A DNA stretch of 27,413 bases, taken from the IMG/VR virus record IMGVR_UViG_3300036671_000282, positions 1 through 27,413 of that record, one strand, 5' to 3'. Of the stretch, positions 1 to 27,413 are shown piece after piece (the stretch's first letter is position 1; every line of letters starts with the position of its first letter). The stretch comes from a virus. The notes beneath the pieces are model-generated. The model was not told the origin of the DNA. It did no database searches and saw only the letters and a list, made by a program, of their open reading frames with translations. A program made the translations under genes and the position numbers.

Positions 1-1
1 T

Positions 2-1039
2 CCTAACCTTTCTCCTGAACCCGAGACAACGCCTGAACCAATACTAACACCTGCTCCTGAGCCAATACCATTGACACCAGTAGTTAAGCCACAGCCACAA
101 CCAGAACCTCAGCCACAGCCACAGCCACAACCAGAACCTCAGCCACAGCCACAGCCACAACCAGAACCTCAGCCACAGCCACAGCCACAACCAGAACCTC
201 AGCCACAGCCACAGCCACAACCAGAACCTCAGCCACAGCCACAGCCACAACCAGAACCTCAGCCACAGCCACAGCCAGAACCAAAGCCAGAACTAGGGCC
301 ACAGCCACAACCAGAACCTCAGCCAAAGCCACAGCCAGAACCAAAGCCAGAACCTCAGCCAAAGCCACAGCCAGAACCAAAGCCAAAGCCAGAGCCAAAG
401 CCAGAACTAGGGCCACAGCCAGAACCAAAGCCAGAGCCAAAGCCAGAACCAAAGCCAGAGCCAAAGCCAGAACCAAAGCCAGAGCCAAAGCCAGAACTAG
501 GGCCACAGCCAGAACCAAAGCCAGAACCAAAGCCAGAACTAGGGCCACAGCCAGAACCTAAGCCTATTACTAATGAAGAAAAAATAGCAGTTGCTGGAGT
601 TCTTGTAGCATCATTAGCACCAAATGAAGCACTTACTTCTGCGGAAATAAAAGAAGCAGGAATTGAGTATCAAGATTTACCACCAGAAACTCCTGTTGAG
701 GTTAGACAGGATGAGAACGAAAACAAAGTTATAATTACTGCAGAAGTCGCTGCTCAAGTTGAACTCATATCAGATCCAGCCGCATTTACTGCAGAATTAT
801 TTTCAAATCCAGGAGCAGCATTAGCAGCACTTGGAAGCATTGGAGCAGATATGTCTCCAGAAGAAAGAGAAGAAGCAACCGAGATGGTTGTTGTAACAGT
901 TGTTGCTACAGGGGCTGCTATAGCAGCAGCAGGAGCAGCAGGACCCACTGGAGGAGGATCGTCTAATTCAGGCGGTGGCTCAGGTGGAGGAGGCTCTTCA
1001 GGAGAATCCAAGGGTATGAGAAGGAGGAAAGGAAAGTGA
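2..1039 (+). CDS. X-Pro-repeat protein with Gly-rich tail, 5' partial
   Basis: The reading frame is open to the left window edge, so the N-terminus is missing; a TTG at 71 is an internal codon rather than a convincing start. The first half is a (Gln/Glu/Lys)-Pro repeat, likely an extended rigid rod as in TonB-like linkers. A folded alanine-rich domain follows from about codon 190 (beginning [17 protein letters not shown]), with a hydrophobic stretch near its end. The tail is Gly/Ser-rich and then basic (GMRRRKGK). I do not recognise the domain. A surface-exposed virion or wall-spanning protein is a reasonable inference from the rod architecture and the adjacent lysis genes. The stop overlaps the next ATG (TGATG). 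Confidence 0.8.
95..274 (+). repeat. Tandem 30-bp coding repeat, six near-identical units
   Basis: The 14-mer ACAACCAGAACCTC recurs at 97, 127, 157, 187, 217 and 247, a strict 30-bp period encoding the decapeptide [10 protein letters not shown]. Beyond 274 the repeat degenerates into mixed PEPKPEPK and PELGPQ units to about 570. Such a perfect array can expand or contract by slippage, so rod length probably varies between relatives and may be mis-assembled from short reads. Confidence 0.9.
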
Positions 1040-1206
1040 TGAAAATTATTAAAGATTTAGTAGATCAAGCATGGACACTTCTAGGTATGTTTATTGCCTG
1101 GGTTGTTCTTGATGGCAGCGCAAAAACTATAGTTGGATATGGTATCGTATTTACTTTAATATTTTGGGGATTAACATACAAAATTAGAAATAGAGAGGAG
1201 GACTAA
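1039..1206 (+). CDS. Small two-helix membrane protein, holin candidate
   Basis: This 55-codon ORF starts [16 protein letters not shown] and overlaps the upstream stop as TGATG. A strong ribosome site, AAGGAGG at 1021-1027, lies 11 bases before the ATG inside the upstream gene. Two hydrophobic segments (about residues 13-26 and 31-47) flank a short polar turn, and the C-terminus is charged (KIRNREED). Size, topology and position ahead of the lysis genes suit a holin or accessory lysis membrane protein, but no family is recognised. Confidence 0.7.
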   Translation: MKIIKDLVDQAWTLLGMFIAWVVLDGSAKTIVGYGIVFTLIFWGLTYKIRNREED

Positions 1207-1207
1207 A

Positions 1208-1492
1208 ATGACAACTAAAAAAGTATTTGTGGCTCCAAAGAAAGAGAGCCCACAGAAGGCTCTTCCAAATATCTTAATGCGTATTGTTGCAGTGTTCGCT
1301 GCTTCTGGTTTATCAGTACTTGGTGCTGGAGCAGTAGTAGGAATTGAAACAGTTCAGGCAATTATGCTTGCAGGTTTGTTGGGCGTAGCAACAGTCATTG
1401 AAAGGCTTGCAAGGGCTTTTTTAGACGATGGCAGGTTATCATTAACAGAAATAAATGATGCATTTAGGACTGTAGACAAAAAAGCTAATTAG
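1208..1492 (+). CDS. Holin-like membrane protein
   Basis: A 94-residue protein with a basic N-terminus (MTTKKVFVAPKKESPQK) and two hydrophobic helices, about residues 24-45 and 49-68, followed by an acidic amphipathic tail (LTEINDAFRTVDKK). The ribosome site GAGGAG lies just upstream, inside the end of the previous gene, one base of spacing apart, so the two are surely co-translated. The topology resembles small actinophage holins. A second holin-like gene lies at 9171-9473. Confidence 0.75.
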   Translation: MTTKKVFVAPKKESPQKALPNILMRIVAVFAASGLSVLGAGAVVGIETVQAIMLAGLLGVATVIERLARAFLDDGRLSLTEINDAFRTVDKKAN

Positions 1493-1508
1493 TCATTGTA
1501 AGTCATAG

Positions 1509-1562
1509 TTGACAGCCCTCTCTGGGCAATGCTATACTTGAGTATACCTATCTGGAGAGGGC
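1509..1562 (+). promoter_or_regulatory. Sigma-A type promoter with nested dyads, before the Ntn peptidase
   Basis: TTGACA (1509-1514), an 18-bp spacer and TATACT (1533-1538) preceded by TG make a near-consensus promoter. A perfect inner dyad TATAC-TTGA-GTATA (1533-1546) covers the -10. A perfect 8-bp outer dyad GCCCTCTC (1515-1522) / GAGAGGGC (1555-1562) spans the core, and its right arm contains the GGAGAGGG ribosome site of the 1569 gene. The arrangement suggests a repressor operator, or occlusion of the ribosome site in read-through RNA. Confidence 0.75.
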
Positions 1563-1568
1563 TTTACC

Positions 1569-2093
1569 ATGACTTGTATTGTTGCGTTACGCCATGAAGA
1601 TAAAATTTTTATGGCTGGAGATCGTGGTGCATCAGATGATGGAACTATCTTATCTCTTGATAGTCCAAAGGTTTGGAAAGTTGGTCCTTATTTAATTGGG
1701 TATGCAGGTTCAATGGATGGCGATAGAATAAGACATAACTTTAAACCAACCCCTCCAAATCTTAAAGACACAGACAGATACATGCACACCAAGTTTATTA
1801 AAGAGTTGCGTGAATTCTATAACGAGTTCTGGATTGATACTTCAAAAGAAGGAGATTTGTCTTTAATTATTGCTATTCGTAATGAAATATATGAACACAG
1901 TTCTGGGGATATGTCTTTATCTAAATATACATTGCCATATCTATCTGCTGGGTCTGGATCTGAATATGCTTACGGGGTTTTATATGCCACAGATAAACAA
2001 AAAAATGCACGGAATAGAGTTCAACAAGCAGTATCAGCAGCAATTAAATTTAGCCCATCATGCATGGGTCCAGTTGACATAGTAAGCATTTAA
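1569..2093 (+). CDS. Proteasome/HslV-like Ntn-hydrolase peptidase
   Basis: The 174-residue protein begins MTCIVALRHEDKIFMAGDRG. After removal of Met1, the residues fall on the classical proteasome numbering: Thr1, Asp17 (AGDRG) and Lys33 (SPKVWKVG). A GYAGSMDGDRI strand follows, and a C-terminal GSGSEYAYGVLYA with a helix as in beta-type subunits. No long propeptide is present, so initiator-Met cleavage should suffice for activation, as in HslV. It is shorter than a 20S beta subunit and near HslV length. No HslU-like ATPase gene is in the window. It could act in head or tail maturation or on host proteins. Family assignment is confident; the role is inferred. Confidence 0.85.
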   Translation: MTCIVALRHEDKIFMAGDRGASDDGTILSLDSPKVWKVGPYLIGYAGSMDGDRIRHNFKPTPPNLKDTDRYMHTKFIKELREFYNEFWIDTSKEGDLSLIIAIRNEIYEHSSGDMSLSKYTLPYLSAGSGSEYAYGVLYATDKQKNARNRVQQAVSAAIKFSPSCMGPVDIVSI

Positions 2094-2102
2094 GGTTATA
2101 CT
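2074..2102 (+). promoter_or_regulatory. Leaderless promoter for the 2109 gene
   Basis: TTGACA (2074-2079), exactly 17 bp, then TATACT (2097-2102), six bases, then ATG at 2109. The expected transcription start coincides with the start codon. There is no ribosome site close to the ATG. It lies inside the last codons of the Ntn peptidase gene. Confidence 0.75.
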
Positions 2103-2108
2103 TATAAT

Positions 2109-2330
2109 ATGGATAACGAATTCAATGAAATACTAAAAGCTATGCAATCAAAAGAGTCAGAGGCTAAAGAATTTGAAATATGGCTTTTGAATGGAGTTGA
2201 CAGAGGGTGGATCTCTCCACCTTATTGCAATACACATGATGGTGGATCTGAATATATGTCAGAAGAAGAGATAGAAGAGTGGGACCAAGGCGGCGACCCA
2301 TGTGCACATGTAGTGCGATTAATAGAATAG
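2109..2330 (+). CDS. Small acidic protein of unknown function
   Basis: A 73-residue, strongly acidic protein. The middle (GWISPPYCNTHDGG) and the end (EEWDQGGDPCAHVVRLIE) hold two Cys and two His that could bind a metal. Similar small acidic proteins are common hypothetical proteins in actinophages. It should be translated leaderless from the promoter ending at 2102, and is followed after 7 bases by the subtilase. Confidence 0.7.
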   Translation: MDNEFNEILKAMQSKESEAKEFEIWLLNGVDRGWISPPYCNTHDGGSEYMSEEEIEEWDQGGDPCAHVVRLIE

Positions 2331-2337
2331 GAATAAA

Positions 2338-3249
2338 ATGAAAAAGTTAATTATTGGAGTAGTAGCATTACTAGGGTTTGCTTTAATTCAACCAGCACAA
2401 GCAGAAGATCAAAAGGTTTTGGCCATTATTGACACGGCTATTGATTCTACAAAGTTTTCATCAATTATTCACGAAGTTTGTTTTACAACAGTAAAATCAA
2501 AAAATCTTCTTCAAAATATGTCATGTCCTAATGGTGAACTATTTATGGAAGGCATTGGCGCAGCAAGTGCACCATGGCCACTACAGGTAGACTCTAAAAC
2601 CAAACTTCCAGTTCCTGGTTTGTTTAATGTAAACGGTGCAGTTTTTCATGGTGACAGCATGGTCAAGTCTGCACTAAAGGCAAACCCAAGTTTAAAGATT
2701 GTTTTTATTAGATTTAATGATGTAACTAGTCTTGGTAATCCAAGAGGAGATGCAAAAGCCTTAGCATTGGCCATTGACTGGGTGTCAAAAAATGCAGAGG
2801 CTTACAGTATCGATGCTCTTTCGATTAGTCAGTCTGCAGTAGATGCAACAAATCAAAACCGTTGCTTAACAGATACTGTTACTATTAATGCGGTTTCATC
2901 TTTAAATTCAAAAAATATTCCAGTTTTTGCTGCAACAGGAAATAATAAGCGACAAGACGTAGTTGGTTTCCCATCATGTGTTAGTGGAGTAATTGGTGTA
3001 GGAGCACTTGCTAACGACACTCAACTTGAAACATTAACAAATACAGGTCCTGGACTTGACATGGTTGCGCTTGGTAAAATAAGTATAACTAAATATAATG
3101 GTTCAGAATCGTCTGCTTCTGGAAGTTCTGTAGCAACCGTAGTATCTTCAGCAGCATATATTAACAATAACTCTTTTAAAACTTTTCAAGAGTATCTAGA
3201 GTCTCTTCCAAAGATTTTAATCAAGGGTACACCATATATTCGTAACTAA
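2338..3249 (+). CDS. Secreted subtilisin-like (S8) serine protease
   Basis: Residues 1-22 form a signal peptide (Lys-Lys, hydrophobic core, cleavage after Ala-Gln-Ala). The catalytic triad can be placed: Asp32 in AIIDTAID, His104 in FHGDSMV and Ser264 in SGSSVAT, with the oxyanion Asn near 202 in AATGNNK. At 303 residues it is a minimal subtilase, and there is no obvious propeptide between the signal and the Asp motif. It sits between the Ntn peptidase and the endolysin, so it may act at the cell envelope in lysis or superinfection exclusion. Its motifs are divergent (HGDS for HGTH, GSSVA for GTSMA), so activity is likely but not certain. Confidence 0.85.
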   Translation: MKKLIIGVVALLGFALIQPAQAEDQKVLAIIDTAIDSTKFSSIIHEVCFTTVKSKNLLQNMSCPNGELFMEGIGAASAPWPLQVDSKTKLPVPGLFNVNGAVFHGDSMVKSALKANPSLKIVFIRFNDVTSLGNPRGDAKALALAIDWVSKNAEAYSIDALSISQSAVDATNQNRCLTDTVTINAVSSLNSKNIPVFAATGNNKRQDVVGFPSCVSGVIGVGALANDTQLETLTNTGPGLDMVALGKISITKYNGSESSASGSSVATVVSSAAYINNNSFKTFQEYLESLPKILIKGTPYIRN

Positions 3250-3284
3250 AGCACAGTCCTAAGCATGACTAAAACTGCTTTCAA

Positions 3285-3357
3285 TACCCTATAACTCAGT
3301 TGGTAGAGTGCCGAACTGTTAATTCGGATGTCCCTGGATCGAGGCCAGGTGGGGTAG
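3285..3357 (+). tRNA. tRNA-Asn (GTT)
   Basis: A 73-nt cloverleaf: acceptor TACCCTA/TGGGGTA, D arm ACTC-AGTTGGTA-GAGT, anticodon stem CCGAA/TTCGG with loop CTGTTAA (anticodon GTT), 5-nt variable loop, and T stem CCTGG/CCAGG. The T loop is ATCGAGG instead of TTCGANN, so T54 is replaced by A. CCA is not encoded. It is the only + strand tRNA and sits alone between the subtilase and the endolysin promoter. Confidence 0.95.
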
Positions 3358-3359
3358 CG

Positions 3360-3368
3360 TGCTATAAT
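3360..3368 (+). promoter_or_regulatory. Extended -10 promoter for the endolysin
   Basis: TGCTATAAT begins three bases after the tRNA-Asn discriminator base. Transcription should start near 3375, leaving a short leader with the ribosome site AAAGGAGAAG before the ATG at 3401. It may drive the endolysin-to-monooxygenase transcription unit. Confidence 0.7.
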
Positions 3369-3400
3369 TATACTGCAGGACTTACAAAGGAGAAGATAAG

Positions 3401-4063
3401 ATGTCAGTAAAAGGTAGTCTAGAAGCAATCATAGATATTGCAAAGAAAGAAATTGGAACTATTGAAGGCCCAAAGGATAACGAAACAAAGTACGGAAAAT
3501 GGACTGGAATGAACTTTCAGCCATGGTGCCAATCATTTGTTTCTTGGTGTGCTTTTACATCAGGACTAAACCCAAAGAAGTACCCAAAATCAGCGTCTAC
3601 TGTTGCAGCATCCGATTGGTTTAAAAAGAATAAAAGATGGTCAGATGCTCGTAATGATGACCCAACTGCAGGAGATTGGGTTTTCTTTGATTTCCCAGAT
3701 GATGGTGTAAATAGAATTTCACATGTTGGTCTTTGCATCAAAAATAACGGGGACGGAACCATTCAAGTTATTGAAGGAAATACTTCAGGAACTGCAAAGG
3801 GAGATCAACGCAATGGAGGTATGTGTGTTGAGAAGACTCGTGGCTATGTAAAGAACAATAAAAAGAAATTACTTAACGCAGTTGTTGGTTGGGGCCGTCC
3901 AGTCTATGCGGGAGAAGAAAATGCTCCACTACTTAATAAGTTAGCAGCAACGCCTGCAACACCAGTTAAGGCTACACCTGCAGATGCTGAAAAGGAAGCA
4001 TCAAAGCCTGTTGTAAAAAAGAAGTCTTCAGGTGGTGGAGGAAAAGGAATGGTAGCCCTATAA
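3401..4063 (+). CDS. CHAP-domain endolysin (peptidoglycan amidase/endopeptidase)
   Basis: Residues 1-170 form a CHAP domain: the nucleophile is Cys43 in FQPWCQSFVSWC, the His is about residue 108 in RISHVGLC, and the third motif is VIEGNTSG. From residue 175 an Ala/Thr/Pro/Lys linker runs into the tail SSGGGGKGMVAL. No recognisable wall-binding domain is present and there is no signal peptide, so export needs a holin. The strong site AAAGGAG precedes the ATG. A similar C-terminal tail occurs on the holin-like protein at 9171-9473. The stop overlaps the next ATG. Confidence 0.9.
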   Translation: MSVKGSLEAIIDIAKKEIGTIEGPKDNETKYGKWTGMNFQPWCQSFVSWCAFTSGLNPKKYPKSASTVAASDWFKKNKRWSDARNDDPTAGDWVFFDFPDDGVNRISHVGLCIKNNGDGTIQVIEGNTSGTAKGDQRNGGMCVEKTRGYVKNNKKKLLNAVVGWGRPVYAGEENAPLLNKLAATPATPVKATPADAEKEASKPVVKKKSSGGGGKGMVAL

Positions 4064-4263
4064 TGGAATCAAATAAAAGAACCTCTCTTAAAACTATTAG
4101 TTGGGAAACATTTCACCTTGTAGTGCTTGCAGGAATTATCTTTTTATTTACTGGCGAGTGGGAGTATGCAACTCTTGGTGCTTTGATGTATATTGCTTTT
4201 GAAGCAGCAGGATACTTTGTTCACGAAAGACTTTGGGCAAGGTTTGGAAATAAGGTTAAATAA
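4063..4263 (+). CDS. DUF2061-like small membrane protein
   Basis: A 66-residue protein starting at a TAATG overlap with the endolysin stop. It carries two hydrophobic segments (about residues 17-30 and 35-50) and ends YFVHERLWARFGNK. The basic N-terminus (NKRTSLKTISWE) plus the FHERLW-like C-terminal motif match the DUF2061 membrane family. Coupling to the endolysin suggests a lysis accessory role, for instance a holin or antiholin. Confidence 0.7.
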   Translation: MESNKRTSLKTISWETFHLVVLAGIIFLFTGEWEYATLGALMYIAFEAAGYFVHERLWARFGNKVK

Positions 4264-4367
4264 TGAGAATTAAAATTATTAGGTTTGTTGTAAAGGCTTT
4301 AGGATATGAATGGTCTGGAGATAAACTAAACCTTCCAGTTTGGTATATAAAAGAAAAGAAAAAGTAG
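4263..4367 (+). CDS. Basic 34-residue protein of unknown function
   Basis: Starts at another TAATG overlap, directly after the DUF2061-like gene. The protein starts MRIKIIRFVVKALGYEW and ends in a Lys-rich KEKKK tail, so it is an amphipathic basic peptide. It ends three bases before the 2OG oxygenase gene. Unbroken coupling to both neighbours supports it being a gene; no function is recognised. Confidence 0.6.
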   Translation: MRIKIIRFVVKALGYEWSGDKLNLPVWYIKEKKK

Positions 4368-4370
4368 CCC

Positions 4371-4991
4371 ATGTATTTAAATTCATTTTCTATAGATCCA
4401 ACCTACATTGTAGGAGGCTGCATTGCCGTATATGAAGGTGCTTGGGAAGATAGTCAAAAAACTATTGAAGATATTTTGCTAATATCTTCTGATCTTACTT
4501 CAGATGCAAGTTTTGATCCTTCGCAAACTAATGGTGATTATGAAAATGGGAATAGGTTTAAACAATCAATAAGAACAAGTTCTGGTTTGTCAATAACAAG
4601 AATAGCAAAGTTTAATGAAATATTTAAACAAATTAATAATAAATGTTATGAACTAATATCTTCGTCTATTCATAATTATAAAAAAATTTTTAAAATAGAA
4701 GAAGAGATATTAGATACCAAAACTTATGGTCTTTTGAGGTACTCTCAGGAAGAACAGTATAAGTTTCATTATGATGGTAACACAGAAAGCAAAAGGGCTT
4801 TGTCTGTTTTAGTTTATCTTAACGATGATTATGAAGGTGGGGAAATTGAGTTTCCTAACTTTAAAATAAAAATAAAACCAAAAGCAGGTACTTTAATCTT
4901 GTTCCCATCAAACTATGCATACGGGCACATAGCCCATCCAGTAACCTCTGGAGTAAAATATGTTATAGCGACATGGCTGCACGATAGGTAA
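4371..4991 (+). CDS. 2OG-Fe(II) oxygenase, prolyl-4-hydroxylase type
   Basis: A 206-residue protein with the P4Hc double-stranded beta-helix in its C-terminal half. The iron ligands are His133 and Asp135 (KFHYDGN) and the distal His about 186 (GHIAHPVTSG), with Lys in GVKYV as the 2-oxoglutarate anchor where Arg is more usual. The strand pair SVLVYLNDDYEGGEIEFP is typical. It is predicted to hydroxylate a peptidyl side chain (often Pro) using O2 and 2-oxoglutarate. It is one of three such genes here (also 14642 and 20638). The substrate is not shown; the collagen-like fibre at 15528 is an attractive candidate. Confidence 0.88.
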   Translation: MYLNSFSIDPTYIVGGCIAVYEGAWEDSQKTIEDILLISSDLTSDASFDPSQTNGDYENGNRFKQSIRTSSGLSITRIAKFNEIFKQINNKCYELISSSIHNYKKIFKIEEEILDTKTYGLLRYSQEEQYKFHYDGNTESKRALSVLVYLNDDYEGGEIEFPNFKIKIKPKAGTLILFPSNYAYGHIAHPVTSGVKYVIATWLHDR

Positions 4992-4994
4992 AAA

Positions 4995-5180
4995 ATGGCA
5001 CAGTATGAATATATTTGTAATCTTTGTAGTGCAAAAACAACTAAAGAAAGATCAATTAAAGATGCTGACCCAGGATACAATTGTGAGAGTTGCAATAAAT
5101 CCTTGGTTCGTGTATACTTAAGTGTAGGAGCAGTTTTCAACGGTACTGGATTTTATTCCACTGATAACAGAAAGCAGTAG
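4995..5180 (+). CDS. FmdB-family zinc-ribbon protein
   Basis: A 61-residue protein with CNLC (residues 9-12) and CESC (30-33), an N-terminal AQYEYIC strand and the typical FmdB ending VFNGTGFYSTDNRK. FmdB-type ribbons are annotated as putative regulators and are frequent in actinophages. It follows the oxygenase by 3 bases, so they are co-transcribed. Confidence 0.85.
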   Translation: MAQYEYICNLCSAKTTKERSIKDADPGYNCESCNKSLVRVYLSVGAVFNGTGFYSTDNRKQ

Positions 5181-5186
5181 TATAAT

Positions 5187-5414
5187 ATGAATATGGTCAT
5201 AGACGCATTAGATGAAACAAAAGAATGGATCTTAAAAGCAACAGACAGATGTGATTCATGCGCTGCAGAGGCATTAGTTAGAATCACTGGACTAAATGGA
5301 GACTTAATGTTTTGTGGTCACCACTACAATAAAATTATGGATAACCCAAAAGGTTATGCAAAGATGATGAAATTTATGCTTACAGTTATTGATGAGCGGG
5401 ATAAGTTAATTTAA
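5187..5414 (+). CDS. DUF7455-like zinc-binding protein
   Basis: Residues DRCDSCAAEALVRITGLNG followed by LMFCGHHYNKI give the CxxC...CxHH signature of the small DUF7455-type proteins of Actinobacteria and their phages. There is no ribosome site, and TATAAT (5181-5186) abuts the first ATG. A second ATG at 5193 lies exactly six bases after the -10, so by the rule seen elsewhere 5193 may be the real leaderless start (two residues shorter). Related short CxxC...CxxH proteins occur at 8118 and 20475. Confidence 0.75.
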   Translation: MNMVIDALDETKEWILKATDRCDSCAAEALVRITGLNGDLMFCGHHYNKIMDNPKGYAKMMKFMLTVIDERDKLI

Positions 5415-5440
5415 AACAAAGCGAAAGGTAAAAACTACTA

Positions 5441-5848
5441 ATGTTTGAATATTATGTAAAAAAAGTAGAAAATGTTGTTGACGGAGATACAATTGATGTG
5501 ACTATTGATTTAGGGTTTGATATTTCATTTAGTTCAAGAGTTAGACTGGCTGGTATTGATACTCCTGAGTCTCGAACTAAAGACCTTAAAGAGAAAGCTC
5601 TTGGTCTTGAAGCCAAGGAGTACCTAAAGAAGACTCTTAAGGATGCCAAGTCTGTTGTCATTAAGACTGAAAAGATAAACTCATCAGAAAAGTATGGACG
5701 CATTTTAGGCTGGGTATATATTAATGGAGACACCGTATCACTTAATGATATGATGATCAATGATGGCTACGCTTGGGGATACCTTGGAGATACTAAGGTA
5801 AAAGATTTTGAGGCACTTAAAAAGGCTAGAACAAAGTCAGGTAAGTAG
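5441..5848 (+). CDS. Thermonuclease-like (SNase) nuclease
   Basis: A 135-residue staphylococcal-nuclease fold: VDGDTIDVTIDLGF, then RVRLAGIDTPES with the catalytic Arg and Asp, later SSEKYGRILGWVYI and the final helix with NDGYAWGYLG. All expected motifs are present at near-minimal length, so it is probably an active Ca2+-dependent DNase/RNase. No signal peptide is seen, so it acts in the cytoplasm or after lysis. The ribosome site GCGAAAGG precedes the start. Its end abuts the next gene. Confidence 0.9.
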   Translation: MFEYYVKKVENVVDGDTIDVTIDLGFDISFSSRVRLAGIDTPESRTKDLKEKALGLEAKEYLKKTLKDAKSVVIKTEKINSSEKYGRILGWVYINGDTVSLNDMMINDGYAWGYLGDTKVKDFEALKKARTKSGK

Positions 5849-5849
5849 T

Positions 5850-6188
5850 TTGAACTTTAGAGATGAAGATGACGCTATAGTTCAACTAATACTATCAGGA
5901 GCACTTGAGATTGCAGGCATAGATGTAGAGACTGGCGAGCCAATGTATAATTTTACAGAAAAGTTAGCAGAAGTCAGTCCAGAATTACACAATGATGTTT
6001 CTTTATACTTTTCTCGTGAAACTATGTCTTTGTGGAGTGATGGATTTTTAAATATGGATGTGACAAAAAAAAATCCAATGGTTTCTATTACAGAAAAAGC
6101 ATTAGACAGTAAAGAAATATCAAAACTAAGTAAAGAAAGTCAAAGAATTTTAAAAGAAATAACCAAGGTTATTCTTTCAAATAAGTAG
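5850..6188 (+). CDS. Conserved phage protein of unknown function
   Basis: I place the start at TTG 5850, two bases after the nuclease stop (protein beginning MNFRDEDDAIVQLIL); a TTG at 5808 inside the nuclease gene is an alternative. The remaining 112 residues have the pattern DAIVQLILSGALEIAGID followed by a Leu-rich helical region and a Lys-rich C-terminus. It is soluble and predicted mostly helical. This looks like a small conserved actinophage protein, but I cannot name its role. Confidence 0.65.
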   Translation: MNFRDEDDAIVQLILSGALEIAGIDVETGEPMYNFTEKLAEVSPELHNDVSLYFSRETMSLWSDGFLNMDVTKKNPMVSITEKALDSKEISKLSKESQRILKEITKVILSNK

Positions 6189-6209
6189 TATAATTGTTAT
6201 GGAGGAACT

Positions 6210-6629
6210 ATGGAATATTTTCTTGGATCAGCAGTAACTATGATAGCCATGTTTATAACAACAAGGCTTATTTCTTATGACAAAGTTTACAAAAAAAAGT
6301 ATGTACCAAGGTACAGCCAAAGTCATATTCATATGACAATTCTTCCTTTGCTTCCAGAAATAAAAAAATATAAAAAGAAAATGATTACTCAGTCTAGCAA
6401 GCATGAAGAAAAAATAAACATCAGGATTGTTATTTTAGAGAACAAAGCATACTTTGTAAAAAATGGAACTTTTTATTGTGCAGACATGCACGGTACGGAT
6501 ATAGATGGAGCAAGTGCAACTTTAGTTGACACAATAGGTATGGATAAGGTACAATTAGACAAGATGCTTTTTATAATGGATCAACTTAGAGACGGGAACA
6601 AAAATGATAGTGGGGATTCAAGGAACTAG
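6210..6629 (+). CDS. Membrane-anchored protein of unknown function
   Basis: The 139-residue protein has an N-terminal membrane segment (residues 3-20, FLGSAVTMIAMFITTRLI), a basic stretch, then a soluble domain with strands around KINIRIVILENKAYFV and a C-terminal helix. The ribosome site GGAGG (6201-6205) is well placed; TATAAT at 6189-6194 could supply a promoter. It overlaps the SLOG-like gene by 26 bases. Confidence 0.7.
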   Translation: MEYFLGSAVTMIAMFITTRLISYDKVYKKKYVPRYSQSHIHMTILPLLPEIKKYKKKMITQSSKHEEKINIRIVILENKAYFVKNGTFYCADMHGTDIDGASATLVDTIGMDKVQLDKMLFIMDQLRDGNKNDSGDSRN

Positions 6630-6954
6630 TAGTTTTAATGACTACAAGGTTTTTCTTAGAGCCATGGCAGTTACAATGTCTTCTTTAAAAGAAGAAGATC
6701 CGTATCTTTATATTTACTCCGCAGGACCAGGAAATATCAACTCAATGGCTATGGAATTCGCAAATTTATCAGAGCGTGGATTGAAGGCTCGTGGAAAAAG
6801 TATTAAGTATAAAGCTGTTCCTCCTTGGTGGATAACAGAAAATATTTTGGATATAAATTACTTTGCTTTTCTAAGTAAAGAAAAAGAACAGGTCTCAAAA
6901 CTTGTTGAAGAAGCAAAAACAAATAATGTCGAATACGGCATTTTCAGATACTAA
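6604..6954 (+). CDS. SLOG-like Rossmann-fold protein
   Basis: The 116-residue protein opens with MIVGIQGTSSF, a strand followed by a Gly-rich turn. A second strand and acidic/Gly loop follow (YLYIYSAGPGNINSMA), then LSERGLKARGKSIKYKAVPPWW and a final helix. This resembles the nucleotide-binding YpsA/DUF2493 branch of the SLOG superfamily, which senses or processes nucleotide ligands. It is common as a hypothetical protein in actinophages. The assignment to SLOG is from motif layout only. Confidence 0.6.
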   Translation: MIVGIQGTSSFNDYKVFLRAMAVTMSSLKEEDPYLYIYSAGPGNINSMAMEFANLSERGLKARGKSIKYKAVPPWWITENILDINYFAFLSKEKEQVSKLVEEAKTNNVEYGIFRY

Positions 6955-6968
6955 CAGAAAGAATAATA

Positions 6969-7178
6969 ATGCAAATTAAATCATTAGACAAGATGGAAAC
7001 AATTGTTAAAAATAACAAGACTTTAGTTTGGGATGGATGGACAGTAGTTAATTCCTATCCTTCTGAAAAAAGCATAACATCCTCACAAGGAGCTTTTGTT
7101 GATGGTAAATGGCACCTACAGCGTCGTTTTGTTCCTTCCAGAGATGGATGGGATATACCAGACAAGTTTGTGAGTTAG
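6969..7178 (+). CDS. Small Trp-rich protein of unknown function
   Basis: A 69-residue protein with four Trp (KTLVWDGWTVVNS, GKWHLQRRF, DGWDIPDKF). The compact beta pattern suggests a small folded domain. It is separated from the upstream gene by 14 bases and from WhiB by one base, so it belongs to the same mRNA. No family is recognised. Confidence 0.65.
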   Translation: MQIKSLDKMETIVKNNKTLVWDGWTVVNSYPSEKSITSSQGAFVDGKWHLQRRFVPSRDGWDIPDKFVS

Positions 7179-7179
7179 C

Positions 7180-7464
7180 ATGCCAAAGCACAAATGGAAA
7201 GATGACGCTTTATGCTTTGAATATGATACTAATCTGTTCTTTGAAAAGTACGAAGATGACGAAATTTTGCGACCAGCAATAGATAAATTGTGTTCTATGT
7301 GTCCTGTGTCAAAGATGTGTTTTGCTGTTGGTGTTTCACAAAAAGAGTGGGGCATTTGGGGTGGTGTATATCTTGAAAATGGACAAATATCTAAAGAATT
7401 TTCAAAGCATAAGTCTAAAGCAGACTGGGCTAATACTTGGCAAAGTCTAACAACGGAGCAATAG
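7180..7464 (+). CDS. WhiB-family Fe-S transcription regulator
   Basis: A 94-residue protein with the four WhiB cysteines: Cys12, then Cys38, Cys41 and Cys47 in CSMCPVSKMC, followed by the GIWGG turn (58-62). These ligate a [4Fe-4S] cluster. The C-terminal basic tail (KHKSKADW) is the expected DNA-contact region, though weaker than in host WhiB proteins. WhiB proteins are essentially confined to Actinobacteria and their phages, making this the best single host marker. It could redirect host sigma-A transcription. Confidence 0.92.
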   Translation: MPKHKWKDDALCFEYDTNLFFEKYEDDEILRPAIDKLCSMCPVSKMCFAVGVSQKEWGIWGGVYLENGQISKEFSKHKSKADWANTWQSLTTEQ

Positions 7465-7465
7465 C

Positions 7466-7702
7466 ATGTATACAGATTCAATGAGAAGAGCGTTCCACTC
7501 ACTTATAGGTCCAAAAGGTTTTCAACTTCAGATATTAGACCATGACAACTTTTTAACGGTAAAGGCAAGCGAAAAACAGTTTATGAGTTTATCTGGAGAA
7601 GAAAGAAAGCAGGCCGTTCAGTATATGATTCGTGCAAAAAAAGCACTTGAAGAAAATGGGGCGATTGTTTTATTGGTTAGAGAGGGTGGTAAAGAATTAT
7701 GA
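7466..7702 (+). CDS. Small soluble protein of unknown function
   Basis: A 78-residue mixed alpha/beta protein (start MYTDSMRRAFHSLIGP) with a basic helix around residues 46-62 (ERKQAVQYMIRAKKALEE) and a final strand AIVLLVREGGKEL. It follows WhiB after one base and overlaps the next gene as ATGA. No family is recognised. Confidence 0.65.
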   Translation: MYTDSMRRAFHSLIGPKGFQLQILDHDNFLTVKASEKQFMSLSGEERKQAVQYMIRAKKALEENGAIVLLVREGGKEL

Positions 7703-8118
7703 TTGAATTTGTGTCATTTACTTTATTTATTGTAGTATTTTTTATGCTAATTTTTAAAAATGTACAACTAAAAAGAAAGCTTTCTGCAACAACTTTAGAA
7801 CTTATAACAGCACATATGGATAAAACCATAACTGCCAATAAATTATCTGAAATAAATAATAAGACTGACATGGATAAATCATCAGAAGATTTTTTAAATT
7901 TTATTTCTGAGTCTCGTGATTGGGCATTTCAATATATAGAAAATGTTCAAGAAAAGGTAAACAAATTTATTAGTGATGTTGAGCCTGAGATAGCATATTT
8001 TGACGAGTATGGTGTTGCTATTAGTACCTATCCCCACTACCACTCAATGAAAAAAATTTCGGGGGCATACAAAGAACTAAAAACAATATTGCCAGACGAC
8101 TATGGTAAAATAGAGTAA
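7699..8118 (+). CDS. Membrane-anchored coiled protein of unknown function
   Basis: Residues 3-20 are a single N-terminal membrane helix (EFVSFTLFIVVFFMLIF), followed by a helical stretch to about residue 90 and a region with SESRDWAFQYIENVQEKV. Its topology resembles other small phage proteins with one anchor and a cytoplasmic helical domain. It overlaps both neighbours (ATGA before, TAATG after), so it is translationally coupled. Confidence 0.65.
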   Translation: MIEFVSFTLFIVVFFMLIFKNVQLKRKLSATTLELITAHMDKTITANKLSEINNKTDMDKSSEDFLNFISESRDWAFQYIENVQEKVNKFISDVEPEIAYFDEYGVAISTYPHYHSMKKISGAYKELKTILPDDYGKIE

Positions 8119-8273
8119 TGATAAAACTTAAGGATCCTAAAGCATTGATATATTATGCTTTTCAAATTTGCGAAGCCGATCCTTGTCAATATGAAGCAAC
8201 AAAAATATGGGCAAGTTCAGAGTCTAAGATTGTAGACTTGTGCGACTTTCATTACGAAGAGGTAAAACATTAA
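8118..8273 (+). CDS. 51-residue Cys-rich zinc-finger-like protein
   Basis: The protein starts MIKLKDPKALIYYAFQICEADPC and ends with LCDFHYEEVKH, giving C...C...CxxH, similar in layout to the DUF7455-like protein at 5187. Start and stop are both TAATG overlaps with neighbours. It is too short for common length cut-offs, but the coupling makes it a convincing gene. Metal binding is inferred. Confidence 0.65.
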   Translation: MIKLKDPKALIYYAFQICEADPCQYEATKIWASSESKIVDLCDFHYEEVKH

Positions 8274-9118
8274 TGAACTTTTACTATTTTGGTGGTCGAT
8301 TTAATGATGAAAATAGTATAGAGACTCCTTCTAGTTTAGAAAAACATCATTTTTTTGGAGTGCTTTTTACATATGATGCAACACAAGGAGACATGTTCGT
8401 AAGAACTGCTAAAGATATAAAATTAAATGAAAAAATTAAATACTTGATTGCTATAAGGCCATACACTATTTCACCACAATATCTTTATGCAATCAATGAG
8501 TCTATGAATGAAATAGATAAAAATAGACTTCAAATAAACATTATTTCTGGATATATAAAAGATCATGAAAAAGATATTGGCGGAATAGTTGGAGAAATTA
8601 ATGATCTATCTCACACAATAGACAAATCAAAACATACAATTGAGTTTATTAAAAGTTTAAAAAAAATATTTAAAAAGAAAGAAAATTATCTAGACCTATA
8701 TATATCAACAACAAATAGTTATGTTTTTAATGAAGCAAAAGATAACAATAATAAAATAATTATGCCTTATCATGTGTATAAACGTAAGTTTTGGTCTGAT
8801 GTTTATAAAGATCCATCTTCAATGGTTCCTTTTGATATAAAAAACATGGATGTGATGATAACAATGACTCCAATTATTAGAAAAAATAAAGAAGAACTTG
8901 CTTTATTAAAAAACTATGCCATAAGACCTATATGGAAAAAAGGAGAAAAATCAAGAGTAATCGATGATGTTGAGTATTTTACTTATGAAAGTTTTCACGA
9001 ATTTATTAAAATGTTAGAAGAAGATGGTATTCATGATTTATTAATTAATGCTATACCCAGAGAAGAAGTTGAAATTATTATTCCATTTATTAAAAAATAT
9101 GTGGAGTTACAAGAATAA
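8273..9118 (+). CDS. Luciferase-like flavin monooxygenase (LLM family)
   Basis: I choose the ATG at 8273, which overlaps the previous stop as TAATG, giving 281 residues. The key region is IAIRPYTISPQYLYAINESM followed by NRLQINIISGY: this is the LLM pattern of a strand, 'RP...SP' and a 'gRl.lNvvsG' strand of the TIM barrel. The N-terminal SSLEKHHFFGVLFTYDA is also barrel-like. The enzyme would use FMNH2 or, in Actinobacteria, F420H2. The protein is shorter than typical LLM enzymes (about 330-350) and the C-terminal half is divergent, so the cofactor and substrate cannot be called. Confidence 0.7.
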   Translation: MNFYYFGGRFNDENSIETPSSLEKHHFFGVLFTYDATQGDMFVRTAKDIKLNEKIKYLIAIRPYTISPQYLYAINESMNEIDKNRLQINIISGYIKDHEKDIGGIVGEINDLSHTIDKSKHTIEFIKSLKKIFKKKENYLDLYISTTNSYVFNEAKDNNNKIIMPYHVYKRKFWSDVYKDPSSMVPFDIKNMDVMITMTPIIRKNKEELALLKNYAIRPIWKKGEKSRVIDDVEYFTYESFHEFIKMLEEDGIHDLLINAIPREEVEIIIPFIKKYVELQE

Positions 9119-9121
9119 ATT

Positions 9122-9143
9122 TTGTTAGTTATTTTACTAACAA
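9122..9143 (+). promoter_or_regulatory. Perfect 8-bp hairpin before the second holin-like gene
   Basis: TTGTTAGT-TATTTT-ACTAACAA forms a perfect stem with a 6-nt loop, four bases after the monooxygenase stop. It is AT-rich and followed by GAAAAC, not a T-run, so it is more likely an mRNA processing or stability element than a strong terminator. Confidence 0.5.
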
Positions 9144-9170
9144 GAAAACAAATATCCTAGGAGGAATAAA

Positions 9171-9473
9171 ATGAATACAACACAACTAAAAGCATTACTA
9201 GCATCATATGGGCGGTCAGTATTGGCAGCAGCAATTGCAATGTACGCTTCAGGAGTAACTGATCCAGAAACACTGGCATACTCACTACTTGGAGCAATTG
9301 TGCCAGTAGCACTACGAGCAGTAAATCCAAAAGACAAGGCATTTGGAAAAATTCCAGATGTTCTAGAAGTTGAAGCAGCACTAAAATCAGTTAAGGTAGT
9401 CAAGAGACCTGTTAAAAAGTCTTCTGCAAAGAAGCCTTCTGGTGGCGGTGGAGCATCAAATAAGGCTCTATAA
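9171..9473 (+). CDS. Holin-like membrane protein with Lys/Gly-rich tail
   Basis: A 100-residue protein with two weakly hydrophobic helices (about residues 13-27 and 35-51), then a Lys-rich segment (VVKRPVKKSSAKKP) and the tail SGGGGASNKAL. The ribosome site AGGAGG is optimal, implying high expression. Topology and basic tail fit a phage holin; the Gly-rich tail resembles that of the endolysin. The 1208-1492 protein is the other holin candidate. Confidence 0.7.
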   Translation: MNTTQLKALLASYGRSVLAAAIAMYASGVTDPETLAYSLLGAIVPVALRAVNPKDKAFGKIPDVLEVEAALKSVKVVKRPVKKSSAKKPSGGGGASNKAL

Positions 9474-9514
9474 TTAGAGCATAAGATTCCGTCATGATAC
9501 ATGCAGTTGCTTTA

Positions 9515-9590
9515 TAAGCGACTTTATTGCTGAGTACGGATAGCCTGGGATCGCAACCTGGGAGACCTGAGTAAGTCTATAAACTACTTT
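9515..9590 (+). other. tRNA-like non-coding segment, unclassified
   Basis: The 138 bases between 9473 and 9612 carry no ORF. They hold a 6-bp hairpin (AGTTGC-TTTATAA-GCGACT), a stretch resembling a tRNA D arm (GCTGAGTACGGATAGC) and a direct repeat CCTGGG around ATCGCAA. The outer bases GACTT and AAGTC could close it. There is no T arm or normal acceptor, so this is not a standard tRNA. A T-run (about 9588-9595) follows. It may be a degraded tRNA or a small RNA. Confidence 0.3.
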
Positions 9591-9596
9591 TTTTTA

Positions 9597-9605
9597 TGCT
9601 ATAAT
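9597..9605 (+). promoter_or_regulatory. Leaderless extended -10 promoter for the 9612 gene
   Basis: TGC followed by TATAAT (9600-9605) and then six bases before ATG 9612. There is no ribosome site. This is the clearest + strand example of the extended -10 form of the leaderless rule. Confidence 0.75.
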
Positions 9606-9611
9606 AATTAG

Positions 9612-11102
9612 ATGATTAAAGAAGGCGATTTTGTTATGGGCAATACCTCTGAAGGTATGGTTCACGGCATGGTTGAGCATGTTATGAATGAAGGCGGGAT
9701 CTATGGAGTTCCTGGAACTGAATACGCTATCATTTCTCTGCCCCCTGAAAATCCAGCGATGGCTGTAAGAGTGTATAAAGAAGAAGATGGTAAGTGGGAG
9801 CCAACCGCATATAGTATTGGTATGATGGCTAAAGATGCCACAATTATTGATATGAATAATCACAGTATGGAGAATGAAGAAATGGACTCAGAGGTTTCAA
9901 TGGCAATGTATGATTCTCAAATTGGAAAAGCAGAAACAGATGGCTCAATGATGCCTACAGATACTTATCAAGGCAGCGAGTCAGAAGTCGGAATAAAAAC
10001 TCCTTCCAGTACCTATGATGGCTGTGGCTGCCAAATGTGTATGGATATAAATGTTGATTGTAAAGACTGTCCAACATGTAGTGATGACATTAACCCAGAT
10101 TCAATTGAGGCCATGTATAATTCCAAAATGGGTAAAGCAAAGAAACCAGACTATGCAGGAGTTGTCTCTAATCGTAAAGGATCTCCATCAGATAAAGAGT
10201 TGTATGCAAGAGTTATTGCAGCAGCCAAAGATAAATTTAATGTATATCCATCAGCCTATGCAAATGCATGGGTAGTTGCAGAATATAAGCGTCGTGGTGG
10301 TAAATATGGATCTTCAGAAAAATCTGATTGTTGTTCAGATATAATCAAGCAAGCCCCTTGTTGGGATGGCTATGTACAGCGTGGTATGAAGCCAGGAGAA
10401 GGCGGTAAACCAGTCCCTAACTGTGTACCAGCAGCCAAGGTGGATGATCTGTACGAGGACGACGATACTGTTGTCTATGACTCTGCAGAGGTATCTAAAG
10501 CCGATGGCTATTCTCCTCCAGAAGGAGTAAGAAGTGCTGCTCGCAGAGCAATTAAATACAAGGAAGATGGCAAGGCTAATGGAGCAGGAACACCTGTTGG
10601 CTGGACTAGAGCAGGGCAGTTAGCAAGAGGAGAATCAATCTCTCTTAGTACTGTTAAGAGAATGTACTCATTTTTTTCCCGCCATGAGGTAGATAAAAAA
10701 GGTAAAGATTTTGAAAATGCAAGTAATCCATCCAACGGTAAAATAATGTGGTTAGCATGGGGTGGAGATGCAGGATACTCTTGGTCACGAGGTATTGCAA
10801 ACAAAGAAAGAGATAAGGCATTGTTTTCTGGGTTTGGAAAAGATTATTCAAAGGTAATTCAAATGACAGATATCTTTAAAGGTTTGGGTACAGGATCAAT
10901 GGTTTCATGGAACTCTTCTGGTGGTCGTGCAGAAGGCAAGATTACAAGAGTAATAACCGACGGTACTTACAAAGTACCAGGAACAAATGTAACAGTATCA
11001 GGAACAAAAGAAGACCCTGCTGCGGTTATTAGATTGTATCGTGATGGTAAGCCAACAGATACAATTGTTGCTCATAAAATTAAAACATTAAGGTCAAAGT
11101 AA
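9612..11102 (+). CDS. Large mosaic protein with Tudor-like ends, probably virion-associated
   Basis: The 496 residues form a mosaic. Residues 1-75 and 430-496 are similar small beta modules: the C-terminal one (GTGSMVSWNSSGGRAEGKITR, then VIRLYRDGK) matches the hypervirulence-associated Tudor-like domain, and the N-terminal one (VMGNTSEGMVHGMVEHV) is a likely relative. A Cys cluster (CGCQMC, CKDCPTC) lies near 140-160. Residues about 190-235 (KELYARVIAAAKDKF, EYKRRGGKY) resemble DUF5872. Residues about 300-400 (SAARRAIKYK, WTRAGQLARGE, VKRMYSFFSRHEVD) match a module fused to many phage structural proteins. A virion or head-processing role is inferred; start is fixed by the leaderless promoter. 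Confidence 0.75.
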   Translation: MIKEGDFVMGNTSEGMVHGMVEHVMNEGGIYGVPGTEYAIISLPPENPAMAVRVYKEEDGKWEPTAYSIGMMAKDATIIDMNNHSMENEEMDSEVSMAMYDSQIGKAETDGSMMPTDTYQGSESEVGIKTPSSTYDGCGCQMCMDINVDCKDCPTCSDDINPDSIEAMYNSKMGKAKKPDYAGVVSNRKGSPSDKELYARVIAAAKDKFNVYPSAYANAWVVAEYKRRGGKYGSSEKSDCCSDIIKQAPCWDGYVQRGMKPGEGGKPVPNCVPAAKVDDLYEDDDTVVYDSAEVSKADGYSPPEGVRSAARRAIKYKEDGKANGAGTPVGWTRAGQLARGESISLSTVKRMYSFFSRHEVDKKGKDFENASNPSNGKIMWLAWGGDAGYSWSRGIANKERDKALFSGFGKDYSKVIQMTDIFKGLGTGSMVSWNSSGGRAEGKITRVITDGTYKVPGTNVTVSGTKEDPAAVIRLYRDGKPTDTIVAHKIKTLRSK

Positions 11103-11233
11103 TGGCAAAAAGAAAAGCACAATCATTTAATCCTATTCAGATTAAAGATGGCTGGATTGTTAGATTATACAAAGATGGTCGCACTAAATCTAAAATTGCT
11201 CCCTATATTGTAAAACACTCTAAAACTAATTAA
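11102..11233 (+). CDS. 43-residue basic protein of unknown function
   Basis: Starts at a TAATG overlap with the mosaic gene. The sequence (MAKRKAQSFNPIQIKDGWIV, then RLYKDGRTKSKIAP) is a beta-type strand pattern that echoes VIRLYRDGK of the upstream C-terminal module. It ends four bases into the convergent HNH gene. Translational coupling supports it. Confidence 0.6.
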   Translation: MAKRKAQSFNPIQIKDGWIVRLYKDGRTKSKIAPYIVKHSKTN

Positions 11234-11739
11234 TTAGTTAGTCTGTTGTGTGTTCTTATTCTGTGACAGTTAGAGCAAATAACGTCGCACTTCTTTATTT
11301 CTGCCTCAACTAGTTCCCATGCGCTACTTTTCATATTTGCTATATTGTATAATTTTTTTCCTCTAACATGATCAAAATCCATGCAGACTGTAGGGAAAGT
11401 ATTACCGCAATCTGCACATGAAACACGTTTAAACTGATCAATTTTTTCTTTATTTTTTGCATAAAATTCTTTTTGTTTTTTAGCAATTTTTTTTAGATTG
11501 TCTTTATAATAATTACTTCTTTGTTTAGAAAGTTTATCTTTATTTTTTTCACCATACTCTTTTTGATATTGTTTAATTTTTTTATAATTTTGCTTTTGAT
11601 AAATTTTTTGTTTGTTAGCATGACATTTTTTGCATCTTGCCATCAATATACTTTGTTTTTTATTACTCCAGCCAAAGTTTTCTATTAGAAGACTTTCTTT
11701 ACACCCCTTACAAACTTTTAATCCATTTTCATAAATCAT
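11230..11739 (-). CDS. HNH endonuclease with N-terminal zinc ribbon
   Basis: The 169-residue protein has an N-terminal ribbon (CKGCKE near 9-14 and CKKCH near 36-40), a long Lys-rich coiled linker, then the HNH core: CADCG, CMDFDHVRG with the DH pair, and CDVICSNCHRIRTHNR. It is a typical free-standing phage HNH nuclease, either homing-type or a DNA-processing enzyme. The linker is extremely Lys/Asn-rich and AT-rich. Expression seems to pass through a leaderless mini-ORF at 11762. Confidence 0.88.
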   Translation of the reverse strand: MIYENGLKVCKGCKESLLIENFGWSNKKQSILMARCKKCHANKQKIYQKQNYKKIKQYQKEYGEKNKDKLSKQRSNYYKDNLKKIAKKQKEFYAKNKEKIDQFKRVSCADCGNTFPTVCMDFDHVRGKKLYNIANMKSSAWELVEAEIKKCDVICSNCHRIRTHNRLTN

Positions 11740-11741
11740 AA

Positions 11742-11777
11742 TTAAATAATTATTCTTTTCATGTGTTTATTATATCA
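11742..11777 (-). promoter_or_regulatory. Leaderless promoter and six-residue leader ORF for HNH
   Basis: On the minus strand TGA-TATAAT (-10 at 11769-11774) is followed by six bases and an ATG at 11762 that opens MKRIII and a TAA (11744-11742). The HNH ATG lies two bases after that stop. This suggests termination-reinitiation coupling from a leaderless leader peptide. Confidence 0.5.
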
Positions 11778-11790
11778 GGAATTATAAAGC

Positions 11791-11870
11791 CCCACACAGG
11801 TAATTCGCCTGACTTGCGCCACGGTCTTTATCCAATGGGTAACTAATCCATCACTAAGGTCCTGTGTGGG
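11791..11870 (-). ncRNA. Structured RNA candidate closed by a perfect 10-bp stem
   Basis: CCCACACAGG (11791-11800) and CCTGTGTGGG (11861-11870) are perfectly complementary and enclose 60 bases with further small hairpins (for example ATGG...CCAT). It lies downstream of the tRNA array on the same strand and upstream of the HNH promoter. The 10-bp stem and the lack of a T arm argue against a tRNA; no T-run follows, so it is not a simple terminator. The strand is inferred from the neighbouring tRNAs. Confidence 0.5.
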
Positions 11871-11897
11871 ACTAATCAATCATATCATTATTTTAAG

Positions 11898-11970
11898 TAC
11901 CCTTGGCAGGAATTGAACCTGCGACCTGCGGATTAGAAGTCCGTTGCTCTGTCCCCTGAGCTACAAAGGT
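11898..11970 (-). tRNA. tRNA-Arg (TCT)
   Basis: Acceptor ACCTTTG/CAAGGGT with discriminator A, D arm GCTC-AGGGGACA-GAGC, anticodon loop CTTCTAA (TCT, reads AGA) and T arm GCAGG-TTCAATT-CCTGC. It is the last tRNA of the minus-strand array. It would support AGA-rich phage genes. Confidence 0.95.
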
Positions 11971-11974
11971 ATTG

Positions 11975-12057
11975 CGGAAGCAACAGGATTCGAACCTGTG
12001 GATCTTTCAATCTACGATTTAGCAAACCGTTGCATTCGACCACTCTGCCATACTTCC
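11975..12057 (-). tRNA. tRNA-Ser (GCT)
   Basis: 83-nt class II tRNA: acceptor GGAAGTA/TGCTTCC, anticodon loop TTGCTAA (GCT), long variable arm AGATTGAAAGATC, and T arm with TTCGAAT. Four bases separate it from the Arg gene. Confidence 0.95.
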
Positions 12058-12062
12058 TTTCG

Positions 12063-12134
12063 TAGCCCCACAGGGACTTGAACCCTGTTCACCAAGATGA
12101 AAGCCTGGTATCCTAACCTATGGACGATGGGGCC
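12063..12134 (-). tRNA. tRNA-Glu (TTC)
   Basis: Acceptor GGCCCCA/TGGGGCT, with G1-U72 as the first pair. Anticodon stem CCAGG/CTTGG around CTTTCAT (TTC), T loop TTCAAGT. CCA is not encoded. Confidence 0.95.
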
Positions 12135-12138
12135 TTAG

Positions 12139-12212
12139 TACACCAGATAGGACTTGAACCTATGATAACCGAATTATGAGTTCGGGGCCTTAACCAACTT
12201 GGCTACTGGTGC
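12139..12212 (-). tRNA. tRNA with CAT anticodon (Met or Ile2)
   Basis: Acceptor GCACCAG/CTGGTGT (G1-U72), D arm with AGTTGGTTA, anticodon stem CCGAA/TTCGG around CTCATAA (CAT), T arm ATAGG-TTCAAGT-CCTAT. The anticodon alone cannot separate elongator Met from lysidine-modified Ile2, which would read ATA, a common codon in this AT-rich sequence. Confidence 0.93.
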
Positions 12213-12218
12213 TAAACC

Positions 12219-12362
12219 TTATGAAACTAAAATGCCTAACAACATTCCTATAATAAAACACAACATTCCAACAGTCCAGTGATAATAAGTTTTCATATAA
12301 TCTTTAATAATTACATGTTTTATTTCATCTGGAATTTTTTTTAACTTATTGTAATCTATCAT
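12219..12362 (-). CDS. 47-residue tail-anchored membrane protein
   Basis: A basic N-terminus (MIDYNKLKKIPDEIKHVIIK) is followed by one C-terminal membrane helix from about residue 28 (HWTVGMLCFIIGMLLGILVS). The ATG follows the upstream TAG by one base, and the gene ends seven bases before the tRNA array, so tRNAs and three mini-genes may share one transcript from the 12656 promoter. Confidence 0.65.
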   Translation of the reverse strand: MIDYNKLKKIPDEIKHVIIKDYMKTYYHWTVGMLCFIIGMLLGILVS

Positions 12363-12363
12363 A

Positions 12364-12522
12364 CTACTTAACCAAATTTAAATAGTTAGCTATTAGTTCT
12401 TCTCTAATCTTAATTTGTCTTTCTTCAAACTTTGATAGATGTAGCTTTGATTGTATTCTTTTCTTATTTTTTGTTGCTCTTTTGATCTTATGCTGAGATA
12501 CCTTATTATTTGATTTTTTCAT
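12364..12522 (-). CDS. 52-residue very basic protein
   Basis: Starts at an ATGA overlap with the zinc-ribbon gene at 12519. The N-terminal half is extremely Lys-rich (MKKSNNKVSQHKIKRATKNK) and the C-terminal half is a helix (KFEERQIKIREELIANYL). A nucleic-acid-binding role is plausible. No family recognised. Confidence 0.65.
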   Translation of the reverse strand: MKKSNNKVSQHKIKRATKNKKRIQSKLHLSKFEERQIKIREELIANYLNLVK

Positions 12523-12656
12523 TTTGATCCCTGACTTTCTGCATTACTGTCACATGGACAAATAATTGATTCTGGAAGTTCATGAACCTTGGTTACAATT
12601 GTAATCATAGTTTCACACTCACTGCACTTGTATATTTTCTTAACTCTTGTAGTCAT
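12519..12656 (-). CDS. 45-residue zinc-ribbon microprotein
   Basis: The protein carries CSEC (residues 11-14) and CPC (33-35), separated by a strand-rich segment, a compact zinc ribbon with a CxC second knuckle. The start is fixed by the leaderless promoter TTGACT-17-TATGAT-6-ATG. It heads the mini-operon that leads to the tRNAs. Confidence 0.72.
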   Translation of the reverse strand: MTTRVKKIYKCSECETMITIVTKVHELPESIICPCDSNAESQGSK

Positions 12657-12662
12657 AGTCTA

Positions 12663-12691
12663 ATCATACCATTTCCTGTTTTGTAAGTCAA
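12663..12691 (-). promoter_or_regulatory. Leaderless promoter for the 12656 operon and tRNAs
   Basis: Minus strand: TTGACT (12691-12686), 17 bp, TATGAT (12668-12663) preceded by TGG, six bases, ATG 12656. It lies over the end of the HAD gene. Confidence 0.72.
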
Positions 12692-13149
12692 CCTCTGATA
12701 CCGTCCCAATCACCTATCTTGATAGTTAAAATATTATTTTCTTGCCATAGGTTAATTATATTAGGATTGTCATCTACTGCATACTCTACAGTCCAACATT
12801 TATTTATCTTATCTAATATATCTTTTTTAATTTCATAATCAGGCCTGTAGTCACCATCAGGTCTCATATATAGGGCATGATGAGTTATACCATGCTTAGC
12901 AAGCCAATAAGAGGTTAATCCACGGTACTTATCACTCCTTGCTGTTACAACTAAAACATGATGGTTATCAGAAATAGAATTATTAAGCATTTGTACTACT
13001 TCATAATTTGGCAGGGCATCAATAGAAGCATTATGAAAAGCATCATAGTCCCTATCAGCCCTATCAGAACCACGAATATGGTAAAGATATGGATCTATAT
13101 TAGCAAGAGTTCCATCTACATCGTATATATGTGCTGAAGGCTTAATCAT
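12688..13149 (-). CDS. HAD-superfamily phosphatase, PNKP/PseT-like
   Basis: I choose ATG 13149 (protein begins MIKPSAHIYDVDGTLA), 153 residues. HAD motif I is DVDGT (Asp10 nucleophile, Asp12), motif II is VLVVTARS, the Lys motif is RPDYEIKKDIL and motif III VDDNPN. The layout GITHHALYMRPDGDYRPD matches the 3'-phosphatase domain of T4 polynucleotide kinase-type proteins as found alone in many phages. It may repair cleaved tRNA or DNA ends, which fits the adjacent tRNA array. No kinase domain is present. It overlaps the 13142 ORF by 8 bases. Confidence 0.82.
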   Translation of the reverse strand: MIKPSAHIYDVDGTLANIDPYLYHIRGSDRADRDYDAFHNASIDALPNYEVVQMLNNSISDNHHVLVVTARSDKYRGLTSYWLAKHGITHHALYMRPDGDYRPDYEIKKDILDKINKCWTVEYAVDDNPNIINLWQENNILTIKIGDWDGIRG

Positions 13150-13249
13150 TTTTTGCCTTTTCTTTTTCCCATATAAGTTTGCCATCTTTATACACTGGCC
13201 AATACCCTAGTGATCGCCAGTCCATCTTTGTAATTTTAGGCTCTTTCAC
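13142..13249 (-). CDS. 35-residue protein upstream of the HAD gene
   Basis: GTG start at 13249 with AAGGA just upstream and an extended -10 (TGCTATAAT, 13287-13279) before that. The product starts MKEPKITKMDWRSLGYWPVY and ends KLIWEKEKAKND. Its end overlaps the HAD start, suggesting coupling. No function recognised. Confidence 0.5.
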   Translation of the reverse strand: MKEPKITKMDWRSLGYWPVYKDGKLIWEKEKAKND

Positions 13250-13278
13250 TTAATTCCTTAGTTAGTAGTTATAGTTTA

Positions 13279-13287
13279 ATTATAGCA
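13279..13287 (-). promoter_or_regulatory. Extended -10 promoter for the HAD unit
   Basis: Minus strand TGC-TATAAT at 13287-13279, followed by a leader of roughly 25 bases and the GTG start at 13249. The 85 bases further upstream to 13372 are extremely AT-rich and carry no gene. Confidence 0.55.
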
Positions 13288-13372
13288 AAGAACTAATTAT
13301 ATGTCAACTTAAAGTTTATTATTAATTAAATAAATTTTTATTATTTTTTACAAAATTAAGATCATTTGTTTT

Positions 13373-13807
13373 TTATTTTATAATATCTGCAATAGCATAA
13401 CTACTAGGATAATGAGTAATAGATCCATCGGTATAAACTAAAAACTTTTCAAAGTTCCATCCAATATCTTTACCACCTGTAGCAGTATCTTTACAGTACC
13501 TGTAGATTGGATGAGCGTTAGGACCATTTACTTCTACCTTTTTAGATATAGGAAATGTTACTCCATATACATTAGTGCAAAAAGTTTTTACTTCTTCATC
13601 CGTGCCAGGTTCTTGGTTACCAAACTGATTACATGGAAAACCAATTACAATAAGGTCATCTCTTTGTGTTTTTTGTAAGTCTTCATACTGTTTTGTATAG
13701 CCACACTGACTTGCAGTATTTACTATAAGTATATTTTTTTCTTTAAAACTATTTAGTTTTATTTCATTACCATAGTTGTCAATAAATGACAAATCGTATA
13801 TGCTCAT
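13373..13807 (-). CDS. Glutathione peroxidase-like thiol peroxidase
   Basis: The 144-residue protein has the GPx fold with Cys (not Sec) at residue 35 in VNTASQCGYTKQY, the second motif GFPCNQFGNQEPG with the conserved Gln, and IGWNFEKFL with the Trp/Asn pair, so the catalytic tetrad is complete. It is slightly shorter than bacterial GPx (about 160). It should reduce peroxides using thioredoxin or glutathione equivalents. Located 25 bases downstream of a divergent GPx-like gene, with no own promoter seen. Confidence 0.88.
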   Translation of the reverse strand: MSIYDLSFIDNYGNEIKLNSFKEKNILIVNTASQCGYTKQYEDLQKTQRDDLIVIGFPCNQFGNQEPGTDEEVKTFCTNVYGVTFPISKKVEVNGPNAHPIYRYCKDTATGGKDIGWNFEKFLVYTDGSITHYPSSYAIADIIK

Positions 13808-13832
13808 TTTAGTTTCTGCTTTCTGTTAGTGA

Positions 13833-14621
13833 TTACTTAGACAAAACAACTGAATGGTTAATTGCAGATCTTTCGCCAGTCATGATTCTTTCAATGTGAT
13901 CACGGATAACAGCATCTTCTTCATTAAAGATGTATTCTGATCTATCAGGACCCATCTTAGCATCAATTCCTTGTGCTGCAAGATCTTCCTTTAGGGTACG
14001 CTCTACATCCCAATTTAGCGTTGTAGCAGGATAGTGCTTAACTACATATCCATCCTTATCAATTAGGTATTTTTCAAAGTTAGCATTCATCATAAATCCA
14101 CCATCGTGTTGATTTAAATATCTAGACTCGTAATCTGTTTTTTCAATCAAACCAGTTTCTTTTTTGTTTTCCTGCAGTGCAAGAACTTGTTCAGAGATCT
14201 CTAAATAAAGTTCATGTCTATCTCCAAATGGTTGACCATTTCCATTAAGTCCTGGACCTTTACCAAGCCATGGAGCCTCTAAAGGTATTTCTGCTGGGTT
14301 TGATACAATCATTTCTGAGAATGGAAATGTGACTCCATAAACATCTTCACCATACATCTTTGAATCTAAACCTTTTTCAATACCCTTTGACCACTTGCCT
14401 TTTGTAATGCTTGGTCCACAAAAATCATTTGTTGGAATGGCTACTACTGAAAAATCTTCACCAGCCAGATCTTCTTGAATCCATTGGATTGACTCCATCT
14501 GTCCAGCATTTCCACAACCAACTGTGGTGTTGATAAGCATAACTGCTTTTCCTTTAAACTGTTGAAGAAAGTGTGGAACACCTTCGGCTGATTCTAACTC
14601 GATGTCATATATAGATTTCAT
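13833..14621 (-). CDS. Expanded, divergent glutathione-peroxidase-like protein
   Basis: 262 residues. The N-terminal strand and Cys36 (MLINTTVGCGNAGQ) correspond to the GPx peroxidatic region, and VVAIPTNDFCGP and MNANFEKYLIDKDG to its second and third motifs. However Gln of the NQFG motif is Asp here and Trp of WNF is Ala, so two tetrad residues are lost. Insertions of roughly 80 residues after residue 75, and a C-terminal extension rich in acidic helices, double the family length. It may be a non-peroxidase thioredoxin-fold protein. A leaderless promoter (TGG-TATAAT-6-ATG) fixes its start. Confidence 0.78.
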   Translation of the reverse strand: MKSIYDIELESAEGVPHFLQQFKGKAVMLINTTVGCGNAGQMESIQWIQEDLAGEDFSVVAIPTNDFCGPSITKGKWSKGIEKGLDSKMYGEDVYGVTFPFSEMIVSNPAEIPLEAPWLGKGPGLNGNGQPFGDRHELYLEISEQVLALQENKKETGLIEKTDYESRYLNQHDGGFMMNANFEKYLIDKDGYVVKHYPATTLNWDVERTLKEDLAAQGIDAKMGPDRSEYIFNEEDAVIRDHIERIMTGERSAINHSVVLSK

Positions 14622-14627
14622 AATTTT

Positions 14628-14636
14628 ATTATACCA
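14628..14636 (-). promoter_or_regulatory. Leaderless extended -10 promoter for the GPx pair
   Basis: Minus strand TGG-TATAAT (14636-14628), then six bases and ATG 14621. Confidence 0.7.
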
Positions 14637-14641
14637 CTTTT

Positions 14642-15325
14642 TTAACAGTCATCTGCAGTACTTATCGGTGCTTTATCAAGGTTTAAGAATGAATTTCCAT
14701 AAAGTGTGTGTCTAGAATTAGGGCCAAGAACCTTGTTTACCCTATGCTTATACTTATCTCCACCAGGAATAACTGCAAGCATTCCAGCCTTTGGTTTTAC
14801 TTTAATTGAAAGATTTCCAAATTCAAGTTCTCCACCATCAAAATCATCGTTTAAGTAAAGACTAAAAGAGACTAAGATGTTGCTTTCTAATCCTGGATCC
14901 TGATGCCAATACATAGCAAAGTCTATATTATTTTTATCAATATTATAATCTTTTAGTAATTCCTTATTTGCATTAGCAACTATCTCTTCATCAGTCATAT
15001 ACTTAAAGGTCTGAAGCGTTGCATGTCTTTTATATCCTGGAGGAAGAACAGAGTCAAGCCTATCCCAGACCCCACCTTTAGAAGAAAAAACAGGTAAGTC
15101 AATAATTATTGATCTATCGTTAGGAAATTCTATATTGTTGTTTTCATCATATTTAGGAACAACATTTAAAAACTTGTTTAAGATATTTTTATAGGGCGAC
15201 CTCATTGTTGGATACCATCCCAACTCATCATCAGTTTGAGTTTTAAACCAAGCCAACTCTTGTTCATTTAAAAAATTTTCTATAATCCAAACTTTTTTGT
15301 CTTCGTCTAAATAAATTTTTTCCAT
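14642..15325 (-). CDS. 2OG-Fe(II) oxygenase
   Basis: The start is set at ATG 15325 by TGG-TATGAT and a six-base gap, giving 227 residues. Iron ligands: His141 and Asp143 in MYWHQDPG and a distal His in YKHRVNKVLG; the 2OG anchor is Arg in NSRHTLYG. The FSLYLNDDFDGGELEFG strands are diagnostic, and KVKPKAGMLAVIPG resembles KIKPKAGTLILFPS of the 4371 enzyme, so they are paralogous. It lies next to the collagen-like fibre gene at 15528 on the opposite strand, making fibre hydroxylation a testable idea. Confidence 0.87.
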   Translation of the reverse strand: MEKIYLDEDKKVWIIENFLNEQELAWFKTQTDDELGWYPTMRSPYKNILNKFLNVVPKYDENNNIEFPNDRSIIIDLPVFSSKGGVWDRLDSVLPPGYKRHATLQTFKYMTDEEIVANANKELLKDYNIDKNNIDFAMYWHQDPGLESNILVSFSLYLNDDFDGGELEFGNLSIKVKPKAGMLAVIPGGDKYKHRVNKVLGPNSRHTLYGNSFLNLDKAPISTADDC

Positions 15326-15332
15326 ATCTTTA

Positions 15333-15449
15333 TCATACCACAATTTTCTTAGTGCACCACAACCTACCATCACTCATAGTCTGATGATTCTCCCAAAAAA
15401 CAGGATCCTTTATTGGCATATTGCATTTTGTGCATGATAAGTTTTTCAT
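15333..15449 (-). CDS. 38-residue zinc-knuckle microprotein
   Basis: Leaderless start at 15449 (TTGACA-17-TACATT-6-ATG). The product has CTKC near residue 6-9 and a third Cys near residue 32 (LWCTKK). Its stop codon lies within the -10 box of the following oxygenase gene. Metal binding is inferred. Confidence 0.6.
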   Translation of the reverse strand: MKNLSCTKCNMPIKDPVFWENHQTMSDGRLWCTKKIVV

Positions 15450-15455
15450 GTATTA

Positions 15456-15484
15456 AATGTATCAAGGTTTTAGATAATTGTCAA
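15456..15484 (-). promoter_or_regulatory. Leaderless promoter for the 15449 microprotein
   Basis: Minus strand: TTGACA (15484-15479), 17 bp, TGA-adjacent TACATT (15461-15456), six bases, ATG 15449. It is divergent from the fibre promoter 30 bp away. Confidence 0.7.
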
Positions 15485-15512
15485 TAAAATATCCCTATAG
15501 AATTAAATATTA

Positions 15513-15521
15513 TGGTACAAT
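15513..15521 (+). promoter_or_regulatory. Leaderless promoter for the collagen-like fibre
   Basis: TGG-TACAAT (hexamer 15516-15521) and six bases before ATG 15528. No ribosome site is present. Confidence 0.7.
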
Positions 15522-15527
15522 TAAAAA

Positions 15528-16295
15528 ATGGCTATCGTATCCGTTGAGGCATTAAAAACCAAGTTTGAGGCTGGTGATAGACCTGTTAAACAAGATTATC
15601 TCAATTTAATTGATACCCTGGCCACATTGCCTGAAGGCGGAGTAGAAGGCCCTCAAGGAGTTGTCGGCCCAACTGGTCCTACAGGGCCACAGGGTGTGCA
15701 GGGAATTCAGGGAGATACGGGTACTACAGGTGCCACAGGGACAACAGGTGAAACTGGTTTAACGGGATATGTTGGAGCAGTTGGCCCAACTGGTGTGACT
15801 GGCCCAATCGGCGCAACAGGCTCCACTGGTTCGAGCGGTGCCACAGGTGCCACAGGGCCAGTTGGTGCAACAGGTGTCTCAGGCTCTATTGGTGCCACAG
15901 GCTCCACTGGTCCAATCGGTGTTACAGGTCCACAGGGCGAGGTTGGTGCGACTGGTGCTACTGGTGAAACTGGTTCTAGTAGTTCAGTTCTAGGAATCAA
16001 AGCACGGAATGGAACAACTTATACATTAGTTGCTGGTGACTTAAATGATTTAGTCACATTAAATAATGCAAGTGCCATTACCTTAACAATTCCTCCATCA
16101 GTATTTAGTGCTAATGATGCTATTAACATTGCTCAAATTGGCGCGGGTCAAGTAACCTTTGCTCAAGGAGCAGGTGTTACAATTCACTCAACTGGAGCTA
16201 GTGCAACAGCACCTAAATGCCGAGCACAATACTCAGCAGCAACAGTTATTTGCACAGCATCTAATACATTTTTAGTAATCGGAGACTTAGCCTAA
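15528..16295 (+). CDS. Collagen-like tail fibre protein
   Basis: The 255 residues comprise an N-terminal helix (about 1-38; [26 protein letters not shown] in essence) seen in phage fibres, a Gly-X-Y collagen-like region from about 40 to 155 (mostly GPTGPTG, GATGATG types, Thr-rich in Y), and a C-terminal beta domain (from about 160, [17 protein letters not shown]) that probably trimerises or binds the host. The Pro-containing triplets are candidate substrates for a prolyl hydroxylase. GC content is visibly higher than in neighbouring genes, partly a consequence of Gly/Pro/Ala codons but also suggestive of modular transfer. Confidence 0.88.
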
Positions 16296-17311
16296 TGCCT
16301 ATACTTGGAATTATTGCTAGCGCATTTAGGGCTATTGTTTACACGCAATTTATCGCCGTTGCACACTACCTCATACCAGGCATTTCAACCTACCCGTGGT
16401 CTGCTGGCTTTGGAACAAAGTACGCAAACCCTTCAAATTTTCTCAGCAATGGCTATTGTTACGGCGTAGCATTTAACCCAGCAGGTACTGCAATCGCCGT
16501 TGCACAAGGCTTCTCACCCGTCGTCTCAACCTACCCTTGGTCTCCAGGCTTTGGCACAAAGTACGCGGACCCTGCAACCTTGCCTACTGGCACTGGTCGC
16601 AACGTTGCATTTAACCCAGCAGGTACGGCGATTGCTGTTGTACACAACAACACACCGTTTATATCTACCTACCCTTTTTCTGCGGGCTTTGGCACAAAGT
16701 ACGCGGACCCTGCAACCTTGCCTGCTGATCGTGGTCGCGGCGTTGCCTTCAACCCAGCAGGTACGGCTATCGCCGTTGCACACGAAACCACACCGTTTAT
16801 TTCCACCTACCCGTGGTCTCCAGGCTTTGGCACAAAGTATGCAAACCCTGCAACCTTGCCTGCTGGTCAAGGTGGTTACGGCGTAGCATTCAACCCAGCA
16901 GGGACAGCAATCGCCGTCGCACACGGGGACTCACCGTTTATTTCGACCTACCCGTGGTCTGCGGGCTTTGGAACAAAGTACTCAAACCCTGCCACCTTAC
17001 CTACTGGTGCTGCTTTAAAAGTGGCATTTAACCCAGCAGGTACGGAAATCGCCGTTGCACACTTCACTACACCCTCAGTCTCAACCTACCCTTTTTCTGC
17101 GGGCTTTGGTACGAAGTACGCAAACCCTGCAACCTTGCCTACTGGTTATGGTACTGGCGTAGCATTTAACCCAACAGGTACGGCTATCGCGGTAACCCAT
17201 AGCACCACACCCTTCGTCTCAACCTACCCTTTTTCTGCGGGCTTTGGTACGAAGTACGCAAACCCTGCAACCTTGCCTACTGGTACTGGTAACAGCGTTG
17301 CATTTACTTAA
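16295..17311 (+). CDS. Seven-repeat beta-propeller tail protein
   Basis: 338 residues; ATG overlaps the fibre stop (TAATG). Seven repeats of about 44 residues follow the pattern GVAFNPAGTAIAVAH, TPFISTYPWS, GFGTKYANPATLPTG; the FGTKY motif occurs seven times. The repeat ends after VAFT, and the N-terminus supplies the matching FIAVAHYLIPGIST strand, so the first and last blade should close by 'Velcro' as in WD40 propellers. It is probably a fibre-tip or baseplate-associated receptor-binding propeller. DNA-level repeat identity is high, so recombination between blades is likely. Confidence 0.85.
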   Translation: MPILGIIASAFRAIVYTQFIAVAHYLIPGISTYPWSAGFGTKYANPSNFLSNGYCYGVAFNPAGTAIAVAQGFSPVVSTYPWSPGFGTKYADPATLPTGTGRNVAFNPAGTAIAVVHNNTPFISTYPFSAGFGTKYADPATLPADRGRGVAFNPAGTAIAVAHETTPFISTYPWSPGFGTKYANPATLPAGQGGYGVAFNPAGTAIAVAHGDSPFISTYPWSAGFGTKYSNPATLPTGAALKVAFNPAGTEIAVAHFTTPSVSTYPFSAGFGTKYANPATLPTGYGTGVAFNPTGTAIAVTHSTTPFVSTYPFSAGFGTKYANPATLPTGTGNSVAFT

Positions 17312-17335
17312 CTCACAACTAACAAAGGAAAAAAT

Positions 17336-17653
17336 ATGACAACAGCACCACAAGAACCGCTAGAAGTAAAACTAACTCCACTTGAAGCAAGAGTGGCAGA
17401 GGTTGCTCAGTATCAAGCAAACATTACTCTATACACACAAATGCTTGCAACGCTTCCAACTCAATACCCTGCCCACCTTGCTCAATACAAAGGCGCAACG
17501 GATAAACACGCAACTATTGGCACAATAGAGAACTTAGCGGATGTAGAATTACTATCTGATCTCTGGACTGCTGATGATTGCGTAAAATCAATCCGCACCG
17601 AGACTCTGGAAATGCGCAAAGCACAGGCAATTATGGCAGTAATGCAGGGCTAA
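17336..17653 (+). CDS. Small helical protein, probable fibre accessory
   Basis: 105 residues, mostly helical (PLEARVAEVAQYQANITLYTQ, later TETLEMRKAQAIMAVMQ), starting 24 bases after the propeller gene with the ribosome site AAAGGAAAA. Size and position suggest a tail-fibre assembly chaperone or a small virion protein; no family match. It ends converging on the broken sulfotransferase gene. Confidence 0.65.
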   Translation: MTTAPQEPLEVKLTPLEARVAEVAQYQANITLYTQMLATLPTQYPAHLAQYKGATDKHATIGTIENLADVELLSDLWTADDCVKSIRTETLEMRKAQAIMAVMQG

Positions 17654-18507
17654 ACAAAGTTTTTAATCCCATTAGGGAAAATAAAGTCTAAAGCGTGACC
17701 ATACTTCTGTTTGACATATTTTGACAACACAGAAGTATTGGTTTTGCTTTGATTTATTGTGGGGCGAACTTTGTGCATATCAGGTATTCCAAATACCTCT
17801 GCTTCATTTGGCAGTAAATCCCATTTTAAGTTTTCAAATTTATGTTCAAATTTAGGTATTTCAAGAAATTCATAAATAGCATCAATTACTTTTTTAGGCT
17901 TAAAAACTAAATCAGAGTAAGCAACAAAATGAAATTTACCCTTATGGCGTGGATCAAGTGATGATGCTATTGATAAAATGTTAGATTCGATATGGTGATT
18001 TGCCGCCATCATTGCATCGCACCGAGCGTCGTTTTTAGGTCTGAACTGGCTGACAGGATAATCACACACAAACTTGTCAATAAAGTTGTCGGGGTTCTTT
18101 TCAGCCAAATTAACAAAAGATGCTAAAATTTCAAGAATTGGTCTAACAGGTGCAATGATTTTTACATTTTCAGCAAAGAGTTCTGCTACTTCTATATTTT
18201 CAGGTGTTCCCCAGTTGCGGTTTTTGTCAATGATATAAGGCTTATCAATGTGTTCATAAAACGCTTCAGGCAATCTTGCCATAATGTTGCGATAGCCTTC
18301 AGGTGCAAAGCCTGAATGATAAGACTCTGAAGACTGCGATGTCTTAAATAATTACAGCATTAAGAAAGTAGTATCTGCCGAAGGCGTGACATAGATGTCA
18401 GGGTTTTGATTAAGAATGGCTGAAAGTAGGGTACTGCCTGAGCGTGGAAGCCCAGCCATAAAAAAGAAAGTTTTTTTATTAAATCCTTGGTTATCCAATA
18501 TGCTCAT
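17650..18507 (-). pseudogene. Sulfotransferase interrupted by one in-frame TAA
   Basis: From ATG 18507 the frame encodes a PAPS-dependent sulfotransferase start: FFFMAGLPRSGSTLLSAILN is the phosphosulfate-binding P-loop. Codon 52 is TAA (18354-18352). The same frame then runs on without a shift through SYHSGFAPEGYRNIMARLPE to the stop at 17650, including APVRPILEILASF, the second PAPS motif region. The parts total about 284 sense codons, normal for the family. Options are a recent nonsense mutation, stop read-through, or a sequencing error. An ATG at 18282 would give a 210-residue fragment lacking the P-loop, unlikely to be active. Confidence 0.8.
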
Positions 18508-18530
18508 AATAGACTCTTTTGCTCCTTAGA

Positions 18531-18637
18531 ATAGGTAAGATCTTGCCGATTTAAGAAATTATAGCACAAAAATAACACAAATCTATTAATTTCGGCAAGA
18601 TCGTTCCGAAAATCTAACACTCTTTGTGTTAGGTTTT
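18531..18637 (-). repeat. Conserved intergenic element copy A: terminator, inverted repeat, promoter
   Basis: Directly after the 18638 stop come a 7-bp hairpin (CTAACAC/GTGTTAG, 18614-18632) with T-runs on both sides, a perfect 10-bp inverted repeat ATCTTGCCGA/TCGGCAAGAT (18540-18549, 18592-18601), and between the arms a minus-strand extended -10 (TGC-TATAAT, 18566-18558) for the sulfotransferase gene. A second copy lies at 22565-22671 with identical 52-bp arm spacing. Confidence 0.8.
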
Positions 18638-18967
18638 TCATTCCCCCACCTCGCTTAGTGGTTCAACAACTAAACTATTTACTTCTGATTTAGACAACTT
18701 CTTGATAGAAGCAACTGGTGTCGAAGTTCTCCAAGTGTATTCGCCCTCACCCTTTGGGATAGCAAAGTACATTGAAAAGTTAATTTTACACTTCAAGTCT
18801 ATAAATACCCACCACTCATTATCTTTCCATAATACACCTCGACCCTCGGCTGGATTACGAATGGCTCTCCGCCTGTCCATATCTAAAATGTAAAAAGTGC
18901 TATGTGCGGTTTCAACTCGATATAAACCTTTTGAATCGCTGTTTAACAATTCAATGTCTTTAGTCAT
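18638..18967 (-). CDS. Protein of unknown function, beta-rich
   Basis: 109 residues; strand-rich with repeated aromatic patterns (GVLWKDNEWWVFIDLK, NFSMYFAIPKGEGEYTW), followed by a short Ser/Val/Glu tail. It is the last gene of the operon starting at 20209 and is followed by a hairpin terminator. Its upstream spacer holds GGTGAGGG before the ATG. No family recognised. Confidence 0.65.
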   Translation of the reverse strand: MTKDIELLNSDSKGLYRVETAHSTFYILDMDRRRAIRNPAEGRGVLWKDNEWWVFIDLKCKINFSMYFAIPKGEGEYTWRTSTPVASIKKLSKSEVNSLVVEPLSEVGE

Positions 18968-19001
18968 TATTCCCTCACCTCACCCTTCACAATCAACTTT
19001 T

Positions 19002-19334
19002 TTATCCAAAAGAATCACCACAAGCACAAGACCCGCCAGCGTTTGGATTATCAATAGTAAATCCTATTTTCTCAATAGTCTCTACATAGTCCATAGTAGA
19101 TCCCTCTAAATAAGGCATAGACATTTTATCTATTCTGATATCAAACCCAGTAGTATAGGGTATAACCATATCTCCTTCTTTAATCTCGTAATCAAAGTAG
19201 GTCTGATACCTTAGTCCAGAGCATCCACCTGGCTGCACAGACAATCGCAAAAATTGTTTTTTGTCTGGTGTTGTAATTTGTGATTCTTTAATTAGTTCTG
19301 CAACTTTCATTTCAGCAGCGGTAGTTAAAATCAT
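19002..19334 (-). CDS. A-type iron-sulfur carrier (HesB/IscA/ErpA family)
   Basis: 110 residues with the canonical triad Cys38 (PGGCSGLRY), Cys103 and Cys105 (GSCACGDSFG), spaced C-X64-C-X-C. The fold pattern (VQPGGCSGLRYQTYFD, GFTIDNPNAGGSC) is unmistakable. It would carry [2Fe-2S] or [4Fe-4S] clusters to apo-proteins; in this window WhiB is an obvious client, and tiny Cys-rich proteins precede it. HesB-like proteins are known auxiliary genes of cyanophages. Start overlaps the upstream microprotein (ATGA). Confidence 0.92.
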   Translation of the reverse strand: MILTTAAEMKVAELIKESQITTPDKKQFLRLSVQPGGCSGLRYQTYFDYEIKEGDMVIPYTTGFDIRIDKMSMPYLEGSTMDYVETIEKIGFTIDNPNAGGSCACGDSFG

Positions 19335-19423
19335 TTGTTCTCCATATCATCATCCATTGCACCACAACTAACACAAGTTACTTGTCCGTCTAAGTCTAGT
19401 TCATACTCGCAGGCATGTGTCAT
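19331..19423 (-). CDS. 30-residue CxxC microprotein
   Basis: The product (MTHACEYELDLDGQVTCVSC then GAMDDDMENK) has Cys5, CVSC (17-20) and His3, an acidic half-ribbon. Its stop overlaps the start of the A-type carrier (ATGA), so the two are coupled. A metal or cluster-handling role next to the Fe-S carrier is speculative. Confidence 0.55.
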   Translation of the reverse strand: MTHACEYELDLDGQVTCVSCGAMDDDMENK

Positions 19424-19435
19424 ATTTTACATTTC

Positions 19436-19525
19436 TTAGGAGTGTCCATAGTGGGCTAACTCCTCAAGGCATGTCTCACACAAACAATCAAGTGTGTCTA
19501 TTATAACGCTAGTCATTTCTGTCAT
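19436..19525 (-). CDS. 29-residue Cys-cluster microprotein
   Basis: The product MTEMTSVIIDTLDCLCETCL continues EELAHYGHS. Three Cys in CLCETC plus two C-terminal His could ligate a metal. Starts with an ATGA overlap to the 19522 gene and ends 12 bases before the next mini-gene. Same transcript as the Fe-S carrier. Confidence 0.5.
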   Translation of the reverse strand: MTEMTSVIIDTLDCLCETCLEELAHYGHS

Positions 19526-19620
19526 TTGTGCTTCTTTCTCTCAAGGTGATGCGATATATTTAGGTAGGTGTTAATGGCTATTAACGATAGTATGCCTAAT
19601 TGAATTAGATGCGATGTCAT
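19522..19620 (-). CDS. 32-residue membrane microprotein
   Basis: A hydrophobic helix (IQLGILSLIAINTYL) followed by a basic His/Lys tail (SHHLERKKHK). It overlaps both neighbours as ATGA, which supports real translation although it is very short. Confidence 0.5.
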   Translation of the reverse strand: MTSHLIQLGILSLIAINTYLNISHHLERKKHK

Positions 19621-19982
19621 TCAAAGTCTACCTGTGTCTCAAAAATATCTTTTTCTTTAATTCTCCAAGCATCCCCAGTTAATGGATCTTCATTCCAATG
19701 ATATTGCCAATAAGCATTACCTTCTGAGTCATAATCATCCCAACCTTTACCTGCAAGTTCTTCTTTCCATGCAACCATATCTATTTGATATAATGTAGAC
19801 CAACGAGACGATAGCAAATCAGAAAACTTCCATGCTTTGGAATAAAAACGGTATTTAAATCCATAGTCCTGATCTTCATCTAAGTCAACAGCCCTTAATA
19901 AACAAGTACTACCAATAGAACTAATGTAGTTAAAGACCCATCTAAAAGGTCTTGGTGATCGATGGTTTACTATTGATATCAT
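19617..19982 (-). CDS. Trp-rich protein of unknown function
   Basis: I choose the ATG at 19982, which forms an ATGA overlap with the upstream gene; the product (start MISIVNHRSPRPFRWVFNY) is 121 residues with eight or more Trp and many Tyr/Asp. A possible earlier ATG at 19997 adds five residues. Predicted soluble. No family recognised. Confidence 0.65.
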   Translation of the reverse strand: MISIVNHRSPRPFRWVFNYISSIGSTCLLRAVDLDEDQDYGFKYRFYSKAWKFSDLLSSRWSTLYQIDMVAWKEELAGKGWDDYDSEGNAYWQYHWNEDPLTGDAWRIKEKDIFETQVDFE

Positions 19983-20209
19983 GAATCTCTTTTCCAATGC
20001 AAATAAGATCTAATATACACAGCACCATAGGCAATCGCAGCAAAGATAAATCCATATTGGTTTGTAGTCAAAGCATATGCTACCCATAAACACTCATTAA
20101 ATAACAGGACAAACCATCCCCAAAGAGTTTTCTTTCCAACAAAATAAATACCAGATACGCCAATGAAGGCAAGCACCCAATGAGCATAATTATTAATTAA
20201 TTGTTCCAT
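19979..20209 (-). CDS. Three-helix membrane protein
   Basis: 76 residues with three hydrophobic segments (about 9-23, 29-46 and 51-67) and a basic C-terminus (LHWKRDS). The pattern GWFVLLFNECLWVAYALTTNQ resembles small PnuC-like or phage membrane proteins, but identity is not certain. It heads a minus-strand operon ending at 18638, with start fixed by a leaderless promoter. Confidence 0.68.
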   Translation of the reverse strand: MEQLINNYAHWVLAFIGVSGIYFVGKKTLWGWFVLLFNECLWVAYALTTNQYGFIFAAIAYGAVYIRSYLHWKRDS

Positions 20210-20215
20210 ATACCT

Positions 20216-20244
20216 AGTATACCTTAAAGTCAGGGTTTAGTCAA
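20216..20244 (-). promoter_or_regulatory. Leaderless promoter of the 20209-18638 operon
   Basis: Minus strand: TTGACT (20244-20239), exactly 17 bp, TATACT (20221-20216), six bases, ATG 20209. This drives a seven-gene coupled operon including the Fe-S carrier. Confidence 0.78.
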
Positions 20245-20245
20245 C

Positions 20246-20473
20246 TTACTGTGTCTTACCTTTGGTTTTTACCCAAGTACCTATCCTGTTTACCTTAACT
20301 TTATCCCTTAGTATCTCTGCAAAGTCAGTATCTATTTCAGATCCAAGGTACTCTTCTCCCGTTTCAAGGTCTGTTAGTTTCCATTTTTTAGGGCATTTAG
20401 TATGAATAATTAAATCAACAGGATTGTCAAAAGCCTCAACCTCAGAATTATCTTTTAATATTCTTTTTGTCAC
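20246..20473 (-). CDS. Small protein of unknown function
   Basis: I place the start at GTG 20473, one base after the upstream TAA, giving 75 residues (start MTKRILKDNSEVEAFDNP). It is rich in charged residues with strands KKWKLTDLETGEEYLG and NRIGTWVKTKG. A longer in-frame version from 20536 would overlap the microprotein and is less likely. Confidence 0.6.
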   Translation of the reverse strand: MTKRILKDNSEVEAFDNPVDLIIHTKCPKKWKLTDLETGEEYLGSEIDTDFAEILRDKVKVNRIGTWVKTKGKTQ

Positions 20474-20474
20474 T

Positions 20475-20600
20475 TTAGGAAACAGGTCCAAAGGATAAAT
20501 GAATAAAACATACATCTGCAATAACATAGTCAGCATGATCTACAACCACATCGTAATGGGTTGCGGCTTTATCGCAAAAAAAACATTTTGGGTTTTTCAT
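20475..20600 (-). CDS. 41-residue CxxC...CxxH microprotein
   Basis: Start MKNPKCFFCDKAATHYDVVV, later DVCFIHLSFG: CxxC at 6-9 and CxxH at 31-34, the same layout as the DUF7455-like protein at 5187. Leaderless start from TGC-TATAAT-6-ATG. It is coupled to the following 20246 gene. Confidence 0.7.
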   Translation of the reverse strand: MKNPKCFFCDKAATHYDVVVDHADYVIADVCFIHLSFGPVS

Positions 20601-20603
20601 ATA

Positions 20604-20634
20604 AATATTATAGCACACAAAGTGATATAATAAT
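20604..20634. promoter_or_regulatory. Back-to-back divergent leaderless promoters
   Basis: The ATGs of two divergent genes (20600 minus, 20638 plus) are 37 bp apart. Their -10 boxes, TATAAT at 20612-20607 (minus) and 20626-20631 (plus), are separated by 13 bp and each ends six bases from its ATG. RNA polymerase cannot occupy both at once, so the two genes should be expressed mutually exclusively on a given molecule. Confidence 0.7.
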
Positions 20635-20637
20635 TGT

Positions 20638-21252
20638 ATGGAATCAGATAAAATAAAAATTATTAAAAACTTTATTAACCAAGAAGATGCTCAAAAGATA
20701 ATCAATTACATTAATGAAGGCACAAATACTGCTGTAGACTGGCTAAGCGATGGCTCTACTCCTAACTTTGTGTATCGTCCAAAAAGATTCTACAAAAGGC
20801 GTATGGGCTTAGACGATCTAATGCCAAACTATAGCCCAGAACGATCCATTAGTAATTTGCGTGAGATAGAGGGTTTAATTAAAAACATTATCAAAAATTC
20901 GAAGTTAGAGATAAATAAAGCCTTTAGCGACCAAGATAAACTATATATAAACACGCTATGGCTTGCAAAACATTTAAAAAATGACTGGTTACCTCTTCAC
21001 TCTGATACAGGAAGAGGATACGACTCATGGTTTCATTATAGTTGCGTCCTGTATTTAAATACAGTTAAGTATGGTGGAGAGTTATACTTTCCATCATTAA
21101 ATCTATACATTAAGCCTAACATTGGAGACCTTGTAGTCTTTTTGTCACATGGAGAAGAAATGAGTCACGAAATCAAGATGACTAGGGAAGAAAGATATAC
21201 TGTTCCGATGTGGTTTACTAAAAACCCTGCAAAAGAAGTAAAATTTGTATAG
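20638..21252 (+). CDS. 2OG-Fe(II) oxygenase
   Basis: 204 residues. Iron ligands His121 and Asp123 (LPLHSDTGRGYD), distal His in MSHEIKMTREERYTVP with Arg as 2OG anchor. VLYLNTVKYGGELYFPSLNLYIKP is the paired core strand motif. It resembles the 4371 and 14642 enzymes but is more divergent. It starts leaderless. Substrate unknown; a small-molecule or peptide hydroxylase. Confidence 0.85.
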   Translation: MESDKIKIIKNFINQEDAQKIINYINEGTNTAVDWLSDGSTPNFVYRPKRFYKRRMGLDDLMPNYSPERSISNLREIEGLIKNIIKNSKLEINKAFSDQDKLYINTLWLAKHLKNDWLPLHSDTGRGYDSWFHYSCVLYLNTVKYGGELYFPSLNLYIKPNIGDLVVFLSHGEEMSHEIKMTREERYTVPMWFTKNPAKEVKFV

Positions 21253-21286
21253 TCTTAGTATAAAAATAGAATGGTAGACTGTTATC

Positions 21287-21562
21287 ATGGAAAACACAAA
21301 ATTGTCAACTAATTTAGATGCTACTACTTGCACAGGGTCTGGTACAACAGGTCACAAAGAAGCAGAATACAATAACATAGGGTTCTCCCCATGCGCTGAG
21401 TATGTTGCTCATAAAAGCGACACCCCATGCAATGTTCTTAACGATAAGCCAGTTATAGAGGTTTCTAAAGATCCGCATGAGTGTCAATGTAGAACAGATT
21501 CATGTCCTTGTGGCGATTTTTTATCTCACAAAATATCTGAACCTTGTACTGTTAAAGTATAG
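21287..21562 (+). CDS. Cys-rich protein with duplicated PC-HK-PC motif
   Basis: 91 residues with nine or so Cys. Two copies of the pattern PC(A/G)(E/D)(Y/F)(V/L)(A/S)HK....PC(N/T)V occur (SPCAEYVAHKSDTPCNVL and CPCGDFLSHKISEPCTVK), with a degenerate HK near the N-terminus. A metal-binding or disulfide microdomain duplicated in tandem is likely. No signal peptide. A leaderless -10 (TGG-TAGACT) fits. Not recognised. Confidence 0.68.
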   Translation: MENTKLSTNLDATTCTGSGTTGHKEAEYNNIGFSPCAEYVAHKSDTPCNVLNDKPVIEVSKDPHECQCRTDSCPCGDFLSHKISEPCTVKV

Positions 21563-21628
21563 TTTTAAAATTCGGCGCGAAATAGAGGTAATAAACCTTC
21601 CTATGCCCTAAAAGGGCACTATGGTTTA
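21563..21628. repeat. Conserved intergenic element copy C
   Basis: Starts right at the end of the 21287 gene. Contains TTTTAAAATTCGGC (21563-21576), then a nested stem: outer TAAACC (21592-21597)/GGTTTA (21623-21628), inner GCCC (21605-21608)/GGGC (21614-21617). Copy D at 23471-23556 shares the inner stem and the TTTAAANTTCGGC box. It covers the 3' end of the minus-strand ORF at 21619. Confidence 0.6.
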
Positions 21629-21723
21629 CAAACCTTCATATGCCGACTTAAACTATCATGGGCAAAGATACCCCATCTAATGTCCCATTCTTTCTTACAC
21701 TTAGAACAGATCACTGTTCTCAT
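21619..21723 (-). CDS. 34-residue C2HC zinc-finger-like microprotein
   Basis: MRTVICSKCKKEWDIRWGIF then AHDSLSRHMKVCKP: CxxC near 6-9, then a final HxxxC, like a C2HC finger. A good ribosome site (AAGGAG, 4-5 bases of spacing) sits within the upstream gene. The 3' end lies inside element C. A decayed relative starting MRIVICSK is at 23619. Confidence 0.62.
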   Translation of the reverse strand: MRTVICSKCKKEWDIRWGIFAHDSLSRHMKVCKP

Positions 21724-21808
21724 CCAACTCCTTATCCCAAACAATAAAACATTTAGTGCAAGTAATACCCTTATCCCTCATATACCAGGTATGGGAGCAT
21801 TTTTTCAC
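21701..21808 (-). CDS. 35-residue zinc-ribbon microprotein
   Basis: GTG start overlapping the upstream stop (GTGA). Product begins MKKCSHTWYMRDKGITCTKC, with CSH then CTKC, a plausible C(x)H/CxxC zinc site, and ends acidic (ELDENSDLF). Confidence 0.6.
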   Translation of the reverse strand: MKKCSHTWYMRDKGITCTKCFIVWDKELDENSDLF

Positions 21809-21891
21809 TTATTATATTTCCAGTCTACCCATAGGTCAAAGATTCGCCCAAGAAGTATGCCAAGGATAAGTCCAAATAAAAACATTGTCAT
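21805..21891 (-). CDS. 28-residue membrane microprotein
   Basis: Product (MTMFLFGLILGILLGRIF then DLWVDWKYNK) is a single membrane helix with a Gly-rich face and a short polar tail. Leaderless start: TGC-TATACT-6-ATG. Coupled to the zinc-ribbon gene at 21701. Confidence 0.62.
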   Translation of the reverse strand: MTMFLFGLILGILLGRIFDLWVDWKYNK

Positions 21892-21939
21892 GATCTAAGT
21901 ATAGCAATTTTGTCACGGTATGTCAAGTATAATAACCAT

Positions 21940-22245
21940 ATGACCATCCTATATATACTATACAACCCTATATACAAGGCTATCAAGATAGGGATATCTG
22001 ATAAACCAGGTAAAAGGTTTGCAAGCCATAAGGGCTGGATCTTAATAAAGTATTGGTCGTTTTTTGAACGGGATAAGGCAAGACAGGTAGAAACTCTAGT
22101 AATACAAACACTTACTAAGAAGTATGGTCATTATCTAAGTAAGGAAGATATGCCACAAGGGGGATATACAGAAACCTTTGATGCCTCTAAGATAACCAGA
22201 AAGAAGTTAATTGCTTTAGTCAATAATATAGTCAACATGATCTAA
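21940..22245 (+). CDS. GIY-YIG / T5orf172-like nuclease-fold protein
   Basis: Start at ATG 21940 is fixed by TATAAT and six bases. The 101 residues begin MTILYILYNPIYKAIKIGIS, the LYIL...KIGIS form of the GIY-YIG core, then RFASHKGW with Arg and the helix KARQVETLVIQTLTKKYGHY with the conserved Glu. The MPQGGYTETF ending is typical of the T5orf172/MUG113 branch. It could be a DNA nicking enzyme; the minimal size leaves no DNA-binding domain. Confidence 0.75.
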   Translation: MTILYILYNPIYKAIKIGISDKPGKRFASHKGWILIKYWSFFERDKARQVETLVIQTLTKKYGHYLSKEDMPQGGYTETFDASKITRKKLIALVNNIVNMI

Positions 22246-22410
22246 TGGAGTAGGTGCTGTTATTAGACATTTGCATTCAACACACTCTGCGTCATCAAGA
22301 AGGTAGTAGGATATCTCATAGGTTTCTGGATCAAAGGCTGCTGTGATACGCAAAAGTGTTGATCCACAGCAAGGACATTGGGCTGTTGGGATGCCCCTTA
22401 AATTTAGCAT
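22216..22410 (-). CDS. 64-residue double-CxxC zinc-ribbon protein
   Basis: CPCC (residues 12-15) and CVECKC (43-48) flank a strand-rich middle, a full zinc ribbon. ATG 22410 overlaps the end of the 22404 gene, and TGA-AATAAT with six bases also matches the leaderless pattern. The ending ITAPTPLDHVDYIID resembles a decayed sequence at 23531-23619. It converges with the GIY-YIG-like gene, overlapping by 30 bases. Confidence 0.7.
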   Translation of the reverse strand: MLNLRGIPTAQCPCCGSTLLRITAAFDPETYEISYYLLDDAECVECKCLITAPTPLDHVDYIID

Positions 22411-22529
22411 AACTCTATTATTTCATAGGTTTTGGGGTTTGTCAAGCAGATAAGGCAGATAAAAGGTTCATCGTCTGATTTGACAAAAAGGTTTTTACAT
22501 TGAACACAGGCTACTTTGTATGCTTCCAT
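22404..22529 (-). CDS. 41-residue zinc-ribbon microprotein
   Basis: MEAYKVACVQCKNLFVKSDD then FICLICLTNPKTYEII: CVQC (8-11) and CLIC (25-28) give a canonical four-Cys zinc ribbon. Leaderless start from TGA-TATTAT-6-ATG. Overlaps the next zinc-ribbon gene, so they are likely made together. Confidence 0.75.
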   Translation of the reverse strand: MEAYKVACVQCKNLFVKSDDEPFICLICLTNPKTYEIIELC

Positions 22530-22564
22530 AGGTCTATAATATCATAGTTATGCACATGGTTTGA

Positions 22565-22671
22565 TAGGCAAGATCTTACCGATTTAAGTAGTTATTGTAC
22601 AAAAATAGCCTGGTTTTATCAATTTCAGCAAGATCGTTCCGAAAATCTAACACTACTTATGTTAGGTTTTT
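22565..22671 (-). repeat. Conserved intergenic element copy B
   Basis: Second copy of element A. Arms ATCTTACCGA (22573-22582) and TCAGCAAGAT (22625-22634) have the same 52-bp spacing. The two arm substitutions become G-U wobbles only in a minus-strand RNA, which suggests the minus strand is the functional transcript. A hairpin CTAACA/TGTTAG (22647-22665) with T-runs follows the 22684 gene stop. Confidence 0.78.
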
Positions 22672-22683
22672 ATATTAGATAAG

Positions 22684-22800
22684 TCAAGAAACATATTTAG
22701 GTTTATAATACTTACCATAACAATCAACATAATAGGTAGCAGCAGCAGTTATCTGAGTAGCTTTATTATTTTCACATAGAAAACAATTTAATCCAGTCAT
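22684..22800 (-). CDS. 38-residue Cys-rich microprotein
   Basis: MTGLNCFLCENNKATQITAA then YYVDCYGKYYKPKYVS: CFLC at 6-9 and a third Cys near 27, similar to the CxxC...C proteins at 15333 and 20475. Leaderless start (TGG-TAAAAT-6-ATG). Followed by the terminator of element B. Confidence 0.68.
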   Translation of the reverse strand: MTGLNCFLCENNKATQITAAATYYVDCYGKYYKPKYVS

Positions 22801-22829
22801 AAGTTAATTTTACCACAAATCTGCAAAAA

Positions 22830-23438
22830 TTAAAATCTCCAGAAATTGGCATTATTATATAAATTATTATCAAAATGAGCAATTTCTTTTATTTCTAATA
22901 TTTCTTGATCACTTAAACTATCATATTTTTTCTTTGATTCTGGGTTGAAAAACTGTTTTTTTATAGGAAGATCAACAGGAGCCATATCAATTCCGAAATC
23001 TGATAATATTTTATTCTGTATTTTTAAATGATTATTGGCTAAATCCTCAAAGTCTATTAGCAGGTTAATTCTATTAACTCTTTCATCTAAAAGAGACTTA
23101 TTATTAATTAGATAGTCATCGGAAAAATTTTTAGGAAAGCTATCAGTTTCATCAGAAAAAAATGAAGACACCTGGGGGTTTTTGTTATAGTTTCTAAAGA
23201 AACCCTTAGCATATCTAATATCCTTTAATCCAGCACTTACAAGCTGCTTTGCTGGATCTCTAATGATATGAATAATGTAGGTTTGATCATCTATCTGCGT
23301 ATGCCAGTTATCATGGGATGTAGTCCAGATAAAGTTAATTCCTTTTTGGTATATGGCATGTCGCAATGGGTCTATGACATTGTTAAGGATATATCTGCCA
23401 CCAGTTTTTTCAGTATGCATAAAATAGAATTTGTTCAT
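22830..23438 (-). CDS. Sulfotransferase-family protein
   Basis: 202 residues. The N-terminal FYFMHTEKTGGRYILNNVI is a P-loop-like PAPS-binding motif of the membrane/glycan sulfotransferase type (HxPKTGGT-like), and IIHIIRDPAKQLVSAG is the second PAPS motif with Arg and Ser. It is distinct from the broken gene at 17650. It may sulfate a capsule, glycan or phage surface sugar. Leaderless start from TGC-TATAAT-6-ATG. Confidence 0.8.
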   Translation of the reverse strand: MNKFYFMHTEKTGGRYILNNVIDPLRHAIYQKGINFIWTTSHDNWHTQIDDQTYIIHIIRDPAKQLVSAGLKDIRYAKGFFRNYNKNPQVSSFFSDETDSFPKNFSDDYLINNKSLLDERVNRINLLIDFEDLANNHLKIQNKILSDFGIDMAPVDLPIKKQFFNPESKKKYDSLSDQEILEIKEIAHFDNNLYNNANFWRF

Positions 23439-23470
23439 TTATTTATTATAGCATTAATAAATTCAAAAAA

Positions 23471-23556
23471 TAGATTTTAAAGTTCGGCAAAAATAGATTA
23501 ACCAAACCATCCCATGCCCTAAAAGGGCTCTTATCGGTTAATATCATCAAAATCTA
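23471..23556. repeat. Conserved intergenic element copy D
   Basis: Contains TTTTAAAGTTCGGC (23475-23488), outer stem TTAACC (23498-23503)/GGTTAA (23536-23541) and inner GCCC/GGGC (23516-23528). Compared with copy C the second outer pair is flipped (A-T to T-A), a compensatory change. It also has an additional perfect outer stem TAGATTTT (23471-23478)/AAAATCTA (23549-23556). Confidence 0.6.
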
Positions 23557-23619
23557 TAGGGGTAGGAGCTGTTGTTATTATTCCACAATCTGCACCTTAG
23601 AACATATAACTATCCGCAT
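23531..23619 (-). pseudogene. Decayed zinc microprotein gene
   Basis: ATG 23619 (leaderless: TATAAT-6-ATG) opens MRIVICSK, seven of eight residues like the 21619 protein, but the frame then breaks (VQIVE, stop). A different frame downstream encodes TTAPTPIDFDDINR, resembling the C-terminus of the 22216 protein (ITAPTPLDHVDYIID), and ends in element D. An insertion around 23588-23596 could have separated the two. Read as a frameshifted fusion or degraded paralogue. Confidence 0.45.
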
Positions 23620-23648
23620 CCTTTAATTATAAAAAATCAGGGGATAGA

Positions 23649-23849
23649 TCAAGAACTATGACTAACATGAGACTCTTGAGGGTATCTACATATATGACAT
23701 AGATAGCCTACTTTGAGATATTCTGTATATGCTAATCTATCGCATCTGGCACAAGAAGTTAAGGTTTGACCCTTAAGTAAAGATTTATACTTTGATTTGT
23801 AAAACCTCATAGTAACAAGCCATAGAAAGATTATCAGGAATAGTTCCAT
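23649..23849 (-). CDS. Membrane-anchored zinc-ribbon protein
   Basis: ATG 23849 is set by TGC-TATACT-6-ATG (an upstream in-frame ATG at 23900 lacks the pattern). The 66 residues start with a membrane helix (MELFLIIFLWLVTMRFY), then a zinc ribbon, CARC and CHIC about 20 residues apart, and a Ser/His-rich tail. It links the microprotein family to the membrane. Confidence 0.72.
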   Translation of the reverse strand: MELFLIIFLWLVTMRFYKSKYKSLLKGQTLTSCARCDRLAYTEYLKVGYLCHICRYPQESHVSHSS

Positions 23850-23972
23850 AGATAAAGTATAGCATTTATAAAATTTTGGGGAATCAAAATAAGTCATCAT
23901 AATCCCCTATAGTACATATACTGGATATGCCAGATATGGCCAGATAAGGCAAAGACTGTACCGTTTTTTATA

Positions 23973-24015
23973 TGCGTCTTATGCAAGATATGACTTGCGT
24001 CTTATGCAAGATATG
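23973..24015 (+). repeat. Two exact 20-bp iterons
   Basis: TGCGTCTTATGCAAGATATG occurs at 23973-23992 and 23996-24015, a 23-bp period, about two helical turns, so the same face is presented to a binding protein. Confidence 0.9.
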
Positions 24016-24063
24016 CATAGAAAGATATGATGGTTTGATACTAAATATTGTGGTTTGGGATAG

Positions 24064-24084
24064 TTATCCACAGGTTTATCCACA
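24064..24084 (+). promoter_or_regulatory. Tandem DnaA boxes
   Basis: TTATCCACA at 24064-24072 and again at 24076-24084 are both perfect consensus DnaA boxes, same orientation, 12 bp apart. Confidence 0.8.
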
Positions 24085-24127
24085 GATAGATCTTACTGAT
24101 AATATTAGTTAACATTCTAATAGTGGA

Positions 24128-24385
24128 GTGAAGTGGAGGGAAGTGGAGAATAGAGCATTTTCAGAAGGCGTTCGTAATACCATGACGGCCAAACCTCCTA
24201 TCCCCAAACCTTATATCCCATTTTCCCATTTTCCCACATATCCCCAAACCTTAAAAGCCATGGGCATTATACATCTCAAACCTTGGTTTGTCAAGTATTT
24301 TATATATAAAGATATGCCCCAAAAAGCCTGGGATTTTTTTGAAAAGGATCTTAATCTTTTTATAAAACCTTATAAAAGTTTATAA
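24128..24385 (+). CDS. Doubtful ORF downstream of the origin
   Basis: A GTG-initiated frame of 85 codons. The first 40 residues are low-complexity (PPIPKPYIPFSHFPTYPQ) from a C-rich CCCC/CCCATTTT tract, but from ATG 24262 the second half (MGIIHLKPWFVKYFIYKDMP, then KAWDFFEKDLNLF) looks protein-like and has a diverged partner at 24733-24795. It may be a 41-residue gene starting at 24262 or a non-coding repeat. Confidence 0.3.
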   Translation: MKWREVENRAFSEGVRNTMTAKPPIPKPYIPFSHFPTYPQTLKAMGIIHLKPWFVKYFIYKDMPQKAWDFFEKDLNLFIKPYKSL

Positions 24386-24463
24386 AGGTTTGTTAAAGTC
24401 AGGGAAAAATTTAGAGTCGTTCTTAATGTATTATCTATAGAGGTTTGGTGTATCTTTTATATC

Positions 24464-24481
24464 CCCCGCCAAAAAGCGGGG
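24464..24481. other. GC-rich hairpin CCCCGC/GCGGGG
   Basis: A perfect 6-bp stem with loop CAAAAA in an AT-rich gap of 143 bases between 24386 and 24528 that holds no gene. It lacks a following T-run on either strand, so a transcription-terminator role is not shown. Confidence 0.5.
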
Positions 24482-24528
24482 ACTTCGTAATGTCTAATAG
24501 TATTATTATTGTGCCCTAGATCGCGGGA

Positions 24529-24711
24529 CTAATTAAGAAACCTTAAAGTAATACCTATAACCAGTATAATGGATACAATCATTGTTGTCAAACCATATAA
24601 AAGGTTTAAGTCTAGATTGGTATTAGGTATATACTCATGATCCTCATGTTTAGAAAAACCATCATTTATAAAATATGGTCCACCTTGTTTGGAGAAATAG
24701 TTACGTCCCAT
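24529..24711 (-). CDS. 60-residue tail-anchored membrane protein
   Basis: Start ATG 24711 set by TATAAT-6-ATG. A polar N-terminal half (GRNYFSKQGGPYFINDGFSK) is followed by a single C-terminal membrane helix from about 40 (LTTMIVSIILVIGITL). No family recognised. Confidence 0.62.
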   Translation of the reverse strand: MGRNYFSKQGGPYFINDGFSKHEDHEYIPNTNLDLNLLYGLTTMIVSIILVIGITLRFLN

Positions 24712-24732
24712 AAGATTATTATACACCTATTT

Positions 24733-24795
24733 GACAAACAAAGTTTCTGGGATTTTTTTAGAAAGTATCTTAATACTATTCTAGGGAAATTTTAG
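24733..24795 (+). pseudogene. Remnant related to the 24262 ORF
   Basis: The + frame reads KQSFWDFFRKYLNTI then a stop, matching KAWDFFEKDLNLF at 24320-24360, and the flanks share CTGGGATTTTTTT and GGGAAA..TTTAG..GTTC.TAAT. A diverged duplication with an internal deletion. Coding status uncertain; 24712-24892 holds no other gene. Confidence 0.3.
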
Positions 24796-24868
24796 TAAGG
24801 TTCGTAATACCCTTATATGAGGTTTGACAAGGTTTGATATATGTGCTATTTTCTAGATCACCTAGGGC

Positions 24869-24884
24869 GCACCCCGAAGGGTGC
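24869..24884 (-). terminator. UUCG-capped hairpin after the 24893 gene
   Basis: On the minus strand GCACCC-TTCG-GGGTGC, a perfect 6-bp stem with a UUCG tetraloop, nine bases after the TAG of the 24893 gene. There is no T-run, so it may mark the 3' end by stabilising it rather than by intrinsic termination. Confidence 0.5.
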
Positions 24885-24892
24885 AGCCAAGA

Positions 24893-25195
24893 CTAATCTT
24901 CTTTTTTTTCTCTTTCGTCTTTCTTTTGTTCTACAATCTCAAGAAGGTCGTCAAGATTATCAACCTCTGAAACGTCTTCCTCTGTTATTTCCATAGCATC
25001 AAGGAACATCGCAAATGTTTCATTTACATACTCCTCTGCCATTGGTAGTGGTTTTACAACTCCCGTTGCAATAAACCAAGCAAGTGGCAAACCAACATCG
25101 TTGTATCCAATAAATGGCTTTAGCTCTTCATCATCTCTGAACTCAAACCAGAACTGTCCTAAAATACCACATCTATCTGCAAAATTTACTTCCAT
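24893..25195 (-). CDS. Acidic protein of unknown function
   Basis: 100 residues, with an N-terminal globular part (FADRCGILGQFWFEFRDDEE, GLPLAWFIATGVV) and a strongly acidic helical tail (VDNLDDLLEIVEQKKDERE). Start overlaps the upstream 25186 gene. Resembles small conserved actinophage proteins; function unknown. Confidence 0.7.
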   Translation of the reverse strand: MEVNFADRCGILGQFWFEFRDDEELKPFIGYNDVGLPLAWFIATGVVKPLPMAEEYVNETFAMFLDAMEITEEDVSEVDNLDDLLEIVEQKKDEREKKED

Positions 25196-25428
25196 AACTT
25201 GTCGTACCCTTCTCCTAAGTATCCTGTCATAAGTTTATCATACTCTTCCCCTGCTGTCAAGGCAACTACCTCAAGTCTGCGTGATACAATAACTGGGTGG
25301 TTATGTACCAAGTGGAAGCCTAATGATTCTAAGTTTAGTCCCATGTCCTCAGTTAATAACTTAGCCATACGATTAGAGTATTGGATTTCCTTTGTGCTTA
25401 CTGGTGGTTTGCGAATTGTGTATGCCAT
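25186..25428 (-). CDS. Conserved small protein of unknown function
   Basis: 80 residues (start MAYTIRKPPVSTKEIQYSNR). The middle LGFHLVHNHPVIVSRRLEVV is strand-rich. It has its own promoter (TGA-TACAAT, 25446-25451) and the ribosome site AAAGGAGAA, an SD-type gene unlike many others here. Function unknown. Confidence 0.7.
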   Translation of the reverse strand: MAYTIRKPPVSTKEIQYSNRMAKLLTEDMGLNLESLGFHLVHNHPVIVSRRLEVVALTAGEEYDKLMTGYLGEGYDKLWK

Positions 25429-25445
25429 AGTTCTCCTTTGTATCT

Positions 25446-25454
25446 ATTGTATCA
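25446..25454 (-). promoter_or_regulatory. Extended -10 promoter for the 25428-24893 pair
   Basis: Minus strand TGA-TACAAT at 25454-25446; TTGCGC 17 bp upstream is a weak -35. It directly follows the terminator of the upstream gene. Confidence 0.6.
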
Positions 25455-25495
25455 AAAAAGTATGGGGAGCGCAAGTATGCGAGTACCTGCGCCCC
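25454..25495 (-). terminator. Intrinsic terminator after the 25537 gene
   Basis: On the minus strand GGGGCGCA...TGCGCTCCCC (25495-25464, with a CT bulge) is followed by ATACTTTTTTG. Strong GC stem plus T-run. It separates the 26980-25537 operon from the 25428 operon. Confidence 0.7.
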
Positions 25496-25508
25496 ACCCT
25501 TTATATTA

Positions 25509-25532
25509 GTTTAGAGGACCCAATCTCTAAAC
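25509..25532. other. Perfect 8-bp hairpin next to the terminator
   Basis: GTTTAGAG (25509-25516) and CTCTAAAC (25525-25532) around GACCCAAT, four bases after the 25537 stop on the minus strand. Probably a 3' end stabiliser or an operator. Confidence 0.5.
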
Positions 25533-25536
25533 TGGT

Positions 25537-25923
25537 TTAGATGTTCGACTTCAAGCAAGGCATCGTAGAGTTCGGTATCGTCGCACACCAAAACCACGCA
25601 GCCACAAAATTGTCAAATGTAACGGTTACATTATCTGTGATAGTGTTATTAGTAAAATCAATAACTACTGTTTGTTCTCCCAGGTCCCAATTATCATTAC
25701 TAATAGCATAAATACCAAACCCTGTTTCATCTAAGATGTTATGCTGAATAAGATAACTGATCATCATCCGTGTTGCATATGAATAATCTTGCATTCTTGG
25801 TTTTGCATGCATTAGAGCAGCCGCAATGTCATGTTCCCATCCATCCTGGCCCCAATGGCTATACAGTACTACTGCAGGGCCCTGCTCTGAATCTTTAAAT
25901 ACATAATTAATACGGGCTCCCAT
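25537..25923 (-). CDS. Conserved phage protein of unknown function
   Basis: 128 residues (start MGARINYVFKDSEQGPAVVL, then YSHWGQDGWEHDIAAALMHA). The N-terminal strand and SHWG motif plus RMQDYSYATRMMISYLI recur in many actinophage hypothetical proteins. A C-terminal hydrophobic Trp pair (FVAAWFWCATIP) follows. Start overlaps the previous stop. Confidence 0.72.
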   Translation of the reverse strand: MGARINYVFKDSEQGPAVVLYSHWGQDGWEHDIAAALMHAKPRMQDYSYATRMMISYLIQHNILDETGFGIYAISNDNWDLGEQTVVIDFTNNTITDNVTVTFDNFVAAWFWCATIPNSTMPCLKSNI

Positions 25924-26264
25924 TAGTTGTCCTCTACTTCGTATTCGCCTGTGAAATCAATAACTACCATGCCAACACGGCCATCCTCTGTAATGTTTGC
26001 GTATACAGGATAGAGTCCGTCTCCGTATCCCGTTGAAAATGCAACAGCACTCATATTGCCTAATTGACCAAAGCCTTTGCCAAGAGTGGCATTGCAGGCC
26101 CCTAAGTATCCGTACTCTCCTACATTATTAGCGTGATTCTCAAAATCATCTTTCTCTGCGTCCCAGAGTTTCCAGTCCTCTAAGTAGCAAGGGTCACCAA
26201 TAATTGCTTGTCCACTGTCTACCATAAACTCTCCGATAAGTGTTAAACTATCTACTGATAGCAT
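25923..26264 (-). CDS. DUF4241-like protein
   Basis: 113 residues with SGQAIIGDPCYL near the N-terminus and AVAFSTGYGDGLYPVYANI in the second half, a pattern shared with DUF4241-type beta proteins. Strong ribosome site AAAGGAG. It overlaps the 25537 gene by one base. Confidence 0.72.
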   Translation of the reverse strand: MLSVDSLTLIGEFMVDSGQAIIGDPCYLEDWKLWDAEKDDFENHANNVGEYGYLGACNATLGKGFGQLGNMSAVAFSTGYGDGLYPVYANITEDGRVGMVVIDFTGEYEVEDN

Positions 26265-26300
26265 TTGTTTCTCCTTTGGGTTGTTTATCTAAGTTTAGCA

Positions 26301-26444
26301 TTATTTTGTTTGTATGTCAAGTCTTTCTTTGATTAACTTGGCAATGATATTATGAGCTTCAATGTTTTCTGTTTCGCTACCGCCCCACAAAAGCTTTTGG
26401 GCTTTTTCCAGGGTATCATTTATATACTTATCTGTCATTTTCAT
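26301..26444 (-). CDS. 47-residue helical protein
   Basis: MKMTDKYINDTLEKAQKLLW then a loop and AHNIIAKLIKERLDIQTK: two helices. ATG 26444 overlaps the previous stop (TAATG) and follows AGGAGG. Not recognised. Confidence 0.65.
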   Translation of the reverse strand: MKMTDKYINDTLEKAQKLLWGGSETENIEAHNIIAKLIKERLDIQTK

Positions 26445-26665
26445 TACTTACCTCCTGAAAAAGATATATCATATGTTAACTGATATACTTTAACATAAGC
26501 GTCAAGCATACCTTCCATATATTTATAGATAGGGTCATCAACATCTATGTCTATCATGTCCTGCTCTACCTCATACATTAGGTTCTTAAGTTCTCCATGG
26601 ATGATGTCAAGGCCTGATATGTTTCTACCTACTAATTGTTTAATCTTATCGTCTGTCATTGTCAT
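26444..26665 (-). CDS. 73-residue acidic helical protein
   Basis: I choose ATG 26665 (start MTMTDDKIKQLVGRNISGLD), just after the upstream stop, with AAGGGG as ribosome site; a longer version from 26740 would overlap the upstream gene. Residues 25-65 form an acidic helical pair (EVEQDMIDIDVDDPIYKYME). Function unknown. Confidence 0.65.
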   Translation of the reverse strand: MTMTDDKIKQLVGRNISGLDIIHGELKNLMYEVEQDMIDIDVDDPIYKYMEGMLDAYVKVYQLTYDISFSGGK

Positions 26666-26666
26666 T

Positions 26667-26840
26667 TTAGTTCCCCTTGTTTTTACTAAGTATATCCTCT
26701 GCCACTGACAAAAGTTGGCGGGATGTATCAAGAGCAGCATTAATCTCTGTATAGCCTACATCATCCTCAGAGTAGTACTTCTCCATATCTTGCTCAAGGC
26801 TAAGGATATGTAGTTTAATATAAGCAATCATTTCTATCAT
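26667..26840 (-). CDS. 57-residue helical protein
   Basis: MIEMIAYIKLHILSLEQDME then an acidic YYSEDDVGY segment and a helix (LDTSRQLLSVAEDILSK). Starts with an ATGA overlap. Similar helix-acid-helix plan to the next gene, so possibly distant paralogues. Confidence 0.65.
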   Translation of the reverse strand: MIEMIAYIKLHILSLEQDMEKYYSEDDVGYTEINAALDTSRQLLSVAEDILSKNKGN

Positions 26841-26980
26841 TTCATATACCCCTCTGATACATCCTTAAAACGGTCTACTACTATTTGACATGCGCCATCT
26901 ATAATTTGGTCATCAAAACCATCCAACCAAATAATTAAATCTTCTTGTATTCTTTCCGATAGTTTCCTCATTTTTGTCAT
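26837..26980 (-). CDS. 47-residue protein from repeat 1 promoter
   Basis: MTKMRKLSERIQEDLIIWLD, then GFDDQIIDGACQIVVDRFKD, helical. Leaderless start from the promoter inside the 77-bp repeat (TTGATA-17-TAGAAT-6-ATG); its first codons MTKMR come from the repeat edge and match the leader MTKIR at 27297. Confidence 0.68.
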   Translation of the reverse strand: MTKMRKLSERIQEDLIIWLDGFDDQIIDGACQIVVDRFKDVSEGYMK

Positions 26981-27046
26981 AATATAATTCTACTCTCTAC
27001 TGTTGGGAATATCAAGTTTTAGGGGTGTGATCTTGGTCACTTTTTT
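26970..27046 (-). repeat. 77-bp promoter repeat, copy 1
   Basis: Identical over 77 bp to 27287-27363. Minus-strand content: a CRP/GlxR-like dyad TGTGA-N6-TCACT (27026-27041), -35 TTGATA (27015-27010), 17 bp, -10 TAGAAT (26992-26987), six bases, and the start ATGACAAAAAT. So it is a mobile-looking complete promoter with operator and start codon. Confidence 0.88.
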
Positions 27047-27074
27047 CTAATTCTCCAACTACAAACCAAATCAT
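27012..27074 (-). CDS. 20-residue ORF, doubtful
   Basis: ATG overlaps the 27071 stop (ATGA), product MIWFVVGELEKSDQDHTPKT, ending inside repeat 1. It would be translated from the same mRNA as 27071. Too short to confirm. Confidence 0.3.
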   Translation of the reverse strand: MIWFVVGELEKSDQDHTPKT

Positions 27075-27268
27075 ATCTGAATCTCCTTTGCATGTCCATA
27101 TTCTTCAATAACTTGCTCAAACTTATCATTTTCAAATCCGCCCCACTCTGCTTTAATTTCAGCAAGTTGTTCGTCGTTCAAGTCCTTGGTATCAAGCACA
27201 TGTATAATAAGTTTTGAATCTATCACTTCCAGCCAATCCCCATTGCCAGTAGATATGTATAGCGTCAT
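27071..27268 (-). CDS. 65-residue acidic protein
   Basis: MTLYISTGNGDWLEVIDSKL then ELAEIKAEWGGFENDKFEQV: strand-rich start and acidic helical end. Ribosome site AGGAG lies inside the leader ORF at 27268-27297. Function unknown. Confidence 0.68.
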   Translation of the reverse strand: MTLYISTGNGDWLEVIDSKLIIHVLDTKDLNDEQLAEIKAEWGGFENDKFEQVIEEYGHAKEIQI

Positions 27269-27297
27269 TATTTATCTCCTAATCTAATTTTTGTCAT
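27268..27297 (-). CDS. Nine-residue leaderless leader peptide MTKIRLGDK
   Basis: Begins at the ATG of repeat 2, six bases after TAGAAT, and stops as TAATG on the 27071 gene start. It contains the downstream ribosome site, so its translation likely couples to the 27268 gene. Confidence 0.45.
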   Translation of the reverse strand: MTKIRLGDK

Positions 27298-27363
27298 AAT
27301 ATAATTCTACTCTCTACTGTTGGGAATATCAAGTTTTAGGGGTGTGATCTTGGTCACTTTTTT
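27287..27363 (-). repeat. 77-bp promoter repeat, copy 2
   Basis: Same as 26970-27046, 317 bp away. Dyad 27343-27358, -35 27332-27327, -10 27309-27304, ATG 27297. Confidence 0.88.
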
Positions 27364-27367
27364 ATCC

Positions 27368-27413
27368 TCACAGATGGGGGTTGTATTGGTCGCCTGCATA
27401 TCGTCGTGCGTCG
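27368..27413 (-). CDS. 3' end of a gene running off the window, low confidence
   Basis: One minus frame reads DARRYAGDQYNPHL and stops (TGA at 27370-27368) just before repeat 2, looking like a normal C-terminus. A second open frame (ending PSVRIKK, stop inside the repeat) is possible. The window end prevents a decision. Confidence 0.3.
   Translation of the reverse strand, partial: DARRYAGDQYNPHL

Follow-up and report, generated by a model that had tools for sequence, protein, structure and literature searches.

Near the right end of the window, a 27.4-kb virus record analysed here over its whole length, two nearby stretches carry almost the same promoter, which raises the question of which regulator reads them and how the second copy arose. 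The repeat copies (26967-27046 and 27284-27363) agree at 79 of 80 positions; 77 bp are repeated exactly at an offset of 317 bp, and both cassettes lie on the minus strand. Read on that strand, each copy is AGTGACCAAGATCACA-N10-TTGATA-N17-TAGAAT-TATATT-ATG. The first element is a palindromic dyad that matches the TGTGA-N6-TCACA consensus at nine of ten bases in both copies. Within the window, TTGATA-N17-TAGAAT and GTGACCAAGATCAC are each matched exactly only at the two copies, no third cassette copy is present elsewhere on the contig, and the exact cassette core has no match elsewhere in viral contigs. The first-pass annotation had described two exact 77-bp repeats with promoter, start codon and a CRP/GlxR-like operator whose centre lies about 53 bp from the ATG, and its coordinates, identity and distance were all reproduced.

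In agreement with the same annotation, each copy opens a different ORF. Copy 1 leads from 26980 into a 47-aa ORF (MTKMRKLSERIQ...), for which no homologue was found among the family loci compared, and copy 2 leads from 27297 into the nine-residue MTKIRLGDK, followed by a 65-aa gene with AGGAG upstream of its start. A pattern search for relatives of the 65-aa protein was empty; a whole-record search found its homologue in phage contig G047, and as this occupies a similar operon slot, we regard the 65-aa ORF as a real gene. The nine-residue ORF had been called a leader feeding this gene. This reading is corrected here, and MTKIRLGDK is best read as a short, putatively leaderless ORF between the transcript end and the 65-aa gene with its Shine-Dalgarno sequence (SD).

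Table 1. Features of the cassette region, in coordinates of the window.
Feature	Position	Strand	Remarks
Cassette copy 2, exact 77 bp	27287..27363	-	79/80 over 27284-27363
CRP/GlxR-type dyad, copy 2	27343..27358	-	AGTGACCAAGATCACA; 9/10 consensus; centre -53.5
Core promoter, copy 2	27304..27332	-	TTGATA-17-TAGAAT
Short ORF MTKIRLGDK, 9 aa	27268..27297	-	predicted leaderless; stop overlaps next start (TAATG)
65-aa gene	27071..27268	-	SD AGGAG; 52% identical homologue in G047, similar operon slot
Cassette copy 1, exact 77 bp	26970..27046	-	
CRP/GlxR-type dyad, copy 1	27026..27041	-	centre -53.5
Core promoter, copy 1	26987..27015	-	TTGATA-17-TAGAAT
47-aa ORF	26837..26980	-	predicted leaderless
57-aa gene (MDLNTF...SLEQD family)	26667..26840	-	in relatives directly behind the same cassette
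Small-gene block	24893..26740	-	in synteny with the relatives' CRP-box block

The right half of the window consists mostly of small minus-strand genes, and the block in Table 1 is syntenic with a block in many viral contigs. A WhiB gene (7180-7464; PF02467, E 1.9e-10) marks the window as actinophage DNA, WhiB being an actinobacterial marker (PMC10202952), and 20 records out of 30, including the window, encode WhiB. The window is a fragment of a WhiB-encoding freshwater phage family with contigs of up to ~116 kb. Early expression of the block and hosts of the acI type are likely; a search of the open literature for links between acI bacteria and CRP returned nothing useful. The 'Ca. Nanopelagicales' phages E7 and F5 are likewise of freshwater origin and encode WhiB, but they are 39 kb in size, and the part of PMC10202952 consulted makes no mention of a CRP-box regulon.

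The CRP box is strongly enriched in the relatives. Perfect TGTGA-N6-TCACA occurs 165 times in 31 whole records, against a single occurrence of the reversed motif as a control of the same composition. It is found in 28 of the 31 records with 1-10 sites each, about one of which per record is there through the selection of the records while the others are unselected, and the boxes are concentrated in one small-gene region per contig. A partly redundant set of 141 family loci (1.37 Mb) contains 573 boxes, whereas eight other palindromes were counted 1-5 times. A loose pattern (GTGA-N6-TCAC, 7-15 bp, TTGAYA, 16-18 bp, TANNAT, N6, ATG) was matched in at least 119 viral DNA stretches, nearly all with gaps of 10-12 and 17-18 bp although wider ones were permitted; a second pattern, which did not require the ATG, gave 71 matches. 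Most of the loose-pattern promoters precede a conserved protein of 46-49 aa (MKKTPEELRRLMELRRSNA...), the others unrelated small genes. This protein is small and basic (L003 4457-4606 and many relatives), has the cassette in front of it in most contigs and had no match in the phage collection. In five contigs of higher GC (L129, L141, L147, L177 and L179) a CRP-type promoter has the identical 10-bp gap and 17-bp spacer; L129 and L177 encode WhiB. The related isolate DSL-LC01 contains no such sites, hence the trait is not universal. More copies in this genome had also been thought possible: the contig holds none, but further operators are expected past its right edge, because relatives have many of them in the syntenic block.

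A second element, GGCGTGTCG/CGACACGCC, was noticed in the family loci (e.g. L004, L006 and L017), where it occurs 307 times in 1.37 Mb and its reverse twice. Most occurrences have a CRP box no more than 40 bp away; in promoters of the -64.5 class described below, the element is often located between that box and the -35. It includes GACAC, the WhiA/WhiB core, and the phages encode WhiB; this is a lead only.

Orthologous promoters show where conservation is focused. In relatives the cassette stands directly before the gene family of the 57-aa gene, and in 18 in-register sequences, one of them from the window, the information content is 1.97 bits per base in the half-sites, 0.62 in the N6 and 0.74 in the linker. 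Many of these orthologous promoters have TTGTAA or TTGTCA as -35 and lie outside the reach of the search pattern. Invariant half-sites around a variable N6 indicate selection on a palindrome that binds a protein and is kept at constant spacing.

The distance between box and promoter was examined with strict promoter calls, loose calls giving a noisy scan. From 254 non-redundant dyads, a strict promoter starts at 10 bp in 27 cases, at 21 bp in 19, at 29-32 bp in 13 and at 39-41 bp in 8, with few between and an expected background of ~0.05 per position; redundancy may have survived the clustering, so that these counts are not independent events, and the band centred at -53.5 is partly ascertained, since most loci were found by a pattern containing this arrangement, while the other three bands are not. 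The four bands, centred near -53.5, -64.5, -74.5 and -84, are about one helical turn apart, and the periodicity of the last three on their own (R 0.59 for distances >14 bp) exceeds that of all 20,000 random draws. The sites lie upstream of the -35. Permitted positions one helical turn apart imply that the protein on the box has to be turned towards RNA polymerase, as in class-I activation, and the box positions are the signature of a class-I activator. Class-I CRP promoters of E. coli also place TGTGA-N6-TCACA upstream of a sigma-70 promoter at positions that recur with each helical turn, namely -61.5, -71.5 and -82.5. The bands do not match these canonical positions, their phase being off by a few bp, and the genes concerned here are phage genes with putatively leaderless starts in the -53.5 class. 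The phage spacing bears on how actinobacterial CRP is positioned relative to RNA polymerase.

In the window copies the ATG follows the -10 by 6 nt. With the usual six-base discriminator, the predicted transcript start is the A of the ATG, which puts the dyad centre at -53.5, and the start at the cassettes is probably leaderless. The -53.5 class comprises 124 distinct promoters, and in 96 of them the -10 is followed by an ATG at 5-8 nt, a figure partly ascertained because one search pattern demanded the ATG; in the -64.5 class this holds for one of 65. In the MDLNTF orthologues the same ATG placement was seen independently of the search pattern.

Taken together, we consider it likely that the cassettes, as phage promoters of the sigma-70 type, are under activation by host CRP/GlxR from -53.5, belong to a family-wide set and were recently duplicated here. 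A host cAMP receptor protein of the CRP/GlxR type would bind the upstream dyad, presumably in dependence on cAMP, and would activate the phage promoter in a class-I manner, with transcription starting at the A of the ATG and leaderless translation following. Throughout this family of freshwater actinophages with WhiB, such CRP-box promoters would drive a block of small genes that are probably expressed early, and the recent duplication of the -53.5 promoter would have provided one copy for the 65-aa gene and one for the 47-aa and 57-aa genes.

Relatives also suggest which copy was added. G047 has one promoter, followed by two small ORFs, the 65-aa homologue and the 57-aa family gene; in the window, the 65-aa gene is preceded by one promoter, and the second lies with the 47-aa ORF between the 65-aa and 57-aa genes. 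As the single promoter of G047 is upstream of the 65-aa homologue, the inner copy is probably the added one. The outer copy may also be the addition, since relatives lacking the 65-aa gene have the promoter immediately next to the 57-aa family. A near-identical pair occurs in one of 142 loci, the window, which indicates that the copying was recent and local and not the general route by which the regulon spread. The recent duplication proposed by the first-pass annotation is thereby supported. Its further idea of a regulon built by promoter copying does not hold generally: elsewhere the promoters have their architecture in common but not their sequence.

The exact 77-bp pair, and the variation among relatives of the genes between promoter and 57-aa family, might alternatively reflect a mobile promoter cassette whose shuffling spreads the regulon, an idea compatible with activation by host CRP/GlxR. 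Such cassettes are known from T4-type phages as promoter-early stem-loops (PeSLs), in which an early promoter comes after a stem-loop terminator of the same strand, and which likewise are duplicated promoter units between small genes of unassigned function. In contrast to these, the cassette lacks a same-strand stem-loop and has an activator-type dyad, and beyond the two copies in the window no such pair is found in the other 141 loci. A candidate terminator on the plus strand, formed by the dyad and a T-run, folds no better than shuffled sequences (z -0.36). We regard mobility of this kind as possible but unlikely.

As to the reader of the dyad, searches of 20 phage records per model with PF00027 and PF13545 (cNMP-binding domain and CRP-type HTH) gave no match, with positive controls such as C. 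glutamicum. With no CRP-family protein detected in the phages, host CRP/GlxR is the likely reader, a host CRP being assumed. The regulons of M. tuberculosis CRP (Rv3676) and C. glutamicum GlxR share their consensus with the phage boxes; the latter differ in residing in phage genomes, with up to 10 perfect boxes per contig in one block. GlxR activates ldhA in C. glutamicum from the same consensus (PMC7999487). For M. tuberculosis Rv1592c, CRP sites are listed at -54.5 and -101.5, and expression is down in the crp mutant (PMC4117774, Table 2). The site at -54.5 is an actinobacterial precedent for the cassettes and counters the earlier remark that about -53 is not a classical CRP distance. A scan of genome contigs for the -53.5 arrangement gave 29 matches, none labelled actinobacterial, and is uninformative on the host because it fixed a single spacing and required perfect boxes.

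The dyads could instead be operators of a phage-encoded repressor or activator that uses TGTGA-N6-TCACA, leaving the block self-controlled without cAMP. The sites do sit in one genome block, as is often the case for operators of phage-encoded regulators, and most block genes are of unassigned function; a phage regulator of another fold could read the dyad. Nevertheless, the motif is the exact CRP/GlxR consensus, the profile searches detected no CRP-family protein in the 20 phage records covered by each model, and class-I phasing that spares the core promoter speaks against a repressor. The same arrangement is also found once each in the higher-GC, WhiB-encoding L129 and L177. A phage-encoded reader thus appears improbable.

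CRP-family proteins activate or repress depending on position (PMC4117774), and host CRP/GlxR might accordingly bind the dyads as a brake on the block under some nutrient state. Against this, the boxes are phased with the helix on the upstream side and keep clear of the core promoter: the first 7 bp after a box end contain no start of a strict promoter, and a box near the -10 was seen in only two. Repression, which the first-pass annotation had held possible, is therefore very unlikely. That the repeat was produced by faulty assembly near the contig end is scarcely credible. The outer copy does lie 50 bp from that end, and for these 50 bp no homologue was recognised; yet there is a one-base difference between the copies, their flanks are different, each is correctly positioned for its gene, and the 65-aa gene adjoins the 57-aa family gene in G047 too. 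A case for misassembly can be made chiefly for the terminal 50 bp past copy 2.

With activation by host CRP/GlxR as the preferred reading, a wider proposition follows, to which we give equal measures of belief and doubt: a widespread lineage of uncultured freshwater actinophages may have put a possibly early gene block under host cAMP-CRP through operators spaced by helical turns, together with GGCGTGTCG, and infection would be gated by the energy or carbon state of the host. If true, phages of lake actinobacteria would take host cAMP as an input. CRP affects individual phage decisions; here the signal would act on up to ten perfect, phased operators in one genome block, conserved across a large uncultured phage family. 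In the open literature, a search for CRP sites in phage early promoters returned nothing relevant. The sequence signature can be used for finding such phages, and reporter assays in a model actinobacterium could address the question.

Some other features of the window were recorded. It contains five tRNA genes (11897-12212 and 3285-3358), four of them clustered, and among known phages only DSL-LC01 gave a DNA match, which is located within the tRNA-Arg gene. An HslV/proteasome-like peptidase (PHROG 1040, Pfam Proteasome) is encoded at 1569-2093, and 2-1039, truncated by the contig end, codes for a long tract of Pro-Gln/Glu/Lys repeats with a glycine-rich tail behind it. The gene at 16295-17311 encodes about seven tandem repeats of ~46 aa each (STYPWSAGFGTKY...NPAGTAIAVAH) and adjoins a collagen-like ORF (15528-16295).
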